Positions 1 to 64,000 of a stretch of 64,000 nucleotides of DNA are shown piece after piece. Both the position numbers and the translations under genes were made by a program. Under the pieces are notes generated by a model. The model was not told where the DNA came from, ran no database searches, and saw only the letters and a program-made list of their open reading frames with translations. The stretch lies in NCBI GenBank assembly GCA_943788815.1, contig CALSRS010000001.1, forward strand, positions 744,001-808,000. Direction: 5' to 3'. Source of the stretch: an uncultured Gammaproteobacteria bacterium. Its GTDB lineage: Bacteria > Pseudomonadota > Gammaproteobacteria > Eutrophobiales > Eutrophobiaceae. Every line of letters begins with the position of its first letter. Position 1 is the first letter of the stretch.

Positions 1-234
1 AAACAGATAATCCACATCAATTCCTTCACGCTGGGATGGACATATAATGCCAATCTTACTTGTAAGTGGATGTGCCCCACCCAATCCATCAATTTGTCTG
101 GCGTCACCTCCACCCATGACGGCAAGCAAGACCTTGTTACGTAAGGCTTCATCTTCGGGTAAATCTGATGCGAGGAAATATACGCCTTTTGAACTGCCTC
201 CGCGGAACTGCATGTAAGGTATGGCGGTCTGCAT
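1..234 (-). CDS. galD: 4-oxalomesaconate tautomerase (PrpF family), N-terminal part, cut by window edge
   Basis: The first 78 codons can be read on the minus strand from ATG at 234 and run off the left edge. The N-terminus contains IPYMQFRGGSSKGVYF and then VMGGGDARQIDGLGGAHPL, which are the characteristic openings of PrpF-fold isomerases, including the 4-oxalomesaconate tautomerase of the protocatechuate 4,5-cleavage pathway. That enzyme interconverts keto and enol forms of 4-oxalomesaconate. The gene lies 11 bp downstream of the DUF1932 dehydrogenase in the lig operon, which favours the tautomerase over other PrpF members such as the aconitate isomerase of propionate metabolism. The rest of the protein is outside the window. 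Confidence 0.85.
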   Translation of the reverse strand, partial: MQTAIPYMQFRGGSSKGVYFLASDLPEDEALRNKVLLAVMGGGDARQIDGLGGAHPLTSKIGIICPSQREGIDVDYLF

Positions 235-245
235 CGTTTACAAAT

Positions 246-1046
246 TTATTTTGAATTTATATGTGGAACAGGTGGCACGCCATTTTCGAGCACCCGCTGG
301 TGGCTCTCCACCGTTGAACGGGTCATGACAGGGTCCACTCCAAGTTCTTCCAGTAGTGCCATGGATGCCTGCATTTCATGTAAACGTCGAAGTGCATGGG
401 TCTGCGTCCCCGTAATTAGTCGAGATAGAACTTTTTCATTAGCAGATGTTAATTGGTCAGACAGGTTTTTCCATAACCATTCTTCGCAACCAGCCGCATA
501 CCCTGCCTGCATGGCTTCTACTACCAATGAGGCCAGGCCTTTCATCATGATGCTGCGTAATAACTTTCTGGTTGCTGCATCCCCCGGAATATCGCTAATA
601 GCTTCTACTGGAACTCCCAGTGGGGAAAATAGTGATACATAATGATCTGCCCCCGGTCCGGACGCCAATGCAGGTGTGCGCATGCCATTACCGGGAACGA
701 TAGTCATCAGGGCTATATCTGCAAAACGTAATCCCCTGGTACCGGCGATATCAGCAAGTTCCATTTTGACTAAAGCAGAACTGGTGGAAAGGTCTGCGTA
801 TAAACTATCGGGTTTTATGGAATCCAGTGCCTGGCTAATAGCCGTAAGGGCATCTGCTGATGCTGTAATTCCCATTATGACATCGGCATCAATAACAGCT
901 TCATGGGGATCGCTAACCCGACGGACGCCATCAGGCGTTGTTACATCTGCTGGATCGAAACCGGTAACTTTAGCACCAGATTCTGCAAGATCCGCAGATA
1001 TTAATGCCCCTGCTTCTCCTAGACCAAAGACGGCAACTTTTAACAA
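246..1046 (-). CDS. NAD(P)-dependent oxidoreductase with C-terminal DUF1932 domain
   Basis: A 266-residue protein with an N-terminal Rossmann fold like 6-phosphogluconate and 3-hydroxyisobutyrate dehydrogenases: nucleotide-binding loop FGLGEAG at residues 7-13, then the ADLSTSS substrate-loop region. The C-terminal half matches the DUF1932 type (KLLRSIMMKGLASLVVEAM followed by the MEASMALLEELG-like segment). Family knowledge supports a 2-hydroxyacid dehydrogenase-like reaction, but the substrate is unknown. It sits between the lig genes and galD on the same strand, so a role in the lower protocatechuate 4,5-cleavage route is an inference from context. The ATG start has a purine-rich AGGAGAG sequence just upstream. 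Confidence 0.8.
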   Translation of the reverse strand: MLKVAVFGLGEAGALISADLAESGAKVTGFDPADVTTPDGVRRVSDPHEAVIDADVIMGITASADALTAISQALDSIKPDSLYADLSTSSALVKMELADIAGTRGLRFADIALMTIVPGNGMRTPALASGPGADHYVSLFSPLGVPVEAISDIPGDAATRKLLRSIMMKGLASLVVEAMQAGYAAGCEEWLWKNLSDQLTSANEKVLSRLITGTQTHALRRLHEMQASMALLEELGVDPVMTRSTVESHQRVLENGVPPVPHINSK

Positions 1047-1089
1047 TTCACTTCTCTCCTAGTCTCGAATATTTGAAACTACCATATTA

Positions 1090-1500
1090 CTACCTGTTTC
1101 GAACAAACCAGTGTAGTAATAGTACAAACACACCGACCAGAATAGCGCTTAAGCCATTTCTAAATGACTCATATTCCCCGCCCAGGATGGCATCACCAGG
1201 GTTTGCAGGAGAATAATAAACCACTACCCTTTCTTCTAACAGCTGCGTTGGTTTGCTTCAGGAATATTTTTTTCACTACCGTTGCTTACAAAATAATTAT
1301 TGCCTACATGATAAGCGACCAGTAAAGAATAGCACTCGCCTACTCCCTTACCACAGGCCATGGTATGACGTTCAAAATCAACGACGACACCTTCAGTTTT
1401 ATCCCAGTTGATAGAATAATAGGTGGCCTTGGCCACATTTTACCCACCCCATAACAGTACACATATACCACCAATAAAGAGTACCTTGATATTTTGTTCA
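1090..1500 (-). pseudogene. decayed DUF3592-type membrane protein gene
   Basis: Three pieces on the minus strand look like parts of one DUF3592 protein. The first encodes a hydrophobic segment (KVLFIGGICVLLWGG) ending in an in-frame TAA. The second, from a GTG at 1436, encodes TYYSINWDKTEGVVVDFE, typical of the extracytoplasmic part. The third, in another frame, encodes LEERVVVYYSPANPGDAIL followed by a C-terminal membrane helix and stop at 1090-1092. Restoring the family pattern needs the TAA removed and a one-base shift near 1240-1260. I read it as a pseudogene inside the lig operon. A 66-residue ORF (1236-1436) is what remains openly readable. Assignment rests on recognised family pattern only. 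Confidence 0.5.
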
Positions 1501-1548
1501 GGAACGGCTATTTAATTCCCTAATGGTGCAATACTTGTTTTTAATTCT

Positions 1549-2550
1549 TTAAGATTCTTTCTTATCGTTTTCCGAATCCATCATCTTCATGAAGGTCTCG
1601 TTGTATCGATCACCTTGCACAGTAGTATCATTGATCAATAGGTCGAGACGTTGAATCACTGTTGCACTCAACTTGATGTCACCGGCCTCGGCGTTTTCTT
1701 CAACATAAGTAACATGCTTGGTTCCGGGTATAGGAATAACCGTCTCGTCCCTGGACAATAACCAGGCCAGCGCCAGTTGTGCGGGGGTACAATTATTTTC
1801 ACTGGCAATTTTTTCATACTCTTCCAGCAAACTAAGATTTTGCTCGAAATTTTCTCCCAGAAACCGGGGCATAGTTAAACGTAAATCATCTTCACCTACT
1901 TTTGACATGTCCTGCAATTTTCCAGTCAAGAATCCACGTCCCAGGGGGCTGAACGGCACAAAGGTGATCCCCAGTTCATGACAGGTAGACAGGGCTTTTA
2001 ATTCAGGTATCCGTGTCCATAGGGAATACTCGGACTGCACGGCAGTTAAAGGATGGACTGCATGGGCCTTGCGTATGGTCTCCGATGATACTTCAGACAA
2101 GCCAATAGATTTAATCTTGCCTTCAGATACCAGATCGGCCAGTGCCCCCATGCTCTCCTCTATTGGGACTTTGGGATCACGACGATGTAAATAATAAAGA
2201 TCAATGACGTCAGTCTGTAAATTACGCAGGCTTTGTTCACAGATCTCTCTTACCTTTTCCGGCCTGCCATCCAGGGTTCGTTGCCCGGTTTCCTTGTCCC
2301 TGAACAATCCACACTTGCTGGCCAAAACGTATTCATTCCTGCGGTCTTTAAGGGTTTCACCTATTAATACTTCATTATGTTCATAGCCATAAAGTGAAGC
2401 CGTATCCAGCATGGTATACCCCACATCCAGAGCACGATGAAGGGCACGCTCTGACTCACTACGGTCTGCCTCCCCATAACTCTGAGACATGCTCATGCAC
2501 CCAAGCCCTAGTGCCGAAACCTCGAATTCGCCAAGTTTTCTCGTATGCAT
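1549..2550 (-). CDS. aldo/keto reductase
   Basis: A 333-residue NADP-dependent aldo/keto reductase of the bacterial AKR13-like type. The catalytic tetrad is visible: Asp49 in MLDTA, Tyr54 in SLYGYEHNE, Lys79 in LASKCG and His122 in YYLHRRD. The C-terminal cofactor region has IPIPGTKHVTYVEEN. It starts 5 bp after the end of ligC, so the two are almost certainly co-transcribed. Its substrate is not evident; reduction of an aldehyde or quinone formed during aromatic catabolism is a reasonable inference. AKR genes are not part of the canonical protocatechuate 4,5-cleavage set, so this could equally be a detoxification enzyme riding in the operon. Confidence 0.9.
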   Translation of the reverse strand: MHTRKLGEFEVSALGLGCMSMSQSYGEADRSESERALHRALDVGYTMLDTASLYGYEHNEVLIGETLKDRRNEYVLASKCGLFRDKETGQRTLDGRPEKVREICEQSLRNLQTDVIDLYYLHRRDPKVPIEESMGALADLVSEGKIKSIGLSEVSSETIRKAHAVHPLTAVQSEYSLWTRIPELKALSTCHELGITFVPFSPLGRGFLTGKLQDMSKVGEDDLRLTMPRFLGENFEQNLSLLEEYEKIASENNCTPAQLALAWLLSRDETVIPIPGTKHVTYVEENAEAGDIKLSATVIQRLDLLINDTTVQGDRYNETFMKMMDSENDKKES

Positions 2551-2555
2551 AATTC

Positions 2556-3506
2556 TTATCCTGCTGCTTTCAGTTGTTGTTCTGCTTCATGCATGATCTC
2601 CATCGTGCGCATAAGCTGGTCTACACTGGCATTGGGTTCCCTGCCTTCCTTAATCGCGGCAATAAATTCTCGGTCCTGTAATTCAAACCCATTCATTGAT
2701 ACATCAACCTTGGATACATCAATGGGATTATCTTTACCGTCCGTCAGGTCATCATATACGGCAATGTATGTGCCGTTATCACAGATATACCTGAACCATG
2801 ATCCTAGCGGACCATCATTATTAAATGACAGTGACAAGGTACAAATAGGCCCGGAAGGAACCTTTAAGCCGATATTCATATCCATAGCGATATTCAGTTC
2901 CGGGTGTATCGGTCCTTGCATTGCGGTCACCAGATTTGCCTGCTCACCGGCCTGGTATTGAAACAGATCTATAGTATGTGCAGCATGATGCCATAGAAGA
3001 TGATCTGTCCAGCTTCGTGGATTACCCAGGGCATTTATATTTTTGCGGCGGAAAAAATAGGTTTGTACACACAGTTGCTGAATTTTGAGTTCGCCCGCCT
3101 GGATCTTGTTATGTATCCATTGATGCGATGGATTAAAACGTCGGGTATGCCCACCCATGGCAACCAGTCCCGTGTCTTTTTGGGCAGCCTGTAATGCTCG
3201 TGCATCTTCTAACGTGTCTGCAATCGGCACCTCAACTTCCACATGTTTACCGGCCTTTAGACAATGAATAGCCTGTTTTGCATGCATCGGCGTAGGCGAA
3301 CCTATGATGACTGCTTCAACACCAGGTTGGTTTATCCCTTCATCCAGGTCTAATGTCCAGAATGGGATACCATGTTTTTCCGCAGTCTCTTTGGTATCTG
3401 CCTCAACGCCACCTACCAGAGAGACAACTTCAGCCTCTTCGATATTTGCCAGACCATCCAGGTGTTTATTGGATATGGCACCCTCGCCTACGACACAGAT
3501 CTTCAT
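2556..3506 (-). CDS. ligC: 4-carboxy-2-hydroxymuconate-6-semialdehyde dehydrogenase
   Basis: A 316-residue Gfo/Idh/MocA-fold oxidoreductase, the usual length of LigC. N-terminal Rossmann loop VVGEGAISNKH at residues 5-15, then the EVPIAD segment with the conserved family position of EKP, then the diagnostic LigC stretches GHTRRFNPSHQWIHNKI, VQTYFFRRKN, RSWTDHLLWHHAAHT and SFNNDGPLGSWFRYICDNG. LigC oxidises the hemiacetal of the ring-cleavage product to 2-pyrone-4,6-dicarboxylate with NAD(P). Upstream, AAGGAGGT about 8 bp from the ATG is a strong ribosome-binding site. It is separated from ligB by a short inverted-repeat element. Resemblance to the Sphingobium LigC sequence I know is extensive, so the assignment is firm. 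Confidence 0.93.
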   Translation of the reverse strand: MKICVVGEGAISNKHLDGLANIEEAEVVSLVGGVEADTKETAEKHGIPFWTLDLDEGINQPGVEAVIIGSPTPMHAKQAIHCLKAGKHVEVEVPIADTLEDARALQAAQKDTGLVAMGGHTRRFNPSHQWIHNKIQAGELKIQQLCVQTYFFRRKNINALGNPRSWTDHLLWHHAAHTIDLFQYQAGEQANLVTAMQGPIHPELNIAMDMNIGLKVPSGPICTLSLSFNNDGPLGSWFRYICDNGTYIAVYDDLTDGKDNPIDVSKVDVSMNGFELQDREFIAAIKEGREPNASVDQLMRTMEIMHEAEQQLKAAG

Positions 3507-3533
3507 TACGACAACCTCCTTATTTAAAAAAAT

Positions 3534-3647
3534 TAGACAGGATTTACAAGATTAACATGATTTATTTTTTAATTGTTTTTGCTGCAGACTAATTCGTTAT
3601 TCTATTTTTTATAAAAGGATTATTTTTTATCTTGTAAATCCTGTCTA
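3534..3647. repeat. 114-bp element with perfect 19-bp terminal inverted repeats
   Basis: The left arm tagacaggatttacaagat (3534-3552) is the exact reverse complement of 3629-3647, enclosing 76 bp of very AT-rich DNA. The right arm abuts the ligB stop codon (TAA at 3648-3650 on the minus strand). The element fills most of the ligB-ligC gap. It could be a non-autonomous MITE-like insertion or a large hairpin acting as terminator, attenuator or RNA processing site inside the operon. I saw no second copy in the window and no clear target-site duplication. Confidence 0.75.
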
Positions 3648-4487
3648 TTAAACATTTTCGAGAATAATGTTTCCTATTGCAGTATTAGACCCTGGGACAT
3701 GATAGAAACGGTAGACTTCTTTTACATTATCGTTAAGTGTCCCGCGCATGATCAACCACATCACCATTTCTATACCCTCGGCACCGGTTTCTCGCATATA
3801 TTCCACATGGTCAAGCTGCACCAGCCGTTTAACATCTCCAGACAGGTCATCCAGAAAACGATTGTCCCATTCTCTATTTATCATTCCTGCGCGTTCACCA
3901 TGTAACTGATGAGACATGCCCCCTGTGCCCATGACAACCACGTTCAAGTCATCATCAAAATTTTCGACTGCCTTTTTGATCGCCCTACCCAGATTGAAAC
4001 AACGATTGCCAGTTGGAGGGGGATACTGGACAACATTTACTGCCAGAGGGATGACCTTAAATGGCCAGGCTTCAGGCTGACCACACATCAAACTGAGCGG
4101 TACTGTCAAACCATGATCAACCGCCATTTCATTAATTATAGTTAGATCAAATTCATCAAAAATTAATGATTCAGCCAGGTGTCTTGACAACTCAAGATGA
4201 CCATGAACATCCGGTACTGGTCTAGGCCCCCAACCTTCATCTGCAGGAGGATAGAGATCTGTCACCCCCAATGAAAACGTTGGCACAACGTCCAGTCCAA
4301 AGGCAGTACCATGATCGTTATAAACGAGGATGACCACATCGGGATTAGTCTCCGCTAACCATTGTTTGGATTTTTCATAACCATCAAAAATGGGTTTCCA
4401 GTATGGCTCTTCTGATTTCCCCAGATCCAATGCGGCACCAATGGCAGGCACATGAGATGTTCCAACCCCTGCGAGTATTTTAGCCAT
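3648..4487 (-). CDS. ligB: protocatechuate 4,5-dioxygenase, beta (catalytic) subunit
   Basis: The extradiol class III dioxygenase subunit, 279 residues from the ATG at 4487. This start, rather than the longer frame to 4535, gives the canonical opening MAKILAGVGTSHVPAIG and follows CGGAGAA. Iron ligands of the family are at the expected places: His12 in GTSH, His59 in YNDHGTAFG and Glu240 in GAEGIEM; the acid-base His193 lies in GTGGMSHQLHG. With LigA it opens protocatechuate between C4 and C5 to give 4-carboxy-2-hydroxymuconate semialdehyde in the cytoplasm. The start codon overlaps the end of ligA by 8 bp, indicating translational coupling. Confidence 0.95.
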   Translation of the reverse strand: MAKILAGVGTSHVPAIGAALDLGKSEEPYWKPIFDGYEKSKQWLAETNPDVVILVYNDHGTAFGLDVVPTFSLGVTDLYPPADEGWGPRPVPDVHGHLELSRHLAESLIFDEFDLTIINEMAVDHGLTVPLSLMCGQPEAWPFKVIPLAVNVVQYPPPTGNRCFNLGRAIKKAVENFDDDLNVVVMGTGGMSHQLHGERAGMINREWDNRFLDDLSGDVKRLVQLDHVEYMRETGAEGIEMVMWLIMRGTLNDNVKEVYRFYHVPGSNTAIGNIILENV

Positions 4488-4875
4488 CACTATTCTCCGA
4501 GATACTGCGGTTACCTTCTGGTGCACGACCACCATTAATCATCATTTGGGCATAGTCTTCCTGCTTCATCCCGCACATTTCACCGGCGATATACTGAAAT
4601 GAATGCCCCAGGGTTGCACCAATTTTAGATGTATAATAAATATTTCCGCCGAGTTTGATCATTCCCAGCCAATCTCTATCAAGCACCGCCTGACGTTGTT
4701 CATCAGTCATAGGGTATTTTTTCAGATAGGCCATTTCATCTGCGAGAAACTCTTTTCTATTATTCTCTTTGAGTAATGACATACAGAACATATTTAAATG
4801 ATAACCACGATGGGATCGTTCAAAATCAAAAACATAGGTGCCCGGTATGTCATCATATTTACGAGGCTTTCGCAT
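4480..4875 (-). CDS. ligA: protocatechuate 4,5-dioxygenase, alpha subunit
   Basis: A 131-residue LigA-type small subunit. The helical LigA domain is recognisable in NRKEFLADEMAYLKKYPMTD, QRQAVLDRDWLGMIKLGGN and the iron-site lid region YIAGEMCGMKQEDYAQMM. In this enzyme the alpha subunit closes the active-site cavity of LigB. It is the first gene of the minus-strand lig operon; the 227-bp gap upstream must hold the operon promoter. The ATG at 4875 follows AGGGAGAA. Length fits free-standing LigA proteins (about 130-140 residues). Confidence 0.93.
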   Translation of the reverse strand: MRKPRKYDDIPGTYVFDFERSHRGYHLNMFCMSLLKENNRKEFLADEMAYLKKYPMTDEQRQAVLDRDWLGMIKLGGNIYYTSKIGATLGHSFQYIAGEMCGMKQEDYAQMMINGGRAPEGNRSISENSDG

Positions 4876-5102
4876 TAAACATTCTCCCTATCTGTTTAAT
4901 ATATTTTTTAATTATATTGATTGAATCATTTCCCTACACTCATTTTTATTATCAGGAAATGTAATATAACTGCTAGTTTTTATTATATATTTTTATCCTA
5001 TACACGTCATGTGAAAAGCAATTTATCAAGCGGATTTTAATTGTTTTAACACACTATTTCGTTTTTTTCAGGAAGTATGTTGCTTTCTTTTCCCCGGGGG
5101 AT

Positions 5103-5981
5103 TCAAGTTGACGCTCGCCTGGCCAGATATATTCCGAATAAAACCACAACCCCTCCTGCTATTTGTAACTCTGTGAGAACCTCTGAAAATAAAATCCATG
5201 CCATACCAGCTGCTGCGACAGGTTGTACCAGCAGACTGACGGAAGAATAAGCAGTAGATAAATGCGCCAGTGCATAAGCGATCAGACCCTGGCCACCAAT
5301 ATGTGATATCCATGCTAGTGCGAATAAAATTATCCAGCCAGTGGATGTTTGTGGTATCAAAACATCCCCGGATAACAGGCTAACAGGAAGTAAAATCAAA
5401 GCAGCCGAAAGTGAACTCCAGAACATAATCAAAATGGTGCCGTGCGTTCCCCTGAGCTTGCCCACTGATGATAAATAAGCTGCGTAAAATACTGCCGCCA
5501 TCACACCCAGAGCGTCTCCTAAAAGATAATTTCCACCAGCGCCTGCACTAGTACCCATAAGTATGATCATTCCTACGGTGGATATAATTAGCGAAAGTAT
5601 AAACAAGCGACTAAACCGTTCATGAAAAAGAAAAAACGCGGCTAGTGTTACAAATATGGGAGCAAAGTTGGCAAATAGTGTGGCATTCGCAACGGTAGTA
5701 TAAATAATGGACCAATGCCAAAAACCTAAGTCGCCGGCAAAAAAGATTCCGGGCAATGAAAGGAATAATACATCACGTTTGTTAAATTTAATTCTTAATG
5801 AAAGTGGCGATGTTCTATCTGTAACTGCGATCCAGATAAATAATACCGGCACACATAAAATGACACGGTAAAATGCAGTGGCACTCGGTGCCAATTCACT
5901 TAGTCTTACAAAGATTGGAGCCAGGGAGATCCCCAATGCACCCAGGGTCAATGACAAATAGGCTTTTTGATTAGTCGTCAA
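5103..5981 (-). CDS. DMT-superfamily transporter (two EamA domains)
   Basis: A 292-residue inner-membrane protein with about ten predicted hydrophobic helices arranged as two EamA repeats (LGALGISLAPIFVRLSELAP in the first, GDALGVMAAVFYAAYLSSVG opening the second). The family exports metabolites such as amino acids or purines; the substrate here cannot be told. The reading frame opens with a TTG codon at 5981, giving MTTNQKAYLSL; no convincing ribosome-binding site precedes it, so the start is uncertain. It is transcribed in the same direction as the lig operon but is separated from ligA by 227 bp, so membership of that operon is unlikely. Confidence 0.85.
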   Translation of the reverse strand: MTTNQKAYLSLTLGALGISLAPIFVRLSELAPSATAFYRVILCVPVLFIWIAVTDRTSPLSLRIKFNKRDVLFLSLPGIFFAGDLGFWHWSIIYTTVANATLFANFAPIFVTLAAFFLFHERFSRLFILSLIISTVGMIILMGTSAGAGGNYLLGDALGVMAAVFYAAYLSSVGKLRGTHGTILIMFWSSLSAALILLPVSLLSGDVLIPQTSTGWIILFALAWISHIGGQGLIAYALAHLSTAYSSVSLLVQPVAAAGMAWILFSEVLTELQIAGGVVVLFGIYLARRAST

Positions 5982-6119
5982 TGGAGAGGAACAAAATTAA
6001 TGCAAGGCATCGAATGCATGAAAAAAACATCTCTAATATAATCCTGATATTTGAAATAAAACTTAGCTGCAAGATCAGCCTGAATAAATAATATAACAAA
6101 TCAATATAAATGATTTTCT

Positions 6120-7127
6120 TTGAAATTTCTGTATATTAAAAATCCTATGTGCTCGTTTTTAACACCTAAATTTTCATCTGCCTTTAAAAGGATAATATTT
6201 AGTTTATTATTTGCCTTCCTCACAGCCTGTAGTAATGAGTCCGCTAATAATCAAACGGAACTTCGATTTATGGCCGCTGAACAATCAGGGGCCTGGTATC
6301 CCCTTGCAGTGGGCATAACACAGATTATGAAGCGGGAAATGCCAGACCTGGCAAATGTCAGTATCCTGCCTGGCGGTGGCATCTCCAATGTCATCGGGAT
6401 AGACAATGGGATGGCTCAGATAGGTTTTTCCCAGGCATCATCCGTAATCGATGCCATCGCCGGCAACCCACCATTTAAAAACAGCATATCAAACATCAGC
6501 TATCTTCTTTCCCTGTTTCCACATAAGACACATATTATTGTGCTTGCTGATGCGGGTGTGAATACAATTGATGACCTTGTGGGAAAACGAATTAATGTTG
6601 GTACCAAGGGGCTGTTAACAGAAGATATTGCACGACGTATCCTCGATGCCTATGGTATGAGTTATGACGATATGAGTAGTGTGCAGAACCTGTCATTTTC
6701 AGATTCAGTTGTACAAATGAAAGATGGGCGTCTGGATGCATTATTCTGGACCTCGCCAGCACCATTTGCTGTGTTATCCGATCTTAGCCTGTCTATAGAC
6801 ATAAAATTTTTAAGCCTGCCTGAAGATAAAATTCAGACATTATCTGCTAACAACCTGGGACTAAGCCGTGCAATTATTGCTGCGGGAACTTACAAAGGAG
6901 CTGAACAGGACATCATTACTATTTCCTCTCCCATCGTATTGATAACGAATAATCAAACTACAGAAGATATTGCCTATTTTGCCACCAAGAGTGTGTTTGA
7001 AAACCTGGAAGAGTTAAGGTTAATTTCTCCTTATTTGAAGGATATGGACCAGACTGATCTTATGCGTGACCTTGCAATACCTATGCATCCTGGCGCAAAA
7101 AAATACCTGACTGAAATAAACCAGTAA
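6120..7127 (+). CDS. TAXI-family TRAP-type solute-binding lipoprotein
   Basis: A 335-residue exported protein. A lipoprotein signal ends in FLTACSN, with Cys as the predicted lipidated residue. The mature part fits the TAXI family: RFMAAEQSGAWYPLAVGI, the ILPGGGISNVIGIDNG segment, and VGKRINVGTKG. Such proteins capture carboxylates for TRAP transporters. No DctQ/DctM-type membrane partners are nearby, so it is an orphan here. The ATG at 6120 gives a long N-region; an internal ATG at 6147 (MCSFLT) would give a more compact signal peptide. It is divergent from the DMT gene. Confidence 0.82.
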   Translation: MKFLYIKNPMCSFLTPKFSSAFKRIIFSLLFAFLTACSNESANNQTELRFMAAEQSGAWYPLAVGITQIMKREMPDLANVSILPGGGISNVIGIDNGMAQIGFSQASSVIDAIAGNPPFKNSISNISYLLSLFPHKTHIIVLADAGVNTIDDLVGKRINVGTKGLLTEDIARRILDAYGMSYDDMSSVQNLSFSDSVVQMKDGRLDALFWTSPAPFAVLSDLSLSIDIKFLSLPEDKIQTLSANNLGLSRAIIAAGTYKGAEQDIITISSPIVLITNNQTTEDIAYFATKSVFENLEELRLISPYLKDMDQTDLMRDLAIPMHPGAKKYLTEINQ

Positions 7128-7244
7128 TGCTAGAGTAAATATTTACCATAAATCTGGCCGCTTGCAGATAAATATTGCCTTTAGTATTCTTGATTCATCA
7201 CAGCTGAATTTCACCATAAAAACTAAATACAGGAGTTATCTTTC

Positions 7245-8243
7245 ATGCCCAATCTCAAGTTAAGCGTTGGATGTGGTCCATATGACCGTACCGAAGCATT
7301 GCGCAGTGGTATTGTCCAACCTGAAGGCATCGATCTCACTTATGTCCCTATCAAGTCACCACCGGAAGTCTTTGCACGCATGGTCAAACATAATGCATTT
7401 GATTTCTCCGAAATGTCGACCTCCATGTATCTCACCTTGAGAGCAAAAAATGAATTTCCATTTATCGCCTTACCGGTTTTCCCATCCAGGGTATTCAGAC
7501 ATGGATTTATTTTCATTAACAAGAACTCCGGGATCAAGTCACCCAGGGATCTGGAAGGTAAAAAAATTGGAGTCCCCGAATACCGGCAAACAGCCGCTAT
7601 CTGGATCCGAGGAATATTGCAACATGAATACGGTGTGGATATGGACACCATACACTGGTATGAAGGTGGTGCTAATGTACCGAGGGAACCCGATGTACTG
7701 GACCTGAGACCAGACAGGGAAATCGACATTCAGTTTATCGGTCCAGAGAAGTCATTAAATGATATGCTGGCCGCTGGTGAAATAGATGCCATGATCGGCG
7801 CCCGTAAACCCGATTCACTGGACACCAGTGATGACGTTGGAAGACTCTTTCCCAACTATCGAGACGAGGAAAAAGCCTATTTCAAAAAGACCGGCATCTT
7901 CCCCATCATGCATACTCTGGTCATCAATGAAGAGCTCTATAAAAACCAACCCTGGGTGGCCGAAAGTGTATACAAGGCCTTCGTCGAGGCCAAGGCCTTG
8001 TGCCTCGAAGAAATGCGATTCTCTGGTACCATGCGTTATGCCCTGCCCTGGTTGTTTGCGGACATAGACGAGATGGACGAAGTATTTGGTGGTGATCCCT
8101 TTGCCTATGGGCTGGAACAAAACCGCCCTACCCTGGAGGCACTGATCACCTATTTACATGATCAAAAATTCCTGGCTGAGAAGGTCGCCATTGAAGACAT
8201 GTTTGTTCCCATGGTCACCAGTATGAAAAAACATGACCCTTGA
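7245..8243 (+). CDS. 4,5-dihydroxyphthalate decarboxylase-like protein (Pht5 family)
   Basis: A 332-residue protein with a periplasmic-binding-protein fold but no signal peptide, as in cytosolic Pht5-type decarboxylases. Recognisable stretches are KLSVGCGPYDRTEALRSG, the DFSEMSTSMYL segment, FPSRVFRHGFIFIN, and GKKIGVPEYRQTAAIWIRG. Pht5 converts 4,5-dihydroxyphthalate to protocatechuate, the substrate of LigAB encoded nearby. It is followed after 46 bp by the Rieske dioxygenase genes, suggesting one transcription unit. AGGAGTT precedes the ATG. The family contains many members of unproven activity, so the exact substrate should be treated as inferred. Confidence 0.75.
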   Translation: MPNLKLSVGCGPYDRTEALRSGIVQPEGIDLTYVPIKSPPEVFARMVKHNAFDFSEMSTSMYLTLRAKNEFPFIALPVFPSRVFRHGFIFINKNSGIKSPRDLEGKKIGVPEYRQTAAIWIRGILQHEYGVDMDTIHWYEGGANVPREPDVLDLRPDREIDIQFIGPEKSLNDMLAAGEIDAMIGARKPDSLDTSDDVGRLFPNYRDEEKAYFKKTGIFPIMHTLVINEELYKNQPWVAESVYKAFVEAKALCLEEMRFSGTMRYALPWLFADIDEMDEVFGGDPFAYGLEQNRPTLEALITYLHDQKFLAEKVAIEDMFVPMVTSMKKHDP

Positions 8244-8289
8244 TTAAATATTTTCCAATATATTATTAATCAGAGTACATTAATCATTG

Positions 8290-9540
8290 ATGAACACTGA
8301 AGCTCTTAAACCAGAAACACTAATACAGGAATCCGAAGATGACTTCCGGGTTCATTCCAGTATTTACACAGATCCAGATATCTTCAATCTGGAAATGCAA
8401 GAGTTGTTTGAATCTGGTTGGTGTTATGTCGCCCATGAAAGCGAAATACCCAATGCCGGAGATTTTCGAACCTCCGCAGTGGGTCGTGTTCCAGTCATAG
8501 TCAGCCGTGGTGATGATGCTAAAGTATATGTCAATGTCAATGCCTGCCGGCACCGTGGTACCGTGGTATGCAGGGAAGAAAGAGGAAATACCCGATTCTT
8601 TGTCTGCCCGTATCACGGCTGGTCTTACAAGCGAGACGGCACATTAAATAATATTACGGATCGAGATAATTTCCCTAAAGACTGGGGTAAAGATATTAAG
8701 GGTTTAGTTTCTGCCGATCATGTTACCAATTACCGCGGCATGATATTCGCCAGCTTTAATCCAGATGTAAAAAGTTTTGAATCCCATATGGGCCCGTTGA
8801 AAAAATATGTGGATTTCTGGTTTGACCATGCCCTGGATGGCCATGTACGTGTCCTTAAGCCCTGGCGTGCCCTTTATCAGGGAAACTGGAAATTCCAGCT
8901 AGAAAATTCCACCGATGGCTGGCATGCACGTTATGTTCATGTGTCGGCATTAAAGACTCTCACAGAATTTGGTGAGTATAACCCCAATGTGGGTTGGCCT
9001 GGCTGTACCAGAGCTTTTGCCGGCGGTCATGGGATACTAGAAAGGCCGCGAGGTGACATACCACCTGAACTGAAATCTACTTTTGATAATTTTCAACAGG
9101 ACTTGAAAGATAAATACGGTGATGAATATGCGGAAGAAATGTTTTTCCGCCGCCATATCACCATCTTTCCTAATATCCAGCTTATGGAATTCAAACTTCG
9201 AATTATTCAACCAGTTGCCGTAGATAAAACTATAATCTATGAATTCCCTATTGAATTGATAGGCACATCCGATGAAGTCAATACGGCAATTCGAACCCGA
9301 TTATTTAAAGAAGTCTCCATTTCTTCTGGTTCTCCGGTGTCAGGAATGGTCAATGCAGACGATGTAGAAATCTACGCCAGGACACAAACAGGCCTCTCCA
9401 GTGGGCATATGGCCTGGTTACGCTTCGGTCGAGGTATCCATCGCGAAAAATCAGAACGAGACTATGAATGGAGTGGTCAAGACATGGACGAACTACCCCA
9501 ACGTTCCTTGTACCGTGAATGGTTAAAGCAAATGACATGA
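8290..9540 (+). CDS. aromatic-ring-hydroxylating dioxygenase, alpha (Rieske) subunit
   Basis: A 416-residue oxygenase component. The Rieske [2Fe-2S] ligands are present as CRHRG and, 17 residues on, CPYHGWSY (Cys-X-His ... Cys-X2-His). The mononuclear iron site is NSTDGWHARYVH, with the two histidines of the D-x2-H-x4-H pattern. Length and the accompanying small subunit put it with two-subunit aromatic-acid dioxygenases of the benzoate/terephthalate type. ATG 8290 was chosen over the TTG at 8287. No ferredoxin or reductase gene is in the window, so electrons must come from a component encoded elsewhere. A substrate that ends as protocatechuate is inferred from neighbours only. Confidence 0.9.
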   Translation: MNTEALKPETLIQESEDDFRVHSSIYTDPDIFNLEMQELFESGWCYVAHESEIPNAGDFRTSAVGRVPVIVSRGDDAKVYVNVNACRHRGTVVCREERGNTRFFVCPYHGWSYKRDGTLNNITDRDNFPKDWGKDIKGLVSADHVTNYRGMIFASFNPDVKSFESHMGPLKKYVDFWFDHALDGHVRVLKPWRALYQGNWKFQLENSTDGWHARYVHVSALKTLTEFGEYNPNVGWPGCTRAFAGGHGILERPRGDIPPELKSTFDNFQQDLKDKYGDEYAEEMFFRRHITIFPNIQLMEFKLRIIQPVAVDKTIIYEFPIELIGTSDEVNTAIRTRLFKEVSISSGSPVSGMVNADDVEIYARTQTGLSSGHMAWLRFGRGIHREKSERDYEWSGQDMDELPQRSLYREWLKQMT

Positions 9541-10049
9541 CGATACTCCCCCTATTATCTCGACATGAAGCGGAAGATTTTTTATACAAGGAATCCAGGC
9601 TAATCGATGAAGACCAGCTTGAAGATTGGTTAAAGCTATTCACTACCGATGGGATATACTGGGTGCCTAGTGATGAATCTTCTGATCCAGACATAGAAAC
9701 TTCTATCATTTTTGATGATAGTCGACAGCGGGAAAAAAGAATCTATCAACTCAGAAACAAACACCTGGCCCAGGACCCACCTTCACGTACCATTCATTTT
9801 ATTAGTAATGTTGAAGTTGAAGAGACTGAAATACCAACGGAAGTGATTGTTCGCTGTAACGCATTGATAAGCGAGATGCGTCCGGGTGACCATCAATTTA
9901 TACAGCAAGGCCTCTCCAGCCCACGTACCTTCTCCTGCCGGTGCTTATACCGCCTGCATCAAGATGAGGATGAATGGAAAATTGCCATTAAACAGGTCAA
10001 TCTGATTGACCGCGACCTACCGCTGGAAAATATCACCTTCATACTGTAG
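9537..10049 (+). CDS. aromatic-ring-hydroxylating dioxygenase, beta subunit
   Basis: A 170-residue SnoaL/NTF2-like small subunit. It shows the usual pattern: EAEDFLYKESRLIDEDQLEDW, then LFTTDGIYWVPSD, and a C-terminal IAIKQVNLIDRDLP that resembles the K-x-V-x-L-x-N/D ending of this family. The start at 9537 overlaps the alpha-subunit stop (ATGA), the normal arrangement for tightly coupled subunits; a longer in-frame start at 9519 is unlikely. Beta subunits have structural and sometimes specificity roles in the hexameric oxygenase. Confidence 0.9.
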   Translation: MTILPLLSRHEAEDFLYKESRLIDEDQLEDWLKLFTTDGIYWVPSDESSDPDIETSIIFDDSRQREKRIYQLRNKHLAQDPPSRTIHFISNVEVEETEIPTEVIVRCNALISEMRPGDHQFIQQGLSSPRTFSCRCLYRLHQDEDEWKIAIKQVNLIDRDLPLENITFIL

Positions 10050-10218
10050 TTGTGTAATCAATACAGCAAGAAACATGGGTTGATTTATGATCAATAATTG
10101 ACCCGGAAAGTGAAGAAATTATCTTTCGTTTCGCTAAAAAATCTTTATTTATCGAAACTATATATTTAATTCACTCGAACTATCCAGAGTGAAGTTTTAA
10201 ATACAAGAGGAGATTCAT

Positions 10219-10605
10219 ATGAACGAACTTACCAGTGGAGTCAGCTGGATCGCTGTCGTAGTCAGTTTCATACTCTCTTTTTTGCTGGGGTGGGTATGGT
10301 ATAGCCCAGGGGTATTTGGTAAAAAGTGGGCGGAAGGTGTTGGGGTTTCATTGGTTGACGGTAGTAAAATGCCTGTATTAGCCATGGTATTACAAGCATT
10401 GGGGACATTTTGTCTCGCCTGGCTGGTGGGTATAACCGCCGCACACGATGCATTGCTAACAATAATTCTGGTTTTTGTAACAATTATATTGTTGATTATG
10501 AGTAATGGTAAATATGCGCAGAAAAGTAATGTGGCAGTTGTGATTGAAGGCGCCTATATTCTTGTGATGGGAATTATTATGATTATTTGCCAGGGGATAT
10601 TTTAA
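10219..10605 (+). CDS. DUF1761 family membrane protein
   Basis: A 128-residue integral membrane protein with four predicted helices. The family signature FLLGWVWYSPGVFGKKW lies at residues 20-36. Function of the family is unknown. A strong AGGAG ribosome-binding site lies 8 bp before the ATG. It follows the dioxygenase beta gene after 169 bp with no obvious terminator between, so co-transcription is possible but not shown. Confidence 0.8.
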   Translation: MNELTSGVSWIAVVVSFILSFLLGWVWYSPGVFGKKWAEGVGVSLVDGSKMPVLAMVLQALGTFCLAWLVGITAAHDALLTIILVFVTIILLIMSNGKYAQKSNVAVVIEGAYILVMGIIMIICQGIF

Positions 10606-10655
10606 GTATTCATAAAACCAATGATGATCAAAACTATTTATTCAGTGAGGACAAA

Positions 10656-11154
10656 ATGATTAAAAAACTCGCTATTCTTTTTTTCAACTCTACCATTTTT
10701 TTTCTTATTCAATGTGCAAGCACTTGATATAGGCGAAATTGCGCCTAACTGGCAGTTAAAAAATGGATATGACGAAGACATTAATTTTTATCAGGACTCA
10801 GACAACAAGGTTGCTGTATTGATTTACTGGGCAAGCTGGTGCCCGTATTGCGCCAGTTTAATGCCGCATCTACAAAAAGTAGCTGATGAATACAAAGGTA
10901 ATGATGATGTGGTGTTTTATGCAATGAATATTAATGAAACCAGCGATCCCAAACAACATATGCAGGATAAACGCTATAGCTTTGGCCTCATTATGGATGC
11001 AGATCCCACCATGGATGATTATGGTGTCCGTGGCACACCCAATGTGTTCGTTATCGACAAACACAACAAGGTAGTATTTCGCCGAATTCCAGATACGCCT
11101 GATGTTGATGTTAAAAATGCCATGCATGATGCCATTGCAGCAGCATTAAAATAA
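10656..11154 (+). CDS. exported TlpA-like thioredoxin-fold protein, frameshifted in the signal peptide
   Basis: The mature domain is intact: DIGEIAPNWQLKNG, redox motif WASWCPYCASLMPHL, and the cis-Pro segment VRGTPNVFVID, so it is a periplasmic TlpA/ResA-like thiol-disulfide protein. ATG 10656, preceded by AGTGAGG, opens a signal peptide (MIKKLAILFF) whose frame hits TGA soon after. The in-frame continuation upstream of the mature domain reads IFFLFNVQALD, so removal of one base (or addition of two) in either T7 (10678-10684) or T8 (10696-10703) joins them. A shorter GTG start at 10714 would give a cytosolic form. Sequencing error, mutation or slippage could each explain the break. Confidence 0.75.
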
Positions 11155-11172
11155 TTTTAAGCCATATCACAG

Positions 11173-11496
11173 GTGTCCGATTTTACTGAATACCTCAAGG
11201 AGGTATTTCAAGCTCTGGGGGTAGTCACAGTCCGTAAGATGTTTGGCGGGTATGGTATCTATCTGGATGGCTTAATGTTTGCACTGGTGGCCGATGATGA
11301 ACTCTATCTAAAAGTAGATAAAATCACTCTAAATCAATTTGAAGAAAAAAAACTATCACCGTTTGTCTACACTAAAAAAGGCAAGCCCATAAAAATGTCC
11401 TACTATCAGGCACCAGAAGAAATCTATGAGGATCCTGACGTAGCTAGTGTATGGGGAAAACTTGCGTTTGAAGCAGCATTACGAGGAAAAAAATAA
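11173..11496 (+). CDS. TfoX/Sxy N-terminal domain protein
   Basis: A 107-residue single-domain protein matching the TfoX N-terminal domain: VRKMFGGYGIYLDGLMFALV, then LYLKVDK, then a C-terminal YYQAPEEIYEDP. In Gammaproteobacteria full TfoX acts with CRP on competence genes; single-domain copies such as this are common and of unclear role. It begins at a GTG and lies 18 bp downstream of the thioredoxin-like gene, so the two are probably co-transcribed. Confidence 0.85.
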   Translation: MSDFTEYLKEVFQALGVVTVRKMFGGYGIYLDGLMFALVADDELYLKVDKITLNQFEEKKLSPFVYTKKGKPIKMSYYQAPEEIYEDPDVASVWGKLAFEAALRGKK

Positions 11497-11504
11497 GCCT
11501 GTAA

Positions 11505-12149
11505 TTATTGCAATTGCTTACCCAGGCTAGAACTAAACAAGAGAATCACTGGACTTTGTAATAACAATATCAAACCTCGAGAAAAAAGTTCTCCAGAATC
11601 CACTACGTTGAATGCCTCGTCGAGTTTATGCCCAACAAATTGTGAGATTTGAACTCCCACCCAGTGAGTAAAGACTCCCAGAAACAAGCAGGCAATAACA
11701 ATTTCCCATCCGGGCCAGTAACTAAATTCGGTCAGGCCAACTCCTTGAGCTAACCATGAAAAGATCAGGGCACTTGCAGCAATACCTTGTAAGGGCAAGA
11801 CCAATTCATGCCAGTTTCCCAGCACTGGAATTAATGGAAATAGCAGGCTGGTCATGAATATCAAATTAACAAGATAATCGATACGCAGATCATCCTGCAA
11901 TAATAGTATTGAAATTTCAGGGGCATTCTCGATGCCATAAATGACTGGATAAGCCAATAAAATAAAGACCATCATCATGGCCGCCTGAGCCAGGGGGATG
12001 GCAATATGCTCCCACTTCCATTGTAGCGCTGAGTGCTCTAACTTTTCGTATACACGAGCCTGTAATGGCAAAAATATCGTTATCAAGATGGCATAGACGG
12101 TCAGGGCTGTCAGGAATTTAACCGAGAAAAAGATAGTGCTAATAGACAT
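11505..12149 (-). CDS. unrecognised membrane protein
   Basis: A 214-residue protein with about six hydrophobic helices and no family I recognise. Notable features are the N-terminal helix FLTALTVYAILITIFLP, a soluble loop with NAPEISILLLQDDLRIDY, and the FVGHKLDEAFNVVDSGELF segment before the last helix. It converges on the TfoX gene, with 8 bp between the stop codons, and ends upstream of a pirin gene on the same strand (47 bp apart), so pirin and this gene may share a transcript. Confidence 0.65.
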   Translation of the reverse strand: MSISTIFFSVKFLTALTVYAILITIFLPLQARVYEKLEHSALQWKWEHIAIPLAQAAMMMVFILLAYPVIYGIENAPEISILLLQDDLRIDYLVNLIFMTSLLFPLIPVLGNWHELVLPLQGIAASALIFSWLAQGVGLTEFSYWPGWEIVIACLFLGVFTHWVGVQISQFVGHKLDEAFNVVDSGELFSRGLILLLQSPVILLFSSSLGKQLQ

Positions 12150-12196
12150 CTTCCCGTCTTTTCATCTATGTGTCCTATATTCTTAATGTAGGCTAC

Positions 12197-13081
12197 TTAA
12201 GATAACTGACCCATTTTGCCATTTTTATAATCATTTAATGCTTCATGGATTTCCAAAGTGGAATTCATGACAAAAGGGCCATAGCCGACTACAGGTTCAT
12301 CTAAGGGCTGACCGGACAATAGCAAGGCGACCGCGTCGGTGCTTGCTTGAAGCTGAATGGTATTTCCAGTGCGTTCAAATAATCCGACTTGCGCGCCATC
12401 GATTACATCACTGTCATTAACCGTGATCTGTCCCTTCAATACCACCAGTAAACGAGTAAAACCCTCGCTAACTTCAATTTCAACCGGTTTATTTTCCTTC
12501 AATTGCAAGCTCAATACGTTGACAGGGCTATATGTCATCGCAGGACCTTTTACGTCTCGATATTCGCCCGCAATCACTCTGACACTACAAGCACCGCCAT
12601 CGAGTTCTACTGAAGGAATATCTGAGGAAACAATGCCCTGATATCGAGGTGCAACCATTTTATCTTTTGCTGGCAAGTTTACCCATAACTGGACCATTTC
12701 AAACAGACCGCCTTTACTGGCAAAGTCCCTGCTGTGAAATTCCTCATGCACCAGACCCGACGCGGCCGTCATCCATTGAACATCTCCCGGCCCGATCTTC
12801 CCGCCCCCACCGGATGAGTCCCGATGTTCCACCTCGCCTGAATATACAATGGTCACCGTTTCAAAACCACGATGGGGGTGTGGTCCCACGCCTAACTTGG
12901 CTTCGGTGGGAGGAAACTCCCTTGGTCCCGCATAGTCTAACAACAAAAATGGACTGAGCTCCTGTCCCTGAACTTCATAAAAAAACAAGGTGCGAACCGG
13001 AAAACCGTCACCCACCCAGTGACTGTCCTGATTTCGAAGAATATTTTTAAGTTCAGCGACTACTGGTTTATTTTCTAACAT
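12197..13081 (-). CDS. pirin family protein
   Basis: A 294-residue bicupin. The N-terminal cupin carries the pirin metal-site pattern GVGPHPHRGFETVTIVYSG and the following VEHRDSSGGGGKIGPGDVQW; the C-terminal domain has QLWVNLP and PVVGYGPFVMNS. Pirins bind iron through three His and one Glu, and some have quercetinase activity or act as redox-sensitive cofactors. The biological role here is not indicated by neighbours. Confidence 0.93.
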   Translation of the reverse strand: MLENKPVVAELKNILRNQDSHWVGDGFPVRTLFFYEVQGQELSPFLLLDYAGPREFPPTEAKLGVGPHPHRGFETVTIVYSGEVEHRDSSGGGGKIGPGDVQWMTAASGLVHEEFHSRDFASKGGLFEMVQLWVNLPAKDKMVAPRYQGIVSSDIPSVELDGGACSVRVIAGEYRDVKGPAMTYSPVNVLSLQLKENKPVEIEVSEGFTRLLVVLKGQITVNDSDVIDGAQVGLFERTGNTIQLQASTDAVALLLSGQPLDEPVVGYGPFVMNSTLEIHEALNDYKNGKMGQLS

Positions 13082-13197
13082 AAATCAAAGCCTACCATTT
13101 GCCCGATAAAATCAATATATCAGTATTGCACGCTCTAAGCGTTGACATTCTTATGCCCATTGTAGACACTCATTTTTTTACGGGGAGGGTTTCGCAT

Positions 13198-15105
13198 ATG
13201 TTTAATTCGTACACGCGAATAAATTACACCAATATATTATTTAAAATCAGCTTCATCATCGCGCTATTTGGCAGTACTGTATCTGCCCAACAAGATTGTC
13301 CACTCCTTGACCAGTATATGGCCCCTTTCCAGACCCCTGTCAGTGATTGGCCAGATGCAATAGCAGGACCCGCACCTGGAGATGTAGAACAACGGCTAGT
13401 TGGTCCTACGGAATGTCGTATCGTCTCAGATAAAATTATTCACAATGCGAAAGGTATCCCTTACAGACAAGTTACCATCGCAATCAGTGGTACTGTCTTT
13501 GGATACGCCCCGCAACGGACCCTGTCTATACCCCCACTGGGTACAGGTGTCCCTGGCGAAGGGCGAGAAAACACTTTTGCCGATCATGCCTTTATCTGGC
13601 AAACACAGGGAACCATGGGACCTTTTATCCCCGGCATTGGTTATTTTAATTACAGTGATGAAACCCCGGCCAGTGTTGAGATATTAATCCCCCAGAATCG
13701 GCAAGACTGGAATGGCCATATGTGGGTGCTGGTCCATGGCGCAGGGCGATTCCCTCCTCTTCTTTTCCACCCCAGAAAAGATGGCGAATTTAACCGCTAC
13801 ACAGAAACCAGTGAATCCGCCGGTGCATTGATGGACATGGGTTTTGCCGTCGTTTGGACGCGCCGTGATGCTGCCATTACGGATGAAGCCTCGATGGCTG
13901 TGGCCAATACCGTTGTGCTTGATGATGGGACTGAACTAGGCGGTCCTGGAAAATTAGGCATGGGATTTAACGATAATTTGGGTGTGATTCGTGATTATAC
14001 CGTGATCAGCCGCAACTATATTGAACAGCAACTTGGAAAGCGGCCAGATAAAGTTTTCTACCGGGGCCACTCTGCCGGTGGTGCCATGGGCCGAAGCTTT
14101 TTGCTAATCCGTGGCATGAATACCGATCATGACGGTGATCAACTTTTCCATGGTTTCTACCTGGATGACTCTGCCGGCGGCCGAGGTGCTACAGCGTATT
14201 TTTGGGAAGCTGAAGTCGTGGACGAGTTGGGTTCGTTTCGTTTAAACCCCAGCGACACAGATTACCTTGTGTTTGCAGGCGAACAGATGAAGTTCATGGC
14301 GCCTGTAATCGAAATCATTCACGGCGCCTATGCGGGTGGGAATACCTCAACAGTACCCCGCTTATTTGAACGTGTCCCTGCTACCTATTTTCAATACAAA
14401 CGAGAAAATGCCCGAATCAATATTGAAAAAGGATTGGGAGATCAATGGAAATCTTATGAAATTGCCGGTACTAGTCATTCTGATGCCTCTGCTGAAGCAT
14501 TTAAATATCCGGAACTGGCAAAAGACATGGTGGATATTGGGAGCGTTGCGATCAAACTGGAACAGACCCTGGTTGACTGGGTATTGCATGATAAAAAACC
14601 ACCTGAAACACGGGTGGATGCCAGAGATGTCTGGGACCTGGATCCAAAAGCCGGTCCAGCAATTCAATTACCTGAAACCGCCTGTCCAAGAGGCATATTT
14701 CGACCCTATATGAACAGGCCAGATGGCACCGCTGTCGGCTCCAGCCCAGCCCTGTTTATCCCTTACCTGACGTTTCCTGCACCACAGATCAATGAACGCC
14801 AGACCAGACCCGCCGGGTTCAATGATGAATGGCTGGAACCCCTGGACCGTTTTGGTTACCTAGTGGACATGACCGAAAGTAATCATCGGATGACACGACC
14901 GTCCATAGAACAAGCCTGGCATATTAGATACCGTGAAGGAGAAACGACCGGGATATTAAAACCCTATGAACGCCTGACACGAGAGCGCTACGCCGCATGT
15001 GTTACTGGAGTTGTAAATGATCTCTATGCAGAAGGCTTATTACTCAAAGAAGCCAGAGACTGGTATATAGACAAGGCAAAGACGGACGAGATTGGGGTTG
15101 AATAA
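13198..15105 (+). CDS. secreted alpha/beta-hydrolase
   Basis: From ATG 13198 the product is 635 residues with a clear signal peptide (ISFIIALFGSTVSAQ). That start follows GGGGAGGG at 13182-13189; the frame is open to 13099 but that start is poorer. The nucleophile elbow GHSAGGAMG lies near residue 290 and the VWVLVHGAGR-like strand upstream gives an oxyanion-hole HG. A late SHSDASAEAF segment may hold the catalytic His. The protein resembles large exported alpha/beta-hydrolase-domain proteins annotated in marine Proteobacteria. The substrate is unknown; ester cleavage in the periplasm or outside the cell is likely. Confidence 0.8.
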   Translation: MFNSYTRINYTNILFKISFIIALFGSTVSAQQDCPLLDQYMAPFQTPVSDWPDAIAGPAPGDVEQRLVGPTECRIVSDKIIHNAKGIPYRQVTIAISGTVFGYAPQRTLSIPPLGTGVPGEGRENTFADHAFIWQTQGTMGPFIPGIGYFNYSDETPASVEILIPQNRQDWNGHMWVLVHGAGRFPPLLFHPRKDGEFNRYTETSESAGALMDMGFAVVWTRRDAAITDEASMAVANTVVLDDGTELGGPGKLGMGFNDNLGVIRDYTVISRNYIEQQLGKRPDKVFYRGHSAGGAMGRSFLLIRGMNTDHDGDQLFHGFYLDDSAGGRGATAYFWEAEVVDELGSFRLNPSDTDYLVFAGEQMKFMAPVIEIIHGAYAGGNTSTVPRLFERVPATYFQYKRENARINIEKGLGDQWKSYEIAGTSHSDASAEAFKYPELAKDMVDIGSVAIKLEQTLVDWVLHDKKPPETRVDARDVWDLDPKAGPAIQLPETACPRGIFRPYMNRPDGTAVGSSPALFIPYLTFPAPQINERQTRPAGFNDEWLEPLDRFGYLVDMTESNHRMTRPSIEQAWHIRYREGETTGILKPYERLTRERYAACVTGVVNDLYAEGLLLKEARDWYIDKAKTDEIGVE

Positions 15106-15243
15106 AAGGGAGGCGTTAGGTGTGAGGAGATATCTACTTAACGATATTAAGATTTAATACCTCACTACTTTCTCCTTACCCATCACCTGTTGTTCACTTA
15201 TGCTTCGAAAAAGAATTTCTCTTTGCCAAATGCCGGTTTCAGG

Positions 15244-15349
15244 TCATGCAGCCAAATTGCCTTGTCATCATATTTAGAAAAATGGCTGCCGCACCCAATC
15301 GGGAATTCGTCCCTGTATCTTTCGACAAACCAAGACCTTTCATATAATA
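15244..15349 (-). pseudogene. possible remnant of a 3-hydroxyisobutyrate-dehydrogenase-like gene
   Basis: Just downstream of the hemerythrin gene, the minus strand reads MKGLGLSKDTGTNSRLGAAA, which resembles the C-terminal domain pattern of beta-hydroxyacid dehydrogenases (K-D-L-x-L-A ... P-L-G-A-x-A). About 34 codons remain before TGA, with no Rossmann domain and no start. The similarity is short and could be chance. Confidence 0.3.
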
Positions 15350-15898
15350 CTAACCTTCATCCACAAGCTGCCCAAATACCGATTTATACTCATCAGATGC
15401 TGGCCCATCAAAAATAGGGTCATTAACCTGTTTAAGGCTATTACTGATCTTGTCCCATGACGCCTGAGTCATCTTGTCATTGATCATAGGAAACACCTTT
15501 GCTTCCTCGGTGTTCATATGATCTCTCAATGAACTCGTATAGATTTCAGCCAGGTTTTGAATCCTGTCTTTTTCAACGATATGGTCATTTACCACCGCGT
15601 CCAGTTCATCAAGTAATGCCTTAGACACATCATAGATTTTCTTATGTTCGGCTTTTAGTTTTTCAATCTCATTCATATCAACATCCGGCATCATTTCAAG
15701 CTCTTCGAAAATGATATCTTCGTAAGGATGATGAAAAATATCCGGATAATTCGTCATGTATTTCATGATTAAATAAAGTTCGAAATAACCTTCATCACTG
15801 CCTTTCTTCTGATTCGCCAGCAATGTCTCCATCAGGTTTAAGAGTTTTGCATAATTTATGTGATCGGCATGTAACCTGTCCATTATGGGCATTTTCAT
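15350..15898 (-). CDS. hemerythrin-domain protein
   Basis: A 182-residue four-helix protein from ATG 15898, which follows AGAGGTG; the longer frame to 15943 is not favoured. Putative di-iron ligands are seen in LHADHINY, FHHPYEDIIFEEL, AEHKKIYD and LRDHMNTEEAKVFP, matching the H...H-x3-E...H...H-x4-E/D layout. Such proteins bind O2 or sense or scavenge NO and iron in the cytoplasm. A near-consensus FNR/ANR box with a well-spaced -10 lies upstream, implying induction under low oxygen. Confidence 0.88.
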   Translation of the reverse strand: MKMPIMDRLHADHINYAKLLNLMETLLANQKKGSDEGYFELYLIMKYMTNYPDIFHHPYEDIIFEELEMMPDVDMNEIEKLKAEHKKIYDVSKALLDELDAVVNDHIVEKDRIQNLAEIYTSSLRDHMNTEEAKVFPMINDKMTQASWDKISNSLKQVNDPIFDGPASDEYKSVFGQLVDEG

Positions 15899-15924
15899 AT
15901 TGACACCTCTATATTTACAGAGAC

Positions 15925-15966
15925 ATCCTATGTAAATTGACACACTACATTAATGATCTGGATCAA
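15925..15966 (-). promoter_or_regulatory. FNR/ANR-type box and -10 element of the hemerythrin gene
   Basis: On the minus strand TTGATCCAGATCAT (15953-15966) matches TTGAT-N4-ATCAA at nine of ten positions. It is followed after 22 bp by TAGGAT at 15925-15930. If the box is centred at -41.5, this hexamer falls at -12 to -7, the layout of a class II FNR-activated promoter. The predicted transcript would start about 20 bp before the hemerythrin ATG. The box is also about 130 bp upstream of the divergent Nramp gene. Confidence 0.65.
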
Positions 15967-16094
15967 GTATTGTATCTTTCCAATACTATCGAGTGTTTCT
16001 GAATATTGACTCCACGATATCTATATTTAATTTCGGATACTGTGCAGTATGATATCCTACGTATTCTTCATCTGTGCATTCGAATGATTTAATA

Positions 16095-17360
16095 ATGAAT
16101 AAGTTAAGACAGTTTTTCATCGTTATCAGCCCGGGCATGCTTACCGCTGCGACTGGCGTTGGTGCAGGAGACCTGGCTACTGGTAGTTTTGCGGGCAGTA
16201 TTCTGGGGACTGCCATATTATGGGCCGTTATCGTTGGGGCATTTCTCAAATATGTAGTGACTGAGGGTATTGCTCGCTGGCAGCTTGCAACAGGATCAAC
16301 CTTACTTGAAGGATTGACCATCCATTTTGGAAAAATAATAGCGTTAATTTTTCTGCCCTATCTATTAATGTTCACTTACTTTATCGGGACTGCAATGATG
16401 AGCGCTAACGGTGTGACCTTACATGCCATGTTTCCGATATTTGATGATGCTGTCACAGGAAAAATATTTTTTGGTATTTTAATCAGCATTGTTGGGTTTG
16501 GCCTCGTCTACAAGGGTGGATATGAATTGTTTGAAAAGATCACCCATGTTTGTATTGCTATCATGTTTATCTGTGTCATTTTAACCGCAGCACTGATGTG
16601 GCCAGGAACAGAATTAGTATTCAAGGGCTTATTCATACCGACCATTCCAGACATGACAGGAGAGGGGCTGACCTGGACCATTGCACTAATTGGCGGTGTC
16701 GGTGGGACAGTGACCGTTTTGAGTTATGGTTACTGGATACGAGAAGAAGGTCGTACCACTAGTGATGATCTTCCCACCTGTCAAATAGACCTTGCTGTCG
16801 GCTATTTTATGACGGCCCTGTTTGGTATTTCAATGGTCATTATAGGCAGTAATGTCACCATTCAAGGCGGTGGTGCAGGTCTACTGATCAATCTTTCAAA
16901 TCAATTGGGCCAGGAAATCGGTCCAGCAGGGAAATGGCTGTTTTTGATTGGCGCCTTTGGCGCGGTGTTCAGTAGCCTACTCGGTGTCTGGCAATCCATA
17001 CCCTACATTTTTACTGACACCTGGTTAATGGCCACCATGCCAGCTTCTGACATTGCTGAACGTGACCATACGTTCAAGGTTGATACAACATCACCTATCT
17101 ATCGAAGATACCTTATGATTATTGCCTTTGTCCCGATGCTGGGACTATTCACCAGTTTTCAACAAGCCCAGAAGTTATATGCTGTAACCGGTGCATTCTT
17201 TTTTCCATTGCTGGCGATTGGTTTGTTGTTACTCAATGGACGAGCAAAATGGATAGGCGAAAAATTCAAATATGGTCCTGGCGCTATCATTAGCCTGATA
17301 GCCGTCCTGCTATTTTTTGCCTGGGCAGGCATTACCAATATCATCAAGCTACTTTCCTAA
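16095..17360 (+). CDS. Nramp-family transporter with atypical metal site
   Basis: About 421 residues with eleven or so helices and the Nramp layout. In TM1 the usual DPGN metal-binding motif is replaced by GAGDLATG (within PGMLTAATGVGAGDLATG), and in TM6 the MPH ligand motif is absent (IGGVGGTVTVLSYGYW). Classical Nramps move Mn or Fe using those residues, so the substrate here is probably different. ATG 16095 is chosen; a GTG at 16074 extends the frame by seven codons, and neither has a clear ribosome-binding site. It is divergent from the hemerythrin gene, with an FNR-type box in the shared region. Confidence 0.85.
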   Translation: MNKLRQFFIVISPGMLTAATGVGAGDLATGSFAGSILGTAILWAVIVGAFLKYVVTEGIARWQLATGSTLLEGLTIHFGKIIALIFLPYLLMFTYFIGTAMMSANGVTLHAMFPIFDDAVTGKIFFGILISIVGFGLVYKGGYELFEKITHVCIAIMFICVILTAALMWPGTELVFKGLFIPTIPDMTGEGLTWTIALIGGVGGTVTVLSYGYWIREEGRTTSDDLPTCQIDLAVGYFMTALFGISMVIIGSNVTIQGGGAGLLINLSNQLGQEIGPAGKWLFLIGAFGAVFSSLLGVWQSIPYIFTDTWLMATMPASDIAERDHTFKVDTTSPIYRRYLMIIAFVPMLGLFTSFQQAQKLYAVTGAFFFPLLAIGLLLLNGRAKWIGEKFKYGPGAIISLIAVLLFFAWAGITNIIKLLS

Positions 17361-17429
17361 TCTACAACATCAGTAGTATTTGTTATTTCGAATAGCGATG
17401 GTTGTATGCTCAAGCGCTGGTTAGATTGC

Positions 17430-17463
17430 ATGATTTAGATCAAAGTCCAAATTGACCTGCCAA
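17430..17463 (+). promoter_or_regulatory. FNR/ANR-type box and -10 element of the SmbP-like gene
   Basis: ATGATTTAGATCAA (17430-17443) matches TTGAT-N4-ATCAA at nine of ten positions. After 23 bp comes ATACTA/TATACT near 17466-17472, which is a good -10 at the spacing expected for a class II FNR-type promoter. The gene begins about 80 bp downstream of the box. The architecture parallels that upstream of the hemerythrin gene. Confidence 0.6.
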
Positions 17464-17524
17464 ATATATACTAGTTATCAGAATTAAATTATTTCTCTTT
17501 TAATGATAAATAAGGAGGCTGGTT

Positions 17525-17869
17525 ATGATGTTAAAAACGATACTACACTGTTGCTGTTTGTCTTTAATTTTTAGTAGCCCAACGATTTTTGCTGCCGATT
17601 CAGGCCATACTTCAGAGGCCATGGTCCACGCTGGAATGGCGCAAGCCCATGGAGAAGATGGTCATGCCAAAATGGCCTTGGAGCACGCAAGAGAAAGCCT
17701 GGAACATGCAAAGATGGCAGAACAGGAACATGCCGCCGCTCATAAACACATGACCGAAGCAATCAGTCATTTAAATCAGGCGGTAGAACATGCAGAAATG
17801 GGACATGAAAAAGTTTCTGCCAAACATATGGAACAGGCAATAGGACATATGCGCCGTTCTGGTCACTAA
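17525..17869 (+). CDS. SmbP-like His-rich periplasmic metal-binding protein
   Basis: A 114-residue protein with a signal peptide ending at IFAADSG and a mature part almost wholly made of amphipathic helices carrying repeated His: VHAGMAQAHGEDGHAKMA, LEHARESLEHAKMAEQEH, AISHLNQAVEHAEMGHE. This is the pattern of the small metal-binding protein SmbP first described in Nitrosomonas, which binds copper and other divalent metals. AAGGAGG precedes the ATG. Location next to an Nramp-type gene fits a role in metal buffering. An FNR-type promoter is predicted upstream. Confidence 0.82.
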   Translation: MMLKTILHCCCLSLIFSSPTIFAADSGHTSEAMVHAGMAQAHGEDGHAKMALEHARESLEHAKMAEQEHAAAHKHMTEAISHLNQAVEHAEMGHEKVSAKHMEQAIGHMRRSGH

Positions 17870-17892
17870 GCTTCACCATATATGAGTTTATG

Positions 17893-17925
17893 AAGGCGGA
17901 CATACCCTGTCCGCTTTATTTATTT
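17893..17925. terminator. bidirectional rho-independent terminator
   Basis: A perfect 7-bp stem GCGGACA / TGTCCGC (17896-17902 and 17908-17914) with a 5-nt loop is followed by CTTTATTTATTTC. It sits between the convergent SmbP-like gene and the S9 peptidase gene and has A-rich sequence on the left side, so it could serve both. Confidence 0.7.
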
Positions 17926-19833
17926 CAGCTCAGGGAGATTCAGTTTTTCTGATAAGAATAGTGTCATTCGAGCCAACCTGTCGCGCACGGTTGACTTATA
18001 ACGTCTGAGACTATGGTCTTCATCCGGGTAGGAAATAAACTCGATAAGGTCTTCCTTCCCCAGCTCATGCATACGATCAATCCACATTCGTGACTGACGT
18101 GGCAGGACATTCGTGTCCCGTAATCCATGAAATAAAAGTTGCGGAACATGGACTGCCTCAACAAAATTGATAGGAGACCGTAAATCATACTCTTCCGGGA
18201 TCTCCTCGTAAGAACCTCCCATATCAGATCGAGACCTTGATGGTGTCCTGGTTGCCGTCCATGCCCTGCCGGTGGCGTCATGTCGTTCATCGACCAGGAC
18301 TTTCCAGCCTACCACTGGCGCACGAATGATTTGTGCCTTGAAAACTTTTGGTGCCTTCGTAGCAATGGTCATGCTCATAAATCCACCACCACTGCCTCCC
18401 CAGGTAGCCATGTTGTTTGTATCGGCGTATCCCAGGGTTTCAAGAAACTTGACGACACCCATAACATCATAAAACTCCTCGCCTCCCCAGTCGGCAATAT
18501 GCAAATCATGAAATCCCTGACCAAAGCCTGCACTGCCACGGGGATTAGGTGCAACAACGACAAAACCCTTGTTTACAAAATACTGCGTCATCATCCGAAA
18601 ATCATGATTCCATTGCCCAGGGTGTCCATGCAACCTTACAATAACCGGGTATTTTTTTGATGCATCAAAATCTGGAGGCAACCATAATAATCCCGGGATA
18701 CGCAGAGTATCTCTTGCCTGATAGAAAATTTCCTGAGCTTCAGTCAAATCAGCAGGATCTACCATCCCCATAGAATTGGTTACTTGCTCGGGGACACCAC
18801 CATCCACTGAGACTTTCCAAATATCTCGGGACCGGACAGAATTACTTTCAATATATGCTATGAATTTGCCGTCTGGTGAGAATTTTGGCTCAAAGCGCTT
18901 ACCCTTTTCAGTGGTCAATACCCTTTGGTGGCCGGAACCATCCGCGCTGGCGATAACGATATCATTACTCATACCAATGTCATCCGATTTTACATAGACC
19001 AGCCAACGACCATCTGGTGACCAATTTATCTGACCATGCCCAACCGGGGTATTGGTAATTGTGATGACATTATCGGTATCAATATCTACCACACCTATCT
19101 GGGAATATCCGCTTCGTGAATTGGTAAATGCAATACGACCTCCGTCCGGTGACCAGGCAATACCTGAATTTCCGCCACCATAGGCAGGATCAATTGGCCG
19201 AAATGGATCCTGATCTTCAGCTGGTTTGACCCAAATATCACCACGTCGTTGAAATGCGAGATCCCCCTTTGATGACCAGACCGGAAATAGTTCAGTTCCT
19301 TCACCAGGTAACAGTTGTCTCGGCCAGGCTGTTTTATTAGTTAAATCCAGCGTATATAACTTCGCTCCCGATGAAGTCCGCGCAAAAAAAGCCAAGGTTT
19401 GATTATCGGGTGAGACGCTAGGACTGGTCTGAATCATACCGTCGTTATAAGTCAGTGCTTCTGCTATGCCACCTGTTGCCGGCATACGGTATATATTCAG
19501 GTATGCGGAAAAGTAACTGGCAGCTGAGAAAAATATATTCTTTCCATCAGGAGAGAGAGTGAGTTGCTCACGGCGCTCCGGCCTGACATTGACTTCATCC
19601 TCGCCCAATTGCATGGGACGACCGCCATCGGATGATATTCTAAAAATATTATAGGTGCCTGATGGTGCCGCATTACTGGTGTAATAAATATATTGACCAT
19701 CTAGTGACCACTCAAATGCATTGACAGAAGAAATGGACATCCAGTCATCCAGGGTATAATCCTGAGCCCAGGAATTATGTGGCAATGCAATATTGCCAAT
19801 GAGTAATAAGAATAGATATATCACCGTACGCAT
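17920..19833 (-). CDS. exported S9-family (prolyl oligopeptidase-like) peptidase
   Basis: A 637-residue protein: signal peptide (LFLLLIGNIALPHNSWAQ), an N-terminal beta-propeller of TolB/WD40-like repeats (several WSPDGxxI/L and SPDGKxIxF motifs, residues about 30-360), then an alpha/beta-hydrolase peptidase domain. The catalytic triad is likely Ser near 477 in GGSGGGFMS, Asp near 572 in GLRDTNVLP and His near 605 in PDEDHSLRR. These enzymes release dipeptides or cleave oligopeptides in the periplasm. It ends at the bidirectional terminator. Confidence 0.92.
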   Translation of the reverse strand: MRTVIYLFLLLIGNIALPHNSWAQDYTLDDWMSISSVNAFEWSLDGQYIYYTSNAAPSGTYNIFRISSDGGRPMQLGEDEVNVRPERREQLTLSPDGKNIFFSAASYFSAYLNIYRMPATGGIAEALTYNDGMIQTSPSVSPDNQTLAFFARTSSGAKLYTLDLTNKTAWPRQLLPGEGTELFPVWSSKGDLAFQRRGDIWVKPAEDQDPFRPIDPAYGGGNSGIAWSPDGGRIAFTNSRSGYSQIGVVDIDTDNVITITNTPVGHGQINWSPDGRWLVYVKSDDIGMSNDIVIASADGSGHQRVLTTEKGKRFEPKFSPDGKFIAYIESNSVRSRDIWKVSVDGGVPEQVTNSMGMVDPADLTEAQEIFYQARDTLRIPGLLWLPPDFDASKKYPVIVRLHGHPGQWNHDFRMMTQYFVNKGFVVVAPNPRGSAGFGQGFHDLHIADWGGEEFYDVMGVVKFLETLGYADTNNMATWGGSGGGFMSMTIATKAPKVFKAQIIRAPVVGWKVLVDERHDATGRAWTATRTPSRSRSDMGGSYEEIPEEYDLRSPINFVEAVHVPQLLFHGLRDTNVLPRQSRMWIDRMHELGKEDLIEFISYPDEDHSLRRYKSTVRDRLARMTLFLSEKLNLPELK

Positions 19834-20000
19834 AGCTCACCCTCTGAATTTGAACACTAATTTTAATATAGAGTAACGACTATTAGGCCTCAACTGCTTA
19901 ATGCCACCCTATTAAATTAATTTCACCTTGCGACATTTAATTATTATTGGCAAGGTAAGTATTATCAAACGACAATATTATCCCCAGAAAGGAGAAACTC

Positions 20001-20933
20001 ATGGAAAACACCATGTCCTTTGAAGATGCTTATAACGCTAAAAAACGGATCTGGTATACCATTGTTACGATTTTAATTGCGATATTAATCGCAGGATTCT
20101 GGAATCGTGGTATCGCTGATGGTTTTGGCAGGGATATCATTGCCGGTGGCACCATAGGCAGTACAGGCGATCTGGCTGATCAATACGATACGCGAGGTGG
20201 TGGGTTCGGAATTATCTTTGCCGCCATCGCCGGACTAGCCGCCACATTTACCGCATGTAATTGTGTCATTTTTGCCATGATGCCTGGCATGGCCTGTTCA
20301 ACTGGTTCCGGCCCAACTTCTATCTGGAAAACCCTGGGAGCATTTACTGCACCGGTCGTTTTAATCACCGGAATTTATGGCTTGTATATCGGATTTTTGG
20401 GACCTGTTGGTATCGAACATGTCAATGCTGTTGAAGTCCGTTATGCTCAGTCCTTTGCAGTCTTTACCGCGCTTGGATTCGCCATGTTGTTCTGGGGAAT
20501 ACTCGAGATGGGTTTTTTGGATCGAATTAAAAATGGCGTATCCCAAACTACCCGGGATTTTTTTAATATGATTAACGTTAAGGCAGTCTTACTCGGTGCC
20601 ATGGTAGGTATGTTTACAGTAGGAAGGCCCTACCCTTTGTTCCGTGATTTCCTGGTTTACGCTGCCAGCGCCAAGAACCCATTGTATGGCTCTGGCGTTA
20701 TGATGATACAAGGACTCGGACAGATTGCGATCATGGTGTTGTTATTATTAATGGTCGTCTGGCTGGCAGGTCACAGGATCAGCGCGCTTGCAGCCAGTAA
20801 GCCTTACAAATTCCAGATGATCAGTGGTCTGGCCTTAATTGCTGGCGGTACTTATTTCCTTTTCTACTGGGGACTGGGTAGACAATTTGGTTGGGGCCGA
20901 TGGGGATATAAGCTAGGCTGGTACACAGGATAA
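20001..20933 (+). CDS. CcdA/DsbD-like membrane protein
   Basis: A 310-residue inner-membrane protein with about seven helices. The segment LAATFTACNCVIFAMMPGMA places a Cys-x-Cys in a helix, and a later half contains GRPYPLFRDFLVYAASAKN and IQGLGQIAIMVLLLLMVVWLAG. Overall this resembles the cytochrome c biogenesis transmembrane family (CcdA/DsbD core), which carries reductant across the membrane, though the canonical spacing of the two redox cysteines is not obvious. AAAGGAG precedes the ATG. The family call is moderate; an uncharacterised relative is as likely as a working CcdA. Confidence 0.6.
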   Translation: MENTMSFEDAYNAKKRIWYTIVTILIAILIAGFWNRGIADGFGRDIIAGGTIGSTGDLADQYDTRGGGFGIIFAAIAGLAATFTACNCVIFAMMPGMACSTGSGPTSIWKTLGAFTAPVVLITGIYGLYIGFLGPVGIEHVNAVEVRYAQSFAVFTALGFAMLFWGILEMGFLDRIKNGVSQTTRDFFNMINVKAVLLGAMVGMFTVGRPYPLFRDFLVYAASAKNPLYGSGVMMIQGLGQIAIMVLLLLMVVWLAGHRISALAASKPYKFQMISGLALIAGGTYFLFYWGLGRQFGWGRWGYKLGWYTG

Positions 20934-21143
20934 TCAGATAGTATTCATTTTTTGTCCCATGGTCGGTAACGACTGCCCAAAGTGGATATAAGCTAACTTG
21001 GCTGATTTCATGGTTTTTTCTTGGCTATATAGAGATAGCTTATTCAGATAAGGGCTTTTATACTTCCTATACACGCTGAGAGTTCTTTCCGTTATTGGAG
21101 TCTGAGTGTCTAATGCACCCCCTAATCTGTCAATCAAAATGCC

Positions 21144-22520
21144 ATGAGCCAATCGTTTAGCAAACTACGGATATCCGACCCACAGCTACAAAACCTGACT
21201 CAGCTCGGATACACAGAAATGACGCCTATTCAGGCCGCCAGTTTACCGGCGATTCTAGAAGGCAAAGACGTGATTGCCCAAGCTAAAACCGGCAGTGGTA
21301 AAACAGCAGCATTTGGCATTGGTCTGTTAGAGAAGATAAAAGTTGAAGACCTCTCGATCCAATCCCTCATTATGTGCCCGACGCGGGAACTAGCTGATCA
21401 AGTCGCTACAGAAGTCCGTCGTCTTGCCAGAGCGATACCAAATATCAAGATCGTCCTGCTGTGTGGTGGCAAACCATTTGGCCCGCAAAAAAATAGCCTG
21501 GCTAACGGCGCCCATATTGTTGTGGGTACACCCGGCAGAATCCTCGACCATATCTCACGCGGCACATTGAAATTACGCACACTCACCACCCTGGTGCTAG
21601 ATGAAGCAGATCGGATGCTTGATATGGGCTTTGCCGAAGATATCGAACAGATTATTCGACAAACGCCCAAGGATCGCCAAACGCTTTTATTCTCTGCCAC
21701 CTACCCCGACGTAATTCGAACAATGAGTGCATCGGTACAACGGTCAGCTCAAGAAATCAGCGTTGATACCGAGCATCATACCGACGTAATTGATCAGCTG
21801 TTTTACGAAGTTAAGAAACACGAAAGGAACAACACATTGATTGCGCTATTTGAGCATTATCAACCGTCGGCGGCACTCGTATTCTGCCACACGAAACAGC
21901 AATGCAATGAGGTTGCCAACTTACTCAACGACAATAAAATTCATTCCCTGGCACTCCACGGCGATTTTGACCAACGAACGAGAGACAAGGTGCTGGCACA
22001 ATTTCGCAATCAAAGCTGTCCAGTGCTGGTCGCCACAGATGTCGCCGCTCGCGGTATCGATATTGCCGACCTACCGCTCATTATTAATTACGAACTTCCC
22101 CATGATCCCGAAATATACGTTCATAGAATTGGGCGAACAGGTCGTGCGGGGCAATCTGGCCGAGCCGTAAGTATATTTACTAGCTCCGAGCAGAGACGAA
22201 TCAATGAAATTGAGGAATATCAGAGTAAGCCTTGTATTTGTGATGTCTTAGCATCATTGGATCGACGCCCAAACTACAAGCTCTATGCCCCGATGGTGAC
22301 CATAGAATTTAACTCCGGGCGCAAGAACAAACTTCGACCCGGTGATATTTTAGGCGCCCTCACCGGCGATGCCGGACTGGTCGGTAGCGACGTCGGGAAG
22401 ATAGAGATTCTCGATATGGCGAGTTTCGTCGCGGTTAGATCCGCGCAGCAAAAGAAGGTGCTGAAGCATTTCGAGCAAGGCAAGATAAAAGGACGCGGCG
22501 TGAAGGCGCGGAAAGTCTAA
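21144..22520 (+). CDS. dbpA: ATP-dependent RNA helicase DbpA
   Basis: A 458-residue DEAD-box helicase: Q motif with MTPIQ, motif I AKTGSGKT (47-54), PTRELA, GTPGR, DEAD in LVLDEADRM, SAT, and the C-terminal ARGIDI and HRIGRTGRAG. The last 70 residues form the DbpA RNA-binding domain (VTIEFNSGRKNKLRPGDILG, then VGKIEILDMASFVAV) that recognises hairpin 92 of 23S rRNA. DbpA helps assemble the large ribosomal subunit. The start overlaps no neighbour, and the gene stands alone. Confidence 0.95.
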   Translation: MSQSFSKLRISDPQLQNLTQLGYTEMTPIQAASLPAILEGKDVIAQAKTGSGKTAAFGIGLLEKIKVEDLSIQSLIMCPTRELADQVATEVRRLARAIPNIKIVLLCGGKPFGPQKNSLANGAHIVVGTPGRILDHISRGTLKLRTLTTLVLDEADRMLDMGFAEDIEQIIRQTPKDRQTLLFSATYPDVIRTMSASVQRSAQEISVDTEHHTDVIDQLFYEVKKHERNNTLIALFEHYQPSAALVFCHTKQQCNEVANLLNDNKIHSLALHGDFDQRTRDKVLAQFRNQSCPVLVATDVAARGIDIADLPLIINYELPHDPEIYVHRIGRTGRAGQSGRAVSIFTSSEQRRINEIEEYQSKPCICDVLASLDRRPNYKLYAPMVTIEFNSGRKNKLRPGDILGALTGDAGLVGSDVGKIEILDMASFVAVRSAQQKKVLKHFEQGKIKGRGVKARKV

Positions 22521-22579
22521 CCTGAACGCTGGTATGTCGCGAAAGAGCACCAAAATTAAAAGGGTCAGTGTCGCTTGAA

Positions 22580-22667
22580 ATGTCCGCTATCAACCCAAAA
22601 ACAGACAGTATTATAATAAATAGCAATTTTAAATATAAATGGTCGCCTATCGACCCATAACAGACAT
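22580..22667 (+). repeat. 87-bp repeat, diverged copy A
   Basis: Starts ATGTCCGCTAT and ends TATCGACCCATAACAGACAT, with the same ends and nearly the same length (88 bp) as the two well-conserved copies at 23168 and 25381, but a different AT-rich middle. Terminal inverted repeats ATGTCNGC / GCNGACAT are partly kept. Confidence 0.55.
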
Positions 22668-22734
22668 AACCCTCAAGAAAGGGTTTGTATAATAAAGCGT
22701 TGGCTATACAAATAACTAAATAAGGACTCATCAA

Positions 22735-23163
22735 ATGAAAAATTCGGTTTTATTAAAATCTTCAGCTGTTCTATGGGTTATCTGGGGAGTAGTCCACGTA
22801 TTATTTGGGGTAATGATAATTAACGGCGATGCTGGTTTTGGGATACAAGCTATTGGTAATGGGGTTGAATTGACACAAGAAAACTACCCTGATGTATTAG
22901 GTGCCATTATGGACCAACATGGATGGAATCTAGTTTGGTTTGGTGTTGTTACAACTATCGGGGGAGCCTTGATCTGGCGAGGCAATAATACAGCTATATG
23001 GATGAATGCTATGGTAGGTGGTTTAGCAGATCTAGGTTACTTCATGTTCCTAGACTTGGGCGGTTATGTGAAATTTATTCCAGGTACTTTAATGACAATT
23101 ATTGCTCTGGTGGCAATCATATTAAGTTTTACAGCTTACTTTAAAAACAAAAAAAACGGCTAA
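22735..23163 (+). CDS. small membrane protein of unknown function
   Basis: A 142-residue protein with four predicted helices (LKSSAVLWVIWGVVHVLFGV first, a final LMTIIALVAIILSFTAYF and a lysine-rich tail KNKKNG). I do not recognise the family. It lies between two copies of the 87-bp repeat. Its stop codon is embedded in GGCTAACAA, which resembles the left (R'') core of an integron attC site, so it may be a former gene cassette; that is an inference. The ATG at 22735 has TAAGGA upstream. Confidence 0.65.
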   Translation: MKNSVLLKSSAVLWVIWGVVHVLFGVMIINGDAGFGIQAIGNGVELTQENYPDVLGAIMDQHGWNLVWFGVVTTIGGALIWRGNNTAIWMNAMVGGLADLGYFMFLDLGGYVKFIPGTLMTIIALVAIILSFTAYFKNKKNG

Positions 23164-23167
23164 CAAA

Positions 23168-23254
23168 ATGTCTGCTTCTGGCACGAAGGCGAATAAATCC
23201 TGGTATTTAGCTGATTTCTTTCAATGAGGGCAGCCATCGACCCAAAGCGGACAT
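23168..23254 (+). repeat. 87-bp repeat, copy B
   Basis: 83 of 87 positions match copy C (25381-25467). It begins ATGTCTGCTT and ends AAGCGGACAT, so the ends are inverted repeats of each other. It starts immediately after the GGCTAACAA that ends the upstream gene. Confidence 0.85.
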
Positions 23255-23465
23255 TAATCTAATAGTGGATTAGTGGGTCGTTGACTATAATCATATGCGC
23301 TCAAATAGTACATCAGGCTATAATTCATCCGATGTCTTATACATTAACCAGAATGATATGATTAATTTTCTCTTCAAACTGTATTCGATATAGTCTAGCG
23401 AGGGAGAATAAAATAATTGGCTAATTTAATTACTAGAACATGGCAATAATAAAAAGAAAAATATA
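23255..23465. other. intergenic DNA between repeat copy B and the GT61 gene
   Basis: With the repeat, this completes a 302-bp gene-free stretch. A short inverted repeat is seen near 23257-23275 (TCTAATAGTGGATTAGT region). I see no ORF or RNA gene. The promoter of the next gene presumably lies here, but no good sigma-70 pair stands out. Confidence 0.4.
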
Positions 23466-25286
23466 ATGAATATTTTTAAACACAAAGACGGTAATGATAT
23501 CAAGGATGATATATATATTCCTGACTTTGATGCTGAAGCCTATCTTAAACATTATCCGGACGTTGCCAAGCATGATTTCTTTGGTTCAAGGCCTGCGCTG
23601 CATTATCAGTTACATGGCCTAACCAAGGGCAGAACATTTTATTCATTATCTAAAAAGACAAAAGTTGAGCAATCTACGACAACCCGCAAAGAGATGATGA
23701 ATCTAATAATTGTTTCTGGTTGGAGGGAAGATGGAATTAGAACAATATTCAGGTCCTTAGAGAGGGCCAATAGCGATATAACGTTTGATTGCCAGGAACA
23801 TAATGAGATTTATAGTAATTATAAATTTAAAAATGAGAGTGATATATTGTCTTCTCTTGGTAACTTTGACACTGTATGCACCACATATGAAATGCCGACT
23901 TATGGTGAAACACCTGAGGACCTATATAGTAGCTTCAGCATTATTAAGCCGTTTATTATATGGTGTTATGGTGATCCGCTCTTTGCATATTATCGTGCCA
24001 TGGAAAAGAAAAATGCTAGCGATGCCAATAAAATAAATGCGAATATAATTGACAGATATAATCAGCTTAACTTATCAATACTAAGGCTATCTGAGCGCTA
24101 TCCAGAAAGTATAATGTTGTTGGATATTATGGAAATTGCATCTGGTGAAAACCCAAGTCCTCTCATAAAAGACTTCTGTGGATTAGACTCTGGTTGGCCC
24201 CATTACTACCTGAAGCGTTCTAATGTAAATAAATATCCATCGGATTCAGTCAAGCATGATCTGCGTGTCAAAATGGATGATACTCATCAAAAAATCAAAG
24301 CTATGACAAATGATATTAAAGGGTTTAATGGATGTATTAAAGAGAATGATGGAATTGTAAAATCTAAAAGAATTACTACATTCGAATCGGATGCTCCGTC
24401 AGTCCTCAAAGTTACTGAGCAGGCAATATCTATTCGGCCCGTTAATTTCTATGGCGTTCATGACGTTGAGCTTTTATATAATAATGTGCATAGAAAATTA
24501 GCTAAAAGTAAAGATTACGTTTCGGTTGATAATTGTTATATTGGCTACAGCAATGCTTGGCCTAACTATTGGCATTGGCTTCAGCAATGTTTGTGCAGTA
24601 TCCATCTATATAATAAATATTTCAATCTCGACAAACCACTGATACTTCCTTGTCTTGACCATGCGCTTTCAGATGCGTTTGCTTCCGAATTCCATAGCAA
24701 GTCATTGGCGTACCTTGACATTGATGACTCCAATATTATTAATGTGCCGTATAAAGGTACCATCAAAATAAGAAAAGCTGTTATGTCTAGAAATTTGCTA
24801 AACTGGGGAAGGGTGTTTTCTCCAGAGGAGGTGGAATTTTATGACATTTTAAAAAGTAATGTTGGGCTTAATGGATCGTCTATAGGCAGAAGAATATACA
24901 TCTCAAGGAATGACTCAAAAAAAAGAGCTATGCTCAATGAAGAAGAGGTTATTTTCGAGATAAGCAAATATGGATTCGAACCGATAACATTAACAGGGCT
25001 CAGATTTGAAGATCAAGTAAAAGCATTCGCGGATGCTGAATTTGTAATTGCACCGCATGGCGCTGGTATGGCAAATCTTGGTTTTTGCTCAAGTGGAACC
25101 CGAGTAATTGAATTGGTTCAGCGTAATCGAATATCAAATTTATTTTACTCTTTGGCTCTTTTTAGAGGCCTTCATTACACGTGCTTATCAGGTGAAGTGA
25201 GTGATATAAATAATGAAAATTTACATGATGCCTCTTGGCGAGTTGATGTTAAAGGCCTAAAAAATTCCCTTGATAAAATTGTATAA
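23466..25286 (+). CDS. glycosyltransferase family 61 (DUF563)-type protein
   Basis: A 606-residue AT-rich gene. Residues about 15-58 form a FDAEAYLKHYPDVAKH ... HYQLHGLTKGRTFYS module, a repeat commonly found at the N-terminus of bacterial glycosyltransferases and surface proteins. Residues about 335-590 match the GT61/DUF563 domain: YSNAWPNYWHWLQQCLC, then RRIYISRNDSKKRAML and FVIAPHGAGMANLGFCSSGT. Such enzymes add sugars to polysaccharide or protein. The middle part is unassigned. It is flanked by 87-bp repeats and followed by an attC-like site, so lateral acquisition is likely. Confidence 0.82.
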   Translation: MNIFKHKDGNDIKDDIYIPDFDAEAYLKHYPDVAKHDFFGSRPALHYQLHGLTKGRTFYSLSKKTKVEQSTTTRKEMMNLIIVSGWREDGIRTIFRSLERANSDITFDCQEHNEIYSNYKFKNESDILSSLGNFDTVCTTYEMPTYGETPEDLYSSFSIIKPFIIWCYGDPLFAYYRAMEKKNASDANKINANIIDRYNQLNLSILRLSERYPESIMLLDIMEIASGENPSPLIKDFCGLDSGWPHYYLKRSNVNKYPSDSVKHDLRVKMDDTHQKIKAMTNDIKGFNGCIKENDGIVKSKRITTFESDAPSVLKVTEQAISIRPVNFYGVHDVELLYNNVHRKLAKSKDYVSVDNCYIGYSNAWPNYWHWLQQCLCSIHLYNKYFNLDKPLILPCLDHALSDAFASEFHSKSLAYLDIDDSNIINVPYKGTIKIRKAVMSRNLLNWGRVFSPEEVEFYDILKSNVGLNGSSIGRRIYISRNDSKKRAMLNEEEVIFEISKYGFEPITLTGLRFEDQVKAFADAEFVIAPHGAGMANLGFCSSGTRVIELVQRNRISNLFYSLALFRGLHYTCLSGEVSDINNENLHDASWRVDVKGLKNSLDKIV

Positions 25287-25325
25287 AACAGAAAATCTTC
25301 AAGAAATTTCGATGAAGTAGATTTT

Positions 25326-25383
25326 GCTAATAATGCGCTCCACCCGACCTCTTGCGTCCGGCGGGTGAGCTTAAACGTTAATG
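25326..25383 (+). other. integron attC-like recombination site
   Basis: Downstream of the GT61 gene is CTAATAATGCGCTCC ... GGCGGGTGAGCTTAAACGTTA. It has the attC plan: left core similar to CTAACAA, an imperfect stem (GCTC-ACCCG pairing with CGGGTGAGC, with one extrahelical C), and the right core AACGTTA. The right half fits the consensus used for environmental attC sites through GTTA. The bases after GTTA are replaced by copy C of the 87-bp repeat. There is no T-tract, which argues against a simple terminator. Confidence 0.5.
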
Positions 25384-25467
25384 TCCGCTATTGGCACGAA
25401 GGCGAATAAATCCTGGTATTTAGCTGATTTCTTTCAATGAGGGCAGCCATCGACCCAAAGCAGACAT
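25381..25467 (+). repeat. 87-bp repeat, copy C
   Basis: Begins ATGTCCGCTA and ends AAGCAGACAT; 83 of 87 positions match copy B. It overlaps the last bases of the attC-like site. Partial relatives of the left end occur near 27029 (ATGTCCGCTTTTGGCAC) and 56373 (ATGTCCGCTTTTTTGCCAC). Confidence 0.85.
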
Positions 25468-25565
25468 TAATATAATTTAATATAACTCTAAAATAAAACG
25501 CCAATACCTCTCCTAATTAGATCTGTGTTATTTGATTTCGTATAGCCAAAATTTAAAGTATCTTA

Positions 25566-26018
25566 TTAGTTGGGTGAAACCTGCTGAAATCCAACGCCCT
25601 TCTTGCCTTCAAAATCAGCGACATTAAAATTCACTGAAAATTTATCACCAGGTAGAGGATGGGATGTAACAAACGCCGCACTTAATGCTATGCCCTCGTA
25701 AGCACGGCCAATACCTGTACTGTTATTTGAGATATTTGCTTGGTTCACAACAAGGGAAGACTGATTTACAAAATCATCTCAACTATAAAAACCCTGATTA
25801 GTTTGATTTGGAGGGCCTCCTGAAGGCATTTCAACTAATTGAACGGCTAATATTGGAGATATTTCATTGCCATCTGAATCCAATTGTACTTCTGATGCTA
25901 CGAGTTCCGATATATTGTTTCGGTAGTAGGTAGAATCTTCCCATTGAGATTGGGCATAACATTGGATATTAAAAAGTGAAAGGATAAGAATTATTGTATT
26001 TACTAGTTGAGATTTAAT
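25566..26018 (-). pseudogene. decayed exported protein with YadA-anchor-like C-terminus
   Basis: One minus-strand frame reads a signal peptide (LVNTIILILSLFNIQCYAQ), about 75 residues (SQWEDSTYYRNNISELVASE...), an in-frame TGA at 25779-25781, and then GRAYEGIALSAAFVTSHPLP to a stop at 25566. The last part resembles the membrane anchor of trimeric autotransporters. There is no ATG, GTG or TTG at a sensible place; an ATT at 26018 follows GGAGA at the right distance. The lost start and internal stop argue for a pseudogene. Only the 60-codon piece from 25748 is openly readable. Confidence 0.6.
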
Positions 26019-26103
26019 TGATTTTCTCCGATTAAAATATGATAAATAAGTGTAGGCAACTGGTTTCAGGTGATCCTATTTTTTTCTGTCATAATTAACA
26101 AAT

Positions 26104-26940
26104 ATGATGTTAGTGCTAACACTACTAGTAAGAGACGAAGTAGATATTATCAAGGGGATGTTAGATTATCATCTTGCTAGTGGTGTCGATCACATTATTA
26201 TTACAGACAATGGATCAACGGATGGCACATATGAAATATGTAAGGATTACGAAATTTCTAATGCGATTACATTACTGACTGAATCTCCTTCAGACTTTTC
26301 ACAACATCGCTGGGTCAGTAGAATGGCAAACCTCGCCCATGACAAATTACATGCTGACTGGATCATTCATGCTGACGCTGATGAGCTTTTTCTTCCAGTA
26401 GAACTACATCACAATCTAAAAGAAACATTGAAGAAAATACCGAAAAATATTTCAGTACTGCATGTTCCTAGACATGACTTTGTTTCGATAGAACTGTCAA
26501 TGCAAAATCCCCCGCAAGTTGAGATGATCTATCGAAAAAATACCTCTCTTAATATTAAAGGCAAGCCTTTAACTCCAAAAGTAATTCACCGGGGTTCGCC
26601 AAATGTTATAGTTACACAAGGAAACCATTCTGTGACAGGTGATAATCTTGGTAAACCTACTTTAACTAAAAATTTACTTGTATATCATTATCCCATCCGA
26701 TCGTATCATCAGTTCTATAGTAAAGTATCTAATGGTGGGTCAGGTTACGCCAGAAATAAGGAATTAGGCCCTAACATGGGATTTCATAAACGATATTGGT
26801 ACAATCTTTTGACCAATAATGTGCTAAGTGAGCTGTACTATAAAGAATATTTATTTACACCTGAGAAGCTTGAGCGAGCTATAAAAAATAATGAAATTAT
26901 TGAAGACCGCAGAATTGCTTACATATTTGATGCCATCTAA
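26104..26940 (+). CDS. glycosyltransferase, GT2-like (Glyco_tranf_2_4 type)
   Basis: A 278-residue protein with a GT-A fold N-terminus: LVRDEVDIIKGMLDYHLASG, the nucleotide-sugar site ITDNGSTDGTYE, and the metal-binding HADADELF near residues 97-104. The C-terminal part (VYHYPIRSYHQFYSKVSNGG) is typical of the Glyco_tranf_2_4 group. Acceptor and sugar are unknown. AT-rich like the GT61 gene upstream, from which it is separated by the pseudogene, and probably part of the same acquired block. Confidence 0.85.
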   Translation: MMLVLTLLVRDEVDIIKGMLDYHLASGVDHIIITDNGSTDGTYEICKDYEISNAITLLTESPSDFSQHRWVSRMANLAHDKLHADWIIHADADELFLPVELHHNLKETLKKIPKNISVLHVPRHDFVSIELSMQNPPQVEMIYRKNTSLNIKGKPLTPKVIHRGSPNVIVTQGNHSVTGDNLGKPTLTKNLLVYHYPIRSYHQFYSKVSNGGSGYARNKELGPNMGFHKRYWYNLLTNNVLSELYYKEYLFTPEKLERAIKNNEIIEDRRIAYIFDAI

Positions 26941-27112
26941 TACTGTAGAGGAAATACTTTCATTGCACCGATGACCCAAAATTAACTTTTGAAAGATAGA
27001 ATAAATATATAGAGTCAAATGATTCTTAATGTCCGCTTTTGGCACTATGCCGACCTCAAACACCCCATGATACCTGCCCTTCCCTCGCTATTATCCCAGG
27101 TTAAAACTACTA

Positions 27113-28597
27113 TTATTTTCTGGTTTGCCAATACCGATACACTGGTACTGATACCAATGCGAAAAATGCTAATCCCAGTAATGTTGCTGATATTGGTCGG
27201 GTAAAAAAGATAGCCGGGTCCCCCTGGGAGATCGCCAGTGCTCGGCGGAACTGCTGTTCTGCCATGGGACCCAGGATCATCCCGATTACAGCTGGCGCCA
27301 CCGGAACATCCACCAGACGCATGCAGTAACCCAGTACACCAATCATATACATTAGACCCACATCAAATACCGAGTTATTCAGACTGTAAGTGCCTAAAGT
27401 GGCAAACACCAGGATGCCACCATAAAGATAAGGTGATGGGATCTTCAATAGCCTTGCCCATAATGGCGCAAGTGGTAAATTTAAAATCAACAACATCAAA
27501 TTACCAATATATAAACTGGCAATCAGTCCCCACACCAGATCTGGATTATTAATAAAGATTAGTGGTCCGGGTTGTAGATTAAATTGTTGAAATGCCGCGA
27601 GCATTATCGCCGCAGTCGCTGAGGTAGGCAGACCCAGCGTCAGTAATGGAACCAGTACACCGGCCGCTGCGGCATTATTGGCTGCTTCAGGACCGGCTAC
27701 GCCTTCAATGGCACCTTTGCCAAATTCTTCAGGTTTGGAACTGAGGCGTTTTTCAATGGCATAGGAAAGAAAAGTAGGTATCTCTGCGCCACCCGTTGGC
27801 AGGCCTCCGATAGGAAATCCCAGTAGCGATCCTCGTATCCAGGGTTTCCATGATCGAGATAACTCGTCACGAGATAACCAGGTCCAGCCTTTTACATTAA
27901 TAATCTCTCCAGCACCTTTGGATTGTGATGCCAGGAATAAGGTTTCTCCAACCGCAAAAAGGCCAACGGCAACCACCACGACGTGAATACCGTCTAGCAA
28001 GGGTAATAGACCTAAGGTAAATCTGGCCTGCCCGGTCTGTAGATCAATGCCGATCACACCCAGGGCAAGCCCAAGAAACAAACTGAGTAAACCACGAGAA
28101 GGGGTTTTACCTAACACCGAAGAAATAGTCGTAAACCCCAGCGCGATAAGCGCAAAATATTCGGCCGGTCCAAATACCAGCGCCATGTCCGCAAGGGCCG
28201 GCGCAGCAAAGGTTAATGCGATGGTCCCGATGGTCCCTGCCACAAAGGATCCGATGGCAGCCGTTGCCAGCGCTGCAGAGGCACGACCGGAGCGCGCCAT
28301 TTTATTGCCTTCCAGTGCGGTGATAATGCTGCCGGATTCACCCGGTGTATTTAACAAGATAGAGGTTGTTGACCCACCATACATCCCGCCATAGTAGATA
28401 CCAGCAAACATAATAAATGCAGAGACCGGATTGAGGCTGTAAGTCACTGGTAATAACAATGCAACTGTTAAGGCTGGGCCTATGCCAGGCAATATACCCA
28501 CTGCGGTACCCAGCAATACACCTACGAACGCCCATAACAAGTTATCCCATTGCAGGGCAATACTAAAACCATCCATGAGTAAGCCCAATGATTCCAT
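27113..28597 (-). CDS. tctA: tripartite tricarboxylate transporter, large permease TctA
   Basis: A 494-residue TctA-type permease from ATG 28597. The longer frame to 28795 is rejected because the ATG at 28597 overlaps the tctB stop (ATGTAATGG). Family hallmarks are [40 protein letters not shown] and the second [20 protein letters not shown]. About eleven helices. With TctB and the binding protein TctC it imports carboxylates using an ion gradient. It is the last gene of the tcu-tct operon, which indicates tricarballylate or citrate-like substrates. Confidence 0.93.
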
Positions 28598-29058
28598 TAC
28601 ATTATCCCTGCTAATATTCCCTCGGGGAGCACGAGGCCAAGACCACTGGTAAATATATAGTAAACGATTACCGCTAAGACTAATCCGACTCCAGCATCTC
28701 TCAATGGCCGTGTGCTTTTGAACGCGCGAGATATCATGACAAACAGCAAGGTAACGGCAAGGACAAATCCCAGTGGTTCCAGGGTAAGGACACACAGAAT
28801 CAAGCCAGATGCGATATAGACCAGCGGGAAAATTTCTATTGATAATGCCTGGGTGTCGTGCCGTTGCTGCCAGGACTCAAGCAACATCATTAAAGAGGTG
28901 ATTAGTAAGCCGGCAGCAATCAAGTAGGGGAAGAAACGTGGACCGATACGATCATAACCTGATCCCAGATTAATATCACCGCTACCATACAAAAGGTAAA
29001 GTCCCAGAACAATAACCGAGACGGCAAAGCCGGTTTCAATACGAGTTTGACGATTCAA
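28597..29058 (-). CDS. tctB: tripartite tricarboxylate transporter, small permease TctB
   Basis: A 153-residue four-helix protein of the TctB family: [15 protein letters not shown] first, [20 protein letters not shown], and a C-terminal [19 protein letters not shown]. The TctB subunit pairs with TctA in the membrane. The stop overlaps the tctA start by one base. It follows tctC after 41 bp. Confidence 0.88.
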
Positions 29059-29099
29059 CGCTTTATTGTACTAAGGTAAACTAATTCACTAACTGACGA

Positions 29100-30140
29100 T
29101 TACTGGACCAGACCTATTGATCGCAATACGGCATCCACGCGCACCGCTTCATTTTGGAGAAAGGCCTCGTATTCAGGTCCTTTCATGTAGAGATCGATCC
29201 AGTTATTTCTTACCAGGGCATCTCGCCACGTCTGAGTGTTATAGATCTGATCGACTATTGAAACCAGTTCCGCCTTTTGTTGTTCGGAGATCCCCGGAGG
29301 TGCGGCGACTGCACGCCAGTTTGCCAGAGTCACATCTACACCCTGTTCCACAAAAGTAGGAATATCGAGACCTTCAACCCGGTCCTCACTGGATAATGCC
29401 AGTGCCCGAAGGCGCCCAGATTCTATAAAGGCCTGCAATTCCGCAAAACCATTTATCCCTGCCGCCACATGGCTACCCAGTAATGACGCTAATGACTCAC
29501 CACCACCAGAATGTGGCAGATAATTTATAAGGGACACATCCACGCCCACAGCCTGGGCAAGTAAACCGGCCAGCATGTGATCGCTCCCGCCAGCAGATCC
29601 GCCAGCAATAGACATGGCCCCCGGGTCTAGTTTCCAGGCCTCTATAAAATCTGCAAGTGTCTGATAAGGTGAATCTGCAGGAACCACCATGACCTCGTAT
29701 TCTCCAATTAAACGGGCAATGGGTGTCACTTGATCCAGTGTCACAGCAGACTGGTTTGTGAGAATAGCACCCATCATGATCAAGCCGGTCACCATGAAAT
29801 AATTATTATTGGCCTGCTGTGAATTCACAACCTGCGCCAGGCCGATGGTTCCTCCTGCACCGGGGACATTCACTACCTGAACATTTCTTAACAAGTTATT
29901 TTCCTGAATGACCGCCTGCAAGGTGCGTGCGGTCTGGTCCCAACCACCACCGGGGGCGGCGGGCGCCATAATGGTGATAGAGCGCTCTGACGCTGGTGAC
30001 AGTGCCATAGGTTCCGTCATTATGTTGCTTGAATCAGCGCTTACCTGCGGTTCAGGCATATCTTGATTACATCCAATCAATATCGTCAAACATAAAATCA
30101 GTACTGTTGATAAACAGGTACGCATGATCCCTGTACTCAT
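29100..30140 (-). CDS. tctC: tripartite tricarboxylate transporter substrate-binding protein (Bug family)
   Basis: A 346-residue lipoprotein: signal with lipobox ILIGCNQ, then a Bug-type mature domain with APAAPGGGWDQTARTLQ, VVNVPGAGGTIGLAQVV and GGSAGGSDHMLAGLLAQ. It captures the substrate in the periplasm. The start overlaps the tcuB stop by four bases (ATGA), so it is coupled to the tricarballylate genes. That position strongly suggests tricarballylate or a related tricarboxylate as ligand. Confidence 0.9.
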   Translation of the reverse strand: MSTGIMRTCLSTVLILCLTILIGCNQDMPEPQVSADSSNIMTEPMALSPASERSITIMAPAAPGGGWDQTARTLQAVIQENNLLRNVQVVNVPGAGGTIGLAQVVNSQQANNNYFMVTGLIMMGAILTNQSAVTLDQVTPIARLIGEYEVMVVPADSPYQTLADFIEAWKLDPGAMSIAGGSAGGSDHMLAGLLAQAVGVDVSLINYLPHSGGGESLASLLGSHVAAGINGFAELQAFIESGRLRALALSSEDRVEGLDIPTFVEQGVDVTLANWRAVAAPPGISEQQKAELVSIVDQIYNTQTWRDALVRNNWIDLYMKGPEYEAFLQNEAVRVDAVLRSIGLVQ

Positions 30141-31252
30141 GACTTTCTCCCCTCTTTTGTAAATCGTATTAATGCGCCAAAGCGATAAATACCGTGGACA
30201 AATTTTCCGTATGGCATAGTCAAAAATAAACCCATAACCAATCCCAGGTGCACCAGTAGCAACATCCCCATCCAGGATGTTTCTCTTAAGATCATTAACA
30301 ATAATCCTGTCACGCTGATCAGCAACAACAACACAAGTAATGTGGTATCTGAACTGGATTGCATCTCATCAGCAGGCTTTTTATCGCGGATATTTTTTAG
30401 ATATAAAAGCCCAGATGGACCGATTATCAACCCCACTCCGCCAAGGGTACCGAGAATAACTGGAAGACTCAACATGGAATACGGCGCAGGCCAGTTGAAG
30501 AGGTAATGATAAATTGTTGCGACGCTGGTGGCAGCAAAACACAGCATAAATCCATAAAAGGTAAAATGATGAAAGTATCGCCTCATAAGTGATGGAGAAT
30601 CATTTGGGTAAGTGCAGCCATCCCCACTACTCCCGAGATATTTAAGGCTCAGAGCATGTTTGAGTGCCTGTTTCACATCAGTCCAATTCGACAGTGGCGT
30701 TTCATCATCATGCATATCAAGCTTAAAATTTTTCCACCCAAGAAAAAAAGCCACCAGCACAAATATGCCCACCATGCCAAATCCACTCGCCATAACGGTG
30801 TGCGAAACCACCTGATAAAATGCTCCTTGTTCATCAGTATAGGCCTGAGTCAGGGCATCAACACCTTTCTCATATATTCCAAAAATAATAAACAAAATGG
30901 GAATAATAATCATAGATACGATTAAGGTATAAACAGGGTGTGTGAATATTTTACCGAAGCTTGCAGGCCAGGCGTAGTGCTCGTAACTATCTCGCCTAAT
31001 TCGAGTGAGAATTTTAGGGACATTGATCTTGAATTCATGAGGAGGTGAATACTGACATGCATAGTAACATTCACGACAATCATGACAGAGGTTTGCCAGA
31101 TAGCGTAAATCCCCATCGGCGAAAGAGAGTCTCTTTTCCATCGCCGGAAAGACGGCACAGAATCCTTCACAGTAACGACAGGCATTACAAATATTCATGA
31201 CCCTTTCACCTTCAGTCATTAAGGATTGATTCTCCTCTGTCTTATCTTGCAT
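30137..31252 (-). CDS. tcuB: tricarballylate utilization iron-sulfur membrane protein TcuB
   Basis: About 371 residues from ATG 31252, which overlaps the tcuA end by 11 bp; the frame extends to 31285. Two ferredoxin-like cysteine clusters are present, CNACRYCEGFC and CHDCRECYYACQ, followed by about six helices with several conserved His. TcuB reoxidises the flavin of TcuA and passes electrons to the quinone pool. The order tcuA-tcuB matches enterobacterial tcu operons. Confidence 0.9.
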   Translation of the reverse strand: MQDKTEENQSLMTEGERVMNICNACRYCEGFCAVFPAMEKRLSFADGDLRYLANLCHDCRECYYACQYSPPHEFKINVPKILTRIRRDSYEHYAWPASFGKIFTHPVYTLIVSMIIIPILFIIFGIYEKGVDALTQAYTDEQGAFYQVVSHTVMASGFGMVGIFVLVAFFLGWKNFKLDMHDDETPLSNWTDVKQALKHALSLKYLGSSGDGCTYPNDSPSLMRRYFHHFTFYGFMLCFAATSVATIYHYLFNWPAPYSMLSLPVILGTLGGVGLIIGPSGLLYLKNIRDKKPADEMQSSSDTTLLVLLLLISVTGLLLMILRETSWMGMLLLVHLGLVMGLFLTMPYGKFVHGIYRFGALIRFTKEGRKS

Positions 31253-32630
31253 GCTTGGCTGCCTGTTTTCCTGATATGCGCCCAAATGTCGTGCCTATGG
31301 TCATACCCAGACCAGCGAGATAACCTTTACCAAGGATATTTCCTGCCATGATCTCACCGGCCGCATAAATATTAGAGATTTCTTCATTATTAAATTTTAC
31401 CTGTGCATCTTCATTGACCACGACGCCCATATAAGTAAAGGTAATGCCAGGTCTTAGTGGATAGGCCATAAAGGGTGGCGTATCGATCGTTGTCGCCCAA
31501 TGGCTTTTTTCTGGGGTCGAACCCCTGGTATAACAATTATCCAGGATAGTATGATCAAAGCTGCCGGTTTGAACCGTAGCGTTGTATTGATTGATCGTAT
31601 CTTTTAATGCCTCTGCATTTAATGAGAGTAAGTTTGCAAGTTCCTCAAGCGTTCCCCCTGTCACCGGGGGCGTCAATGGCGGCAAAAATAGACCATGGGA
31701 TTTCTTATCAATAATGGCATAGGCAATTTGATCGGGTTGCGCCGCAATCAACCTGCCCCAGATAGCATAACGTTTTGGCCAAAAATTCTCGCCCTCATCA
31801 TAAAAACGTTTTGCCTCCTTGTTGACGACAATACCTAATGACACGCAATCCACCCGACTGACAATACCAGCATCAAATTTAGGGGCGCGTGCATCTACGG
31901 CAATCGCATGACACTGGTCGGGATCGCCGGTAATAACCGCACCGGCATCCATCAATAAACGTAAGATTTTTCCATCATCGAAAGGACTGCCACGAATTAT
32001 AAAATTATCTGCTGCTGGCCCCCACGCCTCACGTAACCATTCGATATTTGCCTGAAATCCACCTGAGGCGACCACCAGGGCATTGGCCTTAATATCTCTA
32101 CTTTTGTTTTGATTTTTTGTGGTGACTGATTGGAAGGTTCCATTGTCTATATTGATGTGGGTGACAGGCGAGTCATAAATAACATCAATGCCAATACTTG
32201 AAGCCTTGCGATAGTAGCTGTTTAACATGGCCTTACCTCCGCCCAGGAAGAAGGCATTGGTACGGGAAAGTTGCAAGGTACCGCCAAGAGCAGGTTGAAA
32301 CCGCACACCTTGTTCCCTCATCCATCTGAAACACTCACCTGACTCTCGTATGGTCAACTTTGCCAGGTGTTCATTCGTCTTGCCACCTGTGACCTGTTGC
32401 AAGTCTTCCCAGAATTCAGATTCTGCATAACTTTCCTGCAAGACTTCCAGGGGTTGATCGTGCATGCACCTTAGATTTCGTACATGACGACTATTCCCAC
32501 CACGCGAGTGTTCCGGTGCAGCTTCGATGACCAGAACAGTCGCACCGCTTTCCCTGGCAGTCAATGCGGCGCTCATGCCGGCATTACCTCCACCAATTAC
32601 AATGACGTCATATTTTGTCTTTATAGACAT
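31242..32630 (-). CDS. tcuA: FAD-dependent tricarballylate dehydrogenase TcuA
   Basis: A 462-residue flavoprotein of the fumarate-reductase/succinate-dehydrogenase family: dinucleotide-binding VIGGGNAGMSAALTARESGA at residues 11-30, then GGNSRHVRNLRCMHD, and a C-terminal TPPFMAYPLRPGITFTYMG with GEIMAGNILGKGYLAG. TcuA oxidises tricarballylate to cis-aconitate. First gene of the five-gene minus-strand operon; the promoter must lie between 32631 and the IS at 32830. Confidence 0.92.
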   Translation of the reverse strand: MSIKTKYDVIVIGGGNAGMSAALTARESGATVLVIEAAPEHSRGGNSRHVRNLRCMHDQPLEVLQESYAESEFWEDLQQVTGGKTNEHLAKLTIRESGECFRWMREQGVRFQPALGGTLQLSRTNAFFLGGGKAMLNSYYRKASSIGIDVIYDSPVTHINIDNGTFQSVTTKNQNKSRDIKANALVVASGGFQANIEWLREAWGPAADNFIIRGSPFDDGKILRLLMDAGAVITGDPDQCHAIAVDARAPKFDAGIVSRVDCVSLGIVVNKEAKRFYDEGENFWPKRYAIWGRLIAAQPDQIAYAIIDKKSHGLFLPPLTPPVTGGTLEELANLLSLNAEALKDTINQYNATVQTGSFDHTILDNCYTRGSTPEKSHWATTIDTPPFMAYPLRPGITFTYMGVVVNEDAQVKFNNEEISNIYAAGEIMAGNILGKGYLAGLGMTIGTTFGRISGKQAAKHAR

Positions 32631-32875
32631 GTAAATTTTATTGAATATTTAAGGTTGAAATTACATTAATCATATCATTTTTAATGGCTGAATATTCGTA
32701 ATGTTACCCACTTATAAACCAATCACCTAAAGCTTTACCTTGCCAAATAATATAAAATTTAATCTTCTAAATAATCTATTAAGATACTGTATCCCGTCAA
32801 AGCATATGAGACAGAATTGAGCTGATTTCTAAGAGAGACTTCTGATAAGTTAAACTTATAAATAGGAGTCTCATT

Positions 32876-33235
32876 ATGAGCAATAATAGCGAGAAATTAG
32901 TTAAAGATATACGTCGTCGTACCCGTAAGAAGTATTCCTCTGAAGAAAAGATCCGAATTGTACTGGAAGGGATGCGTGGAGAAGAAAGCATTGCCGAGCT
33001 GTGTCGCCGTGAAGGATTGAATCAAAACGTGTATTACCGCTGGAGTAAGGAGTTCCTGGAAGCGGGTAAACAGCGTCTGGCGGGCGATATAAAACGGGAA
33101 GCAAACTCCACTGAAGTGACCGACCTGAAGAAAGAAAATGACCAGCTCAAACGCCTGGTGGCTGACATCATGCTGAAGAACGAGGTACTTAAAAAAAGTG
33201 TGCTTGGCTTGGAGTCGACCTGGGAAGACGAATGA
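32876..33235 (+). CDS. IS3-family transposase OrfA
   Basis: A 119-residue helix-turn-helix protein (RKKYSSEEKIRIVLEGMRGE, then SIAELCRREGLNQNVYYRWS) with a C-terminal leucine-zipper-like coiled coil (DLKKENDQLKRLVADIMLKN). It binds the terminal repeats. Near its end is the slippery run A7G at 33191-33198. A -1 shift there leads through an open frame into orfB, so an OrfAB fusion transposase can be made, as in other IS3 members. Confidence 0.93.
   Translation: MSNNSEKLVKDIRRRTRKKYSSEEKIRIVLEGMRGEESIAELCRREGLNQNVYYRWSKEFLEAGKQRLAGDIKREANSTEVTDLKKENDQLKRLVADIMLKNEVLKKSVLGLESTWEDE
33191..33198 (+). promoter_or_regulatory. programmed -1 frameshift site of the IS3-family transposase
   Basis: The sequence AAAAAAAG in the end of orfA is a classic slippery site. 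The -1 frame after it reads KCAWLGVDLGRRMS without a stop and joins orfB. orfB is in the -1 frame relative to orfA. Confidence 0.7.
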
Positions 33236-34218
33236 GTCTTTCAGCAGCTGAAAAGCTGGAAGTGATCCGCTTGGTAGAGGCGTCGGAATTACCCGTGAAA
33301 CGCACTCTGGCCGAGTTAGGTGTGAGCCGCAGCAGTTTCTATCGTTGGTATCGGCAATACCTGGATGATGGTCCAGAGGGCCTGGAGCCAGATAATCGGT
33401 CCCCGAGACAGTTCTGGAATAAGATACCTGAGATGGTGAAGGAGCAGTGTCTGGAGCTCGCGTTACAGTACCCTGACAAATCGCCTCGGGAACTTGCCTG
33501 GACCATCACCGATGAGCACAACTACTTCATCTCGGAATCCAGCGTTTATCGACTGTTAAAGCAGTACGATCTCATTACCAGTCCTGCTTATATCCTGATG
33601 CAAGCGGGTGATTCGTTTCAGAATCCAACACGACGAGTCAACGAGCTTTGGCAGACTGACTTCACCTACTTTCGTATTGTTGGTTGGGGGTGGTATTACC
33701 TGTCCACTGTTCTAGATAATTACTCCCGCTACATCATTGCCTGGAAGTTAACAACCAGCATGGCAGCTGATGACGTGAAGCAGACGCTGGATGCGGCGAT
33801 TGAGACCACGGGAGTCAACGAGATAACGGTCAAACACCGACCTCGCTTACTGAGTGATAACGGGCCTTGTTATATCTCCTCGGAATTGAAGGATTATCTG
33901 AGTAAATATCAGATGCAACACACCCGTGGCGCACCGTACCATCCCATGACACAAGGCAAGATAGAGCGATATCACCGCTCCATGAAGAACGTCGTGAAGC
34001 TGGAGCACTATTATTATCCGTGGGAACTCGAACATGCTATCCGGCAATTTGTACAATACTACAATCATGAACGTTACCATGAGTCACTTGATAATATTAC
34101 GCCGGCAGATATGTATTTTGGCCGCTATCATGAAATTATGGATAGAAGAACCATTATCAAATACGAAACATTACAACAGAGGAGAAAGGAAAATTTAAGA
34201 ATATATATAAATCAGTGA
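33232..34218 (+). CDS. IS3-family transposase OrfB (integrase core)
   Basis: A 328-residue DDE recombinase with N-terminal HTH (KRTLAELGVSRSSFYRWYRQ) and an rve catalytic core. The DDE residues appear in WQTDFTYF, LLSDNGPCY and GKIERYHRSMK. The ATG overlaps the orfA stop by four bases. Full length with no internal stop, so the element could still be active. Confidence 0.93.
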   Translation: MSLSAAEKLEVIRLVEASELPVKRTLAELGVSRSSFYRWYRQYLDDGPEGLEPDNRSPRQFWNKIPEMVKEQCLELALQYPDKSPRELAWTITDEHNYFISESSVYRLLKQYDLITSPAYILMQAGDSFQNPTRRVNELWQTDFTYFRIVGWGWYYLSTVLDNYSRYIIAWKLTTSMAADDVKQTLDAAIETTGVNEITVKHRPRLLSDNGPCYISSELKDYLSKYQMQHTRGAPYHPMTQGKIERYHRSMKNVVKLEHYYYPWELEHAIRQFVQYYNHERYHESLDNITPADMYFGRYHEIMDRRTIIKYETLQQRRKENLRIYINQ

Positions 34219-34250
34219 AACAAGACTATAATAGTTAAAAGTCTCTCTTA

Positions 34251-34600
34251 ACATTTACGCTATTTTGTCCCAAATCTTTTGACGACTTACAGTTGCACTC
34301 TGTAAGATACTTGAATTTCCTCCTATGAATAGGGATTATATTGAATTATTAATCGGAACAGATGTGGTTAAAGGCGAATTATTAAGAGCCTCTGAAAGGG
34401 GGCATATACCATCTATGCATTCAGATCATTTATTGTCTTTACTAGTGCCTTTACCTCCTTTGGCGGAGCAGTCTAGAATTATAGACAAGGTTAACGAACT
34501 TATTGCGATCTGCGATGAACTCAATGACAAAATTAATGATGCACAAACCACGCAGGTTCAGCTTGCTGATGCCATTGTTGAACAGGCTGTTAACTATTAG
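34251..34600 (+). pseudogene. hsdS: 3' remnant of type I restriction specificity gene (hsdS)
   Basis: Readable from ATG 34325: HIPSMHSDHLLSLLVPLPPLAEQSRIIDKVNELIAICDELNDKI is the C-terminal end of an HsdS target-recognition subunit (PLPPLAEQ-x-RI followed by the coiled-coil spacer). Between the IS end and 34324 a neighbouring frame reads DDLQLHSVRYLNFLL, which also suits HsdS, so a one-base shift near 34322 is present as well. More than three quarters of the gene is missing and no hsdM or hsdR is nearby. The IS abuts the broken end. Confidence 0.75.
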
Positions 34601-34605
34601 CAGTT

Positions 34606-35139
34606 ATGGCCGTATTGGTTGAAGCAATTTCAGTAGTGATTAAAGCAGAGTCACTTCTAAAAGCCTTCAATGATGACTGGGAAGGTTTCAAAGCTATTGT
34701 ACCTAATCAAACTCTTTGTGCCGATAATGAACTCGTGCGCGTGGGTTTCATGACTCCTGACGATGTAGAATCATTTATAAAAAAACTCGAAGGATTTGGT
34801 CTGATTTATACTGAGTCTGGAAAATCGATTGATATCGCAGTGGTTGACCAGATAAAAGGGCCAACAAACAAATGTGATTGGTTAGAGTTTGGCCACGTGA
34901 ATATGAATAATGATGGCGAAAGGGTTGCAACCTGTCGTTTAGTTAACAGTAATTTGATGGAAATTGTCACGCCAGATGAATGGGAATATGAAAACTCACT
35001 TAGTTGTTCCTATGGATTTGTGCCAACGGAGCATAAAGATAAAGGCTTAAAATATTTAAGGCATGAAAATGGACTAGATGTTTACCTTAACCCGGTTACC
35101 GGGGAAGAAGTATTTGTAGGCCGTACGGGTGATTTATAA
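34606..35139 (+). CDS. uncharacterised protein next to the hsdS remnant
   Basis: A 177-residue soluble acidic protein I cannot assign. The C-terminal half has EYENSLSCSYGFVPTEHKD and YLNPVTGEEVFVGRTGD; the N-terminus (VEAISVVIKAESLLKAFNDD) looks helical. It starts 5 bp after hsdS, so it was probably carried in the same unit. No signal peptide or membrane segment. It may be an accessory protein of the lost restriction locus, but that is only context. Confidence 0.65.
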   Translation: MAVLVEAISVVIKAESLLKAFNDDWEGFKAIVPNQTLCADNELVRVGFMTPDDVESFIKKLEGFGLIYTESGKSIDIAVVDQIKGPTNKCDWLEFGHVNMNNDGERVATCRLVNSNLMEIVTPDEWEYENSLSCSYGFVPTEHKDKGLKYLRHENGLDVYLNPVTGEEVFVGRTGDL

Positions 35140-35163
35140 TTTTTAAAGGCGCATAAAAAGCAC

Positions 35164-35660
35164 TTATGCACGAATAGATATTACCTCAGCACCTTTCTTT
35201 AACTTATCTAGATAATCAGCCCATTTCTGCATCATTTTCTTTCTTTCAGGCAAGTGTGCTGTTCTGTTATACGCTCGACCATTCGGGTCACTAACCGCAT
35301 GGGCAAGTTGATGTTCAATTAAATCGACACGAAATTCTAATACTTCATCCAAGATGGTTCTCGCCATTGCCCTGAATCCATGGCCTGTCATTTGTTCTTT
35401 TGGTATTCCCATGCTCCGAAATGCTGCGAGGATTGCATTGTTGCTCATAGGTCGCTTCCATGATCTTGCACTTGGAAAGATTTAAATACCTTTTCCTGTT
35501 ATGGGTTTTATTTCTTCTAGTATTTCTATTGTCTGTGTTAAAAGCGGAACTATATGAGGTGTGATTGTTTTCGTTACTGTAAATCACAATTCAGCATTTT
35601 CTAGGTCAATGTCTTCCCATCTGGCTTGACGAATTTCACCTGGGCGTATATAGAGTCGTA
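35164..35660 (-). pseudogene. tyrosine integrase pseudogene (P4-like, C-terminal part)
   Basis: One minus-strand frame reads LYIRPGEIRQARWEDIDLEN, a TGA at 35584-35586, HIVPLLTQTIEILEEIKPIT, a TAA at 35482-35484, then SNNAILAAFRSMGIPKEQMT with HGFRAMARTIL, QLAHAV and YNRTAHLPERKKMM to the stop at 35164. These are the Arg, His-x2-Arg and Tyr regions of P4-type integrases. The N-terminal DNA-binding domain is missing. Two stops and truncation make it non-functional. It points toward the tRNA-Ser gene, the usual place for an island integrase. Confidence 0.85.
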
Positions 35661-35717
35661 TATAGGAATTGATTAAAAATATATATTTCTTATTTTACTT
35701 ATAGTTACTAAAGTAAT

Positions 35718-35805
35718 TGGCGGAGAGGGTGGGATTCGAACCCACGGACCGTTTCCGGTCACTCGATTTCGAGTCGAGCACATTCGACCACTCTGCCACC
35801 TCTCC
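35718..35805 (-). tRNA. tRNA-Ser (anticodon CGA)
   Basis: The reverse complement starts GGAGAGGTGGCAGAGTGG and ends with a TTCGAATCC T-loop, acceptor strand CCTCTCC, discriminator G and encoded CCA (35718-35720). The anticodon arm is CTCGA-CTCGAAA-TCGAG, giving anticodon CGA, which reads UCG. A long variable arm (GTGACCGGAAACGGTCC region) is typical of class II tRNA-Ser. Its 3' end faces the integrase remnant. Confidence 0.97.
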
Positions 35806-35908
35806 TGTAATTTAACTGCAATTATATATAAGTTTTCTGAGTTGATGAAAATAATGTGCCCCTATCCTGCCTTTTCCATAGGGGAAGGGGTTACCCACCC
35901 TCGTGGGA

Positions 35909-37018
35909 ATGACTAATATAGCTCTTACTGTAAAATTACCCTTACTAATGATTACCAATAAATTTCAAATCTATACCGAAGGTGATGACTTATACCAGGA
36001 TATGCTGGCTTGTATATCCAGGGCAAAAAAATCCATCTTGCTTGAAAGTTATATCTTTGAACCGGATGAAACTGGTAAGTCTTTCATCGATGCATTGCTG
36101 GAAAGAGCCAGTGCGGGGGTTGAAGTCAGGATACATCTGGATGCCTTTGGTTCTTTGAACTTATCTATGAGTAAAGAATTAGATCGCATCAAGAAAAGTA
36201 ACATAAATCTTAAATGGTATAACCCATGGTGCTGGTATCGACCATTAAAATTTAATCGCCGAAACCATCGAAAACTTCTGGTTGTTGATGAATCCATTGC
36301 CTGGCTGGGAGGATTTAATATCCATGATGAAAATTCACTAAGTGAGTTTGGAAAGGAAAGATGGCTAGATACTCACGCACGAATAGATGGACCTCTCGCT
36401 GCTTATACTCAAAAGTTATTTGAGCAATTGTGGGATAAATCACCAATCCCCTATCGCGAAATTGGCCACGAGTTAGAATCAATCATTGTTTCGAATGTTA
36501 GCTGGAGACAACGACGACAATTCAGGCAAATTTTGATCAATCAGATTAAAACAGCTACAAAACAGATATGGCTTTGCACGCCTTATTATATGCCCGACCG
36601 TTTTTTGCAAATCCAAATTATCAATGCTGCCAGACGTGGCGTCGATGTACGATTATTATTACCTTACAAAACAGATCGCCCGGTCGCTCGCTGGGTAGCA
36701 CGTGCTGCTTATTATTCACTTATTAATTCAGGGGTCCGAATTTTTGAATACAGCCCGAGGTTTCTTCACTCAAAGATCATGCTAATAGATAAGCAATGGA
36801 CCACCATTGGTTCTACGAATATTGATTACAGAAGTTTTTTTATAAATCTGGAAATAAACCTGATGTCATCTGATATTTCTCTCATCGAATCTCTAAGCAA
36901 TATCTATATAAACAATTTGAGTGTATCAGAGGAAATTTCAGCAGACAGTCTGGTTCAAAACAAATTAATATCTGCCATATATATATGGTTAGGAAAGATA
37001 TTCCGAAAAATATTATAA
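35909..37018 (+). CDS. phospholipase D-type cardiolipin synthase (ClsB-like)
   Basis: About 370 residues with two HKD motifs: NHRKLLVVDESIAWLGG in the first half and LHSKIMLIDKQWTTIGS in the second. The short form without N-terminal membrane helices resembles ClsB rather than ClsA. It would condense phospholipids to cardiolipin or exchange head groups at the membrane. Possible starts are GTG 35903, ATG 35909 and ATG 35948 (MITNKFQIYTEG, the point where family similarity begins); I cannot decide among them. Confidence 0.88.
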   Translation: MTNIALTVKLPLLMITNKFQIYTEGDDLYQDMLACISRAKKSILLESYIFEPDETGKSFIDALLERASAGVEVRIHLDAFGSLNLSMSKELDRIKKSNINLKWYNPWCWYRPLKFNRRNHRKLLVVDESIAWLGGFNIHDENSLSEFGKERWLDTHARIDGPLAAYTQKLFEQLWDKSPIPYREIGHELESIIVSNVSWRQRRQFRQILINQIKTATKQIWLCTPYYMPDRFLQIQIINAARRGVDVRLLLPYKTDRPVARWVARAAYYSLINSGVRIFEYSPRFLHSKIMLIDKQWTTIGSTNIDYRSFFINLEINLMSSDISLIESLSNIYINNLSVSEEISADSLVQNKLISAIYIWLGKIFRKIL

Positions 37019-37062
37019 ACCAAAACTTTGATGCAGGAGATATTAACTCTATCCCTATAAGT

Positions 37063-38886
37063 TCAAGCAACCTCTACCTTTCTTGAATCTCGCTTTCGCT
37101 CATGTTCTTTGAGTTTTTTCTTTCTGATGCGAATTGACTTTGGGGTAATTTCAACCAATTCATCATCGTTAATAAATTCCATCGCCCGTTCCAGAGATAA
37201 CCTTAACGGCGGCGTTAATAATATGTTGTCATCTTTGCCTGCGGCGCGAATGTTGGTGAGTTGTTTGCCCTTCAATGGATTGACCACCAGATCATTGTCC
37301 CTGGAATGGACGCCAATCACCATTCCTTCATAAACTTCTGTTCCATGTTCGATTAGCAATTGGCCTCGCTCCTGTAAATTAAACAAGGCGTAACCCAGTG
37401 CCTTTCCTTGCGAGTTTGCTATTAATGCGCCATTTAACCTCTGGTTACTGATAGAAGTTTTATAAGGGCCGTAATGATCGAATACATGGTATATCAATCC
37501 GGTGCCGGCTGTTGCTGTCAGATAATCCGTTCTAAATCCGATTATCCCTCGAGCAGGGATCATGTAATCAAGACGTACCCTGCCCTTGCCGTCCGGACTC
37601 ATATCCAGGAGCTCTCCTCCACGGCTACCCAGCATTTCCATCACTGCTCCCTGGTAGTCGGATTCCATATCCACGGTCAATTGTTCATAGGGTTCACATG
37701 ATATGCCATCAATTAATTTAAGTATTGCTTCGGGTCTGGACACACTAAATTCATAGCCTTCACGTCGCATATTTTCTAACAATATTGATAAATGTAATTC
37801 TCCGCGTCCCGATACCTTCAGCTTGTCAGGATCTGCTGTATCCTCGACCTGTAGGGAAACATTATGTTTTATCTCACGCATCAACCTTTCCCTGATTTGC
37901 CTGGAAGTCACATATTTTCCTTCCAGACCACAAAAAGGTGAGTCATTTACCTGGAATGTCATGGTTACAGTTGGCAAATCTACGGATAATTGCGGTAAGG
38001 CTTCTGGATAATCTGGATGACACAGGGTATCGGAGATATTTAAATCATCAATCCCGCTAATTGCAATGATATCGCCGGCCGATGCAGATTGAATTTCAGT
38101 ACGTTCCAGTCCCAATAATCGATATAGTTGAAGAACTCGACCTTTGTTTACAACATTATCCGCTTTAACGATGGCAACATTTGTATTTGGGGTGATCGTC
38201 CCCCTGGCGATGCGGCCTATCCCGATTACACCCACATAACTATTGTAATCCAGGGCACTAATTTGAAATTGGAACGTTCCATTTACATCAACATTCGGGG
38301 AAGGGACATAATCGACAATAGCCTGGAATAATGGCGTCATGCTGTCTTCAACTGCAGACAAGTCCATCGTGCTTTGACCCAGTTTTGCAGAAGTATAGAT
38401 CACTGGAAAATCCAGTTGTTTGTCATTTGCCCCCAGGCGATCAAATAAATCAAATGTGCGGTTGAGTGCCCAGTCTGGCCTGGCACCATCCCTGTCAATT
38501 TTATTAATTACAACAATGGGGTTTAGGCCACGCGCCAGTGCTTTTTGGGTAACAAAACGTGTTTGAGGCATAGGCCCGTCTACCGCATCTATCAATAACA
38601 CTACGGAATCAGCCATAGACAGTACACGCTCGACTTCACCACCGAAATCCGCATGCCCTGGCGTATCAATGATATTGATACGATAACCGTTCCAGTCTAA
38701 TGCCGTATTCTTGGCCAAAATGGTGATCCCACGCTCCTTTTCCAGGTCATTGGAATCCATCACCCTCTCAGGAACTTCAGATCGAGCGCTAAATGTGCCT
38801 GATTGTTGAAGGAGTTGGTCCACCAAAGTGGTCTTTCCATGGTCTACATGGGCAACGATGGCAATATTTCTAATTTTCTCTGTCAT
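37063..38886 (-). CDS. typA: ribosome-associated GTPase TypA/BipA
   Basis: A 607-residue translational GTPase: G1 AHVDHGKTT at 12-20, ERGITI, G3 [13 protein letters not shown]4 NKID, then EF-G-like domains III and V and the TypA-specific C-terminal domain ([38 protein letters not shown]). It binds the 70S ribosome and aids 50S assembly at low temperature and stress. Single gene, convergent with the PLD gene. Confidence 0.97.
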
Positions 38887-39092
38887 TTAGCTAGGCCGTA
38901 AAAAGGCGCGAATTATACATGAAACGAAACATATATATATAAGATGTATATAAAACTGGAATCTAGTTTTGAGAAGTTAAACGTGACGTCCTTTTGCACT
39001 ATCGAGTGCCTAGAAATATGGATGACAGGCTTAAAGCTAATCTATCAAACAAAAAGTATAATTCGTATGGCAATATTAGATTTGACTGCTCG

Positions 39093-42000
39093 TTAACTCG
39101 TTTCAATATTACTGACCATCTTGGACATTACAGATCGTCCTAAAGACTTGATATCTTCTACGATTAGCACCAGGCAAGGTACAAGAAATAAAATCACCAG
39201 TGTCGAAAAAAGAATGCCCATAGCCAGGGATACCACCATGGGGATCAAAAATCTCGCTTGCATGCTGGTTTCCAACAAAATTGGTAATAATCCCAGACTG
39301 GTACTTAAAGTAGTTAATAAAATGGGACGGAAACGACGTTTTACTGCAAGTAATGCGCTTTCACCCAAGGTCTTACCATCTCTTAAGTGCTTATTCAAAT
39401 AATCTACCAATACTACGCTATCATTGACGACCACACCGGTCAGGGCAACACCACCAAACATTGAGATAAAGGTCAGATCATATCCCAACAGGAGATGTCC
39501 AAGTATTGCGCCCACAATTCCAAACGGGATGGCTGACATGATGACAAAGGGTTGTATATAACTACGAAGCTGTGCACCTAAGAGCACGTAGATCAACATC
39601 AAGGCGATCATCATATTCCGACTAAGGCTGGCTAGATCTTCGTTTTGTTCACGGCTTTCACCTTCGAAGCTATAGGTCAGTCCCTGGTAACGTGAGGTTA
39701 TTTCTGGCAGTACCTCATTCTGCAATATGGCAATGATATCATTGGGCGTGGTGACAGCTATGTCAGCATCTCCCATAACGCTGACAATACGGCGCCCATC
39801 TACCGTCTGAATCTGGGAATATCCTCGTTGTTCTATGACGGTTGCAACACTATAAAGAGGTACTTCATTACCATTGGCTAATCGTATTCGAGTATTATTG
39901 AGTGCGGCAAGTGACTCTCGATCAGCTTTCGGATAGCGTACATATACAATCATTTCTGACCGACCACGCTGAAAACGTTGCGCCTCCAGGCCAAAAAATG
40001 CTGACCGTAATTGTCGTCCGAGATCCATAGGTGTTAAGCCCACAGCCAAGCCCTGTTCATTTAACTTAAATACATATTCTGTTTTACCTAGTTCAAATGT
40101 ATCTGTGACTTCTTTTGTGCCAGGGAGTCTCTCCATTGCTTCTTTAAGTGCAACCGCGGCCGCATTTAATTGTTCTTCGTCCGGATGAGCCAGTTCGATT
40201 TCAATATCCGATTCTTCACCAATTAATGAACTTTGAAATTCCAGCGTCTCTATCCCTGGAAGATCCTGGGTTTGTGCACGTATTAAACCCTCAACTTCAG
40301 ACGATGAAAGCTCTCGGTAATCTGAAGGCACCAGACGAATTCGAAATTGTCCCAGGTGGCTTGCAGATTGACCGGGAAGACCGCCGCCGGGTCCTCCAGA
40401 TGCAGCAGATGCTTCACCTATGCTAACTGAGATACTTTCAAAAGAGCTTGATTGAGATTCACCGTCCAGTTGACTACGAACATCTAAGATTTGTTTTTCA
40501 ATCTCAAGCATGGTGGATTCGGTGGTTTCAAACGGAGTGCCCAGGGGCATTTTTACATTGATAGTAATCTGGTCGCCTTCAATCTGTGGAAAGAAAACAA
40601 AACGAATCGTGCCAGATTTCACCAGTCCCACCGTAAAAATTGCAATGCCAAGAAAACCTGCCAGAGTTGCATATCGCCAGTTAAGCGCATATTTTGCAAC
40701 AGGTAAGACTCCATTATTAACAAAACCTTCCAGTAATTTTGCAACCCGATCTCGGATTTTCGCCATAATTCCCTTGCTCCACCGCGTAGGTTTAGACAGG
40801 TGTGTTGGTAAGATAAAATAAGCTTCCATAAGTGAGACAAACAAAATAGAGATTACTACTATGGGTATGACACCAATGATTTGGCCTAAAGTACCGGTAG
40901 AAAAAATTAATGGACCAAATGCTGCCATCGTCGTTGTCACGCCAACTGTGACAGGCGCGATGACCTGCATAACGCCATGATAGGCAGAATGTGGATCATC
41001 TGGAAATTTTTCCTGCGCCTCAAAAATACTTTCACCTGTCACAATACCATCGTCCACTACTATGCCTAGAACAACAATCAAGGCAAACAGGCTCACCATA
41101 TTCAGGCTTTCTCCCAGATTGCCGATTATCATCAAGCCTCCAAGAAATGAAATTGGAATCGCGGCACTGGTCCAAAAAGCCAGTTTCAAATCCAGGAATA
41201 ACAACAGGATTAAAAATACCAGCATGAAACCGAGGATTCCGTTTCTTACCATCAAGCTAATACGATCTTTGAGATTTATCGTCTCATCTTCCTGCAGTGA
41301 TAATTTCAAACCAGTTGGTAACTGGACTGTCTCCAGATATTGTTTGACTGTGTCTGCAACACTCAGAGTGTCTTCACTTTCGCTACGCTTAACGTCAATG
41401 AATGCGGCACGGTCATTATTAAATTTACTAACCAGGTTGATGTCTTCAAAACCATCATCAACCCGGGCAATATCCCCTAATCTTAAAGAAGAACCATCGA
41501 GTAATGTTCTTATAACGATGTTCTCAAACTCTAAGCCGGTATAGCGCTTTTCCTGTATTCTAAGCAAGATGTCGCCTTGCCTGGACTCAATAGTACCTGC
41601 GGGTATATCTTCTGAAAATTGACGAATGGTATTAGAAATATTTTCAAGACTTAAGCCATATTGCTGTAAGGCTATTTCTGGAACTTCAACGGATATTTGA
41701 TAATCTCGAATTCCTCTTAAATCTGTCAATGCAACACCGGATAGCTGTCTGAGTTCATCCTCTATGGTCTCTGCCCAGTACTTTAATGTTTGTTCACTGA
41801 CGTCACCATGTATTGCGAGTGTCATTACTTTGGGTGTAAGCCTGACCTTATTGATAATAGGACGTTCTGCATCTTCCGGAGGGAAATCGATCAAACTGTT
41901 CACAGCGGTTTCCACATCATTATAAACATCATCCGCATTGGCAAAATCAACCAGTTCAACATTAACAATCCCTATGCCTTCACTGGCAGTAGAGGCTACT

Positions 42001-42254
42001 CGCTTGACCCCTTCAATCCCTACCAGCTCATCTTCTACACGGCTGGTAATGGAATCAGCGACTTCATTAGGACTGGCACCTAGATACACCACGCTAACTG
42101 TCACTAAACGTGGATCGATAGACGGGAAAGTCTCTGTTTTCATGTTTTTCACTGTTACTATTCCACCAACAACAAAAAGTAACATGAGAATATTTGCAGC
42201 CACATGGTTTTCAACAAACCAGTAAATTAAACCATTGTATTTTTTATCGGACAT
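39093..42254 (-). CDS. RND efflux pump inner-membrane transporter (AcrB/MexB family)
   Basis: A 1053-residue transporter with twelve helices and two large periplasmic loops. The proton-relay Asp pair is in IVVDDGIVTGE of TM4. Other family marks are ETFPSIDPRLVTVSVVYLGA at the N-terminus and FISMFGGVALTGVVVNDSVV in TM10. With the adaptor and outer-membrane factor encoded just upstream it makes a tripartite drug or lipid exporter. It begins 22 bp after the adaptor gene. Substrate unknown. Confidence 0.93.
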   Translation of the reverse strand: MSDKKYNGLIYWFVENHVAANILMLLFVVGGIVTVKNMKTETFPSIDPRLVTVSVVYLGASPNEVADSITSRVEDELVGIEGVKRVASTASEGIGIVNVELVDFANADDVYNDVETAVNSLIDFPPEDAERPIINKVRLTPKVMTLAIHGDVSEQTLKYWAETIEDELRQLSGVALTDLRGIRDYQISVEVPEIALQQYGLSLENISNTIRQFSEDIPAGTIESRQGDILLRIQEKRYTGLEFENIVIRTLLDGSSLRLGDIARVDDGFEDINLVSKFNNDRAAFIDVKRSESEDTLSVADTVKQYLETVQLPTGLKLSLQEDETINLKDRISLMVRNGILGFMLVFLILLLFLDLKLAFWTSAAIPISFLGGLMIIGNLGESLNMVSLFALIVVLGIVVDDGIVTGESIFEAQEKFPDDPHSAYHGVMQVIAPVTVGVTTTMAAFGPLIFSTGTLGQIIGVIPIVVISILFVSLMEAYFILPTHLSKPTRWSKGIMAKIRDRVAKLLEGFVNNGVLPVAKYALNWRYATLAGFLGIAIFTVGLVKSGTIRFVFFPQIEGDQITINVKMPLGTPFETTESTMLEIEKQILDVRSQLDGESQSSSFESISVSIGEASAASGGPGGGLPGQSASHLGQFRIRLVPSDYRELSSSEVEGLIRAQTQDLPGIETLEFQSSLIGEESDIEIELAHPDEEQLNAAAVALKEAMERLPGTKEVTDTFELGKTEYVFKLNEQGLAVGLTPMDLGRQLRSAFFGLEAQRFQRGRSEMIVYVRYPKADRESLAALNNTRIRLANGNEVPLYSVATVIEQRGYSQIQTVDGRRIVSVMGDADIAVTTPNDIIAILQNEVLPEITSRYQGLTYSFEGESREQNEDLASLSRNMMIALMLIYVLLGAQLRSYIQPFVIMSAIPFGIVGAILGHLLLGYDLTFISMFGGVALTGVVVNDSVVLVDYLNKHLRDGKTLGESALLAVKRRFRPILLTTLSTSLGLLPILLETSMQARFLIPMVVSLAMGILFSTLVILFLVPCLVLIVEDIKSLGRSVMSKMVSNIETS

Positions 42255-42276
42255 ATATAGAGGAATTAGTGCTGAA

Positions 42277-43401
42277 TTAATTTTCTAAGGTGGTAATTTG
42301 CATACCATTGGTGGCGCCAGAAATTCGACTAGTAACTATCTCGGCTTCTATATCAATACCAGTCACTGCTATGACATCATCATCCACATACACCATTTGT
42401 GGTGTCCACATTTCCAATACTTGACCTGTTGCGACTCGCCACACAAGACCCTGAGATTGTAATGCGGATGCAGGTATTAATGTCACGCCTTGCATCTCAG
42501 TTCCTTTTATGGTGATTTCTGCAAAGACACCTGGTAAAAGTTCAGTCACTTCATCTTTAAATGAAAAATAAACTGTGGCAAAACGTGTGCCGACATCCAG
42601 TGAAGAAGCAGCGCGCTTTAACTGTCCTGGAAAATGCTGACGTTTACCCATGAAGGTAACACTAATATTGATATCGAGTTCTTCTGCATCCAATAACCAT
42701 TCCAGTTGTTGATCCACTAAAGAAGCACTGACTTCAAGTGAACTCGAATCAAATACGACGCCATAAGACTGCCCTGCCATAACATATTGACCAATCGATA
42801 CATTACTGGATATAACTCTTCCGGAGAAAGGCAGTGAATATTTTGTCCGCTCCAAATTTAGATTAGCATCTTCCAATTGCGCCAGGGCAGCTTGAAGATT
42901 TGCCTTGGCTTCTGCTAGTTGGGGTTTTCTGGCAACCAGACCGGGGACTTCATCCTCACCATTTAATTGTTTCCATTCTGCCTGGGCAGCCTCTGATTCT
43001 GCCGCAGCCAACTCCAATGCAGTTGATGCTCTGGCGACTTCTGCATCCAGACGTTTGACATCAAGTTGATAATCTCTCGGTTCTATTTCAAACAGAATAT
43101 CATTTGTATTAAAACTACCGCCTTCAAAGAATGATTCATGAACACGAATGATACGTCCGCTGACTTCCGGTACGATATTAATTTGGTTTCTGGCACGAAC
43201 CACGCCTGTCGTATCGAACGTTATTCGATAATCTTGGGGTGATACCCTAACAGTCTCCACCACCAAAATACGATCATTTGCATCATTTTGCCCAGGTCTT
43301 TCATAGCTGGATTTTAGTAACTTTGAAAGAGCAAATGATCCAAAGATAAAAATCACTACTAATCCAAGTTGAATAAATCCGATACGATGATCTTTATTCA
43401 T
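42277..43401 (-). CDS. RND efflux periplasmic adaptor (MFP/HlyD family)
   Basis: A 374-residue adaptor with one N-terminal membrane anchor (FIQLGLVVIFIFGSFALSKL), a lipoyl-like half (GRIIRVHESFFEGGSFNTND), an alpha-helical hairpin (residues about 120-185), the second lipoyl half (YSLPFSGRVISSNVSIGQYV) and a beta-barrel. The start overlaps the outer-membrane factor stop (ATGA), so the genes are translationally coupled. Confidence 0.9.
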   Translation of the reverse strand: MNKDHRIGFIQLGLVVIFIFGSFALSKLLKSSYERPGQNDANDRILVVETVRVSPQDYRITFDTTGVVRARNQINIVPEVSGRIIRVHESFFEGGSFNTNDILFEIEPRDYQLDVKRLDAEVARASTALELAAAESEAAQAEWKQLNGEDEVPGLVARKPQLAEAKANLQAALAQLEDANLNLERTKYSLPFSGRVISSNVSIGQYVMAGQSYGVVFDSSSLEVSASLVDQQLEWLLDAEELDINISVTFMGKRQHFPGQLKRAASSLDVGTRFATVYFSFKDEVTELLPGVFAEITIKGTEMQGVTLIPASALQSQGLVWRVATGQVLEMWTPQMVYVDDDVIAVTGIDIEAEIVTSRISGATNGMQITTLEN

Positions 43402-44933
43402 ATTATTTTGTCCTTTGTAACAGGCTTACAAAAATCATTTGTGTTTGTTGTATTGATGTTTTCGGCAACCCAGTCACCACCCAGGGCGAGATACAGATTT
43501 ATCCGGTTAGTCCATACCTGTTGCTGAAATCTAAGCCAATTTTGTTCTATCAGATATCGCCGCTGCTGAACTTCCAGGTATTGACGTAATGTCTCAATAC
43601 CCTGCTGGTATCTAGTTTGTGAGATACCTTCTGCATTTCTAATAGCTTCGATGGACTGTTGCTGCAGTATGAGTTCTTTTTGTAGTTCAAGTTCTGCATT
43701 CAATGCTGTTTCCACTTCGCGTAATGCATTCAGTACACTATTTGCATAGCGCGCTGATGATTCGCGTGCTTCAGATTCTTGCAGGCGGATATTCGCCCTT
43801 AGGCTTCCACCTTCAAACAATCGTGAAGTAATATTTGCCAGTAAGGAACCTGCCAATTGTTCAGGGGTAAAAAGATTACTTATTTGATCACCATTGACAC
43901 CTAATGTTGCACCAAGATTGATACCAGGGTAGAGATCCGCAATGGCTATACCAATTTCTGCATCAGCCGCGGCCAGGCGCATTTCTGCAGCTTTAAGATC
44001 AGGACGTCTATCAAGTAAATCAACTGGCAAACACGACAGCACATCCCTTGGCGGAGGTAAAAGCGGAAATGCTGATCGTGAAACTGAAGTTGCTCCCGGT
44101 GTCTTACCTAATAAGATATCAAGTTGATAACTTTCCGTTGTTAGTTGACGCTCAAAGATATGGATATCAGATTCAACAGAACGCATATTTTCTTCTGCGA
44201 GATAAACATCAACAAGATCGGTATTTGCTGTTCCCAGGTCATAACGTCTTTTTACAATATCAAATAAGAATCGTTGATTTGTGGCCACATCGTTTGCCAA
44301 CACCAGAAGTTCTCGGTTGATGGCAATTGAAACACGACGAGAAAGTAGATCAGCGATTAATGTATGCACTATTGCCTGGCGATCAAACTCAGTTGCGACT
44401 AGCCCTGCATGTGCAGCATCTATAGATGATTGAATACGTCCAAAAAGATCTGCTTGCCATGAGACTGAGAGATCCGCACTTAAATTAGTATTATAGATTC
44501 GACGTGACTCTCCAGATCCGGCAGCTGAAGTTACAGCAAAACTATTGGCTGGCGTAAAACTACGTGATGCGTTGGCGCCTGCTGATAGACCTGGATACAA
44601 GGGTCCCTGTTGAATTTGATAACGCTCTCTGGCCTGTACTAGTCTTTCTGAAGCCTCTATCAAAGTTAAGTTATTTCTTAATAGTTCTTCGACATGAGAA
44701 TTTAAAATGGGATCATTTAATCTTTCCCACCATCGTTCAATTGTTTCAGGTGTGTGTAATTGCCCCCCTGTATTAAGAAATAATCTAGATTGATCAGATA
44801 TTATTTCTGGGCGATTAAATTCCGACCTGAGCGTACATGCATTCAGCAATGTCATCATCAGTCCCGACAGCAGTATTAATTTAAATCTTTTTTTCATAAG
44901 ACTTGTGCAGAATATTTTGAAATAAAATCTCAT
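43398..44933 (-). CDS. outer-membrane efflux lipoprotein (NodT/TolC family)
   Basis: About 511 residues from ATG 44933, chosen because it overlaps the TetR stop (ATGA). Signal and lipobox LMMTLLNACTLRS, then two repeats of the OMF fold: RWWERLNDPILNSHVEELL, LLSRRVSIAINRELL, and in the second half PVDLLDRRPDLKAAEMRLAA with the family AADAEIGIA. It forms the outer-membrane channel of the RND pump. An internal ATG at 44897 gives a more standard lipoprotein signal. Confidence 0.9.
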   Translation of the reverse strand: MRFYFKIFCTSLMKKRFKLILLSGLMMTLLNACTLRSEFNRPEIISDQSRLFLNTGGQLHTPETIERWWERLNDPILNSHVEELLRNNLTLIEASERLVQARERYQIQQGPLYPGLSAGANASRSFTPANSFAVTSAAGSGESRRIYNTNLSADLSVSWQADLFGRIQSSIDAAHAGLVATEFDRQAIVHTLIADLLSRRVSIAINRELLVLANDVATNQRFLFDIVKRRYDLGTANTDLVDVYLAEENMRSVESDIHIFERQLTTESYQLDILLGKTPGATSVSRSAFPLLPPPRDVLSCLPVDLLDRRPDLKAAEMRLAAADAEIGIAIADLYPGINLGATLGVNGDQISNLFTPEQLAGSLLANITSRLFEGGSLRANIRLQESEARESSARYANSVLNALREVETALNAELELQKELILQQQSIEAIRNAEGISQTRYQQGIETLRQYLEVQQRRYLIEQNWLRFQQQVWTNRINLYLALGGDWVAENINTTNTNDFCKPVTKDKII

Positions 44934-45658
44934 TTTTTCAATCCGGCATCTGATATCGTTATTGATAGACACGCCTCGGCATGTGAGATCAAGATCTTAT
45001 AAATCAAATTAATGTGTTCATCAGTGAGTTTTCTAACATTCAAATGCCTTAATAAACTCTCACGACTTAAAATAAAGATCAGGATTTGCCCCATCAGGGC
45101 ATGACAGCGAAGTTTGACCTCATCACTGTCCTGATGGGCATAAACACAAACAGCAATTAACGATGAAAATATTTTCTGTACATATTTCATTTGACCATCA
45201 TAAATAATATCGAAGGCATCAGTTGGTCTTGCCTGTTCTCGCATAATTAATTGCACCCACGCCTTGGGCTCATCAGATTCAACAAATAACTGGGCGATGG
45301 ATTGGATCATCATTTTCATTGCATCCAATGCCTGATCGCGTGATATTGGACCAGAGCGCTGCATTTTTTCCATGACCACACGAACTTCAACGAAATGCTC
45401 TTGCATACGTTCTACGATGTATTCCATTACCGCCAGGTACAGGCCTTTTTTGCTGCCAAAATAATAGGGGATCGCTGAGATGTTTGCGCTGGCACTATCA
45501 GATAACATGCGGGTTGTGGTGCCTTTGAATCCAAATTCGCCAAACAGATCTAGTCCTGCCTCTATCAACGCAAAACGGGTTGAATCTCCTCTTTTATCAT
45601 GAGAATCAGGTTGAATTTTAGTGGTTGGCTGCATAAATTTAGCTGAATTTGGCAACAC
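44930..45658 (-). CDS. TetR/AcrR repressor with CerR/CecR-type C-terminal domain
   Basis: A 242-residue regulator: N-terminal HTH (ALIEAGLDLFGEFGFKGTTT then NISAIPYYFGSKKGLY) and a ligand domain of the CerR-family type (VQLIMREQARPTDAFDIIYD). It is the first gene of the RND operon and overlaps the outer-membrane factor gene, the layout of YbiH/CecR-controlled exporters. It probably represses its own operon through the palindrome at 45677-45689. Confidence 0.88.
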   Translation of the reverse strand: MLPNSAKFMQPTTKIQPDSHDKRGDSTRFALIEAGLDLFGEFGFKGTTTRMLSDSASANISAIPYYFGSKKGLYLAVMEYIVERMQEHFVEVRVVMEKMQRSGPISRDQALDAMKMMIQSIAQLFVESDEPKAWVQLIMREQARPTDAFDIIYDGQMKYVQKIFSSLIAVCVYAHQDSDEVKLRCHALMGQILIFILSRESLLRHLNVRKLTDEHINLIYKILISHAEACLSITISDAGLKK

Positions 45659-45676
45659 TAAGAATAATTCATTCGC

Positions 45677-45689
45677 TTGATTTAATCAA
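45677..45689. promoter_or_regulatory. palindrome, candidate TetR operator
   Basis: TTGATTTAATCAA is a perfect 6-1-6 palindrome 18 bp upstream of the TetR gene and 55 bp before mltF. Its spacer is too short by one base for an FNR box. Position suggests it is the operator of the efflux operon. Confidence 0.45.
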
Positions 45690-45743
45690 ATGATTTATTA
45701 ATTTCGTTGTCTATTCAAAAAAACAGAATATATATTGTGAATT

Positions 45744-47171
45744 GTGATTACCCGACTATCCCATTCTATATTGCAATATACCCTTATTCTGGCTCTTGGC
45801 TTATTGGCAGCATGCGGTCTTGAAACGCCTGATATAGAAAATGATAACCGGCAGAATGAAATCCGTATCTCCACCGTCTACAGTCCAACCACATACTTTA
45901 TAGATACGGAAAATGAAACCGGGTTTGAATATGAACTGGCAAGATTATTTGCCGATACTTTTGATCACAAACTCAAAATGATTGTTGCATCAAATAAGGC
46001 CGAAATGATTGACCTGTTATTAAGTGGTGAAGTTGATATTGCCACTGGCCTACTTAAGGAAACCTTTGAAAACAATCCCAAGCTTACTACCGGACCAGAT
46101 TATTTTAGTGTTTCCCAACAAGTTATTTATAAACTAGGGATAGACCGCCCTGGTAATCTCGATGATCTATATCCATACCAGTTACATATCGCCCGTGGCG
46201 GCTTACGTGTTGATAAACTGGATTACATTAAAAAACAATTTCCCGATTTCAGCTGGATGTTGCATCCCGAGATGAATGCAAGTGAGATTATTGACATGGT
46301 CCACAGGGAAGAAATCGCCTATGCGGCGGTTTATTCCAATGAACTTATTACAGCCCAGCAAAAATACCCTGATCTGCGAGTGGCATTCGATCTCTCGGCT
46401 CCCACTCATCTTTCGTGGATAATAAATAAATCCAATAAAAATGACTTACAAGAAAAAATACAAACATTCTTTGAGAAAATAGAATTCGACGAAAGCCTTG
46501 CAGAGTTGATTGAGTATTTCTACGGCCCTGTCCAAAAATTTGATTACGTTGACCAAAGACGTTTTATAGATCGGTTCTCAAACAGACTGCCCAAATTCGA
46601 ACCTATATTCAAGGCAGCTGCCAATGAGTTAGAAATTGACTGGCGTTTTTTAGCAGCCATGAGTTATCAGGAATCTCACTGGAATGAACGTGCAAGGTCA
46701 CCAACAGGTGTTCGTGGCTTGATGATGCTAACCCTGGATACAGCCAAACAAGTTGGAATTACTAACAGACTGGACCCTGAACAAAGCATTATGGGCGGCG
46801 CTAAGTACATCAAACATTTAATTAGCCGTATACCAGATCGTATAGAAGAGCCTGACCGGACCTGGTTTGCCCTGGCGGCATATAACCTGGGCATGGGACA
46901 TCTGGAAGATGCACGCATTATTACAGAGAAAAACGGCATGAACCCGGATAAGTGGCAGGACGTTAAATCTAATTTACCCTATTTACAAAACTCTCAGTGG
47001 TATAAACAAACCAATTATGGTTATGCCAGAGGAAATGAAGCTGTTAATTACGTTGAAAGTATTCGGAAATATTACAACACTATAATCCAACTGACTCATG
47101 AAGAGCCAGAAACTCAGGAATTAATACTGCCACGGCCAAGAATGATAAAGCTGCCAACATTATCCATGTAG
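45744..47171 (+). CDS. mltF: membrane-bound lytic murein transglycosylase F
   Basis: A 475-residue lipoprotein (lipobox LLAACGLE, Cys24): an SBP3 solute-binding-like domain (residues about 40-260, with FEYELARLFADTFDHKLKMI) and a C-terminal lysozyme-like SLT domain. The catalytic Glu is in YQESHWNERARSPTGVRGLM; later motifs WFALAAYNLGMGHLEDAR fit. It cleaves peptidoglycan to 1,6-anhydro products at the outer membrane. The start is a GTG. Confidence 0.93.
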   Translation: MITRLSHSILQYTLILALGLLAACGLETPDIENDNRQNEIRISTVYSPTTYFIDTENETGFEYELARLFADTFDHKLKMIVASNKAEMIDLLLSGEVDIATGLLKETFENNPKLTTGPDYFSVSQQVIYKLGIDRPGNLDDLYPYQLHIARGGLRVDKLDYIKKQFPDFSWMLHPEMNASEIIDMVHREEIAYAAVYSNELITAQQKYPDLRVAFDLSAPTHLSWIINKSNKNDLQEKIQTFFEKIEFDESLAELIEYFYGPVQKFDYVDQRRFIDRFSNRLPKFEPIFKAAANELEIDWRFLAAMSYQESHWNERARSPTGVRGLMMLTLDTAKQVGITNRLDPEQSIMGGAKYIKHLISRIPDRIEEPDRTWFALAAYNLGMGHLEDARIITEKNGMNPDKWQDVKSNLPYLQNSQWYKQTNYGYARGNEAVNYVESIRKYYNTIIQLTHEEPETQELILPRPRMIKLPTLSM

Positions 47172-47197
47172 CTGACTCGTAAACTTTGCAGAAATTA

Positions 47198-48094
47198 TCA
47201 GGCCCAAACTGGATTGGACTCAAACCTGTTGAATAAAAAATCCACAAATGTTCTCACCTTGGCAGATAGGTGCATTCGATGAATATAGACTGCATGTATA
47301 GGACGTTTAGCGGCCTCATATTCAACCAGCACTGTTATTAACCTGCCATTTTTAATGTCCTTGTCTACCATATACATGGGGAGATTCACAAGACCACAAC
47401 CTTTTATTGCCGCAATTCTCAAGGCATCACCGGCATTGGATTTTAATGTCCCGTTTACATCAAAACGTTTATAACCTTGTCCTGATTTAAAAAGCCATGT
47501 CTCTCCCATCCGTGTCGTCTGAATCAGGCAATTGTGGTCGCGCAGATCATCAGGGGTCTCAGGTATTCCATTTTTATCTAGATATTCCGGGGCGCCACAC
47601 ACAACCATCCTTGCATCCGCTATCTTTCTTGCAAATAAACTCGAGTCTTCCAATGTGCCAATCAAGATGGCAAGGTCTATCCCTTCATCAACCAGATCAG
47701 GTGTACGTTCAGCCAGTAACATTTCTACATTCACATTTGGGTATTGCGTCAGATATTCAGTAACTGCCCGGGAAAGATGAAAGGAGCCAAATGATGTCGG
47801 TGCCATAATGCGTAAGGTACCTCGGGGTTCAGAACTTAATTTAGAAACTGAAAGTTCTGTTTCTTCGATATCATTTAAAATTTCTTTGATTCTGTCCCGG
47901 TAAACCGTTCCAACCTCAGTAAGACTCAAGCTTCTGGTTGTACGATTAAATAACTGGACATCCAGACTATCTTCCAATCGTTTGATGTGTTTGGAAACCA
48001 TGGCCTTGGAGATCCCCAGGTTGTCCGCAGCGGCAGAAAAGCTCCCCAACCGCGCCACCTGCATAAAGACCTTCATGCTACTTAATTTATCCAT
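47198..48094 (-). CDS. LysR-family transcriptional regulator
   Basis: A 298-residue LTTR: winged HTH (FMQVARLGSFSAAADNLGIS, then MVSKHIKRLEDSLDVQLFNR) and a periplasmic-binding-like effector domain (residues 90-295). Closest in style to the DsdA/AaeR/PecT group. It is divergent from a small secreted-protein gene; the 134-bp gap contains GTTTAC (48109) and GTAAAC (48149) as a wide inverted repeat that might be its site. Target genes are unknown. Confidence 0.92.
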   Translation of the reverse strand: MDKLSSMKVFMQVARLGSFSAAADNLGISKAMVSKHIKRLEDSLDVQLFNRTTRSLSLTEVGTVYRDRIKEILNDIEETELSVSKLSSEPRGTLRIMAPTSFGSFHLSRAVTEYLTQYPNVNVEMLLAERTPDLVDEGIDLAILIGTLEDSSLFARKIADARMVVCGAPEYLDKNGIPETPDDLRDHNCLIQTTRMGETWLFKSGQGYKRFDVNGTLKSNAGDALRIAAIKGCGLVNLPMYMVDKDIKNGRLITVLVEYEAAKRPIHAVYIHRMHLSAKVRTFVDFLFNRFESNPVWA

Positions 48095-48228
48095 ATCGAT
48101 TTACCATTGTTTACTTATAGTAGAATATAAATTAATTTATACGTGATTGTAAACCATTAAATTAAACCGTATTATTGCATTGCAGCAAAAATAAATAGCA
48201 GTATTACTCGAAAAATAAGGAAATAGCC

Positions 48229-48516
48229 ATGAAAGTGACAAATAAAGTTGTAATTGCACTTTTCCTGGCGGCCCAACTCAACTTGGTATCCGCCAACGAA
48301 AATGTGTTTTCAATGGAAGCCGTGAAAACGGCAGGCGGTGATAATTATATTCAAAAACTCAAGGAAGTGAAAATTAGAACTCCTATGACGTTCACAGATG
48401 TTGTTGTCGTCGCACCTGATCTGAAAGCTAGAAAAACTAGATCTATTCAGTTATCACAATATCAGATCAATTTTGACGATTTGTCTAGCTCACCTGAAGT
48501 TGTTTTTCAGGATTAA
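48229..48516 (+). CDS. small exported protein of unknown function
   Basis: A 95-residue protein with a signal peptide (VVIALFLAAQLNLVSANE) and a short basic-acidic mature part (KLKEVKIRTPMTFTDVVVVA, then RSIQLSQYQINFDDLSS). I know no family. It has AAGGAAAT before the ATG and is divergently transcribed from the LysR gene, so it may be its target. Confidence 0.6.
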   Translation: MKVTNKVVIALFLAAQLNLVSANENVFSMEAVKTAGGDNYIQKLKEVKIRTPMTFTDVVVVAPDLKARKTRSIQLSQYQINFDDLSSSPEVVFQD

Positions 48517-48633
48517 AGCCAGACTAATATTTAATTAGACGATTCACCCCCCCGGACACAAGGACGTGTCCAATTTTAAGAAACTCCTGTTGATTAACTT
48601 TCTGTATACAGAATCCTGTTACAATGTTTTTGC

Positions 48634-49626
48634 ATGGACCAAACAGATGCCTTTCAAAAATTATCACATGACGATATTCTCAATGCCATAGATGCAGCTG
48701 GATATCGATGTAGCGGTCACATTTATCCATTAAACAGTTATGAAAACCGTGTCTACCAGGTTGGATTGGAAGATGCGAATAATGTTATTGCAAAATTTTA
48801 CAGACCCGGCAGGTGGAGCGATGATGCAATCATCGAGGAGCATAATTTTACTACCCACCTGAGCACGGAAGATATACCGGTAATCTCACCGTTATTATTT
48901 ACAGACAAAACCAGTCTTAAACACACAGATCGTTTCAGATACGCTTTATACGAGAGTGTGGGTGGACGAACACCAGAACTGGATAATCCTGGCCACTTAA
49001 AAATGTTAGGCAGGACCCTTGCCCGCATCCATAATTTTGGAGAAACTCAGCAATTCGTCCACAGACGCACACTAAACATTACCGAGTTTGCAGATGATAG
49101 CTGCACCTTTCTACTGGAAAATAATTTTATTCCCCAGGACTTGCTACCGGCTTATGAATCACTCATTGGTGATGTTATCAGCAGGATTAAACAATGTTTT
49201 AGCGATACAGGACAAGTAAATTTCATAAGGATTCACGGTGATTTTCATCTGGGAAATATACTTTGGCGCGACGATACCCCTTTTGTAGTTGATTTTGACG
49301 ACACTATGATGGGACCCGTAGTTCAGGATATCTGGATGCTGTTATCTGGTGACTATGAATACATGACGGCGAGGTTAAATGACGTACTTGAAGGCTATAA
49401 CGAATTTCGGGATTTTAATCCCGTTGAGCTAAATCTAATTGAAGCACTCCGGTCTTTACGTATTATTCACTACGCGGGATGGATTGCAAAACGCTGGGAA
49501 GATCCAGCATTTCCATTTGCTTTTCCCTGGTTTAATACACAACGTTACTGGCAGGATCATATCTTGAACCTTCGAGAACAAATCGCTGCAATGGAAGAGC
49601 CTGCATTAATCTGGCACCGTAGCTGA
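48634..49626 (+). CDS. srkA: stress response kinase SrkA (YihE/RdoA)
   Basis: A 330-residue aminoglycoside-phosphotransferase-like Ser/Thr kinase. Family marks are LNSYENRVYQVGLEDANNVI, catalytic IRIHGDFHLGNILW and metal-binding VVDFDDTMMGPVVQD, with FAFPWFNTQRYW near the end. In E. coli it limits MazEF-related death under stress. Its last 21 bases overlap the convergent lexA-like gene. Confidence 0.93.
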   Translation: MDQTDAFQKLSHDDILNAIDAAGYRCSGHIYPLNSYENRVYQVGLEDANNVIAKFYRPGRWSDDAIIEEHNFTTHLSTEDIPVISPLLFTDKTSLKHTDRFRYALYESVGGRTPELDNPGHLKMLGRTLARIHNFGETQQFVHRRTLNITEFADDSCTFLLENNFIPQDLLPAYESLIGDVISRIKQCFSDTGQVNFIRIHGDFHLGNILWRDDTPFVVDFDDTMMGPVVQDIWMLLSGDYEYMTARLNDVLEGYNEFRDFNPVELNLIEALRSLRIIHYAGWIAKRWEDPAFPFAFPWFNTQRYWQDHILNLREQIAAMEEPALIWHRS

Positions 49627-50220
49627 TTCATAAAGCCGTACCTGGCCTGTTACAACACCTTGAATATGCACGCGACTCGATGGATATATCATTGATGTCA
49701 TGGAAGGATTATCTGCCACCAGCTCTATCATATCGCCATGTTTCTTAAGGCGTTTTAATGTTGCTTCTTCGTTATCAATCAGGGCAAGAACAATATCTCC
49801 ATTTTTAACAATCTGGGTCTTTTTAACCACAATGAGATCACCATTGAGGATACCAGCATCAATCATGGCATTACCTTTGACTTTGAGCACAAACCTGTCC
49901 GGTCCCAGTAGCAATTCGGAGAAATTCACTTCATTATCTTCTGTGGCCTTCTCTATGGCCCTGCCTGATGAGAAATTGCCTTTTAAGGGTAGGATAGTCA
50001 GACTTTGGCGGTTTTTAGGGGTGAGTTTTATATCACGCCAACCTTTGCCCGTGCGACGCAGATATTTTTTTTTCTTTAAGGACTCGACATACCGATGCAC
50101 CGTCCCTTTGGATTTAATATCCAGGCTTTCGCCAATTTCTCGCAAGGTAGGCCCATGCCCCGTCTTAGTAACATATTCCGTAATGACGTCGAGTATCTTT
50201 TGCTCCAGCCTGGTTAACAT
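49606..50220 (-). CDS. LexA paralogue with lost self-cleavage residues
   Basis: A 204-residue LexA-type repressor: N-terminal winged helix (TGHGPTLREIGESLDIKSKG, recognition segment SKGTVHRYVESL) and a LexA/S24-fold C-terminal domain. The catalytic Ser normally in GDSM is Ala here: VKGNAMIDAGILNGD, codon GCC. The scissile Ala-Gly is replaced by Ser-Gly (GNFSSGRAIE). The general-base Lys is kept in EATLKRLKKHG. Family knowledge says such a protein cannot self-cleave with RecA, so it should be a permanent repressor or regulated some other way. The recognition segment S-K-x3-H-R resembles alphaproteobacterial LexA. A GTTC-N7-GTTC site lies upstream. Confidence 0.9.
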   Translation of the reverse strand: MLTRLEQKILDVITEYVTKTGHGPTLREIGESLDIKSKGTVHRYVESLKKKKYLRRTGKGWRDIKLTPKNRQSLTILPLKGNFSSGRAIEKATEDNEVNFSELLLGPDRFVLKVKGNAMIDAGILNGDLIVVKKTQIVKNGDIVLALIDNEEATLKRLKKHGDMIELVADNPSMTSMIYPSSRVHIQGVVTGQVRLYESATVPD

Positions 50221-50253
50221 AATGTTCTCCTAAATTTCTCCTTCAAGAATAGA

Positions 50254-50268
50254 GAACAAAAAGAGAAC
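50254..50268 (-). promoter_or_regulatory. GTTC-N7-GTTC operator (alphaproteobacterial-type SOS box)
   Basis: On the minus strand GTTCTCTTTTTGTTC is an exact GTTC-N7-GTTC direct repeat, the LexA-binding motif known from Alphaproteobacteria. It is 34 bp upstream of the LexA-paralogue ATG and about 140 bp before the divergent cigR-like gene, so it could autoregulate and control both. Confidence 0.65.
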
Positions 50269-50407
50269 ATTCAAGGCTTATTATAGAATGCATCAAAATT
50301 ATCTAACTATAATTCATGGATATTTCACAATTTATTAAGTTATTTCCAAATTAACGTTATTTGTCACTTATAATTTATACCCATCAACAAACCAAAGGAA
50401 TAGATAC

Positions 50408-50890
50408 ATGACCAAGCCCCTGATTTCTTCTTTAATATTAATTTTCATGTTCAGCGTTCCGATTAGTTATGCACAGGACACATTAAATTCAGTCATCTCC
50501 GAGGCAGCGCAGGCAGGATTCAGCGAACTTGAGCACCAACTGATAAAAAAATACATAGGTGAACACAAACAAACCGATCAAACTTCTGAAACAAGTGATG
50601 CAAAGCCAGAAAAGGGAGGTAAATCCATGCCTCCTGGACTGGCCAAACGGAATTCCTTACCTCCTGGACTGGCCTCGCAATTACAAAAAAACGGTAGCCT
50701 ACCACCCGGTTTGGCAAAACGTGAATTACCTGCCGATCTTGAAAATCAGTTACCACCAGTAACAGAAGGATATGAAAGATCCATCCTTGAGGATATGTCG
50801 GTCGTCCTGGTAGAAAAAGCCACCGGTAAAATTGCTGATATAATTACAGACGTAATTTCAGGAGATGATAGAACAGATAGGAGAAATTAA
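50408..50890 (+). CDS. CigR-like exported protein with LPPGL repeats
   Basis: A 160-residue secreted protein (signal ends ISYAQD). The centre contains repeated motifs [25 protein letters not shown] and [11 protein letters not shown], the pattern of the CigR family, known from an inner-membrane antivirulence protein of Salmonella. The C-terminal part ([20 protein letters not shown]) matches the small beta domain that follows in RcnB/CigR proteins. It overlaps nothing but msrB starts 2 bp after it. Role unknown; the repeat could bind a partner in the envelope. Confidence 0.75.
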
Positions 50891-50891
50891 C

Positions 50892-51293
50892 TTGCAGGAC
50901 AAAAAAATTGAAAAATCTGATGACGAGTGGAAGGAAATGCTTACCCCTGAGCAATATGCCATCTGCAGAGAAAAAGGGACTGAGCCTGCGTTTTCAGGTG
51001 AGTATCACGACAGCAAGGAGTCGGGAATGTATCGCTGTCGATGCTGTGGCGAACCGCTATTTACCTCAGAGACCAAATACGACTCTGGATCAGGCTGGCC
51101 CAGCTTTTATCAACCATTAAAAGATGATGCAATAAAATCTGAGTCAGATCGCAGTTTGGGGATGGTTCGCACTGAAGTCATGTGTAATGCCTGCGAATCC
51201 CATCTGGGACATGTATTCGAGGACGGCCCTCAACCCACGGGGTTACGTTATTGCATAAACTCCGCCTCATTGAAACTCGATAAGGAAGACTGA
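50892..51293 (+). CDS. msrB: peptide-methionine (R)-S-oxide reductase MsrB
   Basis: About 133 residues from a TTG at 50892 preceded by AGGAG; the longer ATG at 50865 lies inside the upstream gene. Zinc-binding CxxC pairs CRCCGEPL and [10 protein letters not shown], family core [11 protein letters not shown] and the catalytic Cys in [12 protein letters not shown]. It reduces methionine-R-sulfoxide in proteins. Close packing behind the cigR-like gene suggests one transcript. Confidence 0.93.
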
Positions 51294-51322
51294 GTGCCTA
51301 TCAGTTATGTTTTGCTCTAAAA

Positions 51323-52393
51323 ATGCTAATTCGTCATTCAATTATCAGCAATATAACATCCAGGCTTTCAACAAGTTTGCTTTATCTTGGATTAGGCATT
51401 TGGGCAATCACTGGAATTTTACTCCCCGTTTCTCTATTTGCAGATGAACCTATGCTAAATGACAAAATTATTATCGCCCATCGTGGTGCCTCAGGCTATC
51501 TCCCTGAACACACACTGGCCGCCAAGGTCCTAGCTTACGGTATGGGAGTAGATTTCATAGAACAGGACGTCGTCCTGTCCCGTGACAAAATTCCTGTGGT
51601 TCTCCATGACCTTGAATTAAATGCCACTACAAATGTTAAACAGGTTTTTCCGAACCGTGCACGCAAGGATGGAAAATTCTATGTCATTGACTTTGACTTA
51701 TCGGAATTAAAGCAACTCAATGTGACTGCGCGGATCAGAAAGAACGGTAATCCAAGATACTCTGGCAGATTTCCACCGGGGAGATCAGAATTTAAGATTG
51801 CGACCTTGAGTGAAGAGATAGAATTAATTCAGGGAATGAATAAAAGCACTGGAAAAAATATCGGACTCTACACAGAAATTAAATCACCCGCCTGGCATCA
51901 TGAACAAGGCTACGACTTATCAACAGCAGTATTGCAGACACTGTCAGATTACGGCTATACCAATGCATCAGATAATGTTCTTCTTCAATGTTTTGATCCT
52001 GCAGAGCTACTGCGAGTTAAAAATGAACTCAATAGTAATTTAAGACTGGTTCAACTCATTGGCGAAAACGCCTGGAATGAAGCAGATACGGATTATAATA
52101 AAATGCACTCCAAAGCAGGTCTGCAAAAAATCGCCATCTATGCATCAGGAATCGGACCCTCAATTGATCATATACTCAAGGTTAGGAATGGCGAGATTCA
52201 AAGTACTACCCTGGTTAAGGATGCCCATGATCTGGGTATGGTTGTGCATCCCTATACCCTAAGAAAAGACAAGCTACCATCCTATGTCAACTCTTTCGAA
52301 GAATTAATGGAACTCCTGTTCGTTAAGGCTGGTGTTGATGGAGTATTTACAGATTTTCCAGATTTGGCTGTTCAATTTCTTAAATCAAAGTAG
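51323..52393 (+). CDS. glpQ: periplasmic glycerophosphodiester phosphodiesterase
   Basis: A 356-residue protein: signal or anchor (LLPVSLFADEPM), then the GDPD TIM barrel with IIAHRGASGYLPEHTLAAK, FIEQDVVLSRDKIPVVLHD and TEIKSPAWHH. Catalytic His pair and Glu/Asp metal ligands are in place. It hydrolyses glycerophosphodiesters to glycerol-3-phosphate and alcohol in the periplasm. Length and insertions match GlpQ, not the cytoplasmic UgpQ. Confidence 0.93.
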   Translation: MLIRHSIISNITSRLSTSLLYLGLGIWAITGILLPVSLFADEPMLNDKIIIAHRGASGYLPEHTLAAKVLAYGMGVDFIEQDVVLSRDKIPVVLHDLELNATTNVKQVFPNRARKDGKFYVIDFDLSELKQLNVTARIRKNGNPRYSGRFPPGRSEFKIATLSEEIELIQGMNKSTGKNIGLYTEIKSPAWHHEQGYDLSTAVLQTLSDYGYTNASDNVLLQCFDPAELLRVKNELNSNLRLVQLIGENAWNEADTDYNKMHSKAGLQKIAIYASGIGPSIDHILKVRNGEIQSTTLVKDAHDLGMVVHPYTLRKDKLPSYVNSFEELMELLFVKAGVDGVFTDFPDLAVQFLKSK

Positions 52394-52397
52394 AAAC

Positions 52398-52428
52398 CAC
52401 AGCAGTCCTGATACACACAACTGCTGTG
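52398..52428. terminator. stem-loop between convergent glpQ and the glutaredoxin-like gene
   Basis: Perfect 9-bp stem CACAGCAGT / ACTGCTGTG with a 13-nt loop in a 45-bp gap between convergent genes. No long T-run follows, so it is a weak intrinsic terminator at best. Confidence 0.5.
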
Positions 52429-52438
52429 ATTGTCACGA

Positions 52439-52675
52439 CTACTTTAAATCACTCAGTGCAGCACCAAAATTGATGTGAAAGACCTTTTCTCCTAATAGTA
52501 GTGCAGGAACAGATTTGACACCTGCACTCTCAGCTTCTTCTATACGTGATTGCTGTTCAGCCAGATGAACAATTTCAACATCATAATCCTGCTTGTCCAG
52601 TGCGTTGGCGACAGATTGTTCTGCTTCAACACAGACAGGACAACCCGCATGGTAAAATATGGCTTTAGATTTCAT
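52439..52675 (-). CDS. small glutaredoxin/thioredoxin-fold protein
   Basis: A 78-residue protein from ATG 52675 with redox motif HAGCPVCVEAEQ near the N-terminus and cis-Pro segment VKSVPALLLGEKVFHINFGA. Probably a thiol-disulfide oxidoreductase of the glutaredoxin-like class. The frame is open to 52747 but the internal ATG gives the standard domain. It is divergent from an HxlR regulator with two palindromes between, so it is probably controlled by that regulator. Confidence 0.8.
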   Translation of the reverse strand: MKSKAIFYHAGCPVCVEAEQSVANALDKQDYDVEIVHLAEQQSRIEEAESAGVKSVPALLLGEKVFHINFGAALSDLK

Positions 52676-52732
52676 AATTATATTCCTTGAATAGTGAATT
52701 TGGAGTAACCTATTATTCACATAGTTAACAAA

Positions 52733-52767
52733 CTGAAAAGTAAGCACTTTTCAGTAAGTCACTTACT
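52733..52767. promoter_or_regulatory. two adjacent palindromes, candidate HxlR operators
   Basis: CTGAAAAGT-aagc-ACTTTTCAG (52733-52754) is a perfect 9-bp inverted repeat, and AGTAAGT-c-ACTTACT (52753-52767) is a perfect 7-bp one that overlaps it. They lie between the divergent glutaredoxin-like gene and the HxlR gene. Confidence 0.6.
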
Positions 52768-53127
52768 TTGTGGTACATATTATTGGAAACATTGAATAAA
52801 AAAGATCCTGTTTACGACATACCATCCAATGTTGGACAGATGGTTGAATCTATTATCGGCTGTAAATGGTCATTGTCCATTTTGAGATTATTAAGAAACG
52901 GTATTAACCGACCCGGTGAAATGCAAAGACAAATAGATGGACTGACTACAAAAGTCCTCAACGAGAGGTTGGTTAAGCTCAGCCGGTTTGGAATCATCGA
53001 CAAGATTGTATACCCGGAATCCCCCCCCCGGGTGGAATACCTGTTTACAGAATTTGGCAACCAATTTCTTGAAATTGTTGATGTGGTTGAAAAAGTCCAG
53101 ACAAACCTCGACAAGAAACCCAGATAA
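52768..53127 (+). CDS. HxlR-family transcriptional regulator
   Basis: A 119-residue winged-helix protein with the HxlR pattern: CKWSLSILRLLRNGINRPGE, then GLTTKVLNERLVKLSRFGII and SPPRVEYLFTEFG. The first frame codon is TTG 52768; TTG 52783 or 52792 are possible starts, and the last follows TTGGAA at suitable distance. HxlR proteins include thiol and aldehyde sensors; a Cys (CKWS) at the usual sensor position is present. It likely regulates the divergent thiol gene and itself. Confidence 0.88.
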   Translation: MWYILLETLNKKDPVYDIPSNVGQMVESIIGCKWSLSILRLLRNGINRPGEMQRQIDGLTTKVLNERLVKLSRFGIIDKIVYPESPPRVEYLFTEFGNQFLEIVDVVEKVQTNLDKKPR

Positions 53128-53129
53128 AA

Positions 53130-53576
53130 GTGTACAAAATTCAAGCACCTGAATCTGAGCAAGATTATGCTGACTATTATGAGTTACGTTGGCGTATTCT
53201 CCGTGCTCCCTGGGGCCAAGCAAGGGGGTCAGAAAAAGATGAATTTGAAGATCTTTCCCATCATGTTTGTGTAAAAACTGATTCAGGCGAGGTCATTGGC
53301 GTAGGGAGATTACATACTGTGCAACCAGGTATTGCACAGATTCGTTATATGGCCATTGATGAGGATTTCCGACAAACCGGAATTGGCAGAAAAATTTATC
53401 AATACCTGGAAGACGTTGCCCGAAAGTCAGATATAAATAAAATCATCATAGATGCAAGAATAAATGCCGTAGGCTTTTATGAACAGATGGGATTCATCAT
53501 TACTGGTGATGGTCATACACTCTTTGATGTCATTCAGCACAAAAAAATGGAAAAGAAAATAATTTTAATCGAGTAA
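53130..53576 (+). CDS. GNAT-family N-acetyltransferase
   Basis: A 148-residue GNAT protein. Acetyl-CoA-binding motif A is RYMAIDEDFRQTGIGRKIYQ (R/Q-x2-G-x-G/A), preceded by VIGVGRLHTVQPGIAQI and followed by NAVGFYEQMGF. Starts with GTG 2 bp after the HxlR stop, so it is coupled to it. Substrate unknown. Confidence 0.88.
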   Translation: MYKIQAPESEQDYADYYELRWRILRAPWGQARGSEKDEFEDLSHHVCVKTDSGEVIGVGRLHTVQPGIAQIRYMAIDEDFRQTGIGRKIYQYLEDVARKSDINKIIIDARINAVGFYEQMGFIITGDGHTLFDVIQHKKMEKKIILIE

Positions 53577-53709
53577 TTTTATAATTTTCGTTTCTGCTAT
53601 TTGCCAAAAGAGGCATTTTATCATCCATAAATATACCAAAAAGGTACCCTCGTATACTAATTTTTAAGATTCTATAACCCTTCTACGCAATTAAAAAATA
53701 ACTCAATCC

Positions 53710-55122
53710 TTATCTATGGCGTAGTAGCATAGGAAGGCTGTTCCCTGGACGTAATGTAAGTCTACTCATTGCTTGAACTTTATGTCCTGCCTTTAGAGAT
53801 AGTTCAAATCGTTGTGCTAATGTAACTATAGTTAGGATAGTTTCGGTCATCCCAAAAGCAAGTCCTGGACATATTCGGGGCCCAATTGCAAAAGGTAAAT
53901 AAGCATATTTATTTGGTTTCGGTGCAATATTTGGATCAAATCGTTCAGGAAAAAAGGAATCTGAATGTGACCAGACATTTGGATTTCTATGCAATAACCA
54001 GGGTGAGACCATAAGTATATCCCCCTTTCTATATGATTCCCCTTCCAGTACGCCATTACGTATAGCCCTGCGAGATAGTATAGGTACTGGTGGGTAAAGT
54101 CGTAATGTCTCTTCAATTATGTATCTCGTATAGCTTAACTTAGATACATCCTCAAATGTTGGAGGACGATTTCCGATGACATTTTCAATCTCATCATATA
54201 ATTTTTTGAGCACACGTGGACTTTTCGATAGATTTAACCAAGTCCAGGCCAAGGTATTTGCGGTTGTCTCATGACCTGCCATAAAAATGACAATTGCTTC
54301 ATTACGAATTGCTTTCCGTGTGAGATATCTACCGTCCTCTGATTTAGCTTCAAATAAGCGTGCAATCATTGCATCACTACAAATATTTTTTAAATTATTC
54401 TGCTCATGAATTTCTATTATAGAATCTACGACAGTATGTATTCTTTTTAATGGTTTTCTTATTCTTCCGCGATAAACTCTAGGGAACCAGTCTGGAAATC
54501 CAAACATTGACAATAAATCAGTCTGGTGTACATTTTCTTGATATTCTTTAAATCCTGCAACGATTTCAGAAGTGTACTGACGTCCAAGTTTATGACCAAA
54601 TACAGTTCGGGATATAATTTCTGCTGTAAGTTCTGCCATTTCAAATAATATATCTATCTCATCACCATTTTTTCTCTTACACCAACTGTCTCCCCATTCT
54701 TGTATGGTCTCGCACATGATTGGAGCAAAGTTACTTACTTTATTAGCATGCACAATAGGCGCAACCGCCGCACGACGTGTTTTCCATAGTTCTCCATAAC
54801 TTATAAAAAGACCATCATCTAATAATGGCTTCAGTGCTTGTTCCATCTGGGCAGTTTTCTGCTGAAATATTTCGTGCTGCGTAATAAAAGCCTCTTGAAC
54901 AAGATCAGGTGTATTACAAAGTATCAGCTCTCTACATAGGATTCTAAGTCGCCCATATCTGCGCTTATAATCATTTTCATCGAATATAGAAAGTAAATTA
55001 CTACGATATAAGGGCAGTAATTCAAGCAGGCTCCTTTGGGATTTTGCTCGTTTTGGAAATGGTGGGATATAACTTTGTACTCCACCCTCAATTTCTAAAA
55101 CAAGATTATCGTCTAATTTCAT
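53710..55122 (-). CDS. cytochrome P450
   Basis: A 470-residue soluble P450. Oxygen-binding I-helix AGHETTANTLAW, K-helix ExxR in IIEETLRLYPP, and heme loop PFAIGPRICPGLAFG with the thiolate Cys near residue 418. The style is that of bacterial P450s close to CYP110/eukaryote-like fatty-acid hydroxylases. No ferredoxin or reductase is adjacent. Low GC relative to the surrounding core genes and divergent from a condensation-like acyltransferase gene. Confidence 0.93.
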   Translation of the reverse strand: MKLDDNLVLEIEGGVQSYIPPFPKRAKSQRSLLELLPLYRSNLLSIFDENDYKRRYGRLRILCRELILCNTPDLVQEAFITQHEIFQQKTAQMEQALKPLLDDGLFISYGELWKTRRAAVAPIVHANKVSNFAPIMCETIQEWGDSWCKRKNGDEIDILFEMAELTAEIISRTVFGHKLGRQYTSEIVAGFKEYQENVHQTDLLSMFGFPDWFPRVYRGRIRKPLKRIHTVVDSIIEIHEQNNLKNICSDAMIARLFEAKSEDGRYLTRKAIRNEAIVIFMAGHETTANTLAWTWLNLSKSPRVLKKLYDEIENVIGNRPPTFEDVSKLSYTRYIIEETLRLYPPVPILSRRAIRNGVLEGESYRKGDILMVSPWLLHRNPNVWSHSDSFFPERFDPNIAPKPNKYAYLPFAIGPRICPGLAFGMTETILTIVTLAQRFELSLKAGHKVQAMSRLTLRPGNSLPMLLRHR

Positions 55123-55275
55123 TTTTGTTATATAAACCTGACACTAAATTAAACATAGTAGGATGATAAGATTTTATCTTTATTAAGTAAAAAACGATAA
55201 CATAAGTAGTATTAATATTATAAAAATGATTTTAATCATTTATATTCTTAAACTTATTATGGTGATTTCCGTTAG

Positions 55276-56319
55276 ATGGTTAAAAATTTGAATGAAATTG
55301 ATACAGTTGGTAGGTGGTTTATAGAGTTTGAAAAGCGTAATGAATGCTGCGATGGTATTTTTGGCATTTATGACTCAAATAACTGCATACCACAAATTAG
55401 ACTTTATCCTCATGCAAGATACGATGGATATTCTGTAATGAATGAATATCTTAGGGAACTTGGGGAGAAAGACCTACCAGATCATCTGAAAAATACAACG
55501 AGCAGAAAAATGCCAAGTTTGTATAAACAGGTGATTTTATTTTTTAAATTCTTAACAACATTACCTCTTCGCCCTCACTCACGAAAAATGAAACTAAAAA
55601 TAAATGGGTGGCCGAAAAATCCTTTGGCAACTAAAAGAGAGAGGATAGCCTGGAGAATTTTTGACAAATATGACTCAGAGAAAATTCTCGCATTTTCAAA
55701 AAAAAATAATTCAACACTAAACTCACATCTAATTGCAAAATTAATTAACAGTATTAACCCAATATGGGCTAATAAAAAAAATAAAATTATTGCTGGCGTT
55801 ACCGTTTCATTACATAAGAATTTAGGCTTTGATCCAAAACCAGGCAATAAGTTTTCTACTATCGATATTTGGTTAGATGAATCTACCTCTCCTTATGACA
55901 TAAATCTTAAAATAAAAAATAATCTTAAACGTCGTATGCATATTGCCTCCTGGATTAGTTATCATTTACCAAAATATATTGGGTCATGGTTTTATGGATA
56001 TTTTCTTTTAATGATCGATTTTGTTCAGAATAGAAACATCGTATTTACTAATGTAGGCAAATGGGAAGCTGGCTCCGGAAAATCTATATTTTTGATCCCC
56101 CCAGTTTTTCACCATAATCCGATTAGTATCGGTGTTATTACATGGGAAGAAAAACTTTCAATAGCGATACAATTCCATCCACATCTAGAAATAGATTTAG
56201 ATAGTATTGAGAATATTATCGAAAACTGGTCAAAAGAACTCTTATGCAAAGATGCCATTCAATATATTGAATCATCACGAAACATTAATGATCTAAATAT
56301 TATGGATATAGATTTATAG
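55276..56319 (+). CDS. condensation/acyltransferase-superfamily protein
   Basis: A 347-residue AT-rich gene. The motif HARYDGYSVMNEYLRELG near residues 46-63 fits the H-x3-D-G active site of CoA-dependent acyltransferases and peptide-synthetase condensation domains; the C-terminal NIVFTNVGKWEAGSG resembles the second-half bridging region. It is too short for a full wax-ester synthase (about 450 residues), so I leave the substrate open. Divergent from the P450 with 153 bp of very AT-rich DNA between; the pair may build or modify a lipid-like compound. Confidence 0.6.
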   Translation: MVKNLNEIDTVGRWFIEFEKRNECCDGIFGIYDSNNCIPQIRLYPHARYDGYSVMNEYLRELGEKDLPDHLKNTTSRKMPSLYKQVILFFKFLTTLPLRPHSRKMKLKINGWPKNPLATKRERIAWRIFDKYDSEKILAFSKKNNSTLNSHLIAKLINSINPIWANKKNKIIAGVTVSLHKNLGFDPKPGNKFSTIDIWLDESTSPYDINLKIKNNLKRRMHIASWISYHLPKYIGSWFYGYFLLMIDFVQNRNIVFTNVGKWEAGSGKSIFLIPPVFHHNPISIGVITWEEKLSIAIQFHPHLEIDLDSIENIIENWSKELLCKDAIQYIESSRNINDLNIMDIDL

Positions 56320-56417
56320 CTTAATCTAACCTTTTAGCTTCTAAGAAAATTTCGCAATAAGAAAATTCAGTGTATGTCCGCTTTTTTGCCACTTCAACCG
56401 GTCGATCAGAAGCATTA

Positions 56418-57815
56418 TTACACTTTCCCAGACTCATCAAACCACGCCAGCTTTTCTCTTAAGTTCACAACATCACCTATGATCATCATGGAAGGAGGCT
56501 TAATGTCTTCTTGATCAATGATATCTGGCAAGGTTTTTAGTGAGCCAGTAAAGGTACGCTGTTCAGTAGTTGTTCCCTGTTGAATAATGGCGACCGGTGT
56601 ATCAATATTCATCCCGTGTTCAATCAAAGACTCGCATAATACCTTTGCTGCACCCACTCCCATATACACTGCTATGGTCTGTCCAGGTTGTATCAATGAC
56701 TGCCAGTTTAGATCAAGTTTACCTTCCTTTAGATGACCCGTGATAAAAACACAGGACTGGGCATAGTTTCTGTGTGTCAGTGGAATTCCAGCGTAGCTTG
56801 CACAGCCGGTCGCCGCTGTGATGCCAGGCACGACCTGAAAGCTAATACCCACCTCAGCAAGTTTGTCTATTTCTTCACCGCCTCTGCCGAATATAAACGG
56901 ATCACCGCCTTTTAATCTTAAGACCCTTTTTCCCTCTCTGGCGAGTTTAATCATTAGATCATTAATTTCATCCTGGGTCATGGAATGTTGGTCACTTTTC
57001 TTACCCACAAATATCCTATCGGCATCTTTTCTTGCGAGTGCGACAATTGCCGGCGCCACCAGTCGGTCATACAACACGACGTCGGTCTGTTGCATTAGGC
57101 GTAATGCACGAAACGTTAACAGGTCCGGATCGCCTGGACCACCGCCGACAAGATAGACCTCGCCTTGTCTATCCGAATTTTCATTTGGATTGCTTATTTT
57201 CTGTTTGAGTATGGATAGTGCTTTATCTTCATGACCACTGAACAACAATTCAGCAACCGGCCCTTGTAAAATAGATTCCCAAAACCGCCGCCTTTGAGTT
57301 TGATTTGGTATTTTTTCCTTTACTTCTTTCCTGACTGATTTCATCATGCTTGCCAGTTTTCCATAGGCACTTGGGATCATTGTCTCCAGTCGCGAACGTA
57401 GCAATCTCGCCAGGACAGGTGATGCGCCTCCTGTTGATATGGCAATTTGGACTGGGTCACGGTTCACAACGGAAGGCATAATAAAACTGCATAGCTCTGG
57501 GTTGTCCACGACATTGACAGGAATATTTCGCTGTTGGGCATCAGTTGATACTCTTTTATTTAGTTCTGCATCATTGGTCGCGGCTATGACCAGCACACAA
57601 CTATCAAGCTGTGACTTTTCATACTCCGTTGCCAGAATAACTAGCTGGCCAGACTGGACTAACGCCTCAATTTCCGGATTTAATTCCCTGGCGACAATTA
57701 AAATCCGCGCATTGGTAGATATAAGTGAAGAAATTTTACGAGCTGCAACATCACCCCCTCCAACAACCAGGCAGTTTTTGTCTTCCAGCTTCAAAAATAT
57801 CGGGAGAAATTTCAT
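56418..57815 (-). CDS. cysG: siroheme synthase CysG
   Basis: A 465-residue fusion. N-terminal precorrin-2 dehydrogenase/ferrochelatase (FLKLEDKNCLVVGGGDVAAR at the start, ISTGGASPVLARLLR) and C-terminal uroporphyrinogen-III methyltransferase (EVYLVGGGPGDPDLLTFRAL, VLRLKGGDPFIFGRGGEE, GITAATGCASYAGIPLTHR). It makes siroheme for sulfite and nitrite reductases. Single gene. Confidence 0.96.
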   Translation of the reverse strand: MKFLPIFLKLEDKNCLVVGGGDVAARKISSLISTNARILIVARELNPEIEALVQSGQLVILATEYEKSQLDSCVLVIAATNDAELNKRVSTDAQQRNIPVNVVDNPELCSFIMPSVVNRDPVQIAISTGGASPVLARLLRSRLETMIPSAYGKLASMMKSVRKEVKEKIPNQTQRRRFWESILQGPVAELLFSGHEDKALSILKQKISNPNENSDRQGEVYLVGGGPGDPDLLTFRALRLMQQTDVVLYDRLVAPAIVALARKDADRIFVGKKSDQHSMTQDEINDLMIKLAREGKRVLRLKGGDPFIFGRGGEEIDKLAEVGISFQVVPGITAATGCASYAGIPLTHRNYAQSCVFITGHLKEGKLDLNWQSLIQPGQTIAVYMGVGAAKVLCESLIEHGMNIDTPVAIIQQGTTTEQRTFTGSLKTLPDIIDQEDIKPPSMMIIGDVVNLREKLAWFDESGKV

Positions 57816-57948
57816 AGTTTTATTTTACCTTATAATGCTTTGTAATTAGTGTGAAATAGTTAAACCTTGTATTTGTTAAAACAACGTACAATAAGCTCAA
57901 CGAAACCAGCTCCACTAAAAAACAGAATTAGATGTATAAAAAGATCGT

Positions 57949-59181
57949 ATGAACCAACGAAATGTATTAATTACTCTATTTTTTCTGACCATCTATCAGC
58001 AGCCGGTTTACGCCCAACTGACGGACAAACTGGATATACGCGGAAATATTCAAGCCCAGGCATTCTTAAATAATAGTTCAACTAACTGGTATCGAGGGGG
58101 CTTTGCGAAACTTCGCTATGACGAAGATGCATTTCCAGTCCAACTGGGTAACGCGGCCTTACATACTGACTTTCGGATTAGCGATACCTTTTGGCTACGC
58201 AGTCTGGTGACTGCCTATTCCTATCCTGATTTTGATCCCAATCTGGTTGAAGCCTATTTTCAATACCGACCACTACCCCGCGGTAAATTCAGGTTTCGTA
58301 CCAAAACAGGGGCCTTCCATCTCCCGCTCTCCCTGGAAAATCGGGGTATAGGCTGGAATAGTGTTTACAGTACGACTCCTTCCGTGATCAATGCCTGGGT
58401 AGGTGAAGAATTACGTGTCATCGGCGGTGAAATTGATATCCAATTCCCAGGGAGGCAACGTGGTTCAGCCCACAGTTTTGGTGTTACTGGTGGAATATTT
58501 GGCTTTAACGATGGTGCCGGGACCATAATTGCCTACCGGGGATGGGCTCCCCATGACCGGCAAACGGGTCTGGGAGACTATTTAAAATTGATACCAGAAT
58601 TTCCCGGACAAGACAGAAAATTTGAACCATTTCGAGAGATTGATGACCGACCAGGATATTATATAGCCGGTTCCTGGTCGTACCTGGACCAGGTTGATTT
58701 TAAATTCATGCATTACGACAACCGTGCTGATCCATCAGCTTTTCGAAACAGACAGATTGCCTGGCATACGGTTTTTGAACATGCCTCGTTACAAATAAAT
58801 TTTACAGGAAGTATTCGCTTATTATCACAATATATGACGGGAGACACCCAGATTAATAATCTGAACTCAGGGTTTCGAAGCAATGTGGATTTTGAGTCCT
58901 GGTATATCTTAATTAGCAAAGTGATTAATAAACACCGCCTCAGCGCCAGATATGAATATTTCAATACCGATGACCTTGATGCTTTTCTTACGTCTATCCA
59001 TAACAGCAATGAAACTGGATGGGCATGGATGCTAGCCTATCATTATCAACTGCGTGCAAATTTGAAGCTTGGCCTTGAATGGCTACAAATTAAAACGAAC
59101 AGAGAAACGCGGCTAAATATTGAAGGCATACCCTCTGAAACAGAAAACCAGTTATTATTGAATATAAATTTTAATTTCTAA
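57949..59181 (+). CDS. outer-membrane beta-barrel protein of the cupredoxin-cyclase cluster
   Basis: A 410-residue protein with signal peptide (TLFFLTIYQQPVYAQ-like end at QQPVYAQ) and alternating hydrophobic beta strands ending in NINFNF, with the C-terminal aromatic residue that BAM recognises. No known porin family by sequence. Strands such as FRFRTKTGAFHLPLS and SGFRSNVDFESWYILISK are typical of barrel proteins. The next gene begins 6 bp later. Probably a channel or a partner of the exported cupredoxin-like protein. Confidence 0.7.
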   Translation: MNQRNVLITLFFLTIYQQPVYAQLTDKLDIRGNIQAQAFLNNSSTNWYRGGFAKLRYDEDAFPVQLGNAALHTDFRISDTFWLRSLVTAYSYPDFDPNLVEAYFQYRPLPRGKFRFRTKTGAFHLPLSLENRGIGWNSVYSTTPSVINAWVGEELRVIGGEIDIQFPGRQRGSAHSFGVTGGIFGFNDGAGTIIAYRGWAPHDRQTGLGDYLKLIPEFPGQDRKFEPFREIDDRPGYYIAGSWSYLDQVDFKFMHYDNRADPSAFRNRQIAWHTVFEHASLQINFTGSIRLLSQYMTGDTQINNLNSGFRSNVDFESWYILISKVINKHRLSARYEYFNTDDLDAFLTSIHNSNETGWAWMLAYHYQLRANLKLGLEWLQIKTNRETRLNIEGIPSETENQLLLNINFNF

Positions 59182-59187
59182 AATCGT

Positions 59188-59838
59188 ATGACATTAAAAA
59201 GAACAATTGTAATCATGATTTTCATCTGCCTGGTAGACTTTGCCCAGGCAGATTCCTTAAGTGTCAAGGTAACTAACGCTTCCGGTCAGGCAGTAAAAGA
59301 TGCCATTGTCTATTTGCAACCCAAAAGCGCGATGAATGTTAGCGAAGTATCAGCTATAGAAATTGAACAAAAAAATAAGTTGTTTAACCCCTTCATTAGT
59401 GTAATCCCGACAGGCACAATCGCAACATTCCCCAATCATGATGGCATTGGTCACCATGTTTATTCATTTTCTAAATCAAAAACATTTGAATTGCCACTTT
59501 CTGAAGAGGAACTATCCCAGAAAATATTGTTTGATAAGCCAGGTGTCGTCACTATCGGGTGTAATATCCATGACTGGATGGTGGCCTACATCTATATCGT
59601 TGATACACCCTATTTCGCAAAGACAAATAGTACGGGTTTGGCGAATCTAGAAAATATTACACCGGGTGAATATGAATTACATATTTGGCATCCTGGCAGT
59701 ATTATCAATAAAGATTCAGTCAGCAACATAACCATAGCTCAGAGTCAGATAACTCAAGAGGCATTTACCCTGGATATACGTCCTGATTATTTCTGGAAAC
59801 CGGCACCACCTCCAGATTTAGAACAACAGGAATATTGA
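59188..59838 (+). CDS. exported cupredoxin-like protein (methylamine-utilization-protein type)
   Basis: A 216-residue periplasmic protein with signal peptide (FICLVDFAQADS). The mature part has a copper-site-like pair: FPNHDGIGHHVYSFS and, 60 residues on, TIGCNIHDWMVAYIYI, matching His and Cys-His-Met-like ligands of plastocyanin-type folds. The C-terminal ITPGEYELHIWHPG is a carboxypeptidase-regulatory-like tail. Databases often label such proteins methylamine utilization protein; there is no methylamine dehydrogenase here. It likely binds copper and may sense or carry electrons. Confidence 0.75.
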   Translation: MTLKRTIVIMIFICLVDFAQADSLSVKVTNASGQAVKDAIVYLQPKSAMNVSEVSAIEIEQKNKLFNPFISVIPTGTIATFPNHDGIGHHVYSFSKSKTFELPLSEEELSQKILFDKPGVVTIGCNIHDWMVAYIYIVDTPYFAKTNSTGLANLENITPGEYELHIWHPGSIINKDSVSNITIAQSQITQEAFTLDIRPDYFWKPAPPPDLEQQEY

Positions 59839-61538
59839 GTCCATTGCCTCAGTTTAAAAGCTTTCGTAGCCGGATCTTAAGTTTTTTCCTTGGGTTAATT
59901 ATCGTCATTCAGGTCAGTTCGCTGTATTTTGTAGATTATGCCAATACGCAAAATGCAAGGGTACTAGTTGGTGAAGCACTGAATGCAACTGCACAATCCT
60001 TCAGAAACCAGATCCTGACAAGAAATATTGGATTGACACAGGCCGGGCGCCTGTTGTCTGGTGATTTAGCATTTAAAACAGCATATGCATCAGGCAGCAC
60101 AGGAACAATTTCAACTGCGCTGGACAATCACCGACGTCGTGTAAGTGCGAACCTGATGTTTCTGTTATCCATCGAAGGCAAGCTGGTTGCGTCCAGCGGC
60201 AGCAATACTGAATTTTTTAAATCTGCTGATGGCATGTTTTACTTCCCCGAATTTATTAACAATGCAATATTAAATGGCGAGGCATCGGGCCTGGTTTCAA
60301 TTGATAATGAAATATACAGCTTGATTGCCGTCCCCTTATTAACTCCTGTCCCTACTGCCTGGATTGTGTTGGGTTTTCAGATAGATGATGAATTGATCAA
60401 AGAACTCCAATCAGAGAGTCACTCTCATATTTCACTTCTGACAAACAGAGAGGGAAATTGGGAAATCGGAATTTCAACCTTGTCTACTGAAGAACAAAAA
60501 ATATTAGCTGAAAATCTTGGAATGAAGAATGCAATAATAGGTAAAACCTTTGACCTGGCATCCAGCAGCGCCACTTTTTTTACTTTTATAGAAGCCTTAC
60601 CTTCGTCTGGCAACTCCTCCATATATGCCATTTTGCAACGTAATAGTAATGATGCACTTGCACCCTATTATCGTCTGCGCTTGATATTAATTGCTTTATT
60701 AATAGCGGCACTGATTATCAGTATTGTGGCGGGCGGGGCAATCGCAAGCAGTGTCACTCGCCCGGTACGGTCTCTTGTGCATCTTGCTGGCCAGATCCAA
60801 AAAGGTGAATATCAAAATAAAATAGATTTGTATCAGAAAGACGAACTTGGTCAATTGGCCAGCGCGTTTAATGATATGTCTAATGGCCTATATGAAAGAG
60901 ACAAGGTTAGAAACTTGCTGGGCAAAGTCATTTCCCCTGAAATTGCAGAAGAGTTGATAAACAAGGATGTGAAACTGGGCGGAGAGGAAAAGGAAATGAC
61001 CATCCTATTTACTGATCTTAGAAATTTCACTGGCATGAGTGAAAAGCGCCCACCAGCTGAAGTACTTTCATTGCTAAACGAATACCTAACCCGTATGACC
61101 GGGATTATTGATAAGTATGGAGGTGTGGTTGATAAGTATATCGGTGATGCCATCATGGCCCTGTTTGGTGCGCCTTTAGACTTGCCTGAACATGCTCAAA
61201 AGGCTGTCAGATGTGCCATAGAAATGAACACCGCCCTTATTCAGCTAAACCATGACTTTGAAAAAAAAGGCCTGCCTACGCTTGAAATGGGAATTGGGAT
61301 CAACACCGGGAATGTAGTGGTTGGAAACATGGGTTCCAGGGACAGGTTAAATTACACGGTAATTGGTGATAATGTAAACCTCGCTGCCCGTCTGGAATCC
61401 ATTACCAAGGAGTATCAAGTACCTATCATTGTTAGTGAAGCGACGCGGCTCCAATCAGGGCAGATTAATTTCAAAAATCTTGGTCGAATCAAGGTAAAAG
61501 GCAAGCAAGATCAAGTCACTATTTATACACCAACTTAA
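59835..61538 (+). CDS. membrane-bound class III adenylate/guanylate cyclase
   Basis: A 567-residue protein: TM1 (ILSFFLGLIIVIQVSSLYFV), a periplasmic domain (residues about 35-275, resembling dCache/double-sensor domains), TM2 (LILIALLIAALIISIVAGGA), HAMP (SVTRPVRSLVHLAGQIQKGE), and a cyclase domain. Metal-binding Asp are in ILFTDLRNFTGMSE and KYIGDAIMALFGAP; substrate region LNYTVIGDNVNLAARLES. The start is a TTG overlapping the cupredoxin stop (TTGA), so it is translationally coupled. It probably senses something presented by the two exported proteins upstream. Confidence 0.93.
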   Translation: MSPLPQFKSFRSRILSFFLGLIIVIQVSSLYFVDYANTQNARVLVGEALNATAQSFRNQILTRNIGLTQAGRLLSGDLAFKTAYASGSTGTISTALDNHRRRVSANLMFLLSIEGKLVASSGSNTEFFKSADGMFYFPEFINNAILNGEASGLVSIDNEIYSLIAVPLLTPVPTAWIVLGFQIDDELIKELQSESHSHISLLTNREGNWEIGISTLSTEEQKILAENLGMKNAIIGKTFDLASSSATFFTFIEALPSSGNSSIYAILQRNSNDALAPYYRLRLILIALLIAALIISIVAGGAIASSVTRPVRSLVHLAGQIQKGEYQNKIDLYQKDELGQLASAFNDMSNGLYERDKVRNLLGKVISPEIAEELINKDVKLGGEEKEMTILFTDLRNFTGMSEKRPPAEVLSLLNEYLTRMTGIIDKYGGVVDKYIGDAIMALFGAPLDLPEHAQKAVRCAIEMNTALIQLNHDFEKKGLPTLEMGIGINTGNVVVGNMGSRDRLNYTVIGDNVNLAARLESITKEYQVPIIVSEATRLQSGQINFKNLGRIKVKGKQDQVTIYTPT

Positions 61539-61551
61539 CGCCTTACCCGAC

Positions 61552-62121
61552 TTAAGCCTTGGGAAGCGTCACACCCTTTTGTCCCTGATATTTACCTCCC
61601 CTGTCCTTATATGAGGTTTCACAGACTTCATCAGACTCAAAAAAGATTACCTGGGCAACACCTTCATTGGCATAAATTTTTGCAGGCAGCGTTGTCGTGT
61701 TGGAAAACTCAAGGGTAACGTGGCCTTCCCATTCCGGTTCTAGCGGTGTGACATTGACTATAATTCCGCATCGGGCATAGGTGGACTTACCAAGACATAT
61801 GGTCAAGATGTTTCTGGGGATTCTGAAATATTCAACTGTGCGTGCAAGTGCAAAAGAATTTGGTGGGATGATACAAACATCTGAATCTTGATTCACAAAA
61901 CTATTGGAATCAAAATTCTTGGGGTCAACAATAGCTGAATTTATATTGGTAAATATCCTGAACTCACTAGCGCAACGCACATCATATCCGTAGCTGGAAG
62001 TCCCGTATGAGATTAATTTTTGATCGTCTTTTTGTTTGATTTGCTGTGGTTCAAACGGCTCAATTAATCCGTGTTCCTTGGCCATTCTCCTTATCCATTT
62101 ATCTGATTTTACGCTCATCAA
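61552..62121 (-). CDS. dcd: dCTP deaminase
   Basis: A 189-residue trimeric enzyme: [37 protein letters not shown] and the C-terminal [17 protein letters not shown]. The catalytic Glu lies in [18 protein letters not shown]. It converts dCTP to dUTP for thymidylate synthesis. Alternative starts are ATG 62121 and 62118. Confidence 0.97.
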
Positions 62122-62216
62122 TATTTACCTTTTATAACAATTTTTAAACGAATTTAACTATTTTAATCACTATGAAGTTAATGCTTATCAAACACTCAAC
62201 ACACTGAATTACTGTG

Positions 62217-63350
62217 TTAGCTATTTTCTACTACAATCTTTGGAAACTTGCTACTATAGTCCCGAGATTTTTTTGCTAATATTGCCGCAGCTTTACGCGC
62301 AATTACTCTGTAAGACTCTGTAATTGGGGAATCCGGAAAAGTCGCAACGGTAGGTTTACCTTCATCCACACCTTTTCTGATTGACGTATCTAACGGTAAT
62401 TTCCCCAGTAGCGCAACATCGTATTGCTCTGCCATTGAATTGCCCCCTCCCTCGCCAAAAATATGATCTTCATGACCGCATTCGCTGCAAATATGGGTAC
62501 TCATGTTTTCGACTATACCGAGGACCGAAACTTCGACTTTTTCAAACATTCGCAATGCCTTTCTTGCATCCAGTAATGCAATGTCCTGGGGAGTAGTCAC
62601 GATTATGGCACCACTGACAGGTATCTTTTGACACAGAGTTAATTGAATGTCACCGGTCCCAGGCGGCAAGTCAATAATCAAATAATCCAGATCAGACCAG
62701 TTGGTGTCTCCCAATAGTTGCTCCAGAGCGGACGTCACCATAGGGCCTCGCCATATCATCGGTGTCTCTTCATCTATCAGATAACCAATAGACATACTCT
62801 GAATGCCGTAACTAACATTTGGTTCAAGCTTTTTGCCATCTGTTGATTCAGGTTTCATAAAACATCCAAGCATTCTGGGTTGGCTAGGCCCATAGATATC
62901 TGCATCCAGTATCCCGACGCTGGCACCCTCGGCCTGTAATGCCAATGCAAGATTAATTGCCGTGGTAGATTTACCCACGCCACCTTTGCCAGATGCTATG
63001 GCTATGGTGTTTTTTACACCGGGTAGGGGTTTGACTCCTTTTTGTACGGCATGGGAAACAATATTGGAGGAGATGTCAACATTGACAAACTTATTTCCCA
63101 AATTAGGTGTAATGACCTCAAGGATTTTTTGCCTGAGATCCTCTGCATAGCCAAGCATGGGATAACCCAATTCCAAGGATATAGTCACCTTATCATCAGT
63201 TTGCTCGACATTTTTTATTGCATTTGCACTTAGTAAATCCTGCTCTAGATTATCATCGACAACTTTTTGCAGGGCTGCATTAATTTCTTCATTGGTCATA
63301 TGTGACATTTCTTTACCATCTGTATGTAACTGTGGTGGATCATACCGCAT
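62217..63350 (-). CDS. apbC: iron-sulfur cluster carrier ApbC (Mrp/NBP35 family)
   Basis: Up to 377 residues; N-terminal MIP18-like domain (residues about 20-110) and P-loop ATPase with deviant Walker [16 protein letters not shown]. Switch region [20 protein letters not shown] and Cys pair [10 protein letters not shown]. It binds and delivers Fe-S clusters. The frame opens at 63350, but ATG 63308 or 63299 (MTNEEIN) may be the true start. Divergent from metG, as in Enterobacteria. Confidence 0.95.
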
Positions 63351-63433
63351 TATACTCTCTAATTTCAGATGCTTGCTTAAAGAGATTCAACTTTCGTGTA
63401 AACTACCCCCCTGATTTTCAAATCGAAATTACA

Positions 63434-64000
63434 ATGAAACAAGACACGCGAAAAATTCTGGTCACCAGTGCCCTACCCTATGCAAATGGGCCAATTCATA
63501 TTGGACATCTGGTGGAGTACATTCAGACTGATATTTGGGTAAGATTTCACAAACTTCGTGGTCATGAGTGTCTTTATGTCTGTGCAGATGATGCACATGG
63601 CACACCGATAATGCTTCGAGCTGAAAAAGAAAATATTACCCCTGAAGAACTCATATCTAGAACATTAGAGGCACATAAGCGGGATTTTAATGATTTCCAT
63701 GTGGACTTCGATAATTTTTATACGACCCATTCAGATGAAAATCGGGAACTATGTACCTATATTTATGAAAAATTAAAAGCACAAGGTCATATAAATCAAA
63801 AAACCATTGAACAGTTTTATGACCCTGTGAAAGAAATGTTCCTCCCTGATCGGTTTATCCGGGGTGAATGTCCTTATTGTCATACATTGGACCAATATGG
63901 TGACCAGTGTGAATCCTGTAACCGCACGTATACGCCTACTGACCTGATCAATCCTGTTTCAGCAATTTCAGGTTCTACGCCCATAAGAAAGGAGTCAGTA
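63434..64000 (+). CDS. metG: methionine-tRNA ligase, N-terminal part, cut by window edge
   Basis: An open frame of 189 codons from ATG 63434 with no stop before the window ends. It contains the class I HIGH motif in [20 protein letters not shown] (residues 15-34), [15 protein letters not shown] and the zinc knuckle [17 protein letters not shown] of the connective domain. It charges tRNA-Met. A weak promoter (TTGCTT ... TGTAAA near 63373-63402) precedes it. Confidence 0.96.

Follow-up and report, generated by a model that had tools for sequence, protein, structure and literature searches.

What does a bacterium do with a LexA repressor that appears unable to cut itself, and which genes does such a repressor still control? 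The question is raised by a lexA gene in a stretch of 64,000 nucleotides (hereafter the window), the features of which are collected in Table 1. LexA is the textbook self-cleaving switch, and the product of this gene belongs to the family by every measure we applied. Its open reading frame matches the NCBIfam lexA equivalog TIGR00498 over residues 2-195 with 155.4 bits, where a full-length match above the cut-off of 110.95 bits marks a protein as LexA; PF01726 (LexA winged-helix DNA-binding) and PF00717 (S24) are both above their cut-offs; and its nearest solved relatives in structure comparison are LexA proteins, the E. coli LexA structures 1jhf and 1jhh belonging to the best fold matches. 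Around the cleavage loop (residues 70-102) the confidence of the structure model is low, and we have therefore taken no catalytic geometry from it.

Table 1. Positions of the lexA features in the window and, in the last line, of the polymerase-promoter element elsewhere in genome G000.
Feature	Position	Strand	Remark
lexA, 204 aa, predicted catalytically dead	49606..50220	-	genome's only LexA
Codon 118, GCC (Ala), equivalent of E. coli Ser119	49867..49869	-	from alignment
Codons 85-86, TCA-GGC (Ser-Gly), at scissile Ala-Gly position	49963..49968	-	from alignment
Codon 156, catalytic Lys, kept	49753..49755	-	from alignment
Recognition segment SKGTVHRYV, residues 37-45	50086..50112	-	near-invariant in clade, alphaproteobacterial-like (SKSGIHRL)
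Putative operator O1, GTTCTCTTTTTGTTCTC	50252..50268	-	fills 17-bp spacer of lexA promoter; exact copy unique in genome
Putative operator O2, GTTCTCCTAAATTTCTC	50224..50240	+	inverted copy, one mismatch; overlaps ribosome-binding site
-35 element of lexA promoter, TTGAAT	50269..50274	-	TTGAAA in many relatives
-10 element of lexA promoter, TATTCT	50246..50251	-	from promoter alignment
Polymerase-promoter near-palindrome	G000:C3:20307-20326 (L213:1501-1520)		genus-specific

A first-pass annotation of the window had described this protein as a LexA with an altered peptidase, and the details that it could read from the sequence of the protein were all correct: the catalytic Ser is replaced by Ala (Ala118, codon GCC, corresponding to E. 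coli Ser119), the scissile Ala-Gly pair has become Ser85-Gly86, Lys156 has been kept, and the S-K-x3-H-R segment of the DNA-binding domain is present as SKGTVHRY at residues 37-44. E. coli LexA depends on both Ser119 and Lys156 (Slilaty and Little 1987, cited by PMC3091678 and PMC7567884), and lexA3, the G85D mutant, is non-inducible in that species (PMC6363387). The combination of Ala118 with Ser85-Gly86 supports the annotation's prediction that the window LexA would be incapable of self-cleavage.

Is it, then, a second LexA? The same annotation had taken the protein for a paralogue, a second and permanent repressor acting beside a normal LexA on a set of genes apart from the normal SOS regulon. 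A dead catalytic site and a distinct operator type would suit such a role, and in two relatives (G012 and G023) a canonical LexA is indeed accompanied by a degenerate one. However, when the protein itself, a LexA model and an S24 peptidase model were used to search the window genome (3.23 Mb in 3 contigs, 99.2% complete), no further LexA-like protein came up, the one other S24 match (17.7 bits) being below cut-off; no second LexA match was found in genus members G001, G002 or G003; and no separate set of target genes emerged. The gene is instead syntenic with, and orthologous to, the LexA of the family, most members of which have an intact Ala-Gly pair and Ser, and it adjoins a kinase-like gene in G001, G002 and G003 as well. 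We conclude that it is the ordinary, single, vertically inherited LexA of its lineage, and we give hardly any credence to a second LexA with a gene set of its own. The nearest records that bear a name are MAGs labelled Ectothiorhodospiraceae and Granulosicoccaceae, which point to an uncultured gammaproteobacterium. The word "permanent" fits the protein, although the only target that we could identify for it is its own promoter. As a separate observation, an additional LexA of the E. coli type, its cleavage residues intact, occurs in some family members (G035, at L375:626-1861; G012, at L370; G023, at L372), and that of G035 adjoins an imuA-like gene.

When the comparison was widened, the window LexA proved to be one of several that have departed from the cleavage consensus. 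In a sample of 22 LexAs taken from named genomes beyond the family set, all retain the Ala-Gly pair, the Ser and the Lys, whereas six LexAs from two genera, that of the window and its sister, form one clade (support 96/91) in which every member deviates. The window LexA has Ser-Gly and Ala, as described; its closest relative has Ser-Gly with Thr for Ser, so that the Ala is not conserved there even though the Ser is likewise missing; the other two LexA-bearing members of the genus have an Ala-Lys scissile pair and have kept Ser; and in the sister genus one protein has Glu-Ala-Gly with Thr (G012) and the other Glu-Glu-Gly with Ser (G025). Within the clade, therefore, Ser has become Thr or Ala in three proteins, the scissile Gly has become Lys in two and the Ala has become Glu in one. 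A seventh, outlying LexA (G023) has Asn-Gly, Ala for Ser and Arg for the catalytic Lys. From these residues the loss of cleavage can safely be predicted for the Ala and Ala-Lys forms and is likely for the Thr forms, for Thr at the Ser position might preserve some activity while Ala cannot. Sequencing error is an unlikely source of Ala118, given that the closest relative, 88% identical, has Thr (ACT) and Ser-Gly too. The lexA of G025 (L023) encodes its catalytic Ser by AGC, whereas the other Ser codons in the family are TCN and the Thr codon of its sister genome is ACC, which hints at loss by way of Thr followed by regain. The relatives thus keep intermediate states of the dismantling of a switch, from intact LexA with a controlled polymerase, through loss of the scissile bond, loss of Ser and loss of the polymerase or change of its promoter, to loss of lexA, and such a series lets one ask how a global stress circuit comes apart and why an unswitchable repressor stays.

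Which DNA does the protein recognize? The exact GTTC-N7-GTTC site that had been reported upstream of lexA is present (50254-50268, minus strand), and with the SKxxxHR segment it supports the proposal of a GTTC-N7-GTTC-type LexA system, both marks of that type, the segment and an operator at the gene's own promoter, being found here. That eight-base pattern alone is uninformative because it occurs 51 times in the genome, below the 67 occurrences of its reversed control. The extended form GTTCTC-N5-GTTCTC occurs exactly once (0.39 expected by chance), and in nearly all relatives, whether their LexA is dead or intact, the same element lies between the -35 and -10 elements of lexA. It is this exact position in the spacer and its retention that lead us to judge the operator real. 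A second copy, O2, had escaped the first-pass annotation; the promoters of relatives likewise combine a TTGAAA-like -35 and a TATTCT-like -10 with an inverted second operator over the ribosome-binding site. Within the genus, the operator stands out as a footprint amid otherwise weakly alignable DNA upstream of lexA. The recognition segment (S[KR]GT[VIL]HRY) is nearly identical across dead and intact LexAs of the family and resembles the alphaproteobacterial SKSGIHRL. The notion that an alphaproteobacterial-type box had been imported into this one genome was rejected, as the box is clade-wide. LexA most likely binds O1 and O2 and represses its own gene.

The relatives with intact LexA indicate what else the repressor once controlled. 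Each genome has from none to three exact operators, the one exception being a tandem array in G018 (G018:C1:1837519-1837876; L091, L102) with an apparent 33-bp period and ten exact matches, which is probably a coding repeat in a genome that lacks a LexA match. In relatives with intact LexA the second exact operator, besides that at lexA, occupies the promoter spacer of a gene for a Y-family polymerase resembling models of DNA polymerase IV, and most of these relatives have the polymerase linked to LexA. An exact or near-exact box precedes this gene in ten genomes (G009, G010, G011, G020, G021, G022, G024, G030, G032 and G036), and elsewhere the polymerase directly follows lexA (G006 and G014) or follows it after a small toxin-antitoxin-like pair (G013). 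The G013 locus (G013:C10; L301:3071-5720), where lexA, a RelE/HigBA-like toxin-antitoxin pair and the polymerase are co-directional, has an operon-like arrangement. In G022 an exact 17-bp operator also precedes a gene for a small membrane protein, with an ImmA/IrrE-type metallopeptidase gene next in line (G022:C7; L290:713-1695), so that this intact relative may have a third LexA target. None of the genomes examined, intact relatives included, has a box at the recA promoter. With recA lacking the box, and boxes found at lexA and the polymerase and only rarely elsewhere, the ancestral regulon would have been small, comprising lexA and the translesion polymerase.

The window's genus has departed even from this arrangement. 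The same polymerase is encoded in G000 (G000:C3:20412), G001, G002 and G003, and in all four of these polymerase-bearing genomes its promoter is without the GTTCTC box; the polymerase thus appears to have left LexA control. An SOS regulator would be expected to have an operator before damage genes besides lexA, and in the window genome there is no box at either recA or the Y-family polymerase; being annotated as LexA on a score above the equivalog cut-off does not, then, imply an SOS response. The sister genus (G012, 84% complete, and G025, 87% complete) and G023 yielded no polymerase of this type. Overall, the LexA-linked polymerase is kept in 13 of 15 genomes with intact LexA and in none of the seven with eroded LexA (Fisher p = 0.0002, a value to be read against the number of independent events that connect the loss of cleavage with the decoupling of the polymerase, approximately two, the clade of six and G023). 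The exceptions are G007, which has intact LexA and no LexA-linked polymerase, and G005, which likewise has none of that type.

How might these observations be connected? The explanation that we favor, and consider rather probable as a whole, is that the window LexA is a non-inducible, self-repressing protein uncoupled from SOS, the polymerase having been decoupled before the cleavage residues were lost. An ancestral, clade-wide LexA would have bound GTTCTC direct repeats and repressed both itself and the polymerase. Among the ancestors of the window's genus the polymerase would then have escaped from LexA, and within the genus its promoter would have gained a palindrome for another factor; searches of the sister genus turned up no such polymerase. 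With inducibility no longer required, the scissile bond and catalytic Ser could change, and the dead LexA dimer would now sit permanently on the two operators of its promoter, holding its own level constant and giving no cleavage response to RecA. Both the order of these events and the insensitivity to DNA damage are what we infer from the distribution of residues and boxes among the relatives. A more specific version, in which the SOS circuit was dismantled, LexA was kept as a non-inducible self-repressor for a new role and the polymerase was captured by a different, palindrome-binding regulator, we hold more tentatively and think somewhat less probable than its negation.

Any explanation has to account for the selection acting on the gene. 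For the pair formed by the window LexA and its closest relative, neither of which has the Ser, pN is 0.077 and pS 0.81, values like those of intact pairs; pN/pS is thus about 0.1, with synonymous sites near saturation, and the C-terminal domain of this dead pair is constrained at least as much as the N-terminal domain. By this measure the window lexA is under strong purifying selection and is not decaying. The view that lexA is a relic heading for loss can point to G004, a member of the same genus listed as 100% complete, in which recA is kept and no match to LexA or to a Y-family polymerase was found, but the low pN/pS and the conservation of the operators as footprints make it improbable for the window gene.

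That selection is so strong when the only detectable target is lexA itself suggests missed targets or partners; weak targets, control by modification as proposed for Synechocystis (PMC7567884) or binding to the RecA filament could each explain it. A dead LexA that had gained a regulon of non-SOS genes by way of degenerate sites, itself under the control of a modification or a ligand, would be under the kind of selection we see, equal in both domains to that on cleavable relatives, and the LexA of Synechocystis provides a precedent (PMC7567884, PMC4759255). Yet a pattern search allowing up to two mismatches, which weak sites would escape, found no intergenic site outside lexA common to the window genome and its closest relative; the near-operators with one or two mismatches are inside coding sequence or at positions not common to the genomes, and the sites with one mismatch in G000 number 8 against 10 in the control. 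We consider such a regulon unlikely, if still the most serious competitor. A LexA acting mainly as a ligand of the RecA filament, dampening RecA activity while autorepression merely sets its dose, has in its favor that the non-cleavable LexA(G85D) of E. coli competes for activated RecA, to which it binds (PMC6363387), and that RecA is encoded in the window genome; we nevertheless rate this as very improbable.

How does this LexA compare with known systems? A LexA without the Ala-Gly bond and Ser is already known as a kind: that of Synechocystis sp. PCC 6803 has Gly-Gly and Asp at the cleavage positions (PMC3091678), is believed to govern no SOS response (PMC3091678, PMC7567884), and has targets connected with salt stress and with further processes, phosphorylation being proposed in place of cleavage (PMC7567884, PMC4759255). 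The Synechocystis protein is a cyanobacterial LexA over many non-SOS genes, whereas the window LexA is of the GTTC type with Ser-Gly and Ala, has no detected regulon, and is accompanied by conserved autoregulatory operators and a polymerase with a changed promoter; the two are of independent origin. The E. coli lexA3 (G85D) and S119A proteins (PDB 1jhf, 1jhh) are similar in being DNA-binding LexAs incapable of self-cleavage, as is predicted here, but those are laboratory mutants, while here the change is evolutionarily fixed across a genus. With alphaproteobacterial LexA the window protein shares the SKxxxHR segment and the GTTC-N7-GTTC operator (PMC9578287, Table 1); it differs in belonging to a gammaproteobacterial clade of its own, in its length (approximately 200 aa versus approximately 230), in an operator extended to GTTCTC and in a regulon reduced to lexA and the Y-family polymerase. 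In the part of the literature that we covered, we came across no description of a gammaproteobacterial lineage whose only LexA has lost these residues while its autoregulatory operators were retained and the promoter of the polymerase changed.

The promoter of the polymerase offers the last comparison. In the four polymerase-bearing genomes of the genus it contains a near-palindrome, AGGTGGTnnnAATRCCACTTGC (in another rendering CAGGTGGYnnnAATRCCACTTGC), that overlaps the -35 region, and the DNA farther upstream is unrelated among the four. Francisella FddR, a cleavable phage-type S24 repressor, binds the palindrome GTG-N11-CAC (PMC13148647); in this gammaproteobacterium, which has no working LexA, it forms a small network that regulates itself and adjoins a translesion polymerase. 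The situation is like the one described here, where the spacing is GTG-N10-CAC. Unlike Francisella, the window genome encodes no such S24 protein, LexA being its only S24 repressor, and the binder of the palindrome must therefore be something else; no conserved regulator was found among the neighbors of the polymerase gene. Further sites matching the palindrome are at background level with the exception of one in G001 (G001:C17:39402-39421; L225:1501-1520), a second copy with one mismatch and similar flanks that is situated by small unrelated genes.
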